This document shows positions 1 through 64,000 of a stretch of DNA of 64,000 nucleotides, in pieces. Position numbers and translations under genes: made by a program. The first letter of the stretch is position 1. Each line of letters begins with the position of its first letter. The notes below the pieces were generated by a model. It did not search any database. It had not been told where the DNA came from and saw only the letters and a list, made by a program, of their open reading frames with translations. The stretch is from Aliiroseovarius sp. S1339 (lineage in GTDB: Bacteria; Pseudomonadota; Alphaproteobacteria; Rhodobacterales; Rhodobacteraceae): positions 1-64,000 of the forward strand of contig NZ_JALPQG010000009.1 of the NCBI RefSeq assembly GCF_023195695.1, given 5' to 3'.

Positions 1-110
1 GGATTTGCGCGGTGCGCTTCCGGCGAATGATCCACACCGGGAATAGCAGCAATGGCAATCGGCATAGTTCGGACAACCGTCACAATGGGCTCAAACCAGA
101 CCTTGGGCCA
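1..110. other. Unassigned left edge
   Basis: No gene can be supported here. On the minus strand a frame stays open from about 119 to the window edge and contains a possible start (ATG at 65), so this could be the beginning of a leftward gene running out of the window. The stretch is too short to judge. Confidence 0.2.
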
Positions 111-137
111 AAGAAAAGCCCGCGCAATGGCGCGGGC
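111..137 (-). terminator. Rho-independent terminator of ppaC
   Basis: Perfect 8-bp GC stem (118-125 with 130-137) around the tetraloop AATG. Read leftward it is followed by TTTTCTTT. It lies 26 bases past the ppaC stop codon. Confidence 0.85.
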
Positions 138-163
138 CTTCGCTCTTTCGTTGTTGTCCCAGC

Positions 164-1084
164 CTACACAGCCAAATTCGGAATAATCTGCTTCTTCCGG
201 CTCATAATCCCCGGCAGGACAACCACGTCGCCTTCGACCTTCGCGCCGAAGCTCTTTTCAGCCACGGTTTTCACCACGTCGTTGGGGATCAGCAGGGTGG
301 CTTCCTCTTTCAGGATGTCCACGACGAACAGAAGCACCTGATCGACACCGTCCTCGGCGGCGACGGTTTTGAACGTTTCCATCAGGCTGGCTTTGCGGTC
401 CAGCGGGATTTCTGGCGCGGTCGTTTCCAGAACGCTCACACGGAACTTGGTGCCGTCGACCTCGTATTCTTTCGAATCCATGCGGATCAGCTCGGCGTCT
501 GAGAATTCGGACACGTCGGACTTGGCGGCGAACATCTCGGCGGCGTAGTCGGTGATGTTGATACCCAGATCATCCGCCAGAACCTTTACCACTTCGCGGT
601 CGCGGTCGGTGGTGGTGGGCGAGCGGAATTCCAACGTGTCCGACAGGATACATGTCAGCACGGTGCCTTTGACCCAGTCGGGCATCTTGGCTACGTCGTC
701 GCCCATCAAGTCATACATGATGGTCGCGGTGCAGGCTAAGGGGCGGATGGTGATGTCGATCGGGCCTTTGGTCTCAAGCCCGCCAACCAGTTTGTGGTGG
801 TCGATGATCGCCTGCACGTCGGCGCCGTTGATATTGGCGGGCAGCTCGGCGGGGTTGTTGGTGTCGACGATGACGCAGGGCTGGTCGTCTTCCACGTCCG
901 CAATGATGCGCGGCTTGGGCAGGTCCCAGCGCTTCAACAGCCATGCGGCTTCGGTGTTGGGTTCGCCCAGCAGAACGCTTTCGGCGTTGCCGCCTTTGAT
1001 CTCGTTCAGGTACCACGCCCAGATGATGGGCGATCCGGTCGAGTCGGTGTCAGGGGATTTGTGGCCGAAAACAAGGGTGGTCAT
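164..1084 (-). CDS. ppaC: Manganese-dependent inorganic pyrophosphatase (DHH family, class C PPase)
   Basis: A 306-residue cytoplasmic enzyme that hydrolyses pyrophosphate to two phosphates, pulling biosynthetic reactions forward. The class C signature is complete. GHKSPDTDS near the N-terminus gives metal ligands H8, D12 and D14. D74 lies in VIVDTNN, the DHH triad is at 95-97, D149 follows, and the substrate-binding SRKKQ motif is at 295-299. Length and two-domain layout (DHH then DHHA2) fit the family. The ATG at 1084 directly precedes the conserved first strand. It is a single gene with its own terminator. Class C enzymes are commoner in Firmicutes than in alphaproteobacteria but are known in some Rhodobacteraceae. 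Confidence 0.95.
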   Translation of the reverse strand: MTTLVFGHKSPDTDSTGSPIIWAWYLNEIKGGNAESVLLGEPNTEAAWLLKRWDLPKPRIIADVEDDQPCVIVDTNNPAELPANINGADVQAIIDHHKLVGGLETKGPIDITIRPLACTATIMYDLMGDDVAKMPDWVKGTVLTCILSDTLEFRSPTTTDRDREVVKVLADDLGINITDYAAEMFAAKSDVSEFSDAELIRMDSKEYEVDGTKFRVSVLETTAPEIPLDRKASLMETFKTVAAEDGVDQVLLFVVDILKEEATLLIPNDVVKTVAEKSFGAKVEGDVVVLPGIMSRKKQIIPNLAV

Positions 1085-1188
1085 TTTGGTTTATCCGTCT
1101 TTATGAGTCACTGAATTTTGCCCGCCTTATAGGGCGCGCGCCCCCATTTGTCACGCGCTGCGTCGCAGCATTTTTGCGGGCGCGGTGT

Positions 1189-1719
1189 TTATGTTCGGGT
1201 TAGTTCAAGCAAGGTGACGCCGCTTGCATAGGGTGTCACCGATTTGGTCAGCCACTTCGTCGTCATTGGGCCGTTTGCAAACAGTGCAATTCCCGCGCCC
1301 AGCGTGATCGGCGATTTTTTCAAAATAAGCCGGTCAATCAGGCCTTGTTGCACCAGCCAGCCTGCAAACTGCCCGCCGCCGCACAGATAAATGGGTTTAC
1401 CTCTCGCTGCGCGCAGGTTTTCCAGATGCGCTGGCCAGTCTGATCGCACCACCGAGACATCCGCACCGTCCGGCAGGTTGATACTGGTCGAGAAGATGTG
1501 GTGATCCATATGCGGATAGGCGCGCGCGCCGGGTTCAAGACCAAAGGCATATCCGAACTCATAGGTCTTTCGCCCCATGATCACGGTGCCATACCCGGCC
1601 AGCCGATCAAGATAGGGGGCAATGTGATCGCCCTCGTGCGGGAAGGCCGAGGCATCCCCACGCGGACCAGCAATAAATCCGTCAAGGCTGACGGCTACGT
1701 CATAGATGATTTCTCGCAA
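1189..1719 (-). CDS. Dihydrofolate-reductase-fold protein (RibD C-terminal family)
   Basis: 176 residues. The N-terminal YDVAVSLDGFIAG, central VIMGRKTYE and later YLCGGGQFAGWL mark the NADPH-binding dihydrofolate reductase / RibD C-terminal fold. This family includes YyaP-like proteins of unknown substrate; it is neither FolA nor a full RibD. The start is a TTG at 1719, because no ATG precedes the first strand and an AGGAT ribosome site lies six bases upstream. The gene is 104 bases upstream of ppaC on the same strand, with no sign of coupling. The reaction is unknown. Confidence 0.75.
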   Translation of the reverse strand: MREIIYDVAVSLDGFIAGPRGDASAFPHEGDHIAPYLDRLAGYGTVIMGRKTYEFGYAFGLEPGARAYPHMDHHIFSTSINLPDGADVSVVRSDWPAHLENLRAARGKPIYLCGGGQFAGWLVQQGLIDRLILKKSPITLGAGIALFANGPMTTKWLTKSVTPYASGVTLLELTRT

Positions 1720-1888
1720 GAGATATCCTGTAATGTGAAAGTAAACGAACCCCGGTTGGGATGTTTGAAGCAGATGGGCTTACTTGATCACTGTCAGGGC
1801 GCTCCTCATAAACAGGATCATTATAGCGGTGCGGGCGGTTTGCGTAAACAACTTGGACCCACCCCACCACTGACGTTAGAAAGGGCGC

Positions 1889-2542
1889 ATGTCGAAACCC
1901 GCTGAAACCGAGCTTTATGCCCCCGTGAAATCCTGGCTTGAAGGTTTGGGGTATGAGGTGAAAGCCGAAGTTGGCCCCGCTGATGTCGTGGCCCTGCGGG
2001 GTGACGATGCTCCGGTTATTGTCGAGCTGAAGGCGGGGTTTTCCCTGACACTGCTTCAACAAGCCGTCGCGCGGCAAGCTGTGACCGATATGGTCTATGT
2101 GGCCGTGCCGCGTTGGGTTGGCAAACCTGGCTGGCGCGCGTTCAAGGGCAATGTGGGCTTGTGTAAGCGGCTTGGGTTGGGGGTTTTGTCGGTGCGTCTG
2201 AAAGAGGGGCTGGTGCAGGTTCATGCCGATCCCGGCCCGTTCATGCCCCGAAAATCAAAGGTGAAATCTGCGCGGCTTATGTCTGAATTTGCCCGGCGTG
2301 ACGGCGACCCAAACACTGGCGGCACGAACGGCAAGATCGTGACCGCCTATCGGCAAGACGCCGAGAAGCTGGTGGCGTGTTTGGCGAAAGAGGGGCCGAT
2401 GAAGGGGGCTGCGCTGGCTAGTGCGACGGGCGTCAAAACCGCGACCCGGATGATGGCAATCAACCACTATGGTTGGTTTGAGCGGGTTGAGCGTGGCGTT
2501 TACGGCCTGACGGCGGACGGGCTTGCGGCGCTGGATAATTAA
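1889..2542 (+). CDS. DUF2161-type protein with PD-(D/E)XK-like nuclease core
   Basis: 217 residues. The N-terminal half carries a helix with E8, then PADVVALR with D32 and VIVELK with E46 and K48. This is the order and spacing of a PD-(D/E)XK nuclease core. The C-terminal 60 residues (ATGVKTATRMM, then GVYGLT at the end) look like a winged helix. It resembles the DUF2161 family often annotated in alphaproteobacteria as a putative phosphodiesterase; its substrate is unknown. ATG at 1889 follows GAAAGGG at good spacing. The 169-base gap before it is divergent from the reductase-fold gene and holds no clear regulatory motif. It ends 82 bases before the peroxidase gene, and an FNR box lies between them. 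Confidence 0.65.
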   Translation: MSKPAETELYAPVKSWLEGLGYEVKAEVGPADVVALRGDDAPVIVELKAGFSLTLLQQAVARQAVTDMVYVAVPRWVGKPGWRAFKGNVGLCKRLGLGVLSVRLKEGLVQVHADPGPFMPRKSKVKSARLMSEFARRDGDPNTGGTNGKIVTAYRQDAEKLVACLAKEGPMKGAALASATGVKTATRMMAINHYGWFERVERGVYGLTADGLAALDN

Positions 2543-2552
2543 TCCGACTTTT

Positions 2553-2566
2553 TTGATCAGGATCAA
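2553..2566 (+). promoter_or_regulatory. FNR/FnrL box upstream of the peroxidase gene
   Basis: TTGAT-CAGG-ATCAA, a perfect match to the FNR consensus TTGAT-N4-ATCAA. It is centred 65 bases before the ATG of the dihaem peroxidase gene, and the fnrL gene is 7.5 kb downstream. The position predicts oxygen-responsive control. Confidence 0.85.
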
Positions 2567-2624
2567 TTTGTTTTCGCGCAAATCTTTGTTAAGTGCTGCT
2601 GGTCACCACTAGGAGCCTGATCTC

Positions 2625-3749
2625 ATGCGCTTATTTCTAACCTCGGCTTTGATGATCGGGCTGGCGACGCCCGTTTCCGCTTTTGACAGTCTGGAGGAGC
2701 TGGGCGAGGCGCTGTTTTTCGATGTGAACCTGTCCAAGAACCGCACGCAATCCTGTGCGACCTGTCACGACCCGGAAAACGGCTTTGTTGACCCGCGCGA
2801 AACGGATGTGGGCCGCGCCGTGTCGTTGGGCGATGATGGCGAAAGCCTGGGCGATCGCACCGCGCCCACAGCAACCTATGCGAAGTTCACGCCGGACTTT
2901 GAACAAATGGACAAACGCGCTTGGCGCGGCGGCATGTTTTGGGACGGGCGCGCGGCTGGTTTGGCCGGGCAGGCGGGCGGGCCACCGCTGAACCCCATTG
3001 AAATGGGGATGCCGGATGAGGCTTCGGTCGTCGCTCGACTGGCCGAAGACCCGGATTATGTGGCTGCGTTCAAGGCGCTGTTTGGCGATGCGGTTTGGGA
3101 CAACGATGAAGCGGCCTATGACGCCATGACCCAAGCCATCGCCGCGTTTGAAAGCACCGATCTGTTTTCTCCTTTCGACAGTAAATACGACCGGTTTCTG
3201 CGCGGCGAGGTTGAGCTGTCGGATGACGAAGAGCTGGGCCGAGTGCTGTTCTTTTCAGAACAGTTCACCAATTGTAACCTGTGCCACCAAGTGCGCGTCT
3301 CTCCGATCGCTCAGGACGAGACGTTCACAAATTATGAATACCACAACATCGGCGTGCCGGTGAACGGGGCCGTGCGGGCCGCGAACGGTGTTGAAGGCCC
3401 TGATCTTGGGCTGTTGGCAAACCCTGATGTCGACAGCGCTGATGCGGGCGGGCGGTACAAAGTGCCGACCTTGCGCAATGTCGCCGTGACTGGGCCGTAT
3501 ATGCATAACGGGGTGTTTGAAGATCTGCGAACTGTCATGTTGTTTTACAATAAATACAACACGCTGGACAAAGCCCGCCAGATCAACCCGGAAACAGACA
3601 AGCCATGGGCCATGCCCGAAATTCCACAGAACCTGGCTGTGACCGAGCTGACCCATGGGCCGGCATTGGACGATAAGCGCATCGACGCGCTGGTGGCTTT
3701 CATGAAGACGCTGACCGACGCGCGATACGAACATCTGTTAGAGGAATAG
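2625..3749 (+). CDS. Dihaem cytochrome c peroxidase / MauG-family protein
   Basis: 374 residues with a Sec signal peptide ending near VSAF (about residue 20), so the protein is periplasmic. Two haem c motifs are visible: CATCH (C44, C47, H48) and CNLCH (C217, C220, H221), the arrangement of bacterial dihaem peroxidases and MauG relatives. It probably reduces H2O2 with electrons from a c-type cytochrome; a MauG-like role in protein cofactor maturation cannot be excluded. No methylamine dehydrogenase genes are nearby, which favours the peroxidase role. The FNR box upstream predicts induction when oxygen falls. ATG 2625 follows AGGAGCC. Confidence 0.88.
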   Translation: MRLFLTSALMIGLATPVSAFDSLEELGEALFFDVNLSKNRTQSCATCHDPENGFVDPRETDVGRAVSLGDDGESLGDRTAPTATYAKFTPDFEQMDKRAWRGGMFWDGRAAGLAGQAGGPPLNPIEMGMPDEASVVARLAEDPDYVAAFKALFGDAVWDNDEAAYDAMTQAIAAFESTDLFSPFDSKYDRFLRGEVELSDDEELGRVLFFSEQFTNCNLCHQVRVSPIAQDETFTNYEYHNIGVPVNGAVRAANGVEGPDLGLLANPDVDSADAGGRYKVPTLRNVAVTGPYMHNGVFEDLRTVMLFYNKYNTLDKARQINPETDKPWAMPEIPQNLAVTELTHGPALDDKRIDALVAFMKTLTDARYEHLLEE

Positions 3750-3825
3750 GCCGCCACACAGGTTGCCCAACGCAGATCGGATGCCGTGGCTTCGCGGTGG
3801 TGCGGCAAAATTCTTGACCGATTGC

Positions 3826-3854
3826 TTGACACCCCTCAAATGACGCCCTAACTC
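3826..3854 (+). promoter_or_regulatory. Probable groESL promoter
   Basis: TTGACA at 3826-3831, a 17-base spacer and TAACTC at 3849-3854. The -10 element is a weak match. The placement immediately before the CIRCE operator supports it, so that HrcA would block the start region. A heat-shock sigma factor promoter at the same place is also possible. Confidence 0.5.
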
Positions 3855-3861
3855 TTCGCCG

Positions 3862-3888
3862 TTAGCACTCGCGCCCGGTGAGTGCTAA
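3862..3888 (+). promoter_or_regulatory. CIRCE operator (HrcA site)
   Basis: TTAGCACTC, nine bases, GAGTGCTAA: an exact match to the CIRCE inverted repeat. It sits 33 bases before the groES ATG, so HrcA repression of groESL is expected. hrcA itself is not in the window. Confidence 0.97.
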
Positions 3889-3921
3889 GAGAAGTGAAAC
3901 TGAGCTTAGGGAGTCTCAGAA

Positions 3922-4209
3922 ATGGCATTTACACCACTGCATGACCGCGTGTTGGTCCGCCGCGTTGAAAGCGACGAAAAAACAGCAGGCGGCCTGATCA
4001 TTCCGGAAAGCGCGAAAGAAAAACCGGCCGAAGGTCTGGTTGTTTCTGTCGGCGCTGGCGCCAAGGATGACGACGGCGATCGCATCGCAATGGACGTCAA
4101 AGAGGGCGACAAAATCCTTTTCGGCAAATGGTCCGGCACCGAAGTCACCATCGACGGTGAAGAGCTGCTGATCATGAAAGAATCCGACATCATGGGCATC
4201 ATTGCCTGA
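3922..4209 (+). CDS. groES: Co-chaperonin GroES
   Basis: 95 residues, the standard length of the 10-kDa co-chaperonin that caps the GroEL ring. [14 protein letters not shown] at the N-terminus, the mobile loop around [11 protein letters not shown] that docks on GroEL, and the C-terminal [13 protein letters not shown] are all typical. ATG 3922 follows a GGGAG ribosome site. groEL follows after 40 bases in the same operon, under the CIRCE operator. Confidence 0.99.
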
Positions 4210-4249
4210 TCGTCTGACCCGATTACACGTATTTCCAGGAGTAAGCTAA

Positions 4250-5893
<1,644 letters not shown>

Positions 5894-5917
5894 ATCGAAT
5901 TCCCTAAGGAATTCGAT
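5894..5917 (+). other. Perfect hairpin right after groEL stop
   Basis: Ten-base perfect stem ATCGAATTCC / GGAATTCGAT around CTAA, starting directly after the stop codon. There is no T tract, so it is more likely a 3'-end stabiliser or processing hairpin than a terminator. Confidence 0.6.
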
Positions 5918-5974
5918 TGCGACAGGCGATTGGCCGCAAGGCCAGTCTGCCGACAGCTACGTAAGAAACTCTAA

Positions 5975-6003
5975 AAAAGGGCGCTCATTCGGGCGCCCTT
6001 TTG
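5975..6003 (+). terminator. Rho-independent terminator of groESL
   Basis: GGGCGC (5979-5984) pairs with GCGCCC (5993-5998). The stem is flanked by an A run before and TTTTG after, giving a typical A/T-extended stem. Confidence 0.85.
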
Positions 6004-6096
6004 ATTTGTGGTGGAAATTGCGCAAATGCCCCTTACAAATTTGTGAAGCACTCTTTATGTTAATGGGCATAACATCATCAATTGGCGGGGGCAGCC

Positions 6097-7233
6097 ATGT
6101 TTCGATCCTTAATTCTTCTTTTCGTGACCCTTCTGGCGGTGCCTGCTACCGCGCAAGAGGTCTATCGTTTCGGCAACGACGCTTATATGGCCGGCGACAA
6201 TGTCACCTTGTCCGGCGATGCTGTGGATGACGTATTTATCATTGGCAACACGGTTGTGATTTCCGCGCCCGTCGAAGGCAGCGCCCATGCGGGTGGCCGG
6301 TCGGTGTCGATTTCTGTCCCTGTGGGTCAAAACCTTTACGCAGCCGGTATGAATGTGAACGTTGCAGGCAGCGTCGGCGGTGATGCGCAATTGGCCGGTG
6401 ATACGGTGCTGATCGGTAATGCGGTGGGGGGCGACCTTCGGGTCGCGGCCCAACGGGTCGAAATCAACGGCCCGGTCGGTGACAGCGCGCTGGTGGCTGC
6501 CGGGAACATCATGCTGACTGATGTCATCGCGGGTGACGCCAGCTTTGCGGTTGATGATATCAGCTTTGGCGACAACGCCCGTATCGAGGGCAAGCTGTTC
6601 CTTTATGCCGACGATCCCGACGCGATTGCCATTCCTGCATACGTCATCCCGGCAGAACGCATCGAACGTCACAGCGCGGATGAATTCGACGCCAATGCCG
6701 ACCCGGATGGGGGTGCGACACTTGACCGGTCAAGCTACGGTTGGGGCGCGTGGCTGGGGGACAAGATCACCTCGATCCTTATTCTGACGGCTTTGGCGTC
6801 CTTGATCGCAGCGGTTTCGCCCGCCTTCTTGTTGGCGTTGCGCCTGCGCACCTTGGAAACCCCGGTGCGCGCGTTGTGGATGGGTTTTTTGACCATCTCG
6901 GCCCTTGCGGGATCATTGTTCCTGTTCGCACTGACCGGTTTCGGTATTCTGCTGATCCCTGCGTCTATCGTGCTGGCTGTGCTACTGGGCATCGCGGGCT
7001 ATGTGATTGGCACCTATCTCCTTGGGGTCGGCGTGTTGAGCGCGGTCAACCGTCCGTTGCCGGAAACACTGACAGAGCGCGCGATTGCCGCATTTGTTGG
7101 CGCGGTGGCAATCACGGTGCTGGCGATGATCCCGTTCATTGGATGGTTCGCAACGCTGGCTATTGCGGTCACCGGGGCAGGAGCCCTGATCATTCGTTGG
7201 TTCGCGCCGGGGTTTTATACCGAAGTGCGCTAA
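6097..7233 (+). CDS. Exported beta-helix (bactofilin-like) protein with C-terminal membrane segments
   Basis: 378 residues from the ATG at 6097, chosen over an in-frame TTG at 6082 because the GGGGG ribosome site lies between them. A signal peptide (to about residue 20, PATAQ) is followed by roughly 160 residues of short hydrophobic/Gly repeats such as VNVAGSVGGDAQLAGDTVLIG. This spacing is that of a right-handed beta-solenoid like the polymer-forming (bactofilin) fold. After an Asp-rich linker come about four membrane helices (from residue 225 to the end). It probably sits in the inner membrane with the solenoid on the periplasmic side. The function is unknown. Single gene with its own terminator. 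Confidence 0.65.
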   Translation: MFRSLILLFVTLLAVPATAQEVYRFGNDAYMAGDNVTLSGDAVDDVFIIGNTVVISAPVEGSAHAGGRSVSISVPVGQNLYAAGMNVNVAGSVGGDAQLAGDTVLIGNAVGGDLRVAAQRVEINGPVGDSALVAAGNIMLTDVIAGDASFAVDDISFGDNARIEGKLFLYADDPDAIAIPAYVIPAERIERHSADEFDANADPDGGATLDRSSYGWGAWLGDKITSILILTALASLIAAVSPAFLLALRLRTLETPVRALWMGFLTISALAGSLFLFALTGFGILLIPASIVLAVLLGIAGYVIGTYLLGVGVLSAVNRPLPETLTERAIAAFVGAVAITVLAMIPFIGWFATLAIAVTGAGALIIRWFAPGFYTEVR

Positions 7234-7254
7234 GCCCGCTTACAGAAACAGATG

Positions 7255-7286
7255 ACGCCCCCAGCACCTTGTGCGGGGGCGTTTTT
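7255..7286 (+). terminator. Terminator after the beta-helix gene
   Basis: ACGCCCCC (7255-7262) pairs with GGGGGCGT (7275-7282). An inner GCAC/GTGC stem and a following run of five T complete it. It ends at the stop of the convergent Nudix gene. Confidence 0.85.
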
Positions 7287-7747
7287 CATCTGACGATGGT
7301 TTCCAACGCATCGTAGGACGGCGCGGTGTGCACTTCGCCCCAAGCAAGTTCGGGCAGCGAAAGTGGGCGGAAATGCAGCGTTGAGATCTGGTCTTCCGCG
7401 ACCCACCGCCGGTCTGTCACAATCGACTCAGAATCTTGCCAGGCTGGGTCAAGCTGCCCGGCGTCCAACTTGCAGCGAAAGATGACCTCGACCTGATGAA
7501 AGCCTGTGGCCGGGTCGTAAAATTCGTTCACCAACGCAGGGGTGCTGACCGAGACGGTCAGGCCGCATTCTTCATACACTTCGCGGATCAGGTTGTCGGG
7601 CAGGCTCGCGCCCGGCTCGACCCCGCCACCGGGGAGGCACAGAAGATCCGAGATACCGCCGCCATAGGCGTTGACCATCAGCAGACGATTTTCCTGCAAG
7701 ATCAGACCACGCACAGCAAGTCGGGGTGTATTGAACGACATCGACAT
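7286..7747 (-). CDS. Nudix hydrolase
   Basis: 153 residues from ATG 7747 (ATG 7741 is equally possible; an upstream TTG at 7768 is less likely). The Nudix box reads [20 protein letters not shown] followed by ECGL. It keeps the REVYEE metal-binding core that hydrolyses nucleoside diphosphates linked to another group. The usual Glu after the second Gly cluster is Ala here. The beginning ([17 protein letters not shown]) is the normal first strand. The substrate cannot be told. It is divergent from the lipase-like gene (78 bases between starts) and convergent with the beta-helix gene. Confidence 0.85.
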
Positions 7748-7825
7748 GCGCCAAGAGTTGCTGATCAACAGCCCTGTGACAAGGCGCCTCTCGAAACCCG
7801 GGTCCGGGATGCGTATTTATCGGGT

Positions 7826-8596
7826 ATGTTACGAATGTTGACCCTGTCCTTAGGCTTTATCGCCGCCCTGTCCGCGCCCGCGCGGGCTGAATGCGTTGTG
7901 ATGCTGCACGGGCTGGCACGATCGCCGTCGTCCCTGTGGGTAATGGAGGAGAGTCTGCGCGTCGCTGGCTATGACGTGGTGAACTTAGGTTATCCGTCGA
8001 CCAAGGCGAAGATCGGTATGTTGGTTGAAGCTGCCATCCCACCTGCGCTTGCGGCCTGTGGTGATCAAAAGGTGCATTTTGTGACCCATTCGATGGGGGG
8101 CATACTTGTGCGCGTTTGGCTTCAGGACCACCGACCCGCTGATATGGGCCGCGTCGTCATGCTGGCACCACCGAACCAAGGCTCGCAATTGGTCGATGCG
8201 TTCGGTGATCTGGAACCGTTCGAATGGTTGCACGGCCCGGCCGGGTTGCAACTGGGCACGGACGAAGATTCGGTCCCCAATCGCACGGACCATGCTGCGT
8301 TTGAACTTGGCGTGATTGCTGGCAACCGGTCGCTGAACCCGATTTACTCGGCTGTGATAGAAGGGGAGGATGACGGCAAAGTATCCGTGGACAACACAAG
8401 GATTGACGGGATGAACGATCATATCGTTCTGCCGGTCACGCATACCTTTATGATGGTGAACCCGCTGGTGATCGCGCAGGTCACGGAATTCTTGCAAACC
8501 GGTAAGTTTGATCACGAAATGACCTTGGCGCAGGTGCTGGATGATATTGCCACCGAAGCGGGCTATCGCAACCGCACGCTGCGCAAAGATCGTTAG
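7826..8596 (+). CDS. Secreted alpha/beta-hydrolase, lipase/esterase-like
   Basis: 256 residues from ATG 7826 (ATG 7835 also possible). A signal peptide ends near APARA (residue 21). The oxyanion region [11 protein letters not shown], nucleophile elbow THSMGG with S89, and late [14 protein letters not shown] with the probable catalytic His give a complete hydrolase triad of the lipase / PGAP1-like type. It probably cleaves esters in the periplasm; the substrate is unknown. It is convergent with hemN, 12 bases apart. A weak hairpin (8600-8605 with 8614-8619, no T tract) spans the junction. Confidence 0.8.
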
Positions 8597-8608
8597 CGCA
8601 GGCGGGAG

Positions 8609-9964
8609 TTAAACCGCCTGGCTGTGTCCGCTTTCATTCATTTCATAATTATCGAAATGGCGCGCGATCATCCGCGCCACAGGCCGCGCCTCGGCGCGGA
8701 TGGATAGAACCGTTCCGGTCAGGTCCGTCGTGCCGGGCATGACCTGTTCCAAGCCGTCGACCATGGACAGGAAGCTTTCAACCGGACGCGACAGTTCATC
8801 AGCCAGCTTGGCAAAATCCACGCGGAAATAGCACAGAAGCTCTTCGATCACGCGGCCTCGCGCAATATCATCTTCGGTGAACACGTGCCCTTTGGCGCCG
8901 GCCAGTCGACCGTCCCGCACCGCTGCTTGGTATTTCGACGTGGCCGGTTCGTTTTGCGCATAGCCTTGCGGATAACGCGCGATCGAGCTTGCGCCGACGC
9001 CGATCATAACCTTCGATACGTCCTCGGTATAGCCTTGGAAATTCCGTTTCATCGTGCCGGCCTTGTGGGCCTTTGCCAGACCGTCAGAGGGCAGGGCGAA
9101 GTGGTCGATACCAATCTCGTCATATCCTGCCGCAAGGAACAGGTCGCGGGCAGTGTAATAAAGCTCGAGCCTTTCTTCCGCCGATGGCAACGCCTCGGTC
9201 GGGATCAGCGTTTGACGACGCGCGACCCATGGCACATGGGCATAGCCGAACAGTGCCACCCGGTCCGGGCCAAGGCTGATCAGTTTTTCAACCGAATCGG
9301 CAATCCGCGCGGTGTTTTGATGCGGCAGGCCGTAAAGGATATCCATGTTCAGGCTGTCGATCCCACGCGTGCGCAGGCCATCCACCGCCTGTTTGGTAAT
9401 CTCGTAACTTTGCGGGCGGCCAATGACTTCTTGAATCATCGGGTCGAAGTCCTGAACCCCGATCGAGGCGCGGTTCATTCCCGCATCCGCCAACGCGTCA
9501 AGGCGGGCGTCGTCGATTTCTGACGGGTCAATCTCGACCGAGAACTGAGCATCTTGTGCAAGCGGGATTGTGTCCAGAATGCTGCTGGTCAGATCCGCGA
9601 TCATTTCGGGTTGCAGCAGTGTGGGCGTGCCGCCACCCCAGTGCAAATGTTCGATCTTCACGCCTCGGGCAAGCAGGCCTTTGATCGTTGCCAGTTCTTG
9701 CTTGAGGCTCTCCACATAGGCCGCGACAGGCTCGGCGGTCGACGTGCCTTGTGTGCGACAGGCACAGAACCAGCACAGTCGACGGCAAAACGGAATATGC
9801 ACGTATAGCGATACTGCCTCGTTTTCAGGAATGGCTTTGATCCAGTCGGACAGGACTTCAGCACCGACACCCGGCTTAAAATGCGGGGCAGTCGGGTAGC
9901 TGGTATAGCGGGGCACGCGCGCGTCAAAAAGACCAAGGCGTTTGAGTTGCGAAGAGGTCTGCAT
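8609..9964 (-). CDS. hemN: Oxygen-independent coproporphyrinogen III dehydrogenase
   Basis: 451 residues from ATG 9964. A TTG at 9997 is rejected because it would place the translation start three bases from the FNR box. The radical-SAM signature is C60-x3-C64-x2-C67 in HIPFCRRLCWFCAC, with HWGGGTPTLL (SAM-binding Gly motif) downstream. The N-terminal RVPRYTSYPTAPHF is the HemN hallmark that distinguishes it from HemW. It converts coproporphyrinogen III to protoporphyrinogen IX without oxygen, supplying haem for the cbb3 oxidase when oxygen is scarce. It is divergent from fnrL with a single shared FNR box. Confidence 0.96.
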   Translation of the reverse strand: MQTSSQLKRLGLFDARVPRYTSYPTAPHFKPGVGAEVLSDWIKAIPENEAVSLYVHIPFCRRLCWFCACRTQGTSTAEPVAAYVESLKQELATIKGLLARGVKIEHLHWGGGTPTLLQPEMIADLTSSILDTIPLAQDAQFSVEIDPSEIDDARLDALADAGMNRASIGVQDFDPMIQEVIGRPQSYEITKQAVDGLRTRGIDSLNMDILYGLPHQNTARIADSVEKLISLGPDRVALFGYAHVPWVARRQTLIPTEALPSAEERLELYYTARDLFLAAGYDEIGIDHFALPSDGLAKAHKAGTMKRNFQGYTEDVSKVMIGVGASSIARYPQGYAQNEPATSKYQAAVRDGRLAGAKGHVFTEDDIARGRVIEELLCYFRVDFAKLADELSRPVESFLSMVDGLEQVMPGTTDLTGTVLSIRAEARPVARMIARHFDNYEMNESGHSQAV

Positions 9965-9999
9965 TCGAATAGGGTTTAACCAGAAACTCGCGCGCAACT

Positions 10000-10013
10000 T
10001 TGATCAGGATCAA
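10000..10013. promoter_or_regulatory. FNR box shared by hemN and fnrL
   Basis: TTGAT-CAGG-ATCAA, a perfect palindromic FNR consensus. It lies 36 bases before the hemN ATG and 30 bases before the fnrL ATG, so it may serve hemN activation and fnrL autoregulation together. Confidence 0.9.
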
Positions 10014-10042
10014 GACAAGATACATCTCTTGTCGAAAAACAC

Positions 10043-10795
10043 ATGAACGACATCAGTTTCAACACCAGAGCCAATACCCGTGATTGTGGCACTTGCCCAA
10101 TTCGCCACCGAGCCGTGTGTGCGCGTTGCCAGCCCGACGAGTTAGAGCAGCTTGATGCGATCAAGTATTATCGCACCTTCGAGGCGGGACAGCCCGTGAT
10201 CTGGTCCGGTGATCCGATGGAGTTCGTGTCCAGCGTTGTCAGTGGTATCGCAACGCTGAGCCAGACGATGGAAGACGGGCGGACCCAGATGGTTGGCTTG
10301 CTTTTGCCGTCCGATTTCATTGGGCGACCGGGTCGCAACACCGCACCTTTCGATGTGGTGGCCGTCACCGACCTGACTTTGTGCTGTTTTCGTAAGACGC
10401 CATTTGAAAACATGATGGAAAAGACGCCTGCCATCGGTACGCGGCTTTTGCAGATGACGCTGGATGAACTTGATAGCGCGCGGGAATGGATGATTGTGCT
10501 GGGCCGCAAGACAGCACGCGAAAAGATCGCAAGCCTGTTGACCATTCTGGCGCGTCGCGATGCGTCGCTGCACGTGAAGCCACCCCGCGACGGGATGAGC
10601 TTCGAACTGCCACTGACGCGTGAGTCGATGGCGGATTATCTTGGTCTGACGCTGGAGACCGTCAGTCGTCAGGTGTCGGCCCTGAAAAAATCAGGGGTGA
10701 TTGAGCTTCAGGGCAAGCGCCGTGTCATCATTCCCGACCTGAACAGGCTTATTTCCGAGACGGGTGACGACATGGACGGTGGACTAATCACCTGA
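10043..10795 (+). CDS. fnrL: Oxygen-sensing Crp/FNR-family regulator FnrL
   Basis: 250 residues. N-terminal cysteines C15, C18, C26 and C29 (CGTCPIRHRAVCARC) plus C114/C115 can hold the oxygen-labile [4Fe-4S] cluster that permits dimerisation and DNA binding. The C-terminal helix-turn-helix LTRESMADYLGLTLETVSRQ carries the E-x2-S-R recognition residues of true FNR proteins, which read TTGAT. It is thus the expected activator of every perfect box in this window: peroxidase, hemN/fnrL, uspA/ccoN and ccoG. A terminator follows at 10841. Confidence 0.97.
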   Translation: MNDISFNTRANTRDCGTCPIRHRAVCARCQPDELEQLDAIKYYRTFEAGQPVIWSGDPMEFVSSVVSGIATLSQTMEDGRTQMVGLLLPSDFIGRPGRNTAPFDVVAVTDLTLCCFRKTPFENMMEKTPAIGTRLLQMTLDELDSAREWMIVLGRKTAREKIASLLTILARRDASLHVKPPRDGMSFELPLTRESMADYLGLTLETVSRQVSALKKSGVIELQGKRRVIIPDLNRLISETGDDMDGGLIT

Positions 10796-10840
10796 TCTGC
10801 GTGTCGGCCTGATGTTGAACGGATGATGGAAAATTAGCTA

Positions 10841-10873
10841 AGGGCGCCAGATGCGGCGCCCTTCTTTTGTTTT
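10841..10873 (+). terminator. Terminator between fnrL and uspA
   Basis: Eight-base perfect stem AGGGCGCC / GGCGCCCT with loop AGATGC, followed by TCTTTTGTTTT. It lies between the convergent fnrL and universal-stress genes. Confidence 0.9.
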
Positions 10874-10882
10874 CGGACCGGG

Positions 10883-11722
10883 TCAGTGGGCCAGCACGAT
10901 CGGCACCTCGGCCACTTCCAACATGTGCCGGGTTGCACCGCCCAGAATCGATTCGCGAAACCGCGAATGTCCATAGGCGCCCATGACAATCATGTCGGCA
11001 TTCTGGTCGCGTGCATGGCGGTTCAGAATATCCGCGATACGTGGCATTGTTTTCGCCAGTACGCACACTTCGGCGCGCACGCCATGGCGGGCCAGAAGCT
11101 GGCTAAGCGGGCCGCCGGGGTCCGAGCGTTCCGGCCCGTGTTGCGGTGGGTCGATCACCGCGATCGATACCGAGTCGGCCTGCTTCAGGAAAGGCAGCGC
11201 CTGCCGTACCGCGCGCAAGGCTTCGGGGCTTTCGTTCCACGCGACCACAACTTTACCGACCGATTGGGGATAGGTGGCATCGTCCGGCATCACAAGAACG
11301 GGCACGTTGCCGTCGAAAAGCGCGGCTTCTACGATTGCCTCGGCGTCATGGCCGCGACCATCGCCATAGGGGCGCGGCATGACGGCGAGATCGGAAAACC
11401 GTGTGCGATGTGCGACGACTCCGTTCAACGCGACCATCTGTGCCGTCAGCGCTGCGCTTGACCACGGCAGGAGGTGAGAGGACAGTGCTTGACGCGCGAA
11501 CGCCTCAAGCTCCACCGCCTCTTCGCGGGCTTGTGCCAGATTGTCCTGAACAACCATGGCCGAAGCCCCGGCATAGTAAAACCCTTGCTGCGAGCGGTCG
11601 ACGCCAAGACATAGAACTTCTAGGTGCGCGTCATGCTGGGCCGCAATCGCCTTTGCAGCCTCAAGTGACCCTTTGCAATGCGTGGTATCAGTGACGATTG
11701 TGGTAACAGTGCGGTAAGTCAT
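10883..11722 (-). CDS. Tandem-domain universal stress protein
   Basis: 279 residues from ATG 11722, which has a GGAGGG ribosome site; the longer open frame upstream runs over the FNR box and is rejected. Two Usp domains are fused, and the second ends in the ATP-binding pattern MGAYGHSRFRESILGG followed by ATRHMLE. Such proteins are linked to energy stress and low oxygen. It is divergent from ccoN with a perfect FNR box and a degenerate one between them, so oxygen-dependent expression is likely. The molecular role is unknown. Confidence 0.85.
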   Translation of the reverse strand: MTYRTVTTIVTDTTHCKGSLEAAKAIAAQHDAHLEVLCLGVDRSQQGFYYAGASAMVVQDNLAQAREEAVELEAFARQALSSHLLPWSSAALTAQMVALNGVVAHRTRFSDLAVMPRPYGDGRGHDAEAIVEAALFDGNVPVLVMPDDATYPQSVGKVVVAWNESPEALRAVRQALPFLKQADSVSIAVIDPPQHGPERSDPGGPLSQLLARHGVRAEVCVLAKTMPRIADILNRHARDQNADMIVMGAYGHSRFRESILGGATRHMLEVAEVPIVLAH

Positions 11723-11780
11723 CGCTTTGCCCTCCGGTTTGGCGTTGACTCCAGCGTGCATCTGCCGCGCCTGCGACGCT

Positions 11781-11794
11781 TTGACATGGGTCAA
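11781..11794. promoter_or_regulatory. Degenerate FNR-like palindrome TTGAC-N4-GTCAA
   Basis: TTGAC-ATGG-GTCAA, a perfect palindrome differing from the FNR consensus at the symmetric fifth base. It is 44 bp (centre to centre) from the perfect box and 59 bases upstream of the uspA-like ATG. It may be a weaker FNR site or a site for another Crp/FNR paralogue such as a Dnr/Nnr type. Confidence 0.45.
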
Positions 11795-11824
11795 TCGGGG
11801 TTTTTCTAAGACCGTCATGTCGTT

Positions 11825-11838
11825 TTGATATGGATCAA
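11825..11838. promoter_or_regulatory. FNR box between the Usp gene and ccoN
   Basis: TTGAT-ATGG-ATCAA, a perfect consensus, centred 106 bases before ccoN and 109 bases before the Usp ATG. It is suited to driving the cbb3 oxidase operon and possibly the divergent stress gene. Confidence 0.9.
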
Positions 11839-11937
11839 AGCGGGCTTGGACAGATAGGTAGAAACCGACAAAAGTCAAGAAGTGCCCCCATCCGGTCGTG
11901 GGACGGGGGTTTGTGACATAAGACGAAGGGACGCAAA

Positions 11938-13539
11938 ATGTGGGATTACCTCAAATTGGCGATCTACGGCCTCATCGCAGTGATGGCCGCAATTGCTGCA
12001 AGTTATGCCCGCGACATCGCATACCAGGTACACGCTATCCTGATAACGTTGATCGCGGCAGGCCTGTTTATCTATTCGCTCCGTCGAGTGGGTGAAACGA
12101 AGGTCGTAGAAACCGGTTACATGGATGGCCCCGTGCGCGTGGGTGTCGCTTTGACCGCCTTCTGGGGCGCGGTTGGGTTTCTGGTTGGAACGTTTATTGC
12201 GTTTCAGCTGGCGTTCCCAAGCCTTAACTTTGGCTGGGCCGAAGGTTATCTGAATTTCGGACGCTTGCGCCCGCTGCACACGTCGGCAGTGATTTTCGCA
12301 TTTGGCGGCACCGCCTTGGTCACGTCATCAATGTATGTTGTTCAACGCACCTCGGGCGCGCGCCTTTGGGGCGGCAACTTGGCTTGGTTCGTGTTCTGGG
12401 GCTACCAAATCGTGATCCTTCTGGCCGCCACCGGCTATCTGCTTGGTGCGACCCAATCCAAAGAATATGCAGAACCCGAATGGTACACCGACCTTTGGCT
12501 GACCATCGTCTGGGTGGCTTATCTGCTGATGTTCATGGGCACGCTGATGAAGCGGAAAGAACCGCACATCTATGTGGCCAACTGGTTCTACCTGTCGTTC
12601 ATCGTCACCATCGCCATGCTGCACGTGATCAACAACCTGGCAATGCCGGTGTCGTTCTTCGGGTCAAAATCTGTGCAGCTTTTCGCGGGTGTGCAGGATG
12701 CCATGACGCAGTGGTGGTATGGCCACAACGCGGTTGGCTTCTTCCTGACCGCTGGCTTCCTTGGCATGATGTACTACTTCGTGCCGAAACAGGCCGAACG
12801 TCCGGTCTTCTCATACAAGCTGTCGATCATCCACTTCTGGGCGCTGATCTTCCTGTATATCTGGGCAGGTCCCCACCACCTTCACTATACCGCGCTGCCT
12901 GATTGGGCTGGCACATTGGGCATGGTGTTCTCGATCATCCTGTGGATGCCGAGCTGGGGTGGCATGATCAACGGTCTGATGACCCTGTCTGGCGCGTGGG
13001 ATAAACTGCGTACCGACCCGGTCATCCGGATGATGGTTGTATCGATCGGCTTTTACGGCATGTCGACCTTTGAGGGTCCGATGATGTCGATCCGCGCCGT
13101 GAACTCGTTGAGCCACTATACGGACTGGACCATCGGTCACGTGCACTCTGGCGCACTTGGCTGGAACGGAATGATCACCTTCGGGATGCTCTATTTCCTT
13201 GTTCCCCGTCTTTGGAACCGTGCCGGTCTTTACAGTTTGAAACTGGTTAGCTGGCACTTCTGGCTCGCCACAATCGGCATCGTGCTTTACGCGGCGTCGA
13301 TGTGGGTCACCGGTATCATGGAAGGCCTGATGTGGCGTGAAGTTGACGCGCAAGGCTTCCTGGTGAACTCGTTCGCCGACACCGTTGCCGCCAAGTTCCC
13401 GATGTATGTGGTGCGCGGTATGGGCGGGGTTCTGTTCCTCACGGGTGCCTTGATCATGTGTTACAACCTTTGGATGACCGTGAAGCGTTCGCCGGCAGCA
13501 GAAACTGCCAGTGACGCCCAAACGGCGCCGGCTGAATAA
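11938..13539 (+). CDS. ccoN: cbb3-type cytochrome c oxidase subunit I
   Basis: 533 residues, polytopic inner-membrane catalytic subunit that reduces O2 to water at low oxygen tension and pumps protons. Haem and CuB ligand motifs are visible: [14 protein letters not shown] (low-spin haem), [24 protein letters not shown] (paired His for CuB) and [12 protein letters not shown] near the C-terminus. Length is normal. ATG 11938 follows GAAGGGAC. First gene of ccoNOQP, 14 bases before ccoO, controlled by the FNR box upstream. Confidence 0.98.
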
Positions 13540-13553
13540 GGAGGGGAGGACCA

Positions 13554-14279
13554 ATGGGAATTCTCGACAAACACGTTGTTCTGGAAAAGAACGCAACGCT
13601 TCTTCTGGTCGGCAGCCTACTGGTTGTCAGCGTGGGTGGCATCGTAGAGATCGCACCGCTCTTCTACCTCGAAAACACGATCGAGGATGTGGAAGGCATG
13701 CGTCCCTATTCGCCGCTCGAGCTTGAGGGCCGGAACATCTATGTGCGCGAAGGCTGCTATGTCTGTCACTCGCAGATGATCCGCCCGATGCGCGACGAGG
13801 TTGAGCGTTATGGCCACTACTCACTGGCGGCGGAAAGCCAGTATGACCATCCGTTCCAGTGGGGGTCAAAGCGGACTGGGCCCGACCTTGCCCGCGTCGG
13901 TGGCCGCTATTCGGACGAATGGCATGTGGATCACCTGATGGATCCGCAGTCGGTCGTGCCGGAATCGGTGATGCCGAAATATGCCTTCCTGGCGGATCGC
14001 CTGATCGAGCCGACATATATCGAAGACCTGCTGAAAGCCAATCAGATGGTCGGTGTGCCTTACACCGACGAGCAGATGGAAAACGCCGCAGCCGACTGGC
14101 TGGCACAGGCCGATCCTGACAGCGACTATGATGGGCTTCTGGCGCGCTATCCGAAGGCGCAAGTGCGCAACTTCGATGGCAAGCCCGGTGTTTCGGAAAT
14201 GGACGCTTTGATCGCTTACATGCAGATGTTGGGAACTTTGGTCGACTTCTCGACCTTTACGCCCGACCCAAGCCGGTAA
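13554..14279 (+). CDS. ccoO: cbb3-type cytochrome c oxidase subunit II (monohaem)
   Basis: 241 residues. One N-terminal membrane anchor ([19 protein letters not shown]) is followed by a periplasmic domain with a single CxxCH haem site ([11 protein letters not shown]). It passes electrons from CcoP to CcoN. A GGAGGGGAGG ribosome site precedes ATG 13554. The next gene, ccoQ, starts nine bases after the stop. Confidence 0.98.
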
Positions 14280-14288
14280 GGAGACGGA

Positions 14289-14501
14289 ATGATGGACACC
14301 TATTCACTGCTTCGCGAAATCGCAGACAGCTGGGTCCTTCTGGCCATGTTTGTCTTCTTCCTTGCAGTTGTTGTCTGGGCGTTTCGTCCCGGCAGCCGCA
14401 AGGTCCACGAAGATACGGCCAACATTCCCTTCCGCCACGAAGACAAACCTGTCGGTGACCGGGAAACCGGGCGCTCAGCTCAGGAGGAGTTGCAGCAATG
14501 A
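14289..14501 (+). CDS. ccoQ: cbb3 oxidase assembly subunit CcoQ
   Basis: 70 residues, a single membrane helix (WVLLAMFVFFLAVVVWAF) with a short hydrophilic tail, the usual CcoQ/FixQ form that stabilises the oxidase complex. The ATG at 14289 is immediately followed by a second ATG; either may start. It overlaps ccoP by four bases, indicating translational coupling. Confidence 0.93.
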   Translation: MMDTYSLLREIADSWVLLAMFVFFLAVVVWAFRPGSRKVHEDTANIPFRHEDKPVGDRETGRSAQEELQQ

Positions 14502-15370
14502 GTAAAAAACCTGTTGAAAAGAAAGAACCCGAAACGACCGGCCATGAATGGGACGGTATTCAGGAGTTCAACAACCCGCTGCCACGTTGGTGGGTCTGGG
14601 TCTTCTATCTGACCATCATCTGGGGCCTGTGGTATTCCATCGCTTATCCGGCGTGGCCACTGATCAAAGGGGCGACCGCTGGCTATCTGGGCTATTCGAC
14701 CCGCGCCGAAGTTGCTGCCGAAATTGATCGCTTCACCGCCATGAATGGCGAACTGGAGGCCCAGTTGGCGTCGGCCGATCTGAACACGCTGGAACAAGGC
14801 AGTGATCTGCATAACTATGCAATCCAATCCGGTCGCGCGACGTTCGCCACCTTCTGTTCGCAATGCCACGGGTCCGGGGCTGCGGGCAACGTTGGCTATC
14901 CCAACCTGCTTGACAATGACTGGCTTTGGGGCGGCACACTGGAAGACATCCAGCTGACCCTGCGGCACGGTATCAGGTCAGAAGATGACGAAGACACCCG
15001 ATATTCGGAAATGCCTGCATTTGGCGAAGATTACCTGAGCGACGAGGAAATCGCGCAGGTTGTGGCGTATTCTATGTCGCTGTCCCCCGTTACCAAACCA
15101 GACGCTGACATGGCGCTGGTGGCGGACGGTGCGACTGTCTTTGCTGACAACTGTACGGCCTGCCACATGGAAGACGGCACGGGCGACCGCACCCAAGGCG
15201 CGCCAAACCTGACCGACGCAATCTGGCTCTACGGCGATACCAAAGAGGCGATCACCGAGACGGTTTCCAACGGCCCCTTCGGCGTTATGCCAGCCTGGAG
15301 CGGTAAGCTGACCGAAAGCCAGATCAACGCCGTTTCGGCATATGTCCACCAGTTGGGCGGCGGCGAATAA
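14498..15370 (+). CDS. ccoP: cbb3-type cytochrome c oxidase subunit III (dihaem)
   Basis: 290 residues. The N-terminal cytoplasmic segment contains EWDGIQEFNNPLPRWW, typical of CcoP, followed by one membrane helix. Two periplasmic cytochrome c domains have CSQCHG and CTACHM haem sites. It accepts electrons from soluble or membrane cytochromes. Last gene of the ccoNOQP operon. Confidence 0.98.
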   Translation: MSKKPVEKKEPETTGHEWDGIQEFNNPLPRWWVWVFYLTIIWGLWYSIAYPAWPLIKGATAGYLGYSTRAEVAAEIDRFTAMNGELEAQLASADLNTLEQGSDLHNYAIQSGRATFATFCSQCHGSGAAGNVGYPNLLDNDWLWGGTLEDIQLTLRHGIRSEDDEDTRYSEMPAFGEDYLSDEEIAQVVAYSMSLSPVTKPDADMALVADGATVFADNCTACHMEDGTGDRTQGAPNLTDAIWLYGDTKEAITETVSNGPFGVMPAWSGKLTESQINAVSAYVHQLGGGE

Positions 15371-15391
15371 GCCACCGGCCAACCACAAGAT

Positions 15392-15410
15392 CCGGGGCCT
15401 CACTCCCCGG
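15392..15410 (+). terminator. Possible terminator hairpin after ccoP
   Basis: CCGGGG (15392-15397) pairs with CCCCGG (15405-15410) over a seven-base loop. Only two T follow, so termination strength is doubtful. Confidence 0.4.
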
Positions 15411-15558
15411 TTAACGGCACCGGCCCCTGATCCTGTTCGCGCGTTTCTCCGGGGTCGGTGCCAACTTTTTCAAAACCAGGATGCGAGAGTATCCGGGTTT
15501 TGGTTTGAGACTATCCCTGATAGAAGTGCCTGAGTTTTTTCGCCTCAGGGTTCTTAGT

Positions 15559-16704
15559 ATGTCCAAGATCAGAATAGTCTCGATTGTCGTAATCCTGCTG
15601 TCCGTGGCTATGTCGGCGAACAACTATTATCGAAAGGTGCACGGGTTTGACGCGCTAGTCGAAATTTGCAGCGATCCATCGACGGCGTATGATGCGAACA
15701 TCCAGGCTTGCAGTAGCGCACTGGAACGCTTTGATCTTTCAGACGCGGGCACCAGCTTCCTTTTGCTTGAACGTGGGCACGCATTCAGGACGGCAGGGAA
15801 TTACGAAGCAGCAATCTCAGATTTGGATATGGTGATCAAGCTAACGCCAAGCAACGCAGATGCGCTTGTCTTGCGGGCCAATACAAATGACGTAGTGGGC
15901 AAGTTCGACCTTGCACAGGCAGATTACGCCAACGCTATTGAACTGGAGCCAAGGCGTATCAGCCATCTCAAGTGGCGGGCGGCAAGCCTTAGCGCAAAAG
16001 GCCTCTATGATGCTGCACTAAAGGACTATGAGCGAGTTTTGCAGTTGGATCCCGCTGATACTGGTGCGACCGAGCGCACGATAAAAATTCTTATCAAACT
16101 CGAGCGGTATGAAGCCGCGATTGAAATTTTGAAAAAGGAAGTCAAGCCCGAAATAGGCAAACGAAAAAGGGGTGCATATTTCTATCTCGGGCGTCTTTAC
16201 CTGCATCTGGGCTACAGCAAGCAAGAAACGCTGGCAGCATTTGAAGCGTGGAAAGCGACAGGAGAAGACAAGCCTCTCCCCGCACTTTTTCTAGGGGCGA
16301 CCTATCTGAAATTCGAGGACAAGGAGTCCGGGCAACGATACATCAACGAGGTGGCTGAGAATATGGTCAGGGAATTGACCGAAGACCCCTTTGGGCCATG
16401 GGCAGCCCTGAAAACGGCACTGGTGCGTGTCGTGTATCGGGATGCGGCACAACGATACTTTGCTGGCGTCGCCTACAGCATGATCCGCCAATACGATCTG
16501 GCCAAACAGGAGTTTGCGGGCTTTCTAGAAATCGGTGGTCCGAACGCGCGGCTTCTTTTGGTTAACGCCATGGCCGATGACGGGTTTGTCCCAAATGCTG
16601 AGGCTGCAAAGGCGGACCAGCAGGTTTTTGACCATGGTCTGGAGCGTTATATGATCCACGTTGGTAGGAAATTTTCGTTAGAAGCGTTAGGGTCGCGCAA
16701 ATAG
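15559..16704 (+). CDS. Membrane-anchored TPR-repeat protein
   Basis: 381 residues from ATG 15559; the frame is open further upstream but begins without support. An N-terminal uncleaved anchor (IRIVSIVVILLSVAMS) is followed by at least three tetratricopeptide repeats, recognisable as ALVLRANTNDVVGKFDLAQ, then KWRAASLSAKGLYDAALKDY and RYEAAIEILKKE. The product is probably periplasmic and mediates protein contacts. By eye it is richer in A and T than the cco genes around it, suggesting later insertion between ccoNOQP and ccoGHIS. Function unknown; a respiratory assembly role is only a guess from position. Confidence 0.75.
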   Translation: MSKIRIVSIVVILLSVAMSANNYYRKVHGFDALVEICSDPSTAYDANIQACSSALERFDLSDAGTSFLLLERGHAFRTAGNYEAAISDLDMVIKLTPSNADALVLRANTNDVVGKFDLAQADYANAIELEPRRISHLKWRAASLSAKGLYDAALKDYERVLQLDPADTGATERTIKILIKLERYEAAIEILKKEVKPEIGKRKRGAYFYLGRLYLHLGYSKQETLAAFEAWKATGEDKPLPALFLGATYLKFEDKESGQRYINEVAENMVRELTEDPFGPWAALKTALVRVVYRDAAQRYFAGVAYSMIRQYDLAKQEFAGFLEIGGPNARLLLVNAMADDGFVPNAEAAKADQQVFDHGLERYMIHVGRKFSLEALGSRK

Positions 16705-16796
16705 GTGTGGATGCAAGGTAAACTGCATAAGCGCCCTGCATCAGGTGCGGCCAATTGACAGGCTGCGACGCGATGGCGCCGTGACATATTTGAAAC

Positions 16797-16810
16797 TTGA
16801 TAATAATCAA
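16797..16810 (+). promoter_or_regulatory. Distal FNR box upstream of ccoG
   Basis: TTGAT-AATA-ATCAA, a perfect consensus, centred exactly 54 bp upstream of a second perfect box. Confidence 0.88.
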
Positions 16811-16850
16811 TGACTAACCTGAAACGGCCCGCGCAGTGCGGCCAAATTCT

Positions 16851-16864
16851 TTGATCCACATCAA
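16851..16864 (+). promoter_or_regulatory. Proximal FNR box upstream of ccoG
   Basis: TTGAT-CCAC-ATCAA, a perfect consensus, centred 71 bases before the ccoG ATG. Together with the distal box it makes this the most heavily FNR-marked promoter in the window. Confidence 0.92.
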
Positions 16865-16928
16865 GGCTTCAATGTAGAATAATTCTTAATCCGAAGCTTA
16901 CACCCAAACGCAGGATTGGAAACTGTCC

Positions 16929-18341
16929 ATGTCTGACGCCCCCGAACAACTCTATGCCGCGCGAGAACCGATTTTCCCCAAGCGGGTAAAGGGTGTTTTT
17001 CGCAGCTTGAAGTGGTGGATCATGGGCATCGCCCTTGGCATCTATTATCTGACCCCGTGGATACGTTGGGATCGTGGTCCGAACCTCCCGGATCAGGCGG
17101 TTCTTGTGGATATGGCCAACCGCCGCTTCTATTTCTTCTGGATCGAGATCTGGCCGCATGAGTTCTACTTTATCGCCGGTCTGCTGATCATGGCCGGGCT
17201 TGGGTTGTTCCTGTTTACCTCGGCTGCGGGTCGAGTCTGGTGCGGCTATGCCTGTCCGCAGACGGTCTGGACGGACCTGTTTATTCTTGTCGAACGCTGG
17301 GTCGAGGGCGACCGCAACGCCCGCCTGCGCCTGCACCGTCAGGACTGGAACGGCGAGAAGATCCGCAAGCGGCTGATCAAGTTCACACTCTGGATCATGA
17401 TCGCGGTCGCAACTGGTGGGGCATGGGTGTTCTATTTCGCAGACGCGCCAACACTTCTGGTTGATCTTGTCACCGGTAATGCGCACCCACTTGCTTATTC
17501 AACGGTTCTGGTGCTGACCCTGACGACATTTTTCTTCGGCGGTATCGCGCGCGAACAGATCTGCATATATGCCTGCCCGTGGCCGCGCATTCAGGCGGCG
17601 ATGATGGACGAAGACACCATAACCATTGCCTATCGCGACTGGCGCGGTGAGCCGCGCGGCAAAGGCAAAGCCCGCGATGATCTGGGCGACTGCATTGATT
17701 GCAACGCCTGCGTGAACGTCTGCCCGATGGGCATCGATATCCGCGACGGCCAACAGATGGAATGCATCACCTGTGGACTGTGCATCGATGCCTGTGACGA
17801 GATGATGGACAAGGTCGGCAAACCACGCGGCCTGATTGATTACCTGGCCCTGAAGGACGAGGCCTATGAACGGGCAGGGAACGAGAAGATTCCGGTGCTT
17901 AAACACCTGCTGCGCCCGCGCACGATCCTTTATGTCTCGCTTTGGACGCTGGTTGGCGTCGCGCTGACCGTGGCCCTGTTTGTCCGCCCGAAAGTGGACG
18001 TGACGGTGCGTCCGGTGCGCAACCCGACCTATGTCACGCTGTCAGACGGCGCGATCCGCAATACCTATGACGTGGGCGTGCGCAATCGCCACGGCGAAGA
18101 ATGGCCCTATTACTTCTCGCTGGCCGAAGATAGCGACATGTCACTGGTGTTGGAAGGCAGCGATAAACTTGTATTGGTTGCTCCACCTGATACAGAGGCA
18201 AAGCAACGGGTCTATGTCATCGCGCCTCCGGGATCGGACGCCGCAAGGACAGACCGGACCGACCTGCGTCTTTGGGTCGTGGACGGCGTCACCGGTGATC
18301 GCACCTATCAGGAAACCGTGTTCAACGGTAGAGGACGCTAA
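16929..18341 (+). CDS. ccoG: cbb3 oxidase maturation protein CcoG (copper reductase, polyferredoxin)
   Basis: 470 residues. Membrane segments in the first 200 residues carry CGYACPQTVW and CIYACPWPR. They are followed by two ferredoxin-like cluster motifs (CIDCNACVNVCPMGID and CITCGLCIDACDE). CcoG family members reduce Cu(II) to Cu(I) for delivery into the cbb3 active site. The C-terminal Ig-like periplasmic domain after a further membrane helix is typical. First gene of ccoGHIS, with ccoH starting three bases after the stop. Confidence 0.96.
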   Translation: MSDAPEQLYAAREPIFPKRVKGVFRSLKWWIMGIALGIYYLTPWIRWDRGPNLPDQAVLVDMANRRFYFFWIEIWPHEFYFIAGLLIMAGLGLFLFTSAAGRVWCGYACPQTVWTDLFILVERWVEGDRNARLRLHRQDWNGEKIRKRLIKFTLWIMIAVATGGAWVFYFADAPTLLVDLVTGNAHPLAYSTVLVLTLTTFFFGGIAREQICIYACPWPRIQAAMMDEDTITIAYRDWRGEPRGKGKARDDLGDCIDCNACVNVCPMGIDIRDGQQMECITCGLCIDACDEMMDKVGKPRGLIDYLALKDEAYERAGNEKIPVLKHLLRPRTILYVSLWTLVGVALTVALFVRPKVDVTVRPVRNPTYVTLSDGAIRNTYDVGVRNRHGEEWPYYFSLAEDSDMSLVLEGSDKLVLVAPPDTEAKQRVYVIAPPGSDAARTDRTDLRLWVVDGVTGDRTYQETVFNGRGR

Positions 18342-18344
18342 ACC

Positions 18345-18830
18345 ATGGTCGATAAAACGGAAAAGTCCGAGTTTGAACTGACGGGCAAACATGTTCTGGC
18401 TATCGTGGTGTCGTTCTTTGCTGTGATCATCGGCGTGAACCTTTTCATGGCATATTCGGCGATTGGCACCTTCCCGGGGCTTGAGACAAAAAACTCTTAT
18501 GTGGCCAGCCAGAAATTCGACGCGCAGAAGACCGCGCAAGAAGCTCTGGGCTGGGATGTTGCGACTCAGATCGATGGCGAGACACTTATTCTTTCAATCA
18601 ATGACAGCGCGGGCGACTCGGTTACCGTGAAGTCCGTCTACGGCCTGCTAGGCCGCGCGACCCATGTGAAAGAAGATCAGGAACCAGCATTCAGCCAGGC
18701 ATCGAACGGTGCCTATACGGCGCAGGTCGGCCTTTTGGGTGAAGGCAACTGGAACTTGCGCCTGAATGTGGTGGCCGACGATGGCACCAGCTTTCAGCGG
18801 CGTATCCCGATTTACATCTCGGCCAAGTAA
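18345..18830 (+). CDS. ccoH: cbb3 oxidase assembly protein CcoH / FixH
   Basis: 161 residues. One N-terminal membrane helix (HVLAIVVSFFAVIIGVNLFM) and a periplasmic beta-rich domain match FixH. The typical motif is the helix end followed by SYVASQKFD. It is needed for stable assembly of the cbb3 oxidase, probably with the copper ATPase CcoI encoded next. Confidence 0.93.
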   Translation: MVDKTEKSEFELTGKHVLAIVVSFFAVIIGVNLFMAYSAIGTFPGLETKNSYVASQKFDAQKTAQEALGWDVATQIDGETLILSINDSAGDSVTVKSVYGLLGRATHVKEDQEPAFSQASNGAYTAQVGLLGEGNWNLRLNVVADDGTSFQRRIPIYISAK

Positions 18831-18862
18831 GGCCGACCCGCCTGCGGACAAGGAACGTAACC

Positions 18863-21058
18863 ATGGCCACACCGATCTCTGCCTGCCCGGCCTGTGCTGC
18901 GGCCCCGCTTGCAGAAGAGCAAGCCGGTGAAGGATATCGAGGGAATGGGATGGAAGCACAGCGCGTGCTTCTGTCGCTGCCGCAGATTTATTGCGCGGCG
19001 TGCATTTCGGGGGTCGAGCGGGGTCTGGCCAAGCAAGACGGGGTGCGCGCTGCGCGGGTGAACCTGACGCTAAAACGCGCCACCGTCGACGTTGATCCGG
19101 GGGTCGAGGCGCAAACACTGGCAGATTACCTGACCGGCTTAGGGTTCGAAGCCTATGAACTGGACCCCGGCCAACTGACGTCAACCGCAACCGATAAGCA
19201 AGGTAAAGACCTGCTGATGCGATTGGGCGTGGCGGGGTTTGCCATGATGAACGTGATGCTGTTAAGCGTCGCGGTATGGTCGGGGGCAACAGATGCCACC
19301 CGCGATCTGTTTCACTGGATCAGCGCGGCCATAGCCATTCCGACCATCGGGTTTTCCAGTCAGGTCTTCTTTCGGTCCGCTTGGTCTGCGCTGCGTGTGG
19401 GCCGTCTGAATATGGATGTGCCGATTTCGCTTGCGATCCTGCTGGCGCTGGGCATGTCGATATATGAGACGATGCATTCGGGCGAACACGCGTATTTTGA
19501 CGCCGCGCTTTCGCTGACCTTCTTCCTTCTGGCAGGCCGTTATCTTGATTATCGCACTCGTGCGGTGGCGCGATCAGCGGCCGAGGAACTGGCCGCCCTT
19601 GAAGTGCCCCGCGCCGCCCGCGTCATCGACGGGCAGGCGGATGAACAAGTGGCAGTGTCCGACCTGACACCCGGCGATATCGTGCGCGTTGTGCCCGGTG
19701 CGCGCGTGCCGGTGGACGGGATCGTTGTGACAGGGGAAAGCGAATTGGATCGCTCGCTTCTGACCGGGGAAAGCCTGCCTGTTGCAGCCGCTCCTGAAAG
19801 CATCGTGTCGGCGGGCGAGGTAAACCTGACCGGCCCGCTGACCGTTCGTGTGACGGCGGCGGGACGCGACAGCTCTTTACACCGCATGGCCGATCTGGTC
19901 GCTATCGCGGAAACCGCGCGCAACCGATATACGTCGCTGGCTGACAAGGCCGCTGCAGTTTACGCGCCGGTTGTGCACCTGCTGGCCCTTGCGGCGTTCT
20001 TATTCTGGTTTTGGTATTCCGGCGACTGGCGCGTGGCGATGAACATTGCTGTGGCCACCCTGATCATCACCTGCCCCTGCGCCTTGGGTCTTGCGGTGCC
20101 TGCCGTGACCACCGCGGCGTCCGGGCGCCTGTTCAAGCAGGGGATGCTGCTGAAATCCGCCACCGCGATGGAGCGGTTGGCCGAGGTTGATCACGTCGTT
20201 TTCGACAAGACCGGCACCCTGACCGAAGGCAAACCCGCACTGGACGAGCTGTCCCGCCACAACACCCGCGATCTTGAAATCGCGCTGGCGCTGGCCGAAG
20301 GCTCCAGCCACCCCTTGGCGCAATCGCTGACCCAAGCGGCCCGCGCGGCAGGCATGCAGCCAGCCGAGGTTACACAGGTTCACGAAGTGCCCGGCAGGGG
20401 CATTGAAGGCAATTGGCAGGGCAAGATCGTTCGCCTTGGTCGCGCTGAATGGCTGGGCGCAAATTCGGTCGGGCAAACTGCGACCTATCTGTCGGTGTCC
20501 GGCGCGCGGCCTGTGGCATTCACCTTCACCGACGCGCTGCGTCCGGGTGTTGTGGAAGCGATCACCGCGCTGAAAGCCAAAGGCATGGGCATCACTCTGA
20601 TTTCAGGCGATGTGCCTGCCGCAGTGGCCGACATTGCAGGAAGAGTGGGCATTTCCGAATGGCAAGCCGACACGCTGCCCGAAGATAAGGCCGAATACGT
20701 CGCCCGTCTGGGCAAGGCAGGCAAGAAGGTTCTGATGGTCGGTGATGGGCTTAATGACACGGCGGCACTGGCGGCGGCGCATGTCTCGATCTCGCCCGCC
20801 TCGGCACTGGAGGCAGCCCGCGTCGTGTCCGACATCGTGCTTCTGGGCAAGTCGATGGAACCGCTGTCCAGTGCAATCGACATGTCCAAATCCGCCACCC
20901 GCCGGATCAAGGAAAACTTTGCCATCGCTGCGGGCTATAACGCCATTGCGATCCCGATTGCGCTGGTCGGATTGGCGACGCCACTGGCGGCGGCACTTGC
21001 CATGTCGACCTCGTCGGTGACAGTATCGCTGAACGCGCTTCGGCTGAAGAAAGGGTGA
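18863..21058 (+). CDS. ccoI: Copper-translocating P-type ATPase CcoI / FixI
   Basis: 731 residues. N-terminal CPAC motif and a heavy-metal-associated domain with YCAAC are followed by membrane helices including the CPC metal-path motif (ITCPCALGLAVPAV). The phosphorylation site DKTGTLTEG and the hinge GDGLNDTAAL complete a P1B-type ATPase. It exports Cu for insertion into CcoN rather than for detoxification. ATG 18863 follows AAGGAAC. ccoS starts three bases after its stop, so the two are co-translated. Confidence 0.96.
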   Translation: MATPISACPACAAAPLAEEQAGEGYRGNGMEAQRVLLSLPQIYCAACISGVERGLAKQDGVRAARVNLTLKRATVDVDPGVEAQTLADYLTGLGFEAYELDPGQLTSTATDKQGKDLLMRLGVAGFAMMNVMLLSVAVWSGATDATRDLFHWISAAIAIPTIGFSSQVFFRSAWSALRVGRLNMDVPISLAILLALGMSIYETMHSGEHAYFDAALSLTFFLLAGRYLDYRTRAVARSAAEELAALEVPRAARVIDGQADEQVAVSDLTPGDIVRVVPGARVPVDGIVVTGESELDRSLLTGESLPVAAAPESIVSAGEVNLTGPLTVRVTAAGRDSSLHRMADLVAIAETARNRYTSLADKAAAVYAPVVHLLALAAFLFWFWYSGDWRVAMNIAVATLIITCPCALGLAVPAVTTAASGRLFKQGMLLKSATAMERLAEVDHVVFDKTGTLTEGKPALDELSRHNTRDLEIALALAEGSSHPLAQSLTQAARAAGMQPAEVTQVHEVPGRGIEGNWQGKIVRLGRAEWLGANSVGQTATYLSVSGARPVAFTFTDALRPGVVEAITALKAKGMGITLISGDVPAAVADIAGRVGISEWQADTLPEDKAEYVARLGKAGKKVLMVGDGLNDTAALAAAHVSISPASALEAARVVSDIVLLGKSMEPLSSAIDMSKSATRRIKENFAIAAGYNAIAIPIALVGLATPLAAALAMSTSSVTVSLNALRLKKG

Positions 21059-21061
21059 TCC

Positions 21062-21223
21062 ATGAATGTGCTTGTCTATCTGATCCCCGTCTCGCTTCTG
21101 CTTGGTGGCCTTGGGCTGGCTGCGTTCTTTTGGACGCTGAAAAGCGAGCAATATGAAGACCCGGATGGAGACAGCCACCGTATCCTAAGCGATCGCTGGG
21201 ACGACGCGCCGCCCGAAGACTAA
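21062..21223 (+). CDS. ccoS: cbb3 oxidase maturation protein CcoS
   Basis: A 53-residue gene read directly from the sequence. MNVLVYLIPVSLLLGG begins a single membrane helix, and the tail has WTLKSEQYEDPDGDSHRIL, the CcoS hallmark. CcoS is required for cofactor insertion into the oxidase. Its ATG is three bases after the ccoI stop. It closes the ccoGHIS operon and converges on the LuxR-type gene seven bases away. Confidence 0.94.
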   Translation: MNVLVYLIPVSLLLGGLGLAAFFWTLKSEQYEDPDGDSHRILSDRWDDAPPED

Positions 21224-21230
21224 GCGTGTC

Positions 21231-21848
21231 TTAAACGATGCCCGCATCGCGCGCGATCATCGCGGCATGGGTTCGGTTTCGTGCCCCCAGTTTGCGGATC
21301 ACCGATCGCATATGCATCTTCACCGTGACCTCTTGAATGCCGAAACTATGCGCGATTTCCTTGTTCTGCTGACCATCACAAAGCAGCGCCAATATCTGTA
21401 GCTCGCGACGCGACAGCCCGTGCTCCTTCTTCTGTCGCGACAACGCGCCCTGCGGCAACACGATCAAATCATTGGGACCTGTCGTCAGAGACAACACTGC
21501 CGACAAAGCGTCCTGAAACAAATGAGCCGGAACGCAAGCCGCCGCGCCGATCTGCAAAGCCTGACGCGCCATCGCGAAAGAGGGCGTGTGGATCATCAGC
21601 ACCAGCCGCGCAGTGGCGCGCGCCGTGGTCAAGCGGGCGACGGTCTTCAACCCACCCAGCCCGGGCGTCGCGAAATCCACCGCAATCACTTTGATGTCGG
21701 TATGGCGCTGCAGCACGTCTTCTGCGTCCTGCGCAGTTGCACAAACATGCAACAGCTCGTCGCCTTCGTGTTCCAAAACAGATTGGAACCTGCGTTGGAT
21801 CGCAAGATCTTCTGTTACCAACAGGATTGTCACTGGGGTGCTCCGCAT
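21231..21848 (-). CDS. NarL/LuxR-family response regulator
   Basis: 205 residues. The receiver domain has E13/D14 and the phospho-acceptor D58 in VIAVDFATPG. The conserved late Lys of receivers is missing (GAAACVPAH occupies its place), so signalling may be non-canonical. The C-terminal LuxR helix-turn-helix runs from LSRRELQILALLCDG through TVKMHMRSVIRKLGARNR. No sensor kinase lies nearby, so it is an orphan here. Its target is unknown; the location beside the cco genes and tesA gives no firm clue. ATG 21848. The 175 bases upstream show nothing clear. Confidence 0.85.
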   Translation of the reverse strand: MRSTPVTILLVTEDLAIQRRFQSVLEHEGDELLHVCATAQDAEDVLQRHTDIKVIAVDFATPGLGGLKTVARLTTARATARLVLMIHTPSFAMARQALQIGAAACVPAHLFQDALSAVLSLTTGPNDLIVLPQGALSRQKKEHGLSRRELQILALLCDGQQNKEIAHSFGIQEVTVKMHMRSVIRKLGARNRTHAAMIARDAGIV

Positions 21849-22023
21849 CGGGCGTTTTGGCCGGTATGGTCCGAAAACGCATTTAGACGTGCAACAATCG
21901 CACAGCGAAAGCGTGACGAACAGGTGTCACTATGGACAGGTTTCGGGCCGAGATACCTGCCCAAAAGTGAGGCGCTGGCAGTCGATCAACGCAATGTGCA
22001 ACGGCAGGGCGTGAATCTATGGG

Positions 22024-22680
22024 TTATGGCAAGATTTCAAGCACCGCGGGACCTATCGCTTGCACGATCAGCGAAACGCCTTCAGCGTTGGGGTGCAGCC
22101 CGTCTGGCTGCAGATATCGAAGCGCACCATTGGCGGACCCGGCTGCGTCGGTTAGTCCGGTCAGAAAGCTTGGATACAGCGCAACATCGTGCACAGTGGC
22201 GAGCTTTTCAAATCCCTGGTCGAACGCGGTTTTATAGTCTTGCCCGAAATTTGCAGGGCCAGGGATGCCGATGAGCAGCGTGGGCAGGGCGCGGGCCGAC
22301 AATTCGGACAGAATGCTGTCTAGGTTGCTATAGGTTTCTTGCGGGTCGATGCCGCGCAGCATGTCATTGGCGCCCAACGCAACCAACACCGCGTCGACAT
22401 CGCTGTTCAGAACCCACCCCAGCCGCGCGGCGCCGCCTGCGGTGGTATCACCAGAAACGCCACCATTGACGACCGTCGCGTCCACGCTATTTTCGTTCAA
22501 CCACGTTTCTAACTGCGGCACGAAACCGTCGCCCTGCGGCAAACCATATCCGGCGGTCAGGCTGTCGCCCAAGGCCAGGATCGTCACCGCCTCGGCCCGC
22601 GCGGTACCCGTCAACAAAACCATTGCGGCCAAGCACTTGAGAAGCCGGGTCAAAACCCCATATCCATTTGATATCAACAT
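22024..22680 (-). CDS. tesA: Periplasmic SGNH esterase / lysophospholipase TesA
   Basis: 218 residues with a signal peptide ending near GTARA (about residue 29). SGNH blocks: LALGDSLTAGYG with S40, NGGVSGDT, LGANDMLRG, and DGLHPN with the catalytic Asp-His pair. This is the arylesterase / thioesterase I / lysophospholipase L1 family. It is divergent from a YbbA/YbbP-type ABC system with 24 bases between start codons, the same tesA-ybbA-ybbP neighbourhood as in E. coli. Confidence 0.93.
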   Translation of the reverse strand: MLISNGYGVLTRLLKCLAAMVLLTGTARAEAVTILALGDSLTAGYGLPQGDGFVPQLETWLNENSVDATVVNGGVSGDTTAGGAARLGWVLNSDVDAVLVALGANDMLRGIDPQETYSNLDSILSELSARALPTLLIGIPGPANFGQDYKTAFDQGFEKLATVHDVALYPSFLTGLTDAAGSANGALRYLQPDGLHPNAEGVSLIVQAIGPAVLEILP

Positions 22681-22704
22681 GTCTTACCCCATGCAGGATT
22701 TCCC

Positions 22705-23373
22705 ATGACGACACCGATCATCTCGTTGACCGATGCGCGCTTGACGCTTGGCCATAATGCCGGACGAACCGAAATCCTCAAGGGGATCGACCTCAGCGTC
22801 ATGGCGGGCGAGACATTGGGGCTGACGGGGCCGTCTGGGTCGGGCAAGTCATCTCTCCTGATGTTGCTGGGCGGGCTTGAGCAAGCCACCGGCGGGGGTG
22901 TCAGCGTATTGGGGCAGAACCTCAGCACCATGGGTGAAGATGATCTTGCCCGCTTTCGTAGAGATCATATGGGGGTGGTGTTCCAATCTTTCCACCTGAT
23001 CCCAACAATGACGGCGCTTGAAAACGTTGCGACTCCGCTGGAACTGGCCGGTGCAAGGGATGCGTTTGAACGCGCAGCCGAAGAATTGAAAGCGGTTGGG
23101 CTGTCACACCGGCTGGATCATTACCCCAGCCAAATGTCTGGCGGCGAACAACAGCGCGTGGCCTTGGCCCGTGCCGCCGCCCCAAGGCCTGACATCCTGT
23201 TGGCGGACGAGCCAACCGGCAACCTTGACGGGACAACCGGGGCGGCGATCATGGACCTTCTGTTTGGGTTGCGCGACCGCTACGGAGCCACGCTTGTCCT
23301 TGTGACCCACGCGCCCGAGCTTGCCGAACGCTGCGACCGGATTGTTCATATTCAGGACGGGGTGCTCGCATGA
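22705..23373 (+). CDS. ABC transporter ATPase, YbbA/LolD-like
   Basis: 222 residues. Walker [12 protein letters not shown], signature [14 protein letters not shown] and Walker [13 protein letters not shown] are all intact. The family (MacB/LolD/YbbA) drives mechanotransmission or extraction of lipids or lipoproteins rather than classical transport. The stop overlaps the start of the permease gene by four bases. It shares a short divergent promoter with tesA. Confidence 0.94.
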
Positions 23374-25895
23374 TGCGAGCGCTGAGCATGGCGTTGCGTC
23401 TGGCCCGGCGCGAGATGCGCGGAGGCGTTCGCGGCTTTCGCATATTCTTGGCCTGCCTGATCCTTGGGGTCGCCGCCATCGCCGCCGTGGGCAGCGTACG
23501 CGAGGGGCTTCGGGTGGGGCTGGCCTCGCAAGGGGCCGTGTTGCTGGGGGGCGATGCCTCTGTTTCGTTCACCTATCGGTTTGCGGACGACGACGAGGCT
23601 GCGTTGCTGGCCTCCCTGGGTGGCGAGATGAGCGTGCTTGCGGATTTCCGATCCATGGCAGTGACAGATGATGATCGCGGGCTGACCCAGATCAAAGCCG
23701 TCGACGATGCCTATCCGCTGGTGGGTGAGGTTGTGTTGGATCCGCCAATGCACCTTGCAGCCGCGTTGGACGGAAAGGATGGTCTGCCCGGCGCGGTTAT
23801 GGATGACCTGTTGATTGACCGGTTGGGATTGACCCAAGGGGATCAGTTTCGTTTGGGCGACGCGGATTTCGTCTTGATGGCCGAACTGGTGACGGAACCT
23901 GACAACGCAAGCGCCGGGTTCGGACTTGGCCCGCGCACGATTGTACGACGCACCGCGCTTGATGGGTCGGGGCTATTGGCCGAGGGGACGTTGTTTAACA
24001 GCCACTACAAAATGCGCCTGCCCCATGGGGTCAGCATGGACGCGGCCAATGCCGCGCTTATGCCAACGCTAGAAGCCAACGGCGCACGCTGGCAAGACGC
24101 CCGCAACGGAGCGCCGGGGATGCGCCGACTGGTTGATCGTCTGGGCGCGTTTCTGGTGTTGGTTGGGCTGGCCGGACTGGCCGTCGGTGGGGTTGGAATA
24201 TCAGCCGCTGTGCGATCTTATCTGGATGGAAAAACAGAGACGATTGCAATCTTGCGTGCGCTTGGTGCCCAGCGTCAGGTGATCTTTCTTGCATATTTCC
24301 TACAAATCGGCTTGCTGACTGTGATTGGTCTGGCGCTGGGTCTGCTGTTGGGCGCCATCGTACCTCTGGCGCTTGCGCCACTGATTGCGACGGCACTTCC
24401 GATCACTGCCGAGATTACGATTTATGCCCAACCGTTGGCCGAAGCCGCCCTTTATGGTGCGCTCGCCGCCCTGCTGTTCACTTTGTGGCCACTGGCCCGC
24501 ACAGAAGAGGTCAAAGCCGCTGCGCTGTTTCGCGACGCAGCTTTGGGCAGCACGCGCCTGCCACGCCCGCTGTTCATTGGTCTTTGTCTGGCGATCCTTG
24601 CGGTGCTGATCTGGTCTGCGGCGCGACTGTCCGGGATGGCGTCGCTCGCGATGTGGAGCTTTGTTGGTCTGGCGGGGGCCTTCGCCGCATTGGTCCTAAC
24701 CGGTCTGGCCGTACGCTGGGTCGCGCGCTGGGTCGGGCACCGAAAAGTCATGCGCGGCTGGCCCATTTTGCGGATGGCGCTTGGTGCGGTTGGTGGACCG
24801 GGTGGAGAGGCGGGCGCTGTCGTTCTGTCACTGGGGTTGGGGCTGGCGGTGCTGGCCGCTGTTGGTCAGATTGACAACAACCTGCGCGGTGCGATTGCAC
24901 GCGATCTGCCCGATGTGGCACCCAGCTTCTTTGTTGTGGACATTCAGCCCGACCAGATCGACGGCTTCACCGCGCGGCTGGACGGTGACCCCTTGGTCAG
25001 CCGCATCGATACCGCCCCCATGCTGCGCGGGATGATCACCAAGATCAATGATCGCCCGGCGCGTGAGGTTGCAGGCGGCCATTGGGTTGTGCGCGGTGAT
25101 CGCGGGTTGACCTATTCCGCGACTCCGACGCGAACGACCGTGGTTGCGGGGGAATGGTGGCCGGAAGATTATCAGGGCGACCCCCAGATCAGCTTTGCCG
25201 CTGAAGAGGCGGAGGAGATGGGGATCGGCATAGGTGACAGCTTGACCGTCAATATTCTGGGGCGCGACATCACGGGGCAGATAACCAGCCTGCGCGAAGT
25301 TGATTTCAGTCAGGCGGGCATGGGTTTTGTGATGACCATGAACCCCTCGGCTCTGGCCAGCGCGCCGCACAGCTATATCGCCACGATCTATTCAGACGAG
25401 GCGGGCGAGGGGGCAATCCTGCGCGACCTTGGTCGGGCCTATCCAAACATCACGCTGATATCGGTGCGCGACGCGATCACGCAGGTCACAGGGATCATGG
25501 GTCAGGTGGCCGCAGCAATCACCTATGGGGCGCTCGCTACGCTTTTGACGGGGTTCGTCGTGTTGATGGGCGCGGCGGCAGCTGGTGAACGGGCGCGCAC
25601 CTATGAGGCGGCGGTTCTGAAGACCCTTGGCGCGACGCGGCCAGAAATCCTTGCGAACTTCGCCATCCGCTCGGCGGTGTTGGGCGCGGCTGCCGGGGCG
25701 GTCGCCGTGCTGGCCGGCGGGTTGGCTGGTTGGGCCGTGACCCATTACATCATGGAAGAACGCTTCGTGTTTGACGCGGCCAATGCCATAGCCATCGTGG
25801 CAGGAGGTGTGATTGCGACAGTCCTGGCGGGCCTGTTTTACGCATGGCGCCCGTTGTCTGCCCGACCTGCGCAGGTGCTCAGGGCACGCGAGTGA
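23370..25895 (+). CDS. ABC transporter permease, YbbP type (FtsX family)
   Basis: 841 residues, about the length of E. coli YbbP. The N-terminal helix is followed by a large periplasmic domain, two FtsX-type membrane modules (around residues 255-400 and 715-835) and a second periplasmic region. AILRALGAQRQVIFLAYFLQ and AVLKTLGATRPEILANFAI are the coupling motifs that contact the ATPase. The exact substrate is unknown; TesA proximity suggests membrane-lipid or lipophilic-compound handling. It ends eight bases before the convergent DUF3052 gene. Confidence 0.92.
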   Translation: MMRALSMALRLARREMRGGVRGFRIFLACLILGVAAIAAVGSVREGLRVGLASQGAVLLGGDASVSFTYRFADDDEAALLASLGGEMSVLADFRSMAVTDDDRGLTQIKAVDDAYPLVGEVVLDPPMHLAAALDGKDGLPGAVMDDLLIDRLGLTQGDQFRLGDADFVLMAELVTEPDNASAGFGLGPRTIVRRTALDGSGLLAEGTLFNSHYKMRLPHGVSMDAANAALMPTLEANGARWQDARNGAPGMRRLVDRLGAFLVLVGLAGLAVGGVGISAAVRSYLDGKTETIAILRALGAQRQVIFLAYFLQIGLLTVIGLALGLLLGAIVPLALAPLIATALPITAEITIYAQPLAEAALYGALAALLFTLWPLARTEEVKAAALFRDAALGSTRLPRPLFIGLCLAILAVLIWSAARLSGMASLAMWSFVGLAGAFAALVLTGLAVRWVARWVGHRKVMRGWPILRMALGAVGGPGGEAGAVVLSLGLGLAVLAAVGQIDNNLRGAIARDLPDVAPSFFVVDIQPDQIDGFTARLDGDPLVSRIDTAPMLRGMITKINDRPAREVAGGHWVVRGDRGLTYSATPTRTTVVAGEWWPEDYQGDPQISFAAEEAEEMGIGIGDSLTVNILGRDITGQITSLREVDFSQAGMGFVMTMNPSALASAPHSYIATIYSDEAGEGAILRDLGRAYPNITLISVRDAITQVTGIMGQVAAAITYGALATLLTGFVVLMGAAAAGERARTYEAAVLKTLGATRPEILANFAIRSAVLGAAAGAVAVLAGGLAGWAVTHYIMEERFVFDAANAIAIVAGGVIATVLAGLFYAWRPLSARPAQVLRARE

Positions 25896-25903
25896 TAAGC
25901 CCA

Positions 25904-26329
25904 TTACCCGTGGGCGGCGCGGTGTTCTTTGCGGATCACGAGCTTTAGGCCCGACCAGATATCGTCCACCGCGCAGACTTTCACGTCCACAAGCACGCCT
26001 TGCAGTGCTAGATATCGAATGGTGTCCTCGGTCACGTCAGTTGGGACTTTTGAGGCCTTCTTGGGCCAGCTCACCCAGATCATGCCATCCTTATCAAGGG
26101 CGGATAGCAGCTTGGGCAAGGTGTTTCCCAACGCCGCCCGACTGTCAGTGAAGTAGTGAATAACGTCATAAGGGCCGACCAGCGCGCCTGTCGCGATGTC
26201 GTCGACAACGATGAAGGCGCGACTAGTGGCAAGATCGTCGAGGGCCTCAGGCCGGTTGATCCACGCCACGCGCTGGCCGTCTTTCAGGCCCAGCTTCTTT
26301 GCAAGGGGCGTGCCGGAATATCCTGTCAT
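25904..26329 (-). CDS. DUF3052-family protein
   Basis: 141 residues from ATG 26329, chosen because it overlaps the upstream ZIP gene's stop in an ATGA arrangement and begins the conserved MTGYSGTPLAKKLGLKDG. The protein contains IWVSWPKKASKVPTDVTED near the middle, typical of the DUF3052 family of small cytoplasmic proteins without known function. Translational coupling to the ZIP transporter suggests co-expression, but a shared role is not established. Confidence 0.8.
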   Translation of the reverse strand: MTGYSGTPLAKKLGLKDGQRVAWINRPEALDDLATSRAFIVVDDIATGALVGPYDVIHYFTDSRAALGNTLPKLLSALDKDGMIWVSWPKKASKVPTDVTEDTIRYLALQGVLVDVKVCAVDDIWSGLKLVIRKEHRAAHG

Positions 26330-27039
26330 AGCGTCAGGATATGCCCACCCAGCCCGAATGCAAAACCCAATATTGCCCCCAACGGGGGGGACCAATGGCG
26401 TTCCACCGGCACTTGCGGGGCGATGTCCTGAAACATCAGGTAAAGAATGCCACCCGCCGAAAACAGCATCAGGGTGCCCAGCAGTTCGGGCCAGCCAGCA
26501 AAGAACGTGATGCCAAGCACTGCCGCTATCGGCCCGGCCGGCACCAAAGCCATGAACAGCAACAGACGCTTGCCGCGCGGTGTCGAGGTTGACGCCTCCA
26601 GCTCGCGATCTGCATTGAACCCCTCAGGTAGATTCTGCGCACCAATCAGGACGGCCAGTAAAAGCGCAAGGCTGGGTTTGGCCGTCAGGATCGCGCCCAT
26701 GGCAACAGCTTCGGGAATGAAATCCATCAGCATCGCCAGAAACTGCGCCTTCGACCCTTCCCGGTGTGACATAGCGATATCTGTCAACAGCGCTGCAATC
26801 GCGCCAAGAACCAACGCCAGCAGGGCGACCAGACCATGCACCCGCGCGATCCCTTCAGGAACCAGAACAAGGGCAACCGCCGACAAAAGCGCGCCCGCGC
26901 CAAAGGCCATGATCCAGTGGTTTGCCTCGTTGCGTAGCTGCCCCGGCAACAGGCTATCAAACCGTGCAAGCCATGCGCCAAAAGGAATGGCCGCCCCTGC
27001 AAGGGCGGCCAATGTCATTGCATAATAAATGTCGCCCAT
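26326..27039 (-). CDS. ZIP-family divalent metal transporter
   Basis: 237 residues with about eight membrane helices. ZIP signature residues are in MDFIPEAVAMG (helix IV) and GAQNLPEGFNADRE (helix V), where His of the usual HxxxE is partly replaced by Asn. Zinc, iron or manganese uptake is likely. The ATG at 27039 shares one base with the sdhB stop (TGATG); a TTG one codon earlier is possible. It may be read through from the sdh operon. Confidence 0.85.
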   Translation of the reverse strand: MGDIYYAMTLAALAGAAIPFGAWLARFDSLLPGQLRNEANHWIMAFGAGALLSAVALVLVPEGIARVHGLVALLALVLGAIAALLTDIAMSHREGSKAQFLAMLMDFIPEAVAMGAILTAKPSLALLLAVLIGAQNLPEGFNADRELEASTSTPRGKRLLLFMALVPAGPIAAVLGITFFAGWPELLGTLMLFSAGGILYLMFQDIAPQVPVERHWSPPLGAILGFAFGLGGHILTL

Positions 27040-27818
27040 CAAAGCGTGCGTTCGACCATCATTTTCTTAATCGAAGCGATGGCTTTGGCAGGGTTCAGAC
27101 CTTTCGGACAGGTCTTGGCACAGTTCATGATGGTGTGGCAGCGGTAAAGCTTGAAGGGGTCTTCCAGCTCGTCCAGACGTTCGCCGGTGGCCTCGTCACG
27201 GCTGTCGATGATCCAGCGGTACGCGTGCAGCAATGCGGCCGGGCCGAGGTAGCGGTCGCCGTTCCACCAATAGCTTGGGCAGGATGTCGAGCAGCTCGCG
27301 CACATGACGCACTCATACAGCCCATCGAGTTTCTTGCGATCCTCGATCGATTGTTTCCACTCTTTCGCAGGCCGGTTGGTTTTGGTTTCCAGCCACGGCA
27401 TGATTGACGCGTGCTGAGCATAGAAATGCGTCAGATCCGGGATCAGGTCGCGCACCACGGGGGTGTGCGGCAAAGGGTAGATTTTCACGTCGCCCTTGAT
27501 TTCGTCCATGCCATAGATACAGGCCAGCGTGTTGATTCCGTCGATGTTCATCGCACAAGACCCACAGATGCCTTCGCGGCAGGACCGGCGGAAGGTCAGC
27601 GTCGGATCAATCTCGTTCTTGATCTTGATCAGCGCGTCCAGAACCATCGGGCCGCATTTGTCCATATCGACGAAATAAGTGTCGACACTGGGGTTCAGGC
27701 CGTCATCTGGAGTCCAGCGATAAATCTGGAACTTGCGGATATTGGTTGCCCCCACGGGCTTAGGCCAAGTCTTGCCAGTGCGGATGGTGGAGTTCTTCGG
27801 AAGCCTAAACTGTACCAT
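27039..27818 (-). CDS. sdhB: Succinate dehydrogenase iron-sulfur subunit
   Basis: 259 residues. Three cluster motifs: [15 protein letters not shown] ([2Fe-2S]), [15 protein letters not shown] ([4Fe-4S]) and [17 protein letters not shown] ([3Fe-4S]). It links FAD in SdhA to ubiquinone in the membrane. The ribosome site AAGGAGG precedes ATG 27818. Last gene of sdhCDAB, 12 bases after sdhA. Confidence 0.99.
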
Positions 27819-27830
27819 GTCGTGTCCTCC

Positions 27831-29636
27831 TTAAAACGTCCGCGCTTTAGGCGCGATTTTTTTGAGGCTGATACCACCCTCGGTTTCGGTGGTCAGCGGA
27901 TCGGTGATCACCGGGCGATAGGTCAGATCGACCTTGTTGCCATCCACGCGGCTGACGGTATGGACACGCCATTTCTTGTCGTCGCGTTTCGGGAAGTCCT
28001 CGTGGGCGTGTGCCCCGCGGCTTTCTTCGCGCGCTTGGGCCCCGTGGATGGTGGCCAGCGCGTTGGGCATCAGGTTCGCAAGCTCCAATGTCTCCATCAG
28101 GTCCGAGTTCCACACCAGCGAGCGGTCAGTGACAGACAGGTCGTCCATCTTGGCGGCAACCTTGGTCATTGTCTCGACGCCTTCCTTCAATGTCTTGGTT
28201 GTGCGGAAGACGGCAGCATCTGCCTGCATGGCTTTCTGCATCTCAAGACGCAATTCGGCGGTGGGAACAGAGCCCTTAGCGTTGCGCAGCCCGTCGAAGC
28301 GGTCAAACGCTTTATCGACGGAAGGTTGGTTTAGCGTGGGGTTCGCGCTGTCAGCATCGACAATTTTACCGGCGCGGATCGCGGCGGCGCGGCCAAACAC
28401 CACAAGGTCAATCAGCGAGTTCGAGCCAAGGCGGTTGGCGCCGTGAACACTTGCACAGCCCGCTTCGCCCACGGCCATCAGTCCCCGCACAATCGCGGTC
28501 GGGTCGTCCTTGGTCGGGTTCAGCACTTCGCCCCAATAGTTCGTTGGAATACCGCCCATGTTGTAGTGAACTGTCGGCAGAACCGGGATCGGTTCCTTGG
28601 TCACGTCAACGCCCGCAAAAATCTTTGCGCTTTCCGAGATGCCCGGCAGTCGTTCAGCCAGCGCTTCGGACGGCAGGTGGTCAAGGTGTAGGAAGATGTG
28701 ATCTTTTTCGGCCCCCACACCGCGCCCTTCGCGGATCTCCATCGTCATCGAGCGGGACACGTAATCTCGTGGCGCAAGGTCTTTATACTGGGGCGCATAA
28801 CGCTCCATGAACCGTTCACCTTCGCTGTTCACCAGATAGCCGCCTTCGCCGCGCGCACCTTCGGTGATCAGGCAGCCCGACCCGTAAATGCCGGTCGGGT
28901 GAAACTGAACGAACTCCATGTCTTGCAAGGCCAGACCTGCGCGCGCCACCATGCCGCCACCGTCGCCGGTGCAGGTGTGGGCCGAGGTGGCCGAGAAGAA
29001 AGCGCGTCCATAACCGCCGGTGGCCAGAACGACCATCTTGGCGTTGAAAACGTGCATCGTGCCGTCATCGAGCTTCCAGCAGACAACGCCCTGACATTCG
29101 CCGTCGTCGGACATAATCAGGTCGATGGCGAAATACTCGACATAGAATTCTGCGTTGTTCTTTAGCGATTGACCATAGAGCGTGTGCAGAATGGCGTGGC
29201 CGGTCCGGTCCGCGGCGGCACAGGTCCGCTGCACCGGGGGTCCGTCACCAAATTCGGTTGTATGGCCGCCGAAGGGGCGCTGGTAGATCTTGCCTTCTTC
29301 GGTGCGCGAGAAGGGAACGCCGTAATGCTCAAGCTCGTAAACCGCCTTGGGCGCTTCGCGGGCCAGATATTCCATCGCATCCGTGTCGCCCAGCCAGTCC
29401 GAGCCTTTGACGGTGTCATACATGTGCCACTGCCAATTGTCCGGGCCCATGTTGGACAGGGACGCGGCAATGCCGCCTTGTGCGGCCACGGTGTGGGAGC
29501 GGGTCGGGAAAACCTTGGTCACGCAAGCGGTTCGCAGACCCTGTTCGGCCATGCCAAGCGTCGCGCGCAGACCGGCGCCACCGGCACCGACCACGACCAC
29601 GTCATAATCATGCGTTTCGTATTCGTAAGCTGCCAT
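27831..29636 (-). CDS. sdhA: Succinate dehydrogenase flavoprotein subunit
   Basis: 601 residues from ATG 29636 (CGGAG upstream); a longer frame upstream is ignored because it overlaps sdhD. FAD-binding [13 protein letters not shown], the His for covalent FAD in [11 protein letters not shown], the active-site region [13 protein letters not shown] and [19 protein letters not shown] are all present. It oxidises succinate to fumarate in the TCA cycle on the cytoplasmic side of complex II. Confidence 0.99.
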
Positions 29637-29652
29637 TTGGGTTGCTCCGGTC

Positions 29653-30024
29653 TTAAAAGGCGATGCGGGCAAGGCCGTAAAGGCCGATCGCGAGTGTTGT
29701 GTAGGAAAGCGCTGTGCAGAAAATCACCAGGATTTTCTTGGTCATGCCACGCGAATAATCCTCGATAACCACTTGGATGCCGTGACGGAAGTGAACCATT
29801 GCGGTCACAAGGGTCATCGCGGCAACGATGGCTGGGAAGGGGCGATGGTAATAGGCGATGGCCTCTTCATAAGGAAGCCCAAGCGCGCTGCCGAAGGTCA
29901 GCGCGAATAGCGGCATCAGGATCAGAAGGCCGACGGCGGATATTGCCTGTCCCCAGAAGTTTTCGGTACCAGAGCCAGATGCCCCTTTGCCCACAGCGCG
30001 TTTGCGGTCGGTCAGAAAATGCAT
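29653..30024 (-). CDS. sdhD: Succinate dehydrogenase membrane anchor subunit
   Basis: 123 residues with three membrane helices. [15 protein letters not shown] near residue 80 holds the haem b / quinone-site residues. It starts 11 bases after sdhC and has a GGGGG ribosome site. The cytoplasmic N-terminus ([18 protein letters not shown]) is typical of alphaproteobacterial SdhD. Confidence 0.96.
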
Positions 30025-30035
30025 GTCTGTCCCCC

Positions 30036-30419
30036 TTACACGATGATGGCGACGATGATCGCCAGAACGACAGAGCCGAAGATGACGCCAAGGCCCATCT
30101 TTTCGGCAGTGGGAAGGTCAAGGCCGATACCGATATCCCAGATCAGGTGCCGCAGACCGGACAGCGCGTGATAGCACAGCGCCCAGAGCGCCAGGAACAT
30201 GATCACGTCGCCAATGAACGAGGTCATCAGGCCATTGACCAGATCGTAGTAGCCCGGCCCCATCGCCGCTGCGAAAAACCACCACACAACCAAGAAGGCA
30301 GCGCCCAGAAGCGCCACGCCGGTGAGCCGGGCAAAGATCGAGGTCATGGAGGTCAGCTGCGGACGGTAAATCTGCAAATGCGGGGATAGAGGGCGGTTGC
30401 CCCTATTCACGTCGGCCAT
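30036..30419 (-). CDS. sdhC: Succinate dehydrogenase cytochrome b556 subunit
   Basis: 127 residues. RPLSPHLQIYRPQLTSMTSI and the haem-ligand region HALSGLRHLIWD are family signatures; three membrane helices. First gene of sdhCDAB with AGGAGG before ATG 30419. Control is predicted by the tandem TGTGATCACA palindromes 122-155 bases upstream. Confidence 0.97.
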   Translation of the reverse strand: MADVNRGNRPLSPHLQIYRPQLTSMTSIFARLTGVALLGAAFLVVWWFFAAAMGPGYYDLVNGLMTSFIGDVIMFLALWALCYHALSGLRHLIWDIGIGLDLPTAEKMGLGVIFGSVVLAIIVAIIV

Positions 30420-30513
30420 GGCGGCCTCCTTCTGTCAGTTTCGACTGTTGAAGAAGGAATAACGCCTTTTGCGATGCAGAGTCACGCGTTATGGACAGGC
30501 AATATGGGGGAAA

Positions 30514-30522
30514 TTGCGCTAA
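30514..30522 (-). promoter_or_regulatory. TTAGCGCAA element in the sdhC promoter region
   Basis: TTAGCGCAA on the minus strand, centred 30 bp promoter-proximal of the nearer TGTGATCACA operator. The identical nine bases occur downstream of the sucC operators. The form (GCGC core with TTA/TAA arms) resembles LacI-family half-palindromes, so it might be a site for a CceR-like regulator. The same string also occurs by chance in the TPR gene coding region. Confidence 0.3.
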
Positions 30523-30541
30523 CAAAGCCGAAAAATACCCC

Positions 30542-30573
30542 TTGTGATCACAAAATTTCATGATGTGATCACA
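30542..30573 (-). promoter_or_regulatory. Tandem TGTGATCACA operators upstream of sdhC
   Basis: TTGTGATCACAA at 30542-30553 and TGTGATCACA at 30564-30573, both perfect palindromes with centres exactly 21 bp apart (two helical turns). They lie in the 253-base gap between the end of mch and the start of sdhC. The same pair with the same spacing lies upstream of sucC, and a single copy upstream of the GntR/FCD gene. Probable operators for that regulator. Confidence 0.85.
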
Positions 30574-30672
30574 GGATTGAAGCGAATAAGTCTGACAGAA
30601 AAAATCAGACAATGGTCGCGGAACGCTGCAATGCAGCAGGGTCCAAAGCAGTCGACAGGGCGCGCCGACCAC

Positions 30673-31707
30673 TTATTTCGGCATCAGCGCCCAATAGTCC
30701 AGATCCAACATGACCTCGGGCAAATACTTGCCGTCGTCACCTTTCAACGCAAACTCCGTTGCGCCATGTTTTACTGCAACCAGCCGTAAGCGCACAGCCC
30801 CCACGCCCGGCGCGTCAGTGTCGGCCTTGTCCAGCACCTCGGACCATGCGCGGATCGTGTCGCCTGCAAAGCAGGGGTTCGCGTGCGCGCCGCCGTTTAG
30901 CCCAACGATCATCTGTGCGTTCGCCAGCCCGTTGAAGGACAACGCCCGCGCCATCGAAATCACATGCCCACCATAGATCAAGCGCTGCCCATCGGGACGG
31001 AAGGTTGCGTCGAAATGCACCTTGGCGGTGTTCTGCCACAAGCGCGTGGCGATCATGTGTTCGGCTTCTTCAACTGTGACGCCATCCACGTGGTCGATCT
31101 TTTCGCCGACCTCATAATCGCCCCAACAGTGAGGTTCTCCTGCCAGCGTGAAATCGTAGTCCTCAAACGACAACCCATTAGGGATCACCAGATCGCCAGC
31201 TTCCAGCGTGGTTTTCAGGTCGGGGATGACAGTTTCTGGTGCGGGCGCGTCCAAATCGTTCTTGCGCACCATCACCCAGCGCACATATTCCAACACCGGC
31301 TCGCCCACTTGGTTCACACCACGCGTGCGCACCCAGACCACGCCCGATTTACCGTTGGAGTTTTGTTTCAGCCCGATCACCTCGGACGAGGATCGCAGCG
31401 TGTCACCGGGATAGACCGGTTTCAGCCAGCGGCCTTCGGCATAGCCAAGATTTGCCACTGCGTTCAGTGAAATATCGGGAACGGTTTTGCCAAACACCAC
31501 GTGGAACGCGATCAGGTCGTCAATCGGTGACCCTTCCAACCCGCAAGCGCCTGCGAATTCGTCTGACGAATACAGTGCGTGGCGGGCAGGATACAGTGCG
31601 TGATACAGCGCGCGTTCGCCTTCGGCCACGGTGCGCGGCACGGCGTGGTGGATCACGTCGCCCAGCTTGTAGTCCTCAAAGAAGCGGCCCGGATTGGTTT
31701 TCGCCAT
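30673..31707 (-). CDS. mch: Mesaconyl-CoA hydratase (MaoC-like)
   Basis: 344 residues from ATG 31707, which overlaps the preceding gene's stop (ATGA) and has GGAGACC upstream; a longer frame is rejected. Two MaoC-like hot-dog halves begin with NPGRFFEDYKLGDVIHHAVP and SFEDYDFTLAGEP. Length and opening match mesaconyl-CoA (2-methylfumaryl-CoA) hydratase. That enzyme makes beta-methylmalyl-CoA in the ethylmalonyl-CoA pathway for acetate assimilation. The malyl-CoA thioesterase gene lies in the same run, supporting the assignment over a generic MaoC dehydratase. Confidence 0.88.
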   Translation of the reverse strand: MAKTNPGRFFEDYKLGDVIHHAVPRTVAEGERALYHALYPARHALYSSDEFAGACGLEGSPIDDLIAFHVVFGKTVPDISLNAVANLGYAEGRWLKPVYPGDTLRSSSEVIGLKQNSNGKSGVVWVRTRGVNQVGEPVLEYVRWVMVRKNDLDAPAPETVIPDLKTTLEAGDLVIPNGLSFEDYDFTLAGEPHCWGDYEVGEKIDHVDGVTVEEAEHMIATRLWQNTAKVHFDATFRPDGQRLIYGGHVISMARALSFNGLANAQMIVGLNGGAHANPCFAGDTIRAWSEVLDKADTDAPGVGAVRLRLVAVKHGATEFALKGDDGKYLPEVMLDLDYWALMPK

Positions 31708-31910
31708 CAGTGGTCTCCGAGTTTTGTGTCGGGGGTGTAGTCGCCCGGCACGACCTTCACCACCGCTTGCGCGCAACGCATCACACCGGTAGAGGCGTCG
31801 TGGGCATAGGCGGGATCGCCATGCAATTCCCAGCCTTTGTTCAAGGCTGCGGTCACTTTGTGGCAAAACGCCGAGGTGTCGTCTTCTGTCAGCAGGCGAT
31901 AGAGTTTCAT
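31707..31910 (-). CDS. Small DUF1737-family protein
   Basis: 67 residues from ATG 31910, beginning MKLYRLLTEDDTSAFCHKVT and containing LNKGWELHGDPAYA. This is the compact DUF1737 pattern found in short proteins of unknown function. It is squeezed between nnrU (two bases after its stop) and mch (four-base overlap), so all are translated from one message. Whether it acts in CoA-ester metabolism is unknown. Confidence 0.8.
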   Translation of the reverse strand: MKLYRLLTEDDTSAFCHKVTAALNKGWELHGDPAYAHDASTGVMRCAQAVVKVVPGDYTPDTKLGDH

Positions 31911-31912
31911 GT

Positions 31913-32461
31913 CTACCCTCCGAATACCGACGGCCCGATCAACCCGTGGATCAGCCCGATGATCAGGGTCAGCACAAGCGCCGCCCCAAGAAACATGCCG
32001 TCTTTGGCAATTGTGCCTTTCGGGTTCGGCGTCCAGTTCGGCTCGGCGCGGTTGATCACGATCACTTCGGCCACCGCCCAAATCGTCAGCCCGCCAAACA
32101 GCACAATCGAGGCCATATCCGGGTTCACAACGATATGCGCGACGGACCAGATGATGAAGCCGGTCAGCATCGGGTGGCGCATCTTGTAAAACAGCGCGCC
32201 TTTCGAGGGGCCGGGGCTCATGAAGTAAATCGCGAACACGATCGCCAGATTGTTGATGTGTTTCAGGAATGACGGATAGGTCAGCAGATCATAGCTTTCG
32301 ACGCTGCGATACCCGATCACCATCAGGACGATGCTGGCGACGAGGATCAGCGCCGACGTCCCTTTTGCCTTGTCGCCCATCGCGGCGTGGCGCGCGGGCA
32401 GGGCGCGTTTCCAGAAATGCCCAGCATACCAAAGTGCTAAACCGATGATCAGGATGGTCAT
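31913..32461 (-). CDS. NnrU-family membrane protein
   Basis: 182 residues, about six membrane helices. KMRHPMLTGFIIWSVAHIVV is the core of the NnrU / isoprenylcysteine-methyltransferase-like membrane family. NnrU was named for nitric oxide reductase regulons, but most members have no proven role and no denitrification genes lie here. It sits between mcl2 (14 bases) and the DUF1737 gene in the mch run. GGCGGAG precedes ATG 32461. Confidence 0.82.
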   Translation of the reverse strand: MTILIIGLALWYAGHFWKRALPARHAAMGDKAKGTSALILVASIVLMVIGYRSVESYDLLTYPSFLKHINNLAIVFAIYFMSPGPSKGALFYKMRHPMLTGFIIWSVAHIVVNPDMASIVLFGGLTIWAVAEVIVINRAEPNWTPNPKGTIAKDGMFLGAALVLTLIIGLIHGLIGPSVFGG

Positions 32462-32475
32462 GTGCGTTCTCCGCC

Positions 32476-33324
32476 TTATTTTGCCATGTCGGCAATGGCC
32501 TTTGCTTTGGCCAGAATGCCCTTTGCCGTCACAACATGCAGGTTTTCGACAATTTTACCATCCACAACCGCGACGCCTTGGCCCGACGCCTCGGCGTCCT
32601 CAAACGCGGCGATCTGGCGCTGGGCGAGGTCGATCTCATCTTCGGACGGGGCGAAGGCGGTGTTGGCGATGTCCAGTTGCGCCGGGTGGATCAGAGTTTT
32701 GCCGTCCATGCCCATGTCGCGCCCTTGATCGCATTCGGCGCGCAGTCCCTCATCGTCCTTGAAGGCATTATAGACGCCGTCGATGATCACCACGCCGTGG
32801 GCCTTGGCGGCCAACAAGCACAGATGCAACCCGCCCATCATCGGCAGGCGGTCCGCGCGGAAACGGGTGTTGAGTTCCTTGGCAAGGTCATTGGTGCCCA
32901 TAACGAAGCCCTTAAGGCGCGGGTGGGCGGCGATCTCGGCGGCGTTCAACATGCCCAACGGTGTTTCCATCATCGCCCACAGGTCCACGTCGGGGATCAG
33001 GGCGGCCAACTCGTCCAGTTGCGCGGCATTGTCCACCTTGGGCATCAGGATCGCGTCAACATCGGCACCAACAAAGGCGGCCACATCATCCTTGCCCCAT
33101 TTGGTATCAAACCCGTTGATACGGACGATCTTGGCGCGGTTGCCATAGCCACCCTTGTCCAGTTCCGCCTTCAGGGTCGCGCGGGCATCGACCTTGGCGT
33201 CGGGTGCTACGGCATCTTCAAGGTCGAAGATAATCGCATCGGCGGGCAGCGTGCGGGCTTTCTCCAACGCACGCTCTTTCGAGCCGGGGATATAAAGGAC
33301 GGAACGATAGGGACGAGTGGACAT
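32476..33324 (-). CDS. mcl2: (3S)-malyl-CoA thioesterase (Mcl2, CitE-like)
   Basis: 282 residues from ATG 33324 (GGAGG upstream). CitE/malyl-CoA-lyase fold: YRSVLYIPGSKERALEKAR, IIFDLEDAV with the Mg-binding Asp/Glu, and METPLGMLNA. The opening and the short length fit the Mcl2 malyl-CoA thioesterase of Rhodobacter sphaeroides rather than the longer Mcl1 lyase, as I recall them. It hydrolyses malyl-CoA to malate in the ethylmalonyl-CoA pathway. First gene of the mcl2-nnrU-DUF1737-mch run. Confidence 0.82.
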   Translation of the reverse strand: MSTRPYRSVLYIPGSKERALEKARTLPADAIIFDLEDAVAPDAKVDARATLKAELDKGGYGNRAKIVRINGFDTKWGKDDVAAFVGADVDAILMPKVDNAAQLDELAALIPDVDLWAMMETPLGMLNAAEIAAHPRLKGFVMGTNDLAKELNTRFRADRLPMMGGLHLCLLAAKAHGVVIIDGVYNAFKDDEGLRAECDQGRDMGMDGKTLIHPAQLDIANTAFAPSEDEIDLAQRQIAAFEDAEASGQGVAVVDGKIVENLHVVTAKGILAKAKAIADMAK

Positions 33325-33337
33325 GATTCTGGACCTC

Positions 33338-33352
33338 CGCAATATTGTTGCG
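33338..33352. promoter_or_regulatory. Inverted repeat CGCAA-N5-TTGCG before mcl2
   Basis: A perfect five-base inverted repeat centred 21 bases before the mcl2 ATG, adjacent to its Shine-Dalgarno sequence. It could be an operator; the TTGC arms recall, weakly, sites of short-chain acyl-CoA regulators (RamB/PccR type). Confidence 0.25.
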
Positions 33353-33429
33353 CAAGGGACCACATCTGCGCACCAATCCGCAAGGCCAGATCTGCCGCAT
33401 TGCAGAAAATCTTGGAAAACGGGCGCGGA

Positions 33430-34188
33430 TTAGGTCAGCCCTTCCCATATCAGCTTTGTGCCAGTGAGGATCAGGAACAGATAAGTGAAGGCGAAAAAGC
33501 CACGTTCGGACAGGCGGTGGTGCATATGCACACCGATCCAGACGCCGATGATCGCAAATGGGATCAGAAACAGATCGGCCTTGGCGGTCTGCCATGTGAA
33601 TATCCCGAGTGCGAAATAGGGGATGAATTTCAGAAGGTTGATCGCCCAGAAACTGATGACCGTCGTGGACTGAAAGGTGGTCTTGTCAAGGCGTCGCGAC
33701 AGCAGAAACACGGCTGCGGGCGGGCCACCTGCATGGCTGATGAAGCTGGTGAAGCCTGCGATCAAGCCCCAGAACCCACCCATGCCCGCAGACATTGGGT
33801 TCGGCGCAGGCTTGATCCAGCCGCGAGACTTTGCCGCCTGAAACGCGACGAACCCGACCGCGATCAGGCCGATCAGCAGCCGAAAGATGTCGGGATTGGC
33901 GATGGAATACAAAAGCGCCCCAATCGCGACGCCGGGAACCGCGCCCAGCACCAGAGCCTTGGCCGACGGCGTATCCCATTTGCGCCAATAGGGTTTCAGC
34001 GCGGTCACATCCATCAGCATCAGAAGCGGCAGCATCAGGCCGATGGCCGCCCCCGGCTCCAGAATCAGCGCCAGAAGCGGGGTCGCCGCAAATGCCGCCC
34101 CTGACCCGAAGCCCCCCTTGGAAATACCTGCAAAGATCACCGCAGGGATCGCAAAGGCAAAGAATGTAAGGTCAAGTGCCTCGGGCAT
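33430..34188 (-). CDS. TauE/SafE-family membrane transporter
   Basis: 252 residues from ATG 34188; the open frame extends 26 codons further without support. About eight membrane helices in two TauE-type halves (FAGISKGGFGSGAAFAATPL and SFISHAGGPPAAVFLL). The family exports sulfite, sulfoacetate or related organic anions; the substrate here is unknown. It is divergent from mdh and 105 bases upstream of mcl2. Confidence 0.85.
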   Translation of the reverse strand: MPEALDLTFFAFAIPAVIFAGISKGGFGSGAAFAATPLLALILEPGAAIGLMLPLLMLMDVTALKPYWRKWDTPSAKALVLGAVPGVAIGALLYSIANPDIFRLLIGLIAVGFVAFQAAKSRGWIKPAPNPMSAGMGGFWGLIAGFTSFISHAGGPPAAVFLLSRRLDKTTFQSTTVISFWAINLLKFIPYFALGIFTWQTAKADLFLIPFAIIGVWIGVHMHHRLSERGFFAFTYLFLILTGTKLIWEGLT

Positions 34189-34331
34189 GGGATGCGCCTC
34201 AAACCGCTGGAAAACGTGTGTTTTAGCGCTATCGCGAACGGGGTTCTGAGGCAAGGACTGCGTCACGCCGCGCTGCAGCGCTCTTGCGCGAACGCTATAT
34301 TCGGACTACGCATGCGCCCGAAAACAACTGA

Positions 34332-35309
<978 letters not shown>

Positions 35310-35329
35310 TCATTCTTCCAAATGGAATT

Positions 35330-35359
35330 GGGGCGTCCTTCATTCGGGGCGCCCTTTTT
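35330..35359 (+). terminator. Terminator of mdh
   Basis: GGGCGTCC (35331-35338) pairs, with one G-U, with GGGCGCCC (35347-35354), followed by five T. Confidence 0.88.
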
Positions 35360-35422
35360 CATTTCGCCAAAGCGCCTTTAGAATCACGAGATTGCCAACT
35401 TGACGCCTGCGCCAAGTAATTT

Positions 35423-35453
35423 TGTGATCACAGCATTTTGACGTGTGATCACA
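35423..35453 (+). promoter_or_regulatory. Tandem TGTGATCACA operators upstream of sucC
   Basis: Perfect palindromes TGTGATCACA at 35423-35432 and 35444-35453, centres exactly 21 bp apart, 113 bases before the sucC ATG. The arrangement is the same as upstream of sdhC. Probable binding sites of the GntR/FCD regulator encoded at 47755-48408. Confidence 0.87.
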
Positions 35454-35464
35454 AAAAGGCGGGT

Positions 35465-35473
35465 TTAGCGCAA
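35465..35473 (+). promoter_or_regulatory. TTAGCGCAA element in the sucC promoter region
   Basis: TTAGCGCAA, its GCGC core centred 21 bp downstream of the proximal TGTGATCACA operator, so three elements sit at 21-bp steps. The same string is in the sdhC promoter region at a 30-bp step. Possible second-regulator site. Confidence 0.3.
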
Positions 35474-35565
35474 AAATCCACCTTTTTCGCAGAAAACAAT
35501 TCCGACGACCCTGACAGTTGTGCATGGTGTCCCCGACCAAATGGACCAACTGGATAGGATGATTT

Positions 35566-36759
35566 ATGAACATTCATGAATACCAGGCGAAAGCCCTTCT
35601 GAAATCCTACGGTGCCCCCGTTTCCGACGGCCGCCCCGTATTGAGAGCAGAAGAAGCCAAGACCGCGGCAGGTGAACTCGACGGCCCCCTTTGGGTGGTC
35701 AAAGCGCAAATCCACGCAGGTGGCCGCGGCAAGGGCTCGTTCAAGGAAGCCGGCGCTGGCGAAAAAGGCGGTGTGCGCCTGACCAAATCGGTGGAAGAAG
35801 CTGCCGAGGAAGCCAAGAAAATGCTGGGCCGCACACTTGTGACCCACCAGACCGGCCCGGCGGGCAAGCAAGTCAACCGCATCTATATCGAAGCTGGTTC
35901 CGGCATCGAGCGTGAGCTTTACCTCGCTCTGCTGGTTGACCGCCAAACATCGCGCATTTCGTTCGTCTGCTCGACCGAAGGCGGCATGGACATTGAAGAG
36001 GTTGCAGCCGCGACCCCCGATAAAATCCTGAGCTTCTCGGTCGACCCCGCGACGGGTTACCAGGGCTTCCACGGCCGCCGCATCGCGTTTTCGCTGGGCC
36101 TTGAAGGCCCGCAGATCAAGCAGTGCGTGAAACTGATGGGCCAGCTTTACCAAGCCTTCGTCGAGAAGGACATGGAGATGCTGGAAATCAACCCGCTGAT
36201 CGTTTCCGATAGCGGTGATCTGAAAGTGCTGGATGCGAAAGTCAGCTTTGACGGCAACGCGCTCTACCGCCACGCCGATATTGCAGAACTGCGCGACACT
36301 ACCGAAGAAGACCCCAAAGAGCTGGAAGCGTCGAAATACGACCTGAACTACATCGCTTTGGACGGTGAAATTGGCTGCATGGTGAACGGTGCGGGCCTTG
36401 CGATGGCCACGATGGACATCATCAAACTTTACGGTGCCGAGCCTGCCAACTTCCTTGACGTCGGTGGTGGCGCGACCAAAGAGAAAGTCACTGAGGCGTT
36501 CAAGATCATCACCTCGGACCCCAACGTGAAGGGCATCCTTGTGAACATCTTCGGCGGCATCATGCGCTGTGACGTCATCGCTGAAGGCGTTGTCGCGGCT
36601 GTGAAAGAAGTGGGCCTGCAGGTTCCGCTGGTTGTGCGCCTTGAAGGCACCAACGTGGAAGCCGGCAAAGACATCATCAACAACTCAGACGTTGATGTGA
36701 TCGCTGCCGACAACCTGTCGGACGGTGCAGAGAAAATCGTGAAAGCGGTGAAGGGTTAA
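35566..36759 (+). CDS. sucC: Succinyl-CoA synthetase beta subunit
   Basis: 397 residues. The N-terminal ATP-grasp start [19 protein letters not shown], the ligase region [21 protein letters not shown], and [15 protein letters not shown] near the C-terminus are intact. With SucD it interconverts succinyl-CoA and succinate with nucleotide phosphorylation. A small lipoprotein gene follows after five bases, then sucD. Confidence 0.99.
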
Positions 36760-36764
36760 GCCTG

Positions 36765-36989
36765 ATGCGGAAGATCTTAGTGTCAGTAGCGCTACTTGCG
36801 ACAGTTTCTGGATGCGTCAAGTATCCCGATGCTCCAAGCGCAACAGCTTCTGAACGTCCTTCAATCACATTGTCCTGCCCAAATGGGCCAGACATGGAGA
36901 CACTTATGGCAGAAGCGCGACTGCGCAATGCTCCTGTGGCCTGTGACGATGGCGAGAACACTTGGGTTGTTACTCCGCAGACTACCTAA
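36765..36989 (+). CDS. Small putative lipoprotein between sucC and sucD
   Basis: 74 residues. MRKILVSVALLATVSGC is a lipoprotein signal with a lipobox ending at C17, after which about 57 mature residues contain two more Cys (SLSCPN is not exact; TLSCPNGPD and PVACDDGENTW are). I do not recognise the family. Five bases separate it from sucC and 74 bases from sucD, so it is co-transcribed with the succinyl-CoA synthetase genes. No enzymatic link between an envelope lipoprotein and this cytoplasmic enzyme is known. Confidence 0.7.
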   Translation: MRKILVSVALLATVSGCVKYPDAPSATASERPSITLSCPNGPDMETLMAEARLRNAPVACDDGENTWVVTPQTT

Positions 36990-37063
36990 TCGCACGTTGG
37001 AACCTGCCTTTTCGGAGAGACTCGGAAGCCGGCAAAAAAACGAATTATTAAGGAGACTACCAC

Positions 37064-37948
37064 ATGGCAGTCCTTATCGACGAAAATACCAAGGTCATCT
37101 GTCAGGGCTTCACTGGCTCGCAGGGTACCTTTCACTCGGAACAGGCTATTGCATATGGCACCAAAATGGTCGGCGGTGTGACACCGGGCAAAGGTGGGCA
37201 GACGCATCTGGGCCTTCCGGTCTTCAACTCGGTGCATGAGGCCAAGCACGTCACCGAAGCCAACGCTTCCGTGATCTATGTGCCGCCGCCCTTCGCAGCG
37301 GACTCGATCCTTGAAGCGATCGACGCTGAGATGGAACTGATCGTCTGTATCACCGAAGGCATTCCGGTGCTGGACATGATGCGCGTTCAGCGTGCGCTGG
37401 ACGGCTCGAAAAGCCGCCTCATTGGCCCGAACTGCCCCGGTGTCATCACGCCCGACGCCTGCAAGATCGGCATCATGCCCGGCCACATCCACAAGCGTGG
37501 TTCGGTCGGTGTCGTGTCGCGCTCCGGTACGCTGACATATGAGGCTGTGAAGCAGACCTCGGATATTGGTCTGGGCCAGTCGACCGCTGTCGGCATCGGT
37601 GGCGACCCCATCAAAGGCACCGAGCATATCGACGTGCTGGACATGTTCCTGGACGACGACGAGACGCAGTCGATCATCATGATTGGCGAAATCGGTGGCT
37701 CGGCCGAAGAAGAAGCGGCTGAATTTCTGGCGGACCAGAAGAAAAAAGGTCGCTGGAAGCCGGTTGCAGGCTTCATCGCTGGCCGCACGGCGCCTCCGGG
37801 TCGTCGGATGGGCCACGCTGGTGCCATCGTTGCTGGTGGTAAAGGCGGGGCCGAGGACAAGATCGAAGCCATGCGCGCCGCAGGTATTGTTGTTGCAGAC
37901 AGCCCCGCTACACTGGGCGAGGCCGTGCTGGAAGCGATCGCCAAATAA
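37064..37948 (+). CDS. sucD: Succinyl-CoA synthetase alpha subunit
   Basis: 294 residues. CoA-binding [24 protein letters not shown], and the active-site His (phosphorylated during catalysis) in [13 protein letters not shown]. Pairs with SucC. AAGGAG precedes ATG 37064. A strong hairpin with a short T run follows, before sucA. Confidence 0.99.
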
Positions 37949-37959
37949 ACAAAGCACTT

Positions 37960-37989
37960 CGCGCGCCCCATTTCCCGGGGCGCGCGTTT
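37960..37989 (+). terminator. GC-rich terminator or attenuator between sucD and sucA
   Basis: Ten-base perfect stem CGCGCGCCCC (37960-37969) / GGGGCGCGCG (37977-37986) and TTT. It ends 21 bases before the sucA ATG, so it probably separates or tunes expression of sucCD and sucAB-lpdA. Confidence 0.75.
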
Positions 37990-38010
37990 ACCAATTTTCA
38001 GGTGACCCCC

Positions 38011-40989
38011 ATGACGGATCAGAGCCCGAACGACCTTTTCCACGCCTCAAGCTTCATGCAAGGCCATAACGCCGAGTATCTTGAGCAGCTATATGCGCAA
38101 TATATCAAAGACCCCAACGCGGTTGACGCCGCGTGGCATGCGTTTTTTGCCGAGCTGGGGGACGATGGCGCGGATGTGACCGCCGAGGCGGCCGGGCCGT
38201 CATGGGCGCGCAGTGATTGGCCCCCGATGCCCGATGGTGACCGTGTTCATGCGCTGGATGGCCAGTGGCCCGAAGCGCCCGAGACGGACGCCAAGGCAGC
38301 TGGGAAGAAGATCGAAGCGAAAGCGGTCGAAAAGGGCGTCAAGCTGTCGGACGATCAGGTCAAGCGGGCGGTTCTGGACAGCATCCGCGCACTGATGATC
38401 ATCCGGGCCTTCCGTATTCGCGGCCACTTGGCGGCTGATCTTGACCCGCTGGACATGCGCGACGAAAGCGAACATCCCGAGCTTGATCCGGCCTCTTATG
38501 GCTTCACCGAAGCGGACATGGATCGCCCGATCTTCATCGACAATGTGTTGGGGCTGGAAGTCGCCTCGCTGCGGCAAATTCTGGCGATTGTCAGAAGCAC
38601 GTATTGCGGCACGTTTGCCCTGCAATATATGCATATCTCGGACCCGGTTCAGTCAGCGTGGCTTAAAGAACGGATCGAAGGGTTTGACCGCGAGATTAAG
38701 TTCACCCGCGAAGGTCGAAAGGCCATCCTGAACAAGCTGGTCGAAGCCGAGGGGTTCGAGAAGTTCCTTCATGTGAAATATATGGGCACCAAACGGTTCG
38801 GTCTTGATGGCGGCGAAGCGTTGATCCCGGCGATGGAACAGATCATCAAACGCGGCGGTCAGCTTGGTCTGAAAGATATTGCCATCGGGATGCCGCACCG
38901 GGGCCGCCTGTCGGTTCTGGCCAACGTGTTGCAAAAGCCCTACCGTGCCATTTTCAACGAATTTCAGGGCGGCAGCTTCAAACCTCAGGACGTGGACGGG
39001 TCGGGTGATGTGAAATATCACCTTGGGGCTAGCTCGGACCGTGAATTTGATGACAACATCGTTCACATCAGCCTGACCGCGAACCCATCCCACCTAGAGG
39101 CCGTGAACCCGGTCGTTCTGGGCAAGGTGCGCGCCAAGCAAGAGCAGCTGAACGACAAGAACCGTGATCAGGTTTTGCCGATCCTGCTGCATGGTGACGC
39201 GGCGTTTGCCGGTCAGGGCGTTGTGGCGGAAGGCTTCGGCTTGTCGGGCCTTGTCGGCCACAAAACTGGCGGCACGATGCATATCGTGGTGAACAACCAG
39301 ATCGGATTTACCACCGCCCCGCATTTCAGCCGTTCGTCGCCTTACCCGACGGATATCGCACTGATGGTGGAAGCGCCGATTTTCCATGTGAACGGCGATG
39401 ACCCCGAAGCTGTGGTGCACGCGGCCCGCGTCGCGACCGAGTTCCGTCAGAAATTCCACAAGGATGTGGTTCTGGACATCTTCTGCTATCGCCGCTTTGG
39501 TCACAACGAAGGCGACGAGCCGATGTTCACCAACCCGTTGATGTATAAGCGGATCAAAAAGCACCCGACCACGCTTCAGATCTATACGGATCGTCTGGTG
39601 AAGGACGGATTGATTCCGGCGGGCGAGATTGAAGATCTGAAAGCCGCTTTTCAGGCCAAGATGAACGAAGAGTTCGAGGCTGGGAAAGACTACAAACCCA
39701 ACAAAGCCGATTGGCTGGACGGGCGCTGGTCGCATCTGGACAAGGAAAGCGACGAATACCAGCGCGGCAAGACCGAGATTTCGTCAGAAACTCTGGCTGA
39801 GGTCGGGAAAGCCCTGACCACGGCGCCCGAGGGTTTCCCACTGCACAAAACCGTGGGTCGCCTTCTGGACGCCAAGAAAGAGATGTTCGAAACCGGGTCC
39901 GGGTTCGACTGGGCAACCGGCGAGGCCATCGCGTTCGGCTCGCTTGTGACCGAAGGGTTCCCGGTGCGCCTGTCAGGGCAGGACGCCACACGCGGCACGT
40001 TCAGCCAGCGTCACTCCGGCCTGATCAACCAGGACACGGAAGAGCGTTACTATCCGCTCAACAACATCCGCGAGGGGCAGGCACGTTACGAAGTCATCGA
40101 CTCGATGCTGTCGGAATACGCGGTGCTGGGGTTCGAATATGGCTATTCGCTGGCCGAACCCAACGCGCTGGTAATGTGGGAGGCGCAGTTTGGCGATTTT
40201 GCCAACGGCGCGCAGATCATGTTCGACCAGTTCATCAGCTCGGGCGAAAGCAAATGGCTGCGCATGTCCGGTCTGACCGTCCTTCTGCCACATGGCTTCG
40301 AAGGGCAGGGGCCGGAACACAGCTCGGCCCGTCTGGAACGTTTCCTGCAAATGTGCGGGGGCGATAATTGGATCGTGGCCAACTGCACCACGCCCGCCAA
40401 CTATTTCCACATCCTGCGCCGCCAACTTCATCGCGGCTATCGCAAACCGCTGATCCTGATGACGCCGAAATCGCTTTTGCGTCACAAGCTGGCGGTGTCG
40501 GACGCGAAAGACTTCACCGAAGGCTCCAGCTTCCACCGCGTGCTGTGGGACGATGGCGACCGCGACAACGGCACGGGCCGGTCCGAGGCCAAGCTGGTCA
40601 CGGACAAGAAGATCAAGCGCGTCGTGATGTGTTCGGGCAAGGTCTATTACGACCTGCTGGAAGAACGCGACCGCCGCGGGATCACAGACGTCTATCTGCT
40701 GCGGCTTGAGCAGTTCTATCCCTTCCCCGCCATGTCGCTGGTGAAGGAACTGGAACGCTTCAAAGGGGCCGAAATCGTCTGGTGTCAGGAAGAGCCCAAG
40801 AACCAGGGCGCCTGGACCTTCGTTGAACCGAATATCGAATGGGTGCTGACCCGGATCGGGGCCAAGCATACGCGCCCCGACTATGTGGGGCGCCCTGCTG
40901 CGGCGTCGCCCGCAACCGGTCTGGCCTCAACGCACAAAGCACAACAAGAGGCGCTCGTGGACGCGGCGCTGAACATGGAAGGGAAATAA
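38011..40989 (+). CDS. sucA: 2-oxoglutarate dehydrogenase E1 component
   Basis: 992 residues from ATG 38011; an in-frame GTG three codons earlier is less likely. The N-terminal SSFMQGHNAEYLEQLYAQY, TPP-site GDAAFAGQGVVAE and the C-terminal HGFEGQGPEHSSARLERFL are E1o hallmarks. It decarboxylates 2-oxoglutarate and transfers succinyl to the lipoyl group of SucB. sucB starts three bases after its stop. Confidence 0.98.
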   Translation: MTDQSPNDLFHASSFMQGHNAEYLEQLYAQYIKDPNAVDAAWHAFFAELGDDGADVTAEAAGPSWARSDWPPMPDGDRVHALDGQWPEAPETDAKAAGKKIEAKAVEKGVKLSDDQVKRAVLDSIRALMIIRAFRIRGHLAADLDPLDMRDESEHPELDPASYGFTEADMDRPIFIDNVLGLEVASLRQILAIVRSTYCGTFALQYMHISDPVQSAWLKERIEGFDREIKFTREGRKAILNKLVEAEGFEKFLHVKYMGTKRFGLDGGEALIPAMEQIIKRGGQLGLKDIAIGMPHRGRLSVLANVLQKPYRAIFNEFQGGSFKPQDVDGSGDVKYHLGASSDREFDDNIVHISLTANPSHLEAVNPVVLGKVRAKQEQLNDKNRDQVLPILLHGDAAFAGQGVVAEGFGLSGLVGHKTGGTMHIVVNNQIGFTTAPHFSRSSPYPTDIALMVEAPIFHVNGDDPEAVVHAARVATEFRQKFHKDVVLDIFCYRRFGHNEGDEPMFTNPLMYKRIKKHPTTLQIYTDRLVKDGLIPAGEIEDLKAAFQAKMNEEFEAGKDYKPNKADWLDGRWSHLDKESDEYQRGKTEISSETLAEVGKALTTAPEGFPLHKTVGRLLDAKKEMFETGSGFDWATGEAIAFGSLVTEGFPVRLSGQDATRGTFSQRHSGLINQDTEERYYPLNNIREGQARYEVIDSMLSEYAVLGFEYGYSLAEPNALVMWEAQFGDFANGAQIMFDQFISSGESKWLRMSGLTVLLPHGFEGQGPEHSSARLERFLQMCGGDNWIVANCTTPANYFHILRRQLHRGYRKPLILMTPKSLLRHKLAVSDAKDFTEGSSFHRVLWDDGDRDNGTGRSEAKLVTDKKIKRVVMCSGKVYYDLLEERDRRGITDVYLLRLEQFYPFPAMSLVKELERFKGAEIVWCQEEPKNQGAWTFVEPNIEWVLTRIGAKHTRPDYVGRPAAASPATGLASTHKAQQEALVDAALNMEGK

Positions 40990-40992
40990 GCC

Positions 40993-42492
40993 ATGAGCAT
41001 CGAAGTAAGGGTCCCCACACTGGGTGAAAGCGTCACCGAAGCCACCGTCGCCACTTGGTTCAAGAAACCGGGCGATGCGGTCGCGGTCGATGAAATGCTC
41101 TGCGAGCTTGAAACCGACAAAGTAACCGTTGAAGTGCCATCGCCTGCCGCTGGCACGATGGGCGAGATCGTCGCTGCCGAAGGCGAAACCGTAGGCGTTG
41201 ACGCGCTTCTGGCAACCATCGGTGAAGGCGAAGGGGCCGCCCCCGCGCCTGCTGCGAAGCCCAAGGCCGAAGCGGCCCCCGCTGCATCAGGTGGCGAAGG
41301 TCAGGCCGTGGACGTGATGGTCCCCAGCCTTGGCGAAAGCGTGACCGAGGCCACTGTGTCCAGCTGGTTCAAGCAAGTCGGCGACACCGTCGCGCAAGAT
41401 GAAATGCTGTGCGAACTTGAAACCGACAAAGTGTCGGTCGAAGTGCCAGCGCCCGCCGCTGGTGTGCTGACAGAGATCCTCGCCGCCGAAGGGACCACGG
41501 TTGATGCCTCGGCCAAGCTAGCCGTTCTGTCGTCGGGCACTGGTGCCGCCGTCGCACCCGCCGCCAGCGCACCCGCTGCCGCGTCGTCGGCTGCGGCCAC
41601 TGGCAAGGATATCGAAGACGCGCCCTCGGCCAAGAAAGCCATGGCAGAAGCCGGTTTGAAGCCGGGCGACGTGCAAGGCACAGGCCGCGATGGTCGCGTG
41701 ATGAAGCATGACGTTGCTGCTGCTGTGGCCGCACCGAAAGCTGCCCCTGCGCCCGCTGCTGTCCCGGCTGCCCCGCGTGCCGCTGGTGATGCGTCCCGCG
41801 AAGAGCGTGTGAAGATGACCCGCCTGCGCCAGACCATCGCGCGCCGTCTGAAAGACAGCCAGAACACCGCCGCCATGCTGACCACCTATAACGAGGTCGA
41901 CATGACGGAGGTGATGGCGCTGCGCAACGAATACAAAGCCGAGTTTGAAAAGAAACACGGCGTGCGTCTGGGCTTCATGTCCTTCTTCACCAAGGCCTGC
42001 TGTCATGCGCTGAAGGAAGTGCCCGAAGTGAATGCGGAAATTGACGGCACCGACATCGTTTACAAGAACTACGTGAATATGGGCGTCGCTGCTGGCACCC
42101 CCACGGGTCTTGTGGTGCCGGTGATCAACGATGCCGACGCGATGTCCTTCGCCACGATCGAAAAGTCGATTGCCGAAAAAGGCCGCCGCGCCCGTGACGG
42201 CAAGCTGTCGATGGAAGAGATGCAGGGCGGCACCTTCACCATCTCGAACGGCGGTGTCTATGGCTCGCTCATGTCCTCGCCGATCCTGAACCCGCCGCAA
42301 TCGGGTATCCTTGGCATGCACAAAATCCAAGACCGCCCCATGGCGATCAACGGAGAGGTCGTCATCCGCCCGATGATGTATCTGGCGCTGTCCTATGACC
42401 ACCGGATCGTGGACGGCAAAGGCGCCGTGACCTTCCTTGTGCGCGTGAAAGAGGCGCTTGAGGATCCGCGTCGGTTGTTGATGGATTTGTGA
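40993..42492 (+). CDS. sucB: Dihydrolipoamide succinyltransferase (E2) with two lipoyl domains
   Basis: 499 residues. Two lipoyl domains, each with the lipoylated Lys in ELETDKV (about residues 1-77 and 102-178), are joined by Ala/Pro linkers. A peripheral-subunit-binding domain (around [20 protein letters not shown]) and the catalytic domain ending in [16 protein letters not shown] follow. E. coli SucB has one lipoyl domain, so this is the two-domain form. The stop shares one base with the next gene's ATG. Confidence 0.98.
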
Positions 42493-43208
42493 TGCTAAGT
42501 CTACTTTCACCTGATGACTATGAGGATCTGCCGGATGAGCCAATGGCAAAATGGATTCATCTTGAACGGGTCTCTAGGGCACGTCTGAAGCACCTCGTTG
42601 AGACAAGCGAAGAACCCTCACTAGTGAAGCGAGCGAAACTTCAATATATGAAGACTATCTCTGCCGCAGCGAAAGCCTCTGGGATTGACGGAATTGCTGT
42701 CCCCCCTGGTGCCGACCCCACCAATGGGTTGGATAACTTCTTGACCGACGTCGAAGCAGAAGTTGCTACAATTCTGCTGACGAATGCCATTGCTCACCAT
42801 TCTTTTGGAGTGAAAATCTCCGATGGGCCCAAGAAGAAGATCAGGTTGCTCGTTGCCGAAGTTCAAGAGACCATACCCGATCTGAAACTCGCTACAAGAA
42901 GGTCGAAAAAGCTTAATGACGCTTTAATAGCGTTCTTGGAAGAACTTGACGCACCTAGGGCGCGCTTCGCCGTAGGTAGCTCTCAATTGGTTGTCGCTCT
43001 GACGATCCTAAATCTGGCCGTCACCACCATAGGCAGTGGGGACGAAGCACTTGAGAACATAATGGAAATTCAGTCGATCTGGGGCGAGGAGCACGAGAGA
43101 CACGAGAGTGAGAAGCTAGGGATATCTTATCAAAGGCCGGTCGCACTAATTGAGGCCCCTAAACCACCTGCTAACCAGCCGGACATTGACGAGGCTAATG
43201 ACCCCTGA
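42492..43208 (+). CDS. Unrecognised protein coupled to sucB
   Basis: 238 residues from ATG 42492, which overlaps the sucB stop as TGATG. I do not recognise a family. The N-terminal half is charged and helical (ERVSRARLKHLVETSEEPSL), the centre has VEAEVATILLTNAIAHHSFG, and a hydrophobic helix (SQLVVALTILNLAVTTIG) lies near residue 170. The tail is Pro-rich. By eye it is clearly more AT-rich than sucB and lpdA, with codon use unlike theirs, so it looks acquired. It splits the E2 gene from lpdA and overlaps the MAPEG gene by 11 bases. Confidence 0.7.
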   Translation: MLSLLSPDDYEDLPDEPMAKWIHLERVSRARLKHLVETSEEPSLVKRAKLQYMKTISAAAKASGIDGIAVPPGADPTNGLDNFLTDVEAEVATILLTNAIAHHSFGVKISDGPKKKIRLLVAEVQETIPDLKLATRRSKKLNDALIAFLEELDAPRARFAVGSSQLVVALTILNLAVTTIGSGDEALENIMEIQSIWGEEHERHESEKLGISYQRPVALIEAPKPPANQPDIDEANDP

Positions 43209-43587
43209 ACTAACCGCCCTAGCCCTCGCGGGCCTGCTGCAAGTGGTCCAGTTTTCCATCTATTCGGTGCTGGCGCAGATGCAGGTGGGGTCGAAATACG
43301 CGGCCTCGCCCCGTGACAAGCCGCGGGAGCTGACGGGCAAGGCGGGGCGTGCGCAGCGGGCGATGAACAACCATTTCGAAGGGCTGATCCTGTTCACCGC
43401 CGCCGTGGTCGTCGTCACGCTATCGGGTCAGTCCACCGCGACGACCGTGACATGCGCCTATATCTATCTGGCCGCGCGGCTTTTGTATCTTCCCGCCTAC
43501 CTGTTTGGCTGGTCGCCTTGGCGGTCGCTGATCTGGTTCGTGGGTTTCATCGCGACGACCGTGATGTTGATCTCGGCGCTCATATGA
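43198..43587 (+). CDS. MAPEG-family membrane protein
   Basis: 129 residues from ATG 43198, overlapping the preceding gene's end by 11 bases. Four membrane helices; RAQRAMNNHFEGLILFTAAV is the MAPEG core, and YLAARLLYLPAYLFGWSPWR the second motif. The family includes membrane glutathione transferases and eicosanoid enzymes; bacterial members mostly lack a known substrate. It lies 87 bases before lpdA in the odh operon. Confidence 0.88.
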   Translation: MTPELTALALAGLLQVVQFSIYSVLAQMQVGSKYAASPRDKPRELTGKAGRAQRAMNNHFEGLILFTAAVVVVTLSGQSTATTVTCAYIYLAARLLYLPAYLFGWSPWRSLIWFVGFIATTVMLISALI

Positions 43588-43674
43588 ATATCACTAGGCA
43601 AGAATGCTCCGGGGTGAGCGGGACGATGGCGGACATGCGCCGCGCCCAGACCCCAAATGAAAGGAACGAGACAC

Positions 43675-45060
43675 ATGGCAGACTATGACGTAATCATCAT
43701 CGGCGGTGGCCCGGGCGGCTATGTCTGCGCGATCCGGTGCGCTCAGCTTGGCCTGAAAACCGCCTGCGTCGAAGGGCGCGAGACGCTGGGCGGCACCTGT
43801 CTGAACGTCGGCTGCATCCCGTCCAAGGCGCTGCTTCACGCCTCCCACAGCCTGCACGAGGCCGAGCACAACTTCGCCAAGATGGGCCTGAAGGGGAAGT
43901 CCCCCTCGGTCGATTGGAAGCAGATGCTGGCCTATAAGGATGACGTCATCGGTCAGAACACCAAGGGCATCGAGTTCCTGTTCAAGAAAAACAAGGTCGA
44001 CTGGATCAAGGGCTGGGCGTCGATCCCCGCCGCCGGTCAGGTCAAGGTGGGTGACGACGTCCACAACGCGAAGAACATCGTGATTGCCTCCGGGTCCGAG
44101 CCGTCGACCCTGCCGGGCGTCGAGGTGGACGAGAAGGTCGTCGTGACCTCCACTGGGGCGCTTGAGTTGCCGAAGGTTCCAAAGAAAATGGTTGTGATCG
44201 GCGCAGGTGTGATCGGGCTGGAAATGGGGTCGGTCTATGCACGTCTGGGCGCCGAGGTGACGGTCGTTGAATTCCTTGACGCGATCACGCCGGGGATGGA
44301 CAGCGACCTTGCCAAGACCTTCCAGCGCGCGCTGAAAAAGCAGGGGCTGAGCTTTATCATGGGTGCGGCTGTTCAGAATGTGGATGCCAAGAAAACCAAG
44401 GCGACCGTGAACTACAAGCTGCGCAAGGATGACAGCGAGCACGCGATTGACGCGGATGTGGTGCTGGTTGCCACCGGACGCCGTCCGTATGTCGAAGGTT
44501 TGGGATTGGACGCGCTGGGCGTGAAAATGACCGAACGGGGTCAGATCGCGACCGACCATTGGAAAACCTCGGTACCGGGCGTCTGGGCCATTGGCGACGT
44601 CATCGAAGGCCCGATGCTGGCCCACAAGGCCGAAGATGAAGGCATGGCCGCCGCAGAAGCCATCGCAGGTCAGGCCGGTCACGTGAATTACGATGTCATT
44701 CCGGGGGTGGTCTATACCGCGCCGGAAGTTGCCTCTGTCGGCAAGACCGAAGAAGAGCTGAAGAAAGAAGGCCGCGCCTATAAGGTCGGCAAGTTCAGCT
44801 TCATGGGCAATGGTCGTGCGAAAGCCGTGTTCCAAGGCGAGGGTTTTGTGAAAATCTTGGCCGATAAAGACACCGACCGCGTTCTGGGTGTCCACATCAT
44901 GGGCCCCGCAGCGGGCGAATTGATCCACGAGGCTTGCGTGCTGATGGAATTCGGCGGCTCGGCCGAGGATCTGGCCCGCACCTGCCACGCCCACCCGACC
45001 TTCTCGGAAGCAGTGCGAGAGGCGGCGCTGGCTTGTGGAGATGGCGCGATCCACGCGTAA
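43675..45060 (+). CDS. lpdA: Dihydrolipoyl dehydrogenase (E3)
   Basis: 461 residues from ATG 43675, which has AAGGAAC upstream; the frame opens six codons earlier. FAD-binding [15 protein letters not shown], redox disulfide [19 protein letters not shown]-binding [19 protein letters not shown] and the catalytic His-Glu in [13 protein letters not shown]. It reoxidises the lipoyl groups of SucB and probably of other 2-oxoacid dehydrogenases. Last gene of the odh run. Confidence 0.98.
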
Positions 45061-45080
45061 GCCGCTTTAAGCGCGCAAGA

Positions 45081-45113
45081 AAAAAGCCACCGGAGCGATC
45101 CGGTGGCTTTCGT
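45081..45113. terminator. Bidirectional terminator between lpdA and the AGCS gene
   Basis: AGCCACCGG (45085-45093) pairs with CCGGTGGCT (45100-45108) over loop AGCGAT. The A run before it gives a T run for leftward transcripts; TTTCGTGTTT serves rightward ones. Confidence 0.9.
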
Positions 45114-45135
45114 GTTTCAGCAACCTTGCGTCAGG

Positions 45136-46680
45136 TCAGTGGAACTTCTTGATTTCACCCGACTTGAGACGCGACAGATAGCTGTCAAGCTCGCGCTTCA
45201 CGATCGGCATCAGGAAGTACAGCGCCACGATGTTCACGACCGCCATGGCAAAGATCGCCGCGTCCGAGAAGTCGATGACGGGGCCAAGGTTGGCCGACGC
45301 ACCGATCACCACGAAGATGCAAAAGATCACTTTGAACACGATTTCCTTCGTGTGGCCTTCACCAAACAGGAATGTCCAAGCCTTTAGGCCATAGTAGGAC
45401 CAGCTGATCATGGTCGAGAAGGCGAACAGGATCACCGCGATGGCCAGCACATACTTGAACCAACCAAAAGACGCCGAGAACGCCGCCGAGGTCAGCGCCA
45501 CGCCCTTGTTGCCATCGATGGTCTGAATGGTCGCTCCGCCTTCGTCCAGCAGATACAAGCCAGTTGCCGGGTCACTGACCAATTGCCCTGTGATGATGAT
45601 CACAAGCGCGGTCATAGTGCAGATCACGACAGTGTCGATAAACGGCTCAAGCAGGGATACGAAGCCTTCAGTGATCGGCTCTTTGGTGCGCACCGCCGAG
45701 TGGGCAATCGCTGCCGAACCAACGCCAGCTTCGTTCGAAAACGCCGCCCGTTTGAAGCCCTGGATCAGTGCGCCGACCATACCACCAGCAACGCCAAGAC
45801 CGGTGAAGGCACCTGCGAAGATCTGGCCGAAAGCCCAGCCGATCATGTTGGCATTCATCAACAGGATGACCAAAGCGGTCAGCACGTAAAGAACACCCAT
45901 GAACGGGACGACCTTCTCGGTCACGCTGGCAATGGATTTCAGGCCACCAATAATGACAGCGAAGACGATTGCGGCGAAAACGATACCGGTGATCCAGCCG
46001 GGGAAGTCACCGACCACGTTGGCAATCTGTGCGTGCGCCTGATTGGCCTGGAACATATTGCCACCACCAAGGGAGCCCAAGATACAAAAGACCGAAAACA
46101 GGACCGCCATGAACTTGCCAGCTGGCAAATTACGCTCGGCAAACCCTTTGGTCATGTAATACATCGGGCCACCCGATACGGTGCCGTCTTCGTATTCGTT
46201 GCGGTATTTTACCCCCAATGTGCATTCGGTGAATTTCGACGCCATCCCCATCAGACCTGCAAGGATCATCCAGAACGTGGCGCCCGGCCCGCCGATGCCG
46301 ACAGCGACGGCCACACCTGCGATATTGCCAAGGCCGACGGTGCCGGACAAAGCGGTCGCCAGCGCTTGGAAGTGGCTGACCTCGCCCGCGTCATTGGGAT
46401 CAGAGTAATCGCCCTTCACGAGCGAGATCGAGTGCGGGAAAGCCCGGAACTGGATCAGGCCGAAATAGATCGTGAAGATCGTTGCCGCGACCACCAGCCA
46501 CGCCACGATCCAAGGAAAGGACGTGCCGGGGAAGGGGCTGAAGATGAAGCTCACGAACCAACCGGTTGAGCTTGCAAAGATATCGTTGATTTTTTGGTCC
46601 ATGGATTGGGCCAATGCGGGCGCTGTCGCTGCCAACATGGCCGGCGCGGATACGGCCGCCGCCTTGAATGTCTTATTCAT
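45136..46680 (-). CDS. Sodium:alanine (AGCS) symporter
   Basis: 514 residues, about ten membrane helices. AGCS motifs: GNIAGVAVAVGIGGPGATFWM and AAFSNEAGVGSAAIAHSAV. It imports alanine or glycine with sodium. The first 26 residues look like a cleavable Sec signal (PAMLAATAPALAQ), followed by a periplasmic stretch, which is unusual for the family. ATG 46680 is 21 bases after a UspA gene on the same strand. Divergent from an Lrp/AsnC regulator, the likely controller. Confidence 0.92.
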   Translation of the reverse strand: MNKTFKAAAVSAPAMLAATAPALAQSMDQKINDIFASSTGWFVSFIFSPFPGTSFPWIVAWLVVAATIFTIYFGLIQFRAFPHSISLVKGDYSDPNDAGEVSHFQALATALSGTVGLGNIAGVAVAVGIGGPGATFWMILAGLMGMASKFTECTLGVKYRNEYEDGTVSGGPMYYMTKGFAERNLPAGKFMAVLFSVFCILGSLGGGNMFQANQAHAQIANVVGDFPGWITGIVFAAIVFAVIIGGLKSIASVTEKVVPFMGVLYVLTALVILLMNANMIGWAFGQIFAGAFTGLGVAGGMVGALIQGFKRAAFSNEAGVGSAAIAHSAVRTKEPITEGFVSLLEPFIDTVVICTMTALVIIITGQLVSDPATGLYLLDEGGATIQTIDGNKGVALTSAAFSASFGWFKYVLAIAVILFAFSTMISWSYYGLKAWTFLFGEGHTKEIVFKVIFCIFVVIGASANLGPVIDFSDAAIFAMAVVNIVALYFLMPIVKRELDSYLSRLKSGEIKKFH

Positions 46681-46701
46681 AACTATCCCTGTTCATTTTT
46701 G

Positions 46702-47136
46702 TTATGGAACAATGGTGACGGGCACGGGCGAAATCTGCGCCAGAGTCCCCGCGACGGAGCCGAAGATGCGAGATGACAAGCCAGAGCTTCCGGTCCGTCC
46801 CACAACGATCTGAGTTGCGCCTTCGGCTTTCACGATGTCACACAGTGTATCTGCGATGCCGCCGTATTTCAGAGCGGTGGTAACTTTGACCCCACTTTTT
46901 TCCAGACTTTTGACAATCGGGGCAAGGATGGCTGTTTCTGCGCGCTCAAGCTCCTCGCCACGGCGCTTGTGGCGCTCTTCCAGCTCGTCCGGTGTCAGGA
47001 ATGAATAGGGCGACCATTCCAACACATGGGCGACCACGATAGCAGCACCTTGTGATTTGGCCAGTCCGATTGCGAAATCCAGCGTCGCTTTAGTGCTGTC
47101 ACTGCTATCGTATCCGACGACGATCTTATTGGACAT
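46702..47136 (-). CDS. Universal stress protein (single domain)
   Basis: 144 residues. Starts KIVVGYDSSDSTKATLDFAI and ends with the ATP-binding pattern GRTGSSGLSSRIFGSVAG. It is an ATP-binding Usp, commonly seen next to membrane transporters, where it may modulate the partner. First gene of an apparent two-gene unit with the AGCS symporter. GGGAGG precedes ATG 47136. Confidence 0.92.
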   Translation of the reverse strand: MSNKIVVGYDSSDSTKATLDFAIGLAKSQGAAIVVAHVLEWSPYSFLTPDELEERHKRRGEELERAETAILAPIVKSLEKSGVKVTTALKYGGIADTLCDIVKAEGATQIVVGRTGSSGLSSRIFGSVAGTLAQISPVPVTIVP

Positions 47137-47282
47137 TTTCTTCCTCCCTTGGGTGAACGTGTCACGTGTTAAGTAACTCTAGACTAGCAATGCATCACTT
47201 GGAAAGGTTACTTAATTTCTTGCGGTGAGGGATAATTTACGTAAAAACTACTGCTTACGGAAAAATATTAGGAAAATTTACA

Positions 47283-47738
47283 ATGGATCAGTTAGACACT
47301 CGAATTCTTTCCATCCTTCAGTTGGATGGGGCGATTTCGATGTCCAAGCTGTCTGATAAAGTGGGTTTGTCGATCTCGGCGTGCCATCGGCGGGTTAAAT
47401 TATTGGAAGCGAATGGGCTGATCACCAATTACGCCGCGCGTCTGAATCGCAAGGCGATCGGGCTGGAAATTCAGGTCTTCATTGAGGCGAAGCTGGTCAG
47501 CCAGCGGCGCGAGGATATACAAGCCTTTGAGGCGGCAATCCTTGAAATGCCTGAGGTTCTGGAATGTCATCTGATCTCGGGCGAGTTCGACTACCTGCTT
47601 AGGGTGGCCGCAAGAAATACCGAGGATTACGAGAAGCTTTATCGCGAACGCCTGTCCTCCATTCCATCCTTCGCGCAGATGAAAACCCTGCTGAGCCTGT
47701 CAACGGTTAAGGAATTTAGGGGGTTTCATCTGGGTTAG
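47283..47738 (+). CDS. Lrp/AsnC-family regulator
   Basis: 151 residues. N-terminal helix-turn-helix (MSKLSDKVGLSISACHRRVK) and C-terminal RAM ligand domain with LECHLISGEFDYLLRVAA. Such regulators sense amino acids. The divergent neighbours (UspA and alanine symporter, 146 bases apart) are the most likely targets. The intergenic stretch is AT-rich, as expected for an Lrp-type region, but no clear operator was picked out by eye. Confidence 0.92.
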   Translation: MDQLDTRILSILQLDGAISMSKLSDKVGLSISACHRRVKLLEANGLITNYAARLNRKAIGLEIQVFIEAKLVSQRREDIQAFEAAILEMPEVLECHLISGEFDYLLRVAARNTEDYEKLYRERLSSIPSFAQMKTLLSLSTVKEFRGFHLG

Positions 47739-47754
47739 CGTGTGGCCAGCAGGG

Positions 47755-48408
47755 TTAGTCCGACACCAGCATTTTCAAGCCCTGCGTCACGTCCGTTCGT
47801 ACAGCCAGGCGCAAGGCGGGCTCGTCACCGGCGGCGAGGGCCGCCAAGATCATCCGGTGGTGCTGTTGCAGGTCTGTGCGTTGGCGACGTGCATATAGGG
47901 CGCGCATTGTCGGGCCAAGTTGCAGCCAGATGGTTTCGGCGACCGCAAGGATCGCGGGTGCTTGGGCACGAAGGTAAAGCGTGCGGTGAAATTCAAGGTT
48001 TGTGCGCAGATAGCCGACGGCATCCTGCTTCGTGACGCATTCAGAAACCCGTGCATTGATCGCGCGCAGCCGGTCGATCAGGGCCATATGCGCGCGGGGC
48101 AGGGCGCGCGCGGCCAGTTCAGGTTCCAGCAGCGAGCGCAGCGCGGCAAGCTCTTCGATCCGTTCGGCCGTCAGATCGGGTGCTGATACGCGACCCGAGC
48201 TGGACAGGGTTAGCGCCCCCTCAGCAGCCAGACGACGCACGGCTTCACGCGCGGGCGTCATCGAGACATCGTATTCCTTGCCGATCCCGCGGATGGTCAG
48301 GCTTTGCCCCGGATCCAATTCGCCGTGCATGATCCGCGATCGCAAGCTGCGATAGACGCGTTCATGCGCGCTTGAAGTGTCGGACGGTTGACGCGGTTGT
48401 GCCTGCAT
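47755..48408 (-). CDS. GntR-family regulator with FCD domain, candidate TCA-cycle regulator (AkgR-like)
   Basis: 217 residues. GntR winged helix (residues about 15-80, EYDVSMTPAREAVRRLAAEG) and an all-helical FCD ligand domain with conserved HRTLY and HHRMI metal-site His residues. A perfect TTGTGATCACAA lies 8-19 bases before its ATG, and the same palindrome in tandem lies upstream of sdhC and sucC. It therefore probably regulates itself and TCA-cycle genes. From memory, Rhodobacter sphaeroides AkgR is a GntR-family activator of TCA genes, and this could be its orthologue. No Shine-Dalgarno is visible before the ATG. Confidence 0.88.
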   Translation of the reverse strand: MQAQPRQPSDTSSAHERVYRSLRSRIMHGELDPGQSLTIRGIGKEYDVSMTPAREAVRRLAAEGALTLSSSGRVSAPDLTAERIEELAALRSLLEPELAARALPRAHMALIDRLRAINARVSECVTKQDAVGYLRTNLEFHRTLYLRAQAPAILAVAETIWLQLGPTMRALYARRQRTDLQQHHRMILAALAAGDEPALRLAVRTDVTQGLKMLVSD

Positions 48409-48415
48409 GGGTCAA

Positions 48416-48427
48416 TTGTGATCACAA
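48416..48427 (-). promoter_or_regulatory. TTGTGATCACAA operator before the GntR gene
   Basis: Perfect 12-bp palindrome centred 13 bases upstream of the GntR ATG, in the 48-base gap after the YgjP gene. Its position over the translation or transcription start suggests negative autoregulation. No second copy 21 bp away, unlike sdhC and sucC. Confidence 0.8.
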
Positions 48428-48456
48428 ATCCGCACGAGGTCAATAAGACCTTGCGG

Positions 48457-49188
48457 TCAATCGCGAAACCGATAGCGGTGCAGCTGCGATCCGTTGTCGC
48501 GCAGCCATGATCTGGGCGCGCGATAATCGGGGCAAATTGCGTCGACCTGCGCCCAGAAAGCGGGTGAATGGTCCATGTGCACCAGATGCGAAACTTCATG
48601 CGCGGCGACGTAATCCAGCACGACCTCGGGCGCCATCACCAGCCGCCATGAATACATCAGATTGCCCTCGGAACTGCACGATCCCCACCGCGAACGGGTG
48701 TCGCGCAAGGTCAGTCGACCAAATTTGCGGCCAACCTTTTGGGCATAGTGATCACTTGCGCGCGCCAGCCGATCACGCGCTTCGCGCTTCAACAGGGCCT
48801 CTAGCCGGGCGGCGGATTTCCGTGGGTCGCCGGGCGGCACAAGGATCTGACCGTCTGCCACACGCGCGGCGCGTAAGGGCGCTTCGACGATCGGATGGGG
48901 CTGCCCCAGAAACGGGACGGTGTGGCCAGTTGTCGGGCGCAGCTCGGGCACCGTTTCGGCGAGATGTTTGCGAATCCAGTGCGCGCGTTCCTGCGCAAAG
49001 CGCACAGCCTCGCGCCGGGATGCCCCTTGCGGCACCGTCAGCGTAACGCGGCCATCCAGCTTCGAAACCCGCAGCGACAAACGCCTTGCCCGCGATGACG
49101 GGCGCAACAGCACCGACACCGTGGGCGCACCCGCCAGTTTCACCTGTTCGGCTTTGACAAGCCTGTCTGTCTTATTTGACCAGAACAT
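48457..49188 (-). CDS. YgjP-type (DUF45, M48-like) metallopeptidase
   Basis: 243 residues. The zinc motif HEVSHLVHMDHSPAFWAQV (HExxH with a downstream His) and GKLTLR-like FGRLTLRDTRSRWGSCSSEG are the YgjP/WLM hallmark. It is predicted to be a cytoplasmic zinc metalloprotease; the substrate is unknown. AAGGGA precedes ATG 49188. The GntR gene follows 48 bases downstream, possibly on the same message. Confidence 0.88.
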   Translation of the reverse strand: MFWSNKTDRLVKAEQVKLAGAPTVSVLLRPSSRARRLSLRVSKLDGRVTLTVPQGASRREAVRFAQERAHWIRKHLAETVPELRPTTGHTVPFLGQPHPIVEAPLRAARVADGQILVPPGDPRKSAARLEALLKREARDRLARASDHYAQKVGRKFGRLTLRDTRSRWGSCSSEGNLMYSWRLVMAPEVVLDYVAAHEVSHLVHMDHSPAFWAQVDAICPDYRAPRSWLRDNGSQLHRYRFRD

Positions 49189-49316
49189 ACGGTCCCTTTT
49201 TGCTTACAATTGCCACGGTATCTGCCCATAAAGGGAAAAGCCTTTGACACCCCTGCATTCATGTGGCAGTTGGCGGCAAATCTCGCACGACTTTGACAGA
49301 ACGGAAAGGGTTTTAC

Positions 49317-49637
49317 ATGCCCAAGGAAGAATGGGGCGTTAAACGCGTCTGCCCGACGACCGGTAAACGGTTTTACGACTTGAACGCCAATCCGGTGGTC
49401 AGCCCATATACGGGTGAGGTTGTGAACCTCGAAACCGGTAAAGCATCGCGCACAATGGTTGCCGATAAAGAAGATAAAGCCGCGATGAAGGACGATCTGG
49501 TCGAAGACGCAGATGCCGTTCTGGAAGACGATGACGACACAGCCGATGTCGATCTGGGCGACGATGTCCTGGACGACGAAGAGGACGAAGTCTCGCTGGA
49601 CGAGATCGCAGACGTCGCCGCCGACGACGACGACTAA
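49317..49637 (+). CDS. FYDLN-acid family protein (TIGR02300)
   Basis: 106 residues from ATG 49317; the frame opens 18 codons earlier without support. The first half has RVCPTTGKRFYDLNANPVVS and PYTGE, the FYDLN_acid signature. The second half is a run of Asp/Glu (EDDDDTADVDLGDDVLDDEE). Conserved in alphaproteobacteria, function unknown; the Cys could be part of a metal or redox site. Followed by a terminator and tRNA-Ala. Confidence 0.92.
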   Translation: MPKEEWGVKRVCPTTGKRFYDLNANPVVSPYTGEVVNLETGKASRTMVADKEDKAAMKDDLVEDADAVLEDDDDTADVDLGDDVLDDEEDEVSLDEIADVAADDDD

Positions 49638-49646
49638 ATAAAGCAT

Positions 49647-49683
49647 AGGCGCGTTTTTTGGGTTGAACCCATACGCGCCTTTG
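49647..49683 (+). terminator. Terminator after the FYDLN gene
   Basis: AGGCGCGT (49647-49654) pairs with ACGCGCCT (49673-49680). Between them lies an inner GGGTT/AACCC stem; TTTG-type T residues follow. Confidence 0.8.
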
Positions 49684-49723
49684 CATAAATACCGCGCAGC
49701 GACGGCGGCAACGCCAGCGTGAT

Positions 49724-49799
<76 letters not shown>

Positions 49800-49916
49800 A
49801 TTCTTCAAACAGATATACTTATTTTGGACACGCTAGGGCGCGACCGACGATCAGCAACGTGGGCTGCCCTGTCGTGGACGATGGTGCGCAAGGATTGGAC
49901 GCGGTAAGAACCTCTT

Positions 49917-50573
49917 ATGACAATACCCGACGCAATCATTTTCGATCTGGACGGCACGTTGATCCATTCGGCGCCGGACTTGCAGGCCGCAGCCAATGTG
50001 GCTTTGGCCGCGCTGGACCGCGCGCCGCTTGATCTGGAAACCACCATTTCATTTATCGGCAATGGTGTCGAGAAACTGGTTGAACGCGCGTTGAAGGCAA
50101 CGGGCGCGTTTAATGACAACTTGCAAGCAGACGCCTTGGCGCTTTTTCTGCAAAGCTATGAGCAGAACATGACAACGTTGACGCGCCCCTATCCCGGCGT
50201 GGTTGCCTGCCTTGAAAGTTTGCGTGCGGCTGGCGTGCCATTGGGCGTCTGCACAAATAAACCGACCGAGCCTGCCCGGAGAATTTGTGCGGAACTTGGT
50301 CTTACACAGTATTTCGACGTCATCGTCGGGGCAGAACCCAATGTGGTGAAGAAACCTGATCCTGCCCCGTTGCTTGGCTGTATTTCCGACCTTGGGGCGA
50401 CGCCCGATAATTCGATTTATGTCGGCGATAGTGGCGTCGATTTTCAAACGGCGCGAAATGCAGCGGTTCCGTTTTGGCTGTTTTCGGGCGGCTATCTGAA
50501 TGGCAAGGCATTGGATGTTTTGGCGGCGGACTGCTTCAGCGATTGGACCAAAGCAGACTTTCTCAACCGTTGA
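49917..50573 (+). CDS. gph: Phosphoglycolate phosphatase-like HAD hydrolase
   Basis: 218 residues. HAD motifs: FDLDGTLIHSAPD (nucleophile Asp), GVCTNKPTEPARR, KKPDPAPLL and YVGDSGVDFQTARNA. It removes phosphate from 2-phosphoglycolate and related esters. It lies 72 bases before phnD on the same strand and may be expressed separately, but a phosphorus-related neighbour makes a shared role conceivable. Confidence 0.9.
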   Translation: MTIPDAIIFDLDGTLIHSAPDLQAAANVALAALDRAPLDLETTISFIGNGVEKLVERALKATGAFNDNLQADALALFLQSYEQNMTTLTRPYPGVVACLESLRAAGVPLGVCTNKPTEPARRICAELGLTQYFDVIVGAEPNVVKKPDPAPLLGCISDLGATPDNSIYVGDSGVDFQTARNAAVPFWLFSGGYLNGKALDVLAADCFSDWTKADFLNR

Positions 50574-50644
50574 TAGCAGCCGAATTATGTCTTGCTTGTG
50601 AGCGCTATTCCGCTCTAGCCTCACCGTCTAGGGAGGATAATTTC

Positions 50645-51619
50645 ATGAAAGTAATGACCACACTACTGTCCGGAGCCGCTTTGGCATTCAGCCTTTCGCT
50701 GGCCGGACCTGCTGCTGCACAAGACTGCCCACGTGGCACTTTGGACGAAAGATTTTGTGACGTTGACGGGGATCTGCTGGCAGATACACCCACTGACCCC
50801 GCCGAGCAAATTGACCCCGACACCCTAATTTTTGCCTATACCCCCGTTGAAGACCCGGCGGTTTACAAAGAGGCTTGGTCTGATTTTCTGGCCCATCTAG
50901 AAGCCGAGACTGGCAAGCCGGTCATGTTTTTCCCGGTGCAAAGCAACGCCGCCCAGATTGAGGCGATGCGGTCAGGCCGCCTTCACATTGCAGGCTTCAA
51001 TACCGGGTCGAACCCTTTGGCTGTGAATTGTGCAGGTTTCAATCCGTTTACTATCATGGCGTCATTGGACGGCAATTTTGGGTATGAGATGGAAATCATC
51101 ACTTATCCGGGCTCTGGCATCGAAAAGGTCGAGGATATCAAAGGCAAGCAGTTGGCCTTTACCTCGCCCACGTCGAATTCTGGTTTCAAAGCACCGTCTG
51201 CGATTCTGAAGGGTGACTTTGATATGCTGCCCGATCGCGATTTTGAGCCGGTCTATTCGGGCAAGCACGACAACTCGATCCTTGGTGTGGCCAACAAAGA
51301 CTATATGGCAGCCTCTATCGCAAACTCGGTAAAGTCGCGCATGATCAGCCGCGATGTCATCAAAGAAGACGACGTCAAAGTGATCTATAAATCGCAAACG
51401 TTTCCGACCACCGGGTTCGGCACGGTCTATAACCTGAAGCCTGAGTTGAAGGAAAAAATCCGAAACGCGTTCTTCAACTTTGAATGGGACGGCACGTCGC
51501 TGCAGGAAGAGTTTGAGAAGTCAAACGAGGGGCAATTCCTTGAGATGACCTATCTGGAATTCTGGGATGTGATCCGCAAGATCGATACAGCCAATGGCGT
51601 AAGCTACGCCTGCGAGTAA
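50645..51619 (+). CDS. phnD: Phosphonate/phosphite-type ABC transporter binding protein
   Basis: 324 residues from ATG 50645 (GGGAGG upstream; the longer frame overlaps gph). A signal peptide ends at AGPAAAQ. The mature part has DTLIFAYTPVEDPAVYKEAW, then QSNAAQIEAMRSGRLHIAGF and TSPTSNSGFKAPSAIL, the PhnD signature. The Cys pair CPRGTLDERFCDVDGD near the mature N-terminus is an extra. It binds phosphonate, phosphite or a phosphate ester in the periplasm. No C-P lyase genes or clear Pho box were seen. Followed by a GAAA-loop hairpin and phnC. Confidence 0.9.
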   Translation: MKVMTTLLSGAALAFSLSLAGPAAAQDCPRGTLDERFCDVDGDLLADTPTDPAEQIDPDTLIFAYTPVEDPAVYKEAWSDFLAHLEAETGKPVMFFPVQSNAAQIEAMRSGRLHIAGFNTGSNPLAVNCAGFNPFTIMASLDGNFGYEMEIITYPGSGIEKVEDIKGKQLAFTSPTSNSGFKAPSAILKGDFDMLPDRDFEPVYSGKHDNSILGVANKDYMAASIANSVKSRMISRDVIKEDDVKVIYKSQTFPTTGFGTVYNLKPELKEKIRNAFFNFEWDGTSLQEEFEKSNEGQFLEMTYLEFWDVIRKIDTANGVSYACE

Positions 51620-51627
51620 TACTTGTT

Positions 51628-51651
51628 GGGGCGGGCCGAAAGGCTCGCCCC
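51628..51651 (+). other. GAAA-tetraloop hairpin between phnD and phnC
   Basis: Ten-base stem (GGGGCGGGCC with GGCTCGCCCC, one G-U) capped by GAAA. No T tract follows, so it is likely an mRNA-stabilising or attenuating element that keeps the binding protein in excess over the transporter. Confidence 0.75.
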
Positions 51652-51685
51652 CTCCAATAACAAAAACTGGGGCGGGGAGGCTTTC

Positions 51686-52474
51686 ATGCTGCGGCTTGAG
51701 AAGCTTGTGAAGACATATAAGACCGGGGATCAGGCGCTAAAAGCAGTCGATCTGGAAATCCCAGAAGGTCAGGTTCTGGCTTTGATCGGGCCATCTGGCG
51801 CGGGAAAGTCGACGCTTATCCGTTGCATCAACAGATTGGTCGAACCAACCTCCGGGAAGGTGTATCTGGCTGGAACGGAATTGACCGGATTATCGTCTGG
51901 CGCGCTTCGCAAAGAGCGTCGGCGCATGGGGATGATTTTTCAGGAATACGCGCTTGTCGAGCGATTGACGGTGATGGAGAACGTGCTGTCCGGCCGCTTG
52001 GGCTATGTCGGCTTCTGGCGCAGCTTTTTGCGCAAGTTCCCTCAGTCTGACGTTGACGAGGCCTTTCGGTTGCTGGATCGGGTCGGTCTGGCGCACATGG
52101 CGGACAAGCGGGCTGACGAACTGTCAGGTGGGCAAAGGCAACGCGTTGGTATCTGTCGCGCGCTGATCCAAGACCCGGCCTTGCTTTTGGTTGATGAGCC
52201 GACTGCGTCGCTTGACCCAAAAACATCCCGCCAAATCATGCGCCTGATCTGCGAGCTTTGCAAAGAGCGCGGGCTGGCGGCGATTATCAACATCCACGAT
52301 GTTGCGCTTGCGCAGATGTTTGTGCAGCGCGTCATCGGGTTGCGCTTCGGCGCTGTCGAATTTGACGGCCCACCCGAAGGTTTGACGCCCGATGTGCTGA
52401 CCACGATTTACGGCGAAGAAGATTGGGAAGCCACGATAGAAGCGGTCGATGACGACGAAGAGGTCGTCGAATGA
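51686..52474 (+). CDS. phnC: Phosphonate-type ABC transporter ATPase
   Basis: 262 residues from ATG 51686 (GGGGAGG upstream). Walker [11 protein letters not shown], signature [15 protein letters not shown] and Walker [13 protein letters not shown] are intact. It energises the PhnE permeases. The stop overlaps the first phnE by four bases. The C-terminal acidic tail DDDEEVVE is an extension of the usual length. Confidence 0.95.
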
Positions 52475-53283
52475 ATACGGAACTTGAAACGATCTTGGGA
52501 AAGCCGTGGAAGAAGAAGCCATTCGTTCAACGTGCGTGGTTGCGATGGCTACTGCTCATCGGATTTGTGGCCTACCTGATCGCCGCCTACATGACGATCG
52601 AGGTCAATTGGTCCCGAGTTTATGAGGGGTTGGAACGGGGCAAGCAATTCGTGCTGGCCTTCACCAGCCCTGACTTCACGTCGCGATCAAGCGACATATG
52701 GAGCGGGATGATTGAAAGTATCATTATGACGGTCGCATCATCCGTCATCGGCATCTTGATTTCTATTCCGATTGCGCTTGGTGCGGCGCGCAACGTGGCA
52801 CCATTGCCGATCTATTTCATCTGCCGCGGTATCATCGCAGTGTCGCGCGCCTTGCAAGAAATCATCGTCGCGATCTTGTTGGTTGCGATCTTTGGTTTTG
52901 GGCCGCTCGCGGGCTTCCTGACGCTTAGCTTTGCCACGATTGGCTTCCTGTCAAAGCTGCTGGCCGAAGACATCGAAAGTATGGACCGCGTGCAAGCCGA
53001 GGCCATTAAGGCATCGGGCGCGAAGTGGATGCAGTGGATCAATTACGGGGTGCAGCCGCAGGTCATGCCGCGCCTCATTGGGCTTTCGATGTATCGCCTC
53101 GACATCAATTTCCGTGAAAGCGCCATCCTGGGATTGGTCGGTGCGGGTGGCATTGGTGCGACACTGAACACTGCGTTTGACCGGTATGAATACGACACAG
53201 CCGCAGCCATTTTGATGATGATCATCATCATTGTTATGGCACTGGAATACCTGTCCGGCGTGATCCGGGCGAGGGTGCAGTAA
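52471..53283 (+). CDS. phnE1: Phosphonate-type ABC transporter permease 1
   Basis: 270 residues, six membrane helices. The EAA-type coupling loop includes [20 protein letters not shown], and [16 protein letters not shown] is the PhnE ending. Overlaps phnC by four bases and phnE2 by one base. Two permeases probably form a heterodimeric channel. Confidence 0.94.
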
Positions 53284-54098
53284 TGCCGGTTCTTGAACAA
53301 AATGAACTGAAGCTTTGGCAACGTCGCACTGGGCGCGAAAGCCTGTTTCATTGGGTGCTTTGGCTGACGGGCGTGGCGATTTTTGCCTATTGTTGGCAGC
53401 AGATATCTGCGGCGACGACATGGTTCTTCGTTTGGGATGCGCCGCGGATTGCCAACGATATATGGACCCGCGCAACGCCGCCAAAGTGGGAATACATCTC
53501 GCAGCTTGGCAAGCCCATCTGGGACACGCTGAACATCGCGACATTGGGCACGATCATTGCGCTGATCCTTGCTGTGCCTGTGGCGTTCGCAGCGGCGCGC
53601 AATACCACGCCGTCAAAACTGTTTATCAGACCGATTGCGTTGTTGATCATCGTGTCAACGCGTTCGATCAACTCGCTAATCTGGGCATTGTTGCTGATTG
53701 CGATTATTGGCCCCGGTGTTTTTGCTGGCGTTGTTGCCATTGCGATCCGCTCAATCGGATTTTGCGCAAAGCTGCTTTATGAGGCGATTGAAGAGATTGA
53801 CGAAACACAGGTCGAAGCTGTGACCGCAACCGGCGCGAGCCGTTGGCAGATTATGGCCTATGGTATCGTGCCGCAAATTCTGCCTGCCTTTGCTGGTATT
53901 GCCGTTTTCCGCTGGGACATCAATATTCGCGAAAGCACCGTTTTGGGGCTGGTGGGCGCGGGCGGTATCGGCCTGCAATTGTCGTCTTCGTTAAACGTGC
54001 TGGCGTGGCCGCAAGTCTCGCTGATCCTTCTGGTTATTTTGCTTGCTGTCGTGATTTCCGAATGGGTCTCTGCCAAGGTGCGAGGCGCGATCATTTGA
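53283..54098 (+). CDS. phnE2: Phosphonate-type ABC transporter permease 2
   Basis: 271 residues, six membrane helices. The coupling loop EAVTATGASRWQIMAYGIVP and [16 protein letters not shown] mirror phnE1. Its start shares one base with the phnE1 stop, and the HAD gene begins two bases after its stop, so the operon is tightly coupled. Confidence 0.94.
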   Translation: MPVLEQNELKLWQRRTGRESLFHWVLWLTGVAIFAYCWQQISAATTWFFVWDAPRIANDIWTRATPPKWEYISQLGKPIWDTLNIATLGTIIALILAVPVAFAAARNTTPSKLFIRPIALLIIVSTRSINSLIWALLLIAIIGPGVFAGVVAIAIRSIGFCAKLLYEAIEEIDETQVEAVTATGASRWQIMAYGIVPQILPAFAGIAVFRWDINIRESTVLGLVGAGGIGLQLSSSLNVLAWPQVSLILLVILLAVVISEWVSAKVRGAII

Positions 54099-54100
54099 AC

Positions 54101-54988
54101 ATGTCCGAGGCTTTTGTGGCTTACGAAGCCGTGCGCCACCGCCTGCCCGCGGTGGTTCGAGACGGGGCATGTCAAAGACTGCCGGACCTTGACGCGTTGG
54201 CAGACAGCACCGACACGTTCCTTTTGGATGCGTTTGGCGTTTTGAACATTGGCGAGACGGCGATTGAAGGTGCACCTGCACGTGTGGCTGGTCTGCAAAA
54301 TGCGGGAAAACGCGTCGTTGTTGTGTCAAATGCCGCTGGTTACCCTCATTCCACGTTGATGGAAAAGTACAAACGCCTTGGCTACGACTTCGCGCCAGAG
54401 GATGTTATTACAAGTCGAAAGACAGTGCTTCACGCCTTGTCCTCCGAACCAAAGAGGCGCTGGGGCTTGGTTGCCCAAGAAAGCTTTGGTGATGAGGGGA
54501 TAGAGCACCTCGATTTCGCTTTTCTGTCTGATGACGCGTCGGACTATGACGCGGTTGACGGGTTTTTGATGCTGGGCAGTTCGAACTGGACTGATGAACG
54601 ACAGGCCCTATTGGAAGCCTCGCTTACCCGCACAGCGCGCCCGGTTTTTGTCGGCAATCCCGATATCGTCGCGCCACGCGAGCATGGGTTTTCAACCGAA
54701 CCCGGTCACTTCGCTCATCAATTGGCTGATCGAACCGGAACCGTGCCGCAGTTTTTTGGCAAACCCTTCATGAATATTTTTGAGCTGGCTTTTGAGCAGC
54801 TTGGCGGTTGTGATCCGGCCCGCACCGTCATGGTAGGCGATAGCTTGCACACCGATATTTTGGGTGGTCAGATTGCAGGCACTAAGACCGCTTTGATCGC
54901 AGGATTCGGCTTTTTCGACGGCCATGACGTGTCCCAGCCTATCGCAACGTCTGGAATCGTCCCAGACTTCATTCTGGACCGGCCCTAG
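54101..54988 (+). CDS. HAD-IIA family protein (TIGR01459-like) with altered catalytic motif
   Basis: 295 residues from ATG 54101; an in-frame TTG two codons earlier is less likely. HAD type IIA core: LLDAFGVLNIG (D43), VVVVSNAAGYPHS, GKPFMNIFELAFEQLG and MVGDSLHTDILGG. The residue two after the nucleophile Asp is Phe (F45) rather than the Asp of ordinary phosphatases. In this subfamily an aromatic there is, as I recall, usual. Last gene of phnDCEE, so a role on the imported phosphorus compound is plausible but unproven. Confidence 0.85.
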   Translation: MSEAFVAYEAVRHRLPAVVRDGACQRLPDLDALADSTDTFLLDAFGVLNIGETAIEGAPARVAGLQNAGKRVVVVSNAAGYPHSTLMEKYKRLGYDFAPEDVITSRKTVLHALSSEPKRRWGLVAQESFGDEGIEHLDFAFLSDDASDYDAVDGFLMLGSSNWTDERQALLEASLTRTARPVFVGNPDIVAPREHGFSTEPGHFAHQLADRTGTVPQFFGKPFMNIFELAFEQLGGCDPARTVMVGDSLHTDILGGQIAGTKTALIAGFGFFDGHDVSQPIATSGIVPDFILDRP

Positions 54989-55147
54989 GGCGTCGGGCCA
55001 GAAGGACTGCCTCGGTCGCGCAGTTGGAACAGCCAAACGGCGGCATGACGCCGATTGACCTATCTGCACATGAGATGGAACCAAACCCGAGCGGTGACGT
55101 TGTAAGGTTCGAAGTCTGATAGACCTTAACCCGTTGGAGGCCGCTCA

Positions 55148-57103
55148 ATGCGCCATACCTGGAAATCCTCAACAGCTCTGCTCGCAACCATTTCTTTGGC
55201 CTTTCCCGCGCCGTTTGCGGCCCAAGCACAGCAGAACGCGCCATTGCCCGAATTCCTTTGTTTCGACGGCAGCGAAACGCCCTGCGCCGAAGGCGTCGCT
55301 GAGGTCCCGACGACCGAGATGATTTGTGAAAACGGTGACCCTTTGCCCTGTGCCGAAGGCGTGTTTGCGGCCCCCAAGTCCGCAATGATTTGCGCTGATG
55401 GGGCGGACCTTCCATGTGCAGACGGAGTTGCCGCCGGTTTGCGACCTGAGATGGCTGAACTTCTGAAAGCGATGCGCGAAGGTGGGATGACCCCGGAAAT
55501 TGCGCAAGCGCCTCCAGCAGAGGAAGCAGGCGAGGTTGCCCCCATTGCGGAAGCGCCCGTTGAAGAACCCGCCGTTGCAGAAGCGCCAGCTGAAGTTGCC
55601 CCCGTTGAGGAAGTGCCTGCTGAGGAAGCCCCCGCTGAGGCTGCCCCGGCGGAAGACGTCCCCGTAGTGGAAGCACCTGTTGAAGAAGCACCCGTTGAAG
55701 AAGCTCCCGTTGCGGACGCACCCGTCGAAGAGCCCGCCGAAGTCGAAAGCGCCGAACCTTCTACGGATGCGCCAGAAGCTACAGCAGCCGAGGCGGTTAC
55801 GGAGGAAACAGCAGACGTTGCCGAAAGCGACACAGCCGAGGCCGCACCAGCGGAGACCCCAACACCTGAAGCAGGTGAAGCTGCCCCGGAAACAGCAGAC
55901 GTTGCGGACGTGTCGCCAGAGGAAGAGGCGGCGCTGGCTGAAGCGTTGACGGCTGCGGATGACGCGACTGCAGACGCCCCGCCTGCCGAACCCGTTCCGG
56001 AACTGCCCATCCAGCCAGAAGCCGAAAGCGGCGAAGCCCCAGCGGCCGCGGCAGCAGACGCCCCGGTCGAGGCGGAAGCAACCGCTGAGGTGACCGAAGA
56101 AGTGGTGACCGAAGAAACTGCGCGCTCGTCTGACGAAGACTTTGCCAACAAAGTGAACGAAACGGCGCAGCCTGTTGCCAAAGACCCCGCGACGACCGCC
56201 AAGTCTGATGGCGATAAAGGCCTGTCCAAGGGTGAAACGGCGATCTTGCTGGGCCTTGGCGCTATTGCCGTCGGGGCGATCCTGTCCAACAATCGCGAGG
56301 TGACGTTGAACTCGGGTGACCGGGTCGTTGTGACGCGCGATGATGGCAGCCTTGAAATCATCAAGGACGACAACGCGCTGTTGCGTCAACCCGGCTCGAC
56401 CGTGCGGACGGAAACCTTCGAAGATGGGTCGACCCGCACGACCGTCACGCGCAAGGATGGCTCGCAGATCGTGACGATCCGCGATGCTGAATACAGGGTG
56501 CTGCGCCGCGTTTATGTGGCTGAGGATGGCACGCTAACCTACCTGATCGACGACACGGTTGATGTTGAACCGGTGGATGTTGCGACCCTACCTGCACCCG
56601 CTGTTCAGCCGGAACTTGCAACGGACGCCGACGAAGACGCCCTGCGCGCCGCCTTGGCGCAACAGGGCGTGTTTGAGCGGCGCTTCAGCCTTGCTCAGGT
56701 CCGCGACATCCCGCAGGTGCGCGCCCTTGTGCCAGTCATCGACCTGGATGCGATAACATTTGAAACGGGGTCGGCTGCGATCCGGCCGGATCAGGCGCGC
56801 TCGCTGTCACGACTGGGCAAGCTGATCCAAAGCTATGTTGCCACTGGCCGCAATGAGGTCTTCCTGATCGAAGGCCATACTGATGCGGTCGGGTCTGCTG
56901 CCTATAATCTGGCCCTGTCCGACCGCCGGGCGGAATCGGTGGCGCTGGCGTTGACCGAATACTTCGACGTGCCGCCCGAGAACCTTGTGGTGCAGGGCTA
57001 TGGAGAAGAGTTCCTTAAGATCGATACAGACTTGGAGGAGCGGGCTAACCGTCGCGCAAGTGTGCGTCGGATCACCCAACTGCTTCGTCAGGTCTCGAAC
57101 TGA
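55148..57103 (+). CDS. OmpA-family envelope protein with Cys repeats and acidic Ala/Glu/Pro region
   Basis: 651 residues with a signal peptide ending at AAQAQ (about 28). Domains in order: three 22-residue repeats of the form C-x7-C-A-[ED]-G-V (starting at C38, C60 and C82); a 200-residue low-complexity stretch rich in EAP and EEAP units; a hydrophobic glycine-rich helix (ILLGLGAIAVGAILS); a charged region; and a C-terminal OmpA-like peptidoglycan-binding domain with EGHTDAVGSAAYNLALSDRR. It probably links outer parts of the envelope to peptidoglycan. TTGGAGG precedes ATG 55148. The 159 bases upstream hold no obvious operator. Confidence 0.85.
   Translation: MRHTWKSSTALLATISLAFPAPFAAQAQQNAPLPEFLCFDGSETPCAEGVAEVPTTEMICENGDPLPCAEGVFAAPKSAMICADGADLPCADGVAAGLRPEMAELLKAMREGGMTPEIAQAPPAEEAGEVAPIAEAPVEEPAVAEAPAEVAPVEEVPAEEAPAEAAPAEDVPVVEAPVEEAPVEEAPVADAPVEEPAEVESAEPSTDAPEATAAEAVTEETADVAESDTAEAAPAETPTPEAGEAAPETADVADVSPEEEAALAEALTAADDATADAPPAEPVPELPIQPEAESGEAPAAAAADAPVEAEATAEVTEEVVTEETARSSDEDFANKVNETAQPVAKDPATTAKSDGDKGLSKGETAILLGLGAIAVGAILSNNREVTLNSGDRVVVTRDDGSLEIIKDDNALLRQPGSTVRTETFEDGSTRTTVTRKDGSQIVTIRDAEYRVLRRVYVAEDGTLTYLIDDTVDVEPVDVATLPAPAVQPELATDADEDALRAALAQQGVFERRFSLAQVRDIPQVRALVPVIDLDAITFETGSAAIRPDQARSLSRLGKLIQSYVATGRNEVFLIEGHTDAVGSAAYNLALSDRRAESVALALTEYFDVPPENLVVQGYGEEFLKIDTDLEERANRRASVRRITQLLRQVSN
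55259..55429 (+). repeat. Three 66-bp coding repeats of a Cys-pair motif
   Basis: Residues 38-94 of the OmpA-family protein repeat every 22 residues: FDGSETPCAEGV, ENGDPLPCAEGV and ADGADLPCADGV, each preceded by Cys. Two Cys per unit suggest three disulfide loops in the periplasm. Confidence 0.85.
55510..56120 (+). repeat. Low-complexity Ala/Glu/Pro/Val coding region
   Basis: About 200 codons of near-repeats such as EEAPVEEAP and AEAPAEVAP. Open frames appear on the opposite strand throughout it, as expected of biased codon use; they are not genes. Confidence 0.8.
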
Positions 57104-57124
57104 TCGGGGCACCTGAGACATTTG

Positions 57125-57160
57125 ATGGCCGGCAAGGATAATCTTTGCCGGCCATATTTT
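57125..57160. terminator. Bidirectional terminator between the OmpA gene and the membrane-protein gene
   Basis: ATGGCCGGCAA (57125-57135) pairs with TTGCCGGCCAT (57145-57155), followed by ATTTTGT rightward. It lies between the convergent OmpA gene and the leftward cassette. Confidence 0.85.
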
Positions 57161-57216
57161 GTGCAAGAAGACATCATGCTGACCTGCGCGGTTACTCGTA
57201 GACGCCCCAACGCCGT

Positions 57217-58317
57217 TTATTGAAACAGCGACAGTTCCGCGAACGATCCGATGGCACTGGCAAGGATCGGCGAAGCGATCGCGAGCATCGCTTTGAACGC
57301 ATCCAGACTGGCGATGCGGTTGATATCGAACCCTTCCAACTGCGCGCCCAACTCGGGTTCACCGACGCCGCTTGCCGCGCGTTTGAAACGTTCGATCCGC
57401 ACTTTCAGGATCAGGCTGACCGGCATGTAGAACGACAAGATCAGCACTGTGTAGGTCACGCCACGAAACATCGACAGCGAGTTGATCACTCCAAGATGTG
57501 CCTCGCGCACCTTATCATCGGTGATCATCGCGTTGGGCCATGACATCCAAGACAACACAAGCACCATGCCCGTCGTTAGCAAAACGCCCGAGCAATAAAG
57601 ATATCGCTGAGACGTCTCCTGCGCGACTTGTAGGGCTTGGGCTTCGATGATCAGTCCATCTTGCGTCGACAGGTCCACCTGACGCGGGCGGGCCAGCGAC
57701 AGCACCATGCCCGCAATGATCGCGGCGGCGGACAGTGACGTCAGGATGTTCACATGGTTCAGAAGGTACTTCATCGCGAAGAACGCGCCTTGATCAGCGC
57801 AGGCACTGGCCAGCGCGCCGCCGGGTGCACAACCGGGCAGCTTGCCGGTGCCAAGGGTTGTGCGAAACAAGTCGTCACCCAGAAGAAAGTGGGATTCAAA
57901 GCTGGCGGGCATCCAGTCTGGCTCAAATGTTGAAAAGCTAAGCGACACGATGATCACCACGACGATCCCGACCAGCGTATAGCAGATCGACCGCCTTGTG
58001 TGGCGCGTATAAAGTTCGGCCGCGAAGACAGCCGTCAGGGTAATTGTCACCGCCACAAAAAAGAACAGGGCGGCAAGAAATTTGTAACGCGCGCCGAGTT
58101 CCACCAGCGGTGACAGATCGTTCAATGTGACGTCCGGCACCACCAACGCAGTGTCGCCGAACGTGCCGAGCAGGTATTCCGAAGCCGTCAGCACCGCGAT
58201 TGGCAACAGCATGATCAACAGGTGCTTGGGCGCGATCTGCAACTTGCCCACCACCGGTGCGGTCTGCCCATTATCGCGCGCTGGCTGTGGGGCTGAAGGA
58301 TCGACGGGGCCAGTCAT
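57217..58317 (-). CDS. Polytopic membrane protein of the caspase cassette, unrecognised family
   Basis: 366 residues. Hydrophobic segments at about 32-52, 80-101, 111-130, 189-208, 241-259 and 284-305, with a weaker one near 343-363, predict six or seven membrane helices. Two Cys (PGCAPGGALASACADQG) sit in the large loop between helices 3 and 4, likely extracytoplasmic. I recognise no catalytic motif and no known family. Its ATG overlaps the stop of the polyenzyme gene (ATGA, four bases), so it is translated with it. The role could be a membrane effector, receptor or anchor for the two soluble enzymes. Confidence 0.8.
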   Translation of the reverse strand: MTGPVDPSAPQPARDNGQTAPVVGKLQIAPKHLLIMLLPIAVLTASEYLLGTFGDTALVVPDVTLNDLSPLVELGARYKFLAALFFFVAVTITLTAVFAAELYTRHTRRSICYTLVGIVVVIIVSLSFSTFEPDWMPASFESHFLLGDDLFRTTLGTGKLPGCAPGGALASACADQGAFFAMKYLLNHVNILTSLSAAAIIAGMVLSLARPRQVDLSTQDGLIIEAQALQVAQETSQRYLYCSGVLLTTGMVLVLSWMSWPNAMITDDKVREAHLGVINSLSMFRGVTYTVLILSFYMPVSLILKVRIERFKRAASGVGEPELGAQLEGFDINRIASLDAFKAMLAIASPILASAIGSFAELSLFQ

Positions 58318-61300
58318 CCGATGTCGATATCCGCGATCAGGCTTTTGCGGCTATCTGCCAACTTGTCACGAATGATCTCGCGCACATCGGCATAGATCGT
58401 TGGGCTTAGCGCGACTTTCTGTGCCGACAGCCAATACTCAAGCTCGTTCTTGCCCCAGGAAACAAACAGGATGTTCTGTTTCTTGTCCTTAAAATTGAAG
58501 TTGAACGCACCCAGCGCCATGCTGATGACGTCGCCCGACGCCTCGGCGCTGCCGATCTGGAAGTTGCCGCCGGTAGACGATGACGTCTCAAAATCGAACA
58601 GTTTGATCTTGCCGTCGTCGGATGCCAGACCGCGCAGCGCCTCCATCGCGCTTTCGACGATCTTGAACTGGTTGCCGGTGGCGACCTGCGCCAGCGTCGT
58701 CAGGATCACTTTATCAAAGCTGCCATTGCCTTTCATCTTCTGGCTCGCCTCGAACGGAGCCGCCTCGCGTGTCCAGCCCATCAGGCTGAGCATATCCATA
58801 TAGGTCGCCTGCCACACATCGCGTTCTTTCACCGGGTCGGCCTTGGCGTCAGCGGCCCGTTGGGCAAACAGTGTTGACAGAAGCACATCCTCTTTCTGGC
58901 TGGGCGTCAGGTTTTCAACAAAGGAAATCACACTTGAGGCGTTGACCGCAGCTTGCAGCGTTTGCTGATGCGCGGCGTTTTCCGACGTTGGGTCGAAATC
59001 GTCGCCCGACCGGCTGACGGGGTTCGCGAAGGCCGAACTGCGCGATTTCGCGCCAGGGGCCGAGCGTGGCTTTGCCAGAATGGTCGAAATCAGCACCGCG
59101 ATACGTTCCGCCAGATCGCGCGGCTCGCGTTTGTTCAAGGGTGAGGCACCGGACAGTTTGGCATCGCGAAACGCAGGTGGCCATGTGGGGTTGGTGCCGC
59201 GTGTGTCGATATGGGTGAAGCTGTTATATCTGCCAATCCCACCTTTAAAAAACCCTTCCTTATCGCGCAACCAGCGCAGGGCCTTCGCGACCTCGGGCGC
59301 TTTCATCCCTGAGACTTTGAAGTCCAGCGCGCAGAAATTCATATGCTGGCTTCGCTTCGCGCCGCCGATACAGGCGTTATAGCCCGGGGCGCGATAGGCG
59401 TTGGTGATTGCAATTGGCTTGCCGATCCGGTCGCGGAAATGGTCCAGCGCCTGCGCGGTCTTGGCGATGTTGGTCCAAAGGCTGCGGGGCGGATATGTGT
59501 TTTTACCATGACACGCACCGCCGGGCGTGCTGTGGCCGCCGCCAAGGATCAGAAACTCATCCGTGCTGAAATTCTTCAACCTGAGCGAGCGAATGAACCC
59601 GTCAAAATCGGCGTAATCAGACCACTCCAACGCCGCTGTCGCGCTGCGAAACCCCGCCCCACGTGACTTGGCGGATAGGATCGCGTCAACCTCGACATCG
59701 GGCAGCAGGTCGCTTTCTTCGCCTTCGTCGTCCTCTGCTTCCATAGTGCTTGTGCCCGGCGCGGAGCGGGGGGCTTTTACGCTCCCACATGTGCTGGCCG
59801 ACGTGCCCACGGGTTGCAGAGTGAACGGTCTGTCAGTGACGAAATTCGGCTCTTTGATCAGCCGTTCGAACAATTGCGGTGTCTGGCTGTCGCTGCCGAT
59901 TTCGCCATCAATGGCGGCGCGGAAGGCGCGATAATCGCCGCTGAACCGCCCTGCGTCCCAAACCTTCAAAAGTGCGCCGGTGAAAGCGCCATTCTGTGCG
60001 CCGTCCATCGCGAACTGGGTGTCCTTGCACGCCCCAAGGTTCAGGACAGACGCCTGAATGGGGCTGCTCAGTGGCGCCGTCATGACGCTTTCTTTCATCG
60101 CGCTATAAGATTTTGATGCCGTGCGATATGCGGCTTCGTTCGCGCGCCAGACGCGGTCCTCGATATGCAGGGGCATCGCACGGATGCGGGGGTCTTGCGG
60201 CATTGCCCGCCCGAACAATTCAGCCGGGGCAGTGGGTCCAAAGCGCGCCATTGAGCCTGAATGGCAGGTGTCAGGCACCATCAGCACCCGCACCCCGTTT
60301 TTGAACAGCGTCCAGAGCATGTAAAGTTCGTCATCTGCGATCTGGAAATCGTAAAGGCACAGCGTTTCGTCCATCCGCTGGCTTTCATCGTCGTGGTCTT
60401 CGTCCTGATTGAAATCAGGCACTCGCCCGCCGTGACCCGACACCGAGAACAGGAACATATCGCCGGGGTCGAGGTCTTTTGCCGCCCGTTCAATCTCGGC
60501 CACCACGTTCTGGCGGGTGGCGTCACGGGTCAGCAGAAGCTGCGGTTTAAACCCTTCGTTCATTGCAATGTCCTGCATCGCCAGCGCGTCGGCCTCGCAG
60601 GCGGTCAACTGCCCGTCCCAGCCATCGTAGTGGGCGGGGTCCACGGTGTTGACGCCGACATGCAGCGACATCCCCTTGGCCGCGCCACCTGCGATCACTT
60701 GGGGGGCTTGCATAGCGCGCGAAAGCTCCGTGGCTGATCCGAACGGGCCGCTGATGATCACCGGAGGGCCGCTGCGGGCATTGGCGATGCGGTTGATCTC
60801 GCGACGGAATTTGTCGGCGACATCGCCGTACCCTTCGCCCGTTGGGTGCAACCCGTCAAACCAGCGGTGATTGCCGACCACGCCGCGGCAGTCGATATAG
60901 GTCACATGCGGCATGGACCTGGCAAGGCGGCGCAGACGGCGGTTGAACTGGTCCATCATCTCGGCCGCGATGGCCATTTGCAGGGCCTTGTTGCGAATGC
61001 CGCGGGTTTCCATCGGTTTACCAAGCCAGCGGTCCTTGTTGGGCACCGGATAGTCGTAGCCGTGGCAAAGAATACAGACATGCGGGAACAGTTGGTGCAC
61101 GTGGCGAAACATTCGGCCGTAATGCATCAACGCGTCGTCTAACAGCGCTTGAAACGACGGCAGAAGATAGTCGGCGGGCGCAAGATCTGGATCGAATGCC
61201 TCCAGATGTGCGGCTAGTGCGCCGCCGGCCACCAGATCATTGCCGCCACCGGATAACAGCAATATACCGGCCCCGGTTTCCCTGAGCGCGCGGGTGTATT

Positions 61301-61709
61301 CCTTCTTGTCCGCCATCCGCTTCAGCAAATCGCCAGCCGCACCCAGCGAATAAATCGCATAGTCGCCCATCAAATGGTCAATCGTATCCCTGAGCTTGAT
61401 CGGATACTGAAACCAGCTGTCGCCTTCAGACACAATGATCGGGCCATCATACCCCCGCGCCAGCTTTTGTTGAAACACGTTTCTTCGGCTCATTCGGGCA
61501 AACCAGTTGGCCGAATTCATCAGCGCCGCCGAGCGTTGGGCCGCATCTGCCCCGCGCGGTATCTGGACAGTTGCCGGGTTCAATTTGAACTTGGGCGAGA
61601 AGGGACCGGACTGTTCTTCATCAACAATGAAGTACTCAGAGAACTCGGTATCATCGGCGTCCAGCTTCGCCATTTTCGACATCAGTTGTTCAACAGTGAT
61701 CTTAGTCAA
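58314..61709 (-). CDS. SGNH hydrolase - caspase - M15 peptidase multidomain protein
   Basis: 1131 residues, no signal peptide. Domains in order: a GDSL/SGNH hydrolase at about 88-312 (S98 in SEGDSWF, GGGND with N157, DGLHP with D285 and H288); a caspase-like C14 domain at about 345-630 (H426 in SVSGHGG, C482 in PDTCHSGS); an acidic linker; an M15-type zinc peptidase at about 700-845 (SQHMNFCALDFKV with H789 and D796, then FTHID with H833); and an unrecognised C-terminal region 900-1131. All visible catalytic residues are intact. It lies 21 bases after the C1 peptidase gene and overlaps the membrane-protein gene. A hydrolytic conflict or defence role is inference. Confidence 0.85.
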   Translation of the reverse strand: MTKITVEQLMSKMAKLDADDTEFSEYFIVDEEQSGPFSPKFKLNPATVQIPRGADAAQRSAALMNSANWFARMSRRNVFQQKLARGYDGPIIVSEGDSWFQYPIKLRDTIDHLMGDYAIYSLGAAGDLLKRMADKKEYTRALRETGAGILLLSGGGNDLVAGGALAAHLEAFDPDLAPADYLLPSFQALLDDALMHYGRMFRHVHQLFPHVCILCHGYDYPVPNKDRWLGKPMETRGIRNKALQMAIAAEMMDQFNRRLRRLARSMPHVTYIDCRGVVGNHRWFDGLHPTGEGYGDVADKFRREINRIANARSGPPVIISGPFGSATELSRAMQAPQVIAGGAAKGMSLHVGVNTVDPAHYDGWDGQLTACEADALAMQDIAMNEGFKPQLLLTRDATRQNVVAEIERAAKDLDPGDMFLFSVSGHGGRVPDFNQDEDHDDESQRMDETLCLYDFQIADDELYMLWTLFKNGVRVLMVPDTCHSGSMARFGPTAPAELFGRAMPQDPRIRAMPLHIEDRVWRANEAAYRTASKSYSAMKESVMTAPLSSPIQASVLNLGACKDTQFAMDGAQNGAFTGALLKVWDAGRFSGDYRAFRAAIDGEIGSDSQTPQLFERLIKEPNFVTDRPFTLQPVGTSASTCGSVKAPRSAPGTSTMEAEDDEGEESDLLPDVEVDAILSAKSRGAGFRSATAALEWSDYADFDGFIRSLRLKNFSTDEFLILGGGHSTPGGACHGKNTYPPRSLWTNIAKTAQALDHFRDRIGKPIAITNAYRAPGYNACIGGAKRSQHMNFCALDFKVSGMKAPEVAKALRWLRDKEGFFKGGIGRYNSFTHIDTRGTNPTWPPAFRDAKLSGASPLNKREPRDLAERIAVLISTILAKPRSAPGAKSRSSAFANPVSRSGDDFDPTSENAAHQQTLQAAVNASSVISFVENLTPSQKEDVLLSTLFAQRAADAKADPVKERDVWQATYMDMLSLMGWTREAAPFEASQKMKGNGSFDKVILTTLAQVATGNQFKIVESAMEALRGLASDDGKIKLFDFETSSSTGGNFQIGSAEASGDVISMALGAFNFNFKDKKQNILFVSWGKNELEYWLSAQKVALSPTIYADVREIIRDKLADSRKSLIADIDIG

Positions 61710-61730
61710 TGTACTTCTCCTTCGTGGCGT

Positions 61731-63947
61731 TCAGTGTCCCGTTTTCTGAAATCCTCTTATGCATTCGAAAATGCTGTTGGTAATGGTGGGGTCGTCGTTC
61801 AATGCGGATTGGGGTATCCGGTCCAAATCGTGTTTTTGCGCAGCAATTCTGTTCAGCCGAAAGACCGCCCCGCGCACCTGCGACGAGGTGTCATTGGCGA
61901 TGCTGGACATGCCAAGAAACGGACGTGGCCTAAGCAGATAGGGCGCGGCGGTGTCATCGGCGTTTTGCGGCAGCGGGTATCGGTCTTCGAATGCGCGCGA
62001 GACCAGTTGCAGGATGGATTTACCGTAGGCCCCAAAGCAGATGCGTTCTTCAAGTGCGGGCGTTGGCACATAAATGCGCGCGCGCGGCGGCGTGTCGTAT
62101 TGCAGATATTCCTGAACAACCGGCTTGCGTGACGACGTTTTGCGCTTCTTCGACCCATCGTTCGGGCCGTTCATCGTGCGGATCAGCGGGATCAGGCGCT
62201 TCTTTGCGCGCGGGATACCAATGGCGGGGTGGATCAGGTGCAGCGTGTCAAAGCGGTCCATTCCGCCGGGGGTCAGGGAGGCGGGATCGAACCAGCGGGT
62301 GTCATGTTCCAGCAACGACAGCATCTCGTGAACCACCAGCGCGCCAGCCCCTTCGGCAACCACGTGAACTTCGCAGCCGGTGTCCTTCTTTAACTGCAAA
62401 AGTTCCAGAAGAAGGTTGCCGACAAAGCCTTTCTTGATCTCCTCGACCTCTTCGTTCTCAAAATCTTCGTACGGAAGCTCTTCGGTGCCGCGCAGGGCGC
62501 GTCGGGCCCCAAGCTCAATGTCGCGCCAAAAGGCCCGGCCCACGCCGCGCACGCGGTTTTCGATCAGCTCGTCCAGATGGGCCGCGTTTTCGCCAGCTTG
62601 TTCCTGACAGGAGTCAAACAGGCTTTGCAGCACCTCAAGCGACTTCTCGACAAAGCTGTTGCACCAGAAAACCGTATAGGGATAAAGCCCGAGGTCCTTG
62701 ATCAACGTCTTGCGCCCGACCGCGTCTGCGAAGGCGGGTTTGATACCTTCAAGACTGCCCGGTATCCAAACAAGCACGCCCCGATAGATGTTTTCCTTGT
62801 TGGCGGGGTCTGCCGTTGGGTCGATCCGTTCGGACAGGTATTTGCGGGTTCGCGGCCAGCCGTTCTTGAACGATGGATATGATCCGGTCGCAACGTGATA
62901 GCCGTCGTCCAGATGCATGTAATGGCCGACAAGTTCAAAACATGGGGTGGAGCCAGCTTGTATAGGGCCTGTATCGCCCTTTGTGCCTTTTTCACCAACC
63001 GATGCACCGAAGGCGGATGGCGCGAAGACGCCAAGGCGCAACACCCAACTGTCCACCACGTTCTGCGCCCAGTCCGCATAAGACCATAGTGCGATCCCCG
63101 CCTGACCGTTGTAGCCGCCCCATTTCGGACCCCATGAATTTAAGACGTGAAAGCCTTTTTCATCATAGCCGGTGACCACAAAAGCATGGGTGCCGGTTTT
63201 GCCGACCTCCGGGGGCCAGGTGATCAGACCTCCGTTATCAGGGGTGGCGGCCAGCCATCCGTCGTGCACATTTGCAGTGGTCAGTATCGCTTCGGCATCA
63301 TTCAGCGCCGCATGAAAATGGTTCAGGATCGAGGCCAGCCGGAAATAGGCCCCAAGCCCAATTTCGCGCGCCTTCTTGGCCTGACCGACCGTGGTAAACT
63401 TGCGCCCCTTGTCCGGTCCGTCGGAAACATAGCAATCGCTTTGCCAGCGGCTGTCATCAGTGGCGGCACTGGCAAAGGGCCAGTCGCGGCAGACGCCGTG
63501 ATGATAGAAACCTTTGATCGCGGATCTGAGCGTCAGGATGCCTTCTTCGGTCAGCACTTCGCCGTTCTCAAGCTCGGGATAACGATCATGGAAAGATGCC
63601 ATGCGATACAGCATATCGGCGCTGACGATGTCTTCGCGCACTTTGGTCAGGTCGGGTGGTGTGGCGTCGGGTGCGCTTGGGCGTCGCCGCACATGTTGCA
63701 AATGGCGTTGAATGTCGATCAGGTTTGCAAGCGCAAAGCCCACGCATCGCCCACTGCTGCCCTGGTTGCGCGCACCAAAAATCGGCACCTGTAATCCGGT
63801 ATCGGGATCAGGCGCCAGCAGGTTCGGGTTCAAAGACACGGTATCGCGCAAAACCGTCAGATTGGGCACATAGTCCTGATCACGCAGGTCCACCCAATCG
63901 GCACGCACACCGGTATCTTTAATCAAAGATCGCGCAAAACTGGCCAT
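61731..63947 (-). CDS. Papain-like (C1) peptidase fused to a degenerate alpha/beta-hydrolase
   Basis: 738 residues, no signal peptide. N-terminal C1 peptidase domain (about 15-305): Q62 and C68 in ARNQGSSGRCVGFALANL, H254 in GTHAFVVTGYD and N270 in LNSWGPKWGG, giving a complete Cys-His-Asn set. A short collagen-like GEKGTKGDTGP follows at 318-328. The C-terminal half resembles an alpha/beta-hydrolase (VLVWIPGSLEG, VHVVAEGAGALVVHEML, LHLIHPAIG), but the nucleophile elbow reads AEGAG with Gly533 where Ser is expected. First gene of the leftward cassette; ATG 63947 is followed downstream by the polyenzyme after 21 bases. Confidence 0.85.
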   Translation of the reverse strand: MASFARSLIKDTGVRADWVDLRDQDYVPNLTVLRDTVSLNPNLLAPDPDTGLQVPIFGARNQGSSGRCVGFALANLIDIQRHLQHVRRRPSAPDATPPDLTKVREDIVSADMLYRMASFHDRYPELENGEVLTEEGILTLRSAIKGFYHHGVCRDWPFASAATDDSRWQSDCYVSDGPDKGRKFTTVGQAKKAREIGLGAYFRLASILNHFHAALNDAEAILTTANVHDGWLAATPDNGGLITWPPEVGKTGTHAFVVTGYDEKGFHVLNSWGPKWGGYNGQAGIALWSYADWAQNVVDSWVLRLGVFAPSAFGASVGEKGTKGDTGPIQAGSTPCFELVGHYMHLDDGYHVATGSYPSFKNGWPRTRKYLSERIDPTADPANKENIYRGVLVWIPGSLEGIKPAFADAVGRKTLIKDLGLYPYTVFWCNSFVEKSLEVLQSLFDSCQEQAGENAAHLDELIENRVRGVGRAFWRDIELGARRALRGTEELPYEDFENEEVEEIKKGFVGNLLLELLQLKKDTGCEVHVVAEGAGALVVHEMLSLLEHDTRWFDPASLTPGGMDRFDTLHLIHPAIGIPRAKKRLIPLIRTMNGPNDGSKKRKTSSRKPVVQEYLQYDTPPRARIYVPTPALEERICFGAYGKSILQLVSRAFEDRYPLPQNADDTAAPYLLRPRPFLGMSSIANDTSSQVRGAVFRLNRIAAQKHDLDRIPQSALNDDPTITNSIFECIRGFQKTGH

Positions 63948-64000
63948 CGTAAAAAACCGCCAATCGAAAAAAGCTAGGTATTTGAAATCAACTAAACTTA
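63948..64000 (-). other. Upstream edge of the caspase cassette
   Basis: An AT-rich 53-base leader to the C1 peptidase gene, cut by the window end. No clear promoter or Shine-Dalgarno could be fixed. The next gene upstream is outside the window, so the cassette may be longer. Confidence 0.4.

Follow-up and report, generated by a model that had tools for sequence, protein, structure and literature searches.

Among the closest described counterparts of the locus studied here are four bacterial systems, and the following accounts of them draw on the available part of each source. "System 3" of Kaur et al. (2020; PMC7159879) couples peptidases to NucA endonucleases, is mostly alphaproteobacterial, and is built from trypsin, subtilase, NucA, EAD1, papain/lysozyme-like effectors and STAND components. 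LypABC, a CARD-NLR-like system of Caulobacter, brings about protease-driven cell lysis, and its LypC component resembles a trypsin and an endonuclease (PMC13236601). In the three-gene Canu caspase-nuclease systems, the caspase activates a partner effector by cleavage (PMC12799240). Finally, a metacaspase of Chitinophaga pinensis with Amidase_2 and GDSL domains was remarked on in 2012 as a seemingly highly destructive weapon (PMC3501461). Here we describe a cassette of three genes, "A", "B" and "C", found in a 64,000-nucleotide stretch of DNA from the marine bacterium Aliiroseovarius sp. S1339 (the window), and compare it with these systems.

Organization of the A-B-C cassette

Genes A (61731-63947), B (58314-61709) and C (57217-58317), and hence all of the domains described below, lie on the minus strand, with a gap of 21 bases between A and B and an overlap of 4 bases between B and C by ORF reading, in agreement with the three leftward genes given in the first-pass annotation of this DNA. 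B has a TTG start, which is supported because its homologues align from residue 1. Against six orthologues, dN/dS is 0.03-0.11 in the domains of A and B, 0.14-0.32 in one fast-evolving linker of B (residues 632-690; 59640..59816) and 0.09-0.23 in C, with two saturated comparisons giving no value; these low ratios argue that A, B, and C are not chance ORFs. By hydropathy alone, neither A nor B has a strongly hydrophobic N-terminus, consistent with the earlier statement that signal peptides are lacking.

Gene A encodes a protein of 738 residues, assigned from its ORF, a structural match and family alignments as a C1 (papain-like) peptidase joined to an alpha/beta-hydrolase-like domain without a nucleophile. 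Residues 1-315 (63003..63947) form the C1 domain, which was already called papain-like in the first pass: residues 121-304 match the C1 peptidase of PDB 3ois (E=5e-7), and the active-site Gln-Cys-His-Asn (Q62/C68/H254/N270) is present in the window copy and in the full-length aligned relatives, the rows with gaps in this alignment being partial or split copies. In the second half, residues 316-738 (61734..63002), Gly533 occupies the nucleophile position. The alignment has Gly at this position in 11/11 A proteins directly 5′ of an SGNH-caspase B and Ser in all eight fetched relatives with other partners, a split that may be one inherited change. The "pseudo-hydrolase" label thus holds at the nucleophile position, while the hydrolase fold itself is weakly suggested at the sequence level, by two A relatives that match Abhydrolase_3 (Pfam) at E 0.017 and 0.027, below the cut-off.

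Gene B encodes 1131 residues, assigned from the ORF, Pfam, a structural match and homologue alignment as an SGNH-caspase-M15 polyenzyme with a conserved C-terminal domain. Pfam matches, all above cut-offs, are Lipase_GDSL_2 at 94-294, Peptidase_C14 at 359-615 (E=1.6e-16) and Peptidase_M15_3 at 748-835 (E=5.9e-20). The SGNH/GDSL hydrolase, residues 1-340 (60690..61709), is the domain common to a modular family; by reading of the alignment of 22 family sequences, the GDS (with its Ser), GND and His are conserved in all 22 and the Asp of DxxH in 20, Asn replacing it in the other two (L048 and L075). The caspase (C14) domain, residues 345-631 (59817..60677), matches PDB 3bij at E=2.5e-64, with the GHG and DTCHSG motifs of the His-Cys dyad read in the sequence; PADLOC matches B by a generic caspase model only. 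M15 peptidases carry the zinc motif HxxxxxxD...H, and this motif is likewise read in the murein peptidase domain (59205..59468). The three hydrolase domains claimed for B in the first pass are therefore all found by Pfam, but a fourth conserved domain, at about residues 895-1131 (58317..59027), had been missed.

This C-terminal domain is also found stand-alone. Among solved structures its profile matched only Cyt1Aa/CytB, weakly (E 0.004-0.035); the comparison profiles of C and of the second half of A gave nothing significant in the PDB (best E 1.8 and 0.75, respectively). The domain may thus be remotely like the Cyt membrane-lytic proteins, a likeness weakly suggested by profile. Pfam gave no Cyt match for 10 members of the domain family, and a predicted model, made with seven similar sequences 81-96% identical, has a pLDDT of 38. 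With the SGNH profile, no PDB chain was recovered at E 0.01, a sign that such profile searches can lack sensitivity.

Gene C encodes a polytopic membrane protein of 366 residues without a family match. Hydropathy predicts seven helices in the window copy and six or seven in six relatives, as the earlier six-to-seven-helix description had it. A membrane protein of about 600 residues recurs beside SGNH loci; no similarity of C to it was found (hhalign probability 0.2 on a scale of 100), and C was rejected as its relative.

The flanking genes inspected, four upstream (by Pfam) and some downstream, include none recognised as mobile or defence-related; those downstream are OmpA-type and transport-type genes called partly by reading of the sequence. 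A location in a defence or mobile island, put forward for checking in the first pass, is unsupported by these genes. EAD1 and STAND are absent from A, B, C, and the four upstream genes (Pfam), and no STAND/NLR or EAD gene is seen beside the cassette. C has no plasmid match. A phage-borne origin was rejected: a phage collection contains no match to the C-terminal domain of B, and no viral-contig relative was confirmed for this domain or for C; the SGNH domain has three viral relatives, all weak.

Distribution and partners of the SGNH domain

Within Aliiroseovarius, the three genes are present or absent together, with all three in 16 of 21 genomes. Counting this genus once, we found 15 distinct SGNH-caspase loci, 11 of which have A immediately 5′ of B. 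Outside the genus the unit is A-B, and the C relatives found lie elsewhere: they occur in 6 other genomes of the 295 family genomes, with neither A nor B around any of the six (read to about 10 kb on either side, contig ends permitting). Co-occurrence of the three genes, the check proposed in the first pass, is therefore found for the A-B pair and, inside Aliiroseovarius, for the full set, but the C relatives found in other genomes lie apart from the pair.

A wall-active enzyme is fused to or adjoins 13 of the 15 loci, a raw count without a random-locus comparison. M15 is fused to B in Aliiroseovarius and in three further genomes (G200, G213, and G146). A LysM-CHAP gene is found just 5′ of A in S. 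meliloti M162 (Pfam) and Rhizobium CC1099 (64% identical), and a GH19-like gene in the same place in three Sinorhizobium (Pfam run on one). Just 3′ of B are GH46 and YkuD in R. leguminosarum ATCC 14479 (Pfam) and in TA1 and RCAM0626 (by annotation), and, in Palleronia, a PG_binding gene whose CHAP match stays below threshold. G051 and R. leguminosarum 248 are the two loci where no wall enzyme turned up next to B.

Across its relatives, the SGNH domain of B is partnered with caspase, trypsin, NucA, amidase, and subtilase, and loci of the family are sometimes near peroxidases and C1/C25 peptidases. Trypsin and a NucA-type endonuclease are both present in relatives L043-L045, and at L043, the only such locus noted, EAD1 is accompanied by a STAND gene containing two NTPase stretches. 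SGNH is not mentioned in the text of three related papers, Kaur et al. (2020) among them, nor does the main text of that article mention GDSL or peroxidase (PMC7159879). PADLOC was run on 133 of 170 neighbours of the relatives; proteins of <120 or >1300 residues and open-ended ones were left out beforehand, and the 37 not run were for the most part the largest proteins and the known companions, though a few were short. In this raw tally without a control set, 38 families were matched, scattered; among the 25 listed, mad3 and AriA have three members each and the rest one.

A candidate cell-dissolution module and its alternatives

Our best reading is that A-B-C is a variant of the protease-effector conflict systems represented by System 3 (Kaur et al., 2020), LypABC, and Canu. 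That it is a protease-controlled cell-dissolution module acting from inside its own cell has, we believe, about an even chance of being right. The regulated-proteolysis or suicide reading of the first pass thus remains the best one, but recast as a two-gene A-B core (11/15 loci) with C as a genus-level third gene. In such a module a signal, perhaps received or relayed via C, would activate the C1 domain, the caspase domain or both; cleavage in the variable linkers would free the other domains of B, the Cyt-like domain and the lipase-type SGNH domain would breach the inner membrane, and M15 would then reach and cut the wall, so that the cell lyses. The use is likely abortive infection or programmed lysis, with co-option for particle release being possible.

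In favour of the module we count the wall enzymes at 13/15 loci, the position of A directly 5′ of B, the Gly/Ser split at the nucleophile of A, the swapping of SGNH partners together with EAD1/STAND at one locus, Cyt1Aa/CytB as the only PDB matches of the C-terminal domain, the strong purifying selection that acts on each enzyme domain alongside a variable linker, and the precedent of LypABC in the lysis of Caulobacter. Against it we count the lack of a STAND/NLR or EAD gene beside the window cassette, the presence of the cassette in 16/21 congeners, which is above a typical patchy defence gene, the weak Cyt match with its low-pLDDT model and no Pfam counterpart, the two loci without a wall enzyme beside B, and the possibility of a single inherited Gly/Ser change.

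The hydrolases could instead be an antagonistic or digestive arsenal that is set free when the cell lyses, or leaves it via an unrecognised export route, and then attacks other cells. The breadth of enzymes at related loci (murein hydrolases, lipase-type enzymes, proteases, peroxidases, and nucleases) fits this, as does a gene annotated as a Rap1a/Tai-type immunity protein near one of them; however, A and B have no strongly hydrophobic N-terminus, no immunity gene is recognised in the window cassette, and type VI delivery is rejected for Aliiroseovarius, where the sheath family PF05591 is in 0/21 genomes and a control genome is positive. We consider the arsenal unlikely. Quite improbable is a LypABC-like lysis cassette for the release of gene transfer agents (GTA) or prophage particles, LypABC being the alphaproteobacterial protease/ATPase/protease-endonuclease set needed for GTA-mediated lysis according to the available text: no GTA or phage gene is recognised beside A-B-C in the genes looked at, the phage and viral-contig searches described above speak against it, and the cassette is missing in 5/21 congeners. 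A routine role in envelope remodelling or quality control, exerted by a cytosolic/membrane protease complex, would suit a cassette held by most congeners under strong purifying selection, but is very unlikely given the same five absences and SGNH partners that swap among nuclease, peroxidase, protease and wall enzymes, which does not resemble a housekeeping pathway.

If the cell-dissolution reading is true, the reach of protease-triggered bacterial suicide would grow beyond nucleases to include breakdown of the whole envelope, by tools joined to a single caspase, and the EGDSWFQYP-type SGNH domain would be a marker for sorting modular effectors now annotated piecemeal. A wider proposal, which we put forward tentatively as doubtful, is an unnamed class of bacterial death effectors, sparse but broadly spread, whose defining SGNH family combines at will with proteases, wall enzymes, nucleases, and peroxidases. 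In its caspase branch the caspase would free a Cyt-like pore former covalently attached to it, which would be caspase-gasdermin killing in single-chain form, and the C1 partner would keep its catalytically dead hydrolase domain as a regulator. The locus makes one question testable, namely whether a bacterial caspase can activate a membrane-lytic domain fused to it as well as a murein peptidase.

Comparison with described systems

The likeness to System 3, within the available part of its description, is that relatives of the SGNH domain of B are fused to or adjoin trypsin-NucA proteins of that type. The window cassette differs in having no nuclease, trypsin, EAD or NTPase domain (Pfam), and the System 3 core of NucA-type endonuclease and trypsin-like peptidase is thus in none of A, B, and C. 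LypABC, as far as its available text goes, is similarly an alphaproteobacterial protease system, whereas the cassette has a caspase and a C1 peptidase instead of trypsin, wall-/membrane-type enzymes instead of a nuclease, and no NLR-type ATPase, Pfam finding no ATPase domain in A, B or C. With Canu, on the available text, it shares three genes and a caspase partnered with an effector; the effectors are however SGNH/M15/Cyt-like rather than an MBL-fold nuclease, which is absent from A, B, and C by Pfam, and the C1 protein is extra. Cyt1Aa and CytB are approached by the remote profile match of the C-terminal domain, which unlike them sits in a Gram-negative polyenzyme without an evident export signal or a Pfam Cyt match.

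The C. pinensis protein, compared by its available description, likewise unites a caspase with a lipase and a murein hydrolase in a single chain, but it is a single protein with another murein enzyme, described without a C1 partner, Cyt-like domain or system. Within the available parts of these sources, the first-pass claim that no named system has this set is nearly right, but System 3 and LypABC come near to it in character, and a protein combining GDSL, caspase and amidase had already drawn comment in 2012.

Gene order and conservation of the cassette

The cassette is formed by three genes on the minus strand, A (61731–63947), B (58314–61709) and C (57217–58317), whose coordinates, read in the window sequence, reproduce exactly the 21-base spacing and 4-base overlap described in the first-pass annotation. 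The three hydrolase domains proposed there for B are each matched above the Pfam cut-off, as a GDSL/SGNH hydrolase, a C14 caspase and an M15 peptidase, and the caspase part matches the caspase 3bij with an E-value of 2.5e-64. A Pfam scan of A and C returned no significant family. The papain-like character claimed for A is upheld by a match to the cysteine protease 3ois (E 5e-7), and the C1 active-site residues are kept in the aligned full-length A relatives; C, expected to have six to seven helices, has seven predicted by hydropathy, and a strongly hydrophobic N-terminus is absent from A and B, in line with the reported lack of signal peptides. Adjoining the cassette, at 55148–57103, lies an OmpA-type protein that contains a very long stretch rich in Ala, Glu and Pro; close copies of this protein occur in few congeners only.

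Within the genus, A, B and C lie side by side in the same 16 of 21 Aliiroseovarius genomes, in at least two different flanking contexts, and are jointly absent from the other five; the tally of 17 for B counts one weak caspase-only match. Full-length B relatives in named genomes come from Aliiroseovarius (five loci) and from a single alphaproteobacterial MAG. Between the window genes and six orthologues, dN/dS is 0.05–0.105 for A and 0.085–0.226 for C; within B it is 0.065–0.093 for the SGNH domain, 0.04–0.09 for the caspase, 0.05–0.09 for M15, 0.03–0.075 for the C-terminal domain and 0.14–0.32 for the linker at residues 632–690 (SGNH and C are saturated against the orthologous locus L009 and give no value there). 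Among 295 family genomes, A relatives are found in 10 and C relatives in 7 (own genome included). The supposed three-gene unit is seen within Aliiroseovarius only; outside the own genome, the stretches read around C relatives show no A or B.

The SGNH family and its wall enzymes

B is matched in 106/295 family genomes at E ≤ 1e-3 (own genome included), many through the M15 or caspase part alone; on inspection of the matches, its long SGNH stretch is covered in 17, with a short weak SGNH match in two more, and an SGNH profile at E ≤ 1e-15 finds 8/385 class and 17/299 phylum genomes, counts that take in the own genome and related ones. The SGNH domain (B residues 1–340) is the shared part of a modular family, in which, among relatives' genomes (G) and loci (L), it is joined to caspase, M15 and the C-terminal domain (window, G200), to caspase and M15 (G213, G146), to caspase (G051, rhizobial plasmids), to trypsin and NucA (L044, L045), to trypsin (L046, L048, L051), to amidase_3 and M15 (L050, L071), to an amidase with annotated subtilase (L073) or to a Dyp-type peroxidase (L133), or is a lone gene whose neighbour encodes trypsin, a trypsin-NucA protein or an A-like protein (L043, L053, L055, L118, L119). 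Some distant relatives have ordinary-looking neighbours, such as cobalamin or glutathione genes (L120, L121).

Counting Aliiroseovarius as one, and a strain with two accessions as one, there are 15 distinct SGNH-caspase loci: those in Aliiroseovarius, G200, G213, G146, G051 and Palleronia THAF1; those of Sinorhizobium in S. meliloti M162, S. terangae, S. mexicanum and S. chiapasense; and those of Rhizobium in CC1099, R. leguminosarum ATCC 14479, RCAM0626 and 248, and R. ruizarguesonis TA1. A is directly 5' of the SGNH-caspase gene in 11/15 and none is near in three, while in R. leguminosarum 248 a C1 gene of the A family lies ~4 kb away on the opposite strand. A wall-active enzyme is fused to or adjoins the SGNH-caspase gene in 13 of the 15, a raw count without a random-locus baseline, and five kinds occur: M15, LysM-CHAP, GH19-like (Pfam-checked in one of three loci), GH46 plus YkuD (GH46 being a chitosanase family, not a proven murein enzyme) and PG_binding-CHAP (the CHAP match of the Palleronia gene falls below the Pfam cut-off); those of TA1 and RCAM0626 are assigned from annotation. 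No fused or adjoining wall enzyme is seen in G051, where a haem peroxidase gene lies 5' of A, or in R. leguminosarum 248, with trypsin-like, YEATS-associated, EEP-family and phospholipase-D-like genes (annotation) nearby. The strongest pointer to function, still a hint, is that wall enzymes switch between fused and adjoining positions.

Several other neighbours recur. Haem peroxidase genes adjoin C1/SGNH genes (L046:5586–7538 and L048:11816–13717, An_peroxidase by Pfam; L042:4415–6400, L143:6205–7920 and L149:8738–10363, by BLAST or annotation). One protein family recurs next to SGNH-trypsin gene pairs (L049:18338–19999, L053:11400–14393, L055:11638–13179); its L053 member matches RoxA-like cytochrome c, and its L049 member has weak cytochrome matches. 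On rhizobial plasmids, SGNH genes lie near annotated SIR2-family protein and ATPase genes (L142:1752–9896, L157:5992–12978).

Partner proteins and the C-terminal domain

In the hydrolase-like half of A, the nucleophile position is glycine in 11/11 A proteins encoded immediately upstream of an SGNH-caspase gene, whereas it is serine in 8/8 with other partners (L046, L048, L065, L118, L119, L141, L148, L149), counted in fetched proteins with duplicate or partial copies and about ten further plasmid relatives left out; because the sequences compared are related, this split may be a single event. Glycine is aligned too in the trypsin-C1 fusions of L066, L067 and L150, whose hydrolase-like half is doubtful and which stand outside the counts. 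Each of these fusions adjoins, in divergent orientation, a giant gene of about 2350–2480 aa (L066:9043–19385, L067:1026–11405, L150:1–7791), for which Pfam, run on the L066 copy, gave no family. At L065:8212–13954, a C1 relative split across two frames adjoins a KAP-family P-loop NTPase gene.

C accompanies A-B in Aliiroseovarius only. A different polytopic protein of ~600 aa recurs next to other SGNH loci, found by BLAST in L069, L146, L153, L155 and L145; the copies of L144, L151 and L047 are recognised from alignment and position; comparison of this family with C showed no similarity, and kinship between the two was rejected. This protein adjoins a periplasmic-type SBP_bac_3 protein at L069:3261–6212, L146:1308–4321, L153:5296–8156, L155:3274–5903 and L047:11782–14789, a pair that is possibly a periplasmic sensor. 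A membrane component, possibly sensing the periplasm, may be general.

The C-terminal domain of B (residues ~895–1131) also exists as a stand-alone protein of ~250 aa, which directly adjoins an SGNH gene in two cases (L051, L071) and is otherwise carried, singly or in tandem, by plasmids of Sinorhizobium and Vibrio (L072:7857–8687, on a Vibrio parahaemolyticus plasmid, and L074:6896–8560, in tandem on Sinorhizobium plasmids). Two profiles of the domain, run against all PDB sequences, have Cyt-type cytolysins as sole matches (E 0.01–0.035 and 0.0044), with best E-values of 0.75 and 1.8 for comparison profiles of other cassette parts, values that are hard to judge because, in a search of this type, an SGNH profile failed to recover known SGNH structures at E 0.01. 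Since, in addition, Pfam gave no Cyt family match for the domain and no structure model was usable, we take its putative Cyt-like nature as a lead.

Proposed action and comparison with known systems

We propose that a signal would lead to C1/caspase cleavage within the variable linkers, which would set free SGNH, M15 and Cyt-like activities; the inner membrane would then be breached and the wall cut, ending in lysis. Type VI delivery is excluded for Aliiroseovarius (0/21 genomes). That a protease system of broadly this type, from an alphaproteobacterium, does lyse its host is shown by LypABC of Caulobacter (PMC13236601), whose LypC resembles trypsin and endonuclease; in Canu (PMC12799240), effectors are activated by a caspase.

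At L043, the SGNH gene is grouped with trypsin-NucA, trypsin, EAD1 and STAND genes, the last with two NTPase stretches, and the group is much like System 3, the NucA-coupled peptidases outlined in Kaur et al. 2020 (PMC7159879). The defining parts of System 3, Canu and LypABC were sought in the window cassette without success, and for this reason we do not class it as a member of any of them. A search of the open full-text literature by title and start of abstract, with subscription papers and preprints outside its scope, returned no description of the A-B-C set; a GDSL-caspase-amidase protein of Chitinophaga was remarked on in 2012 (PMC3501461). We file A-B-C as a variant of protease-effector conflict modules, previously undescribed in the open literature searched.
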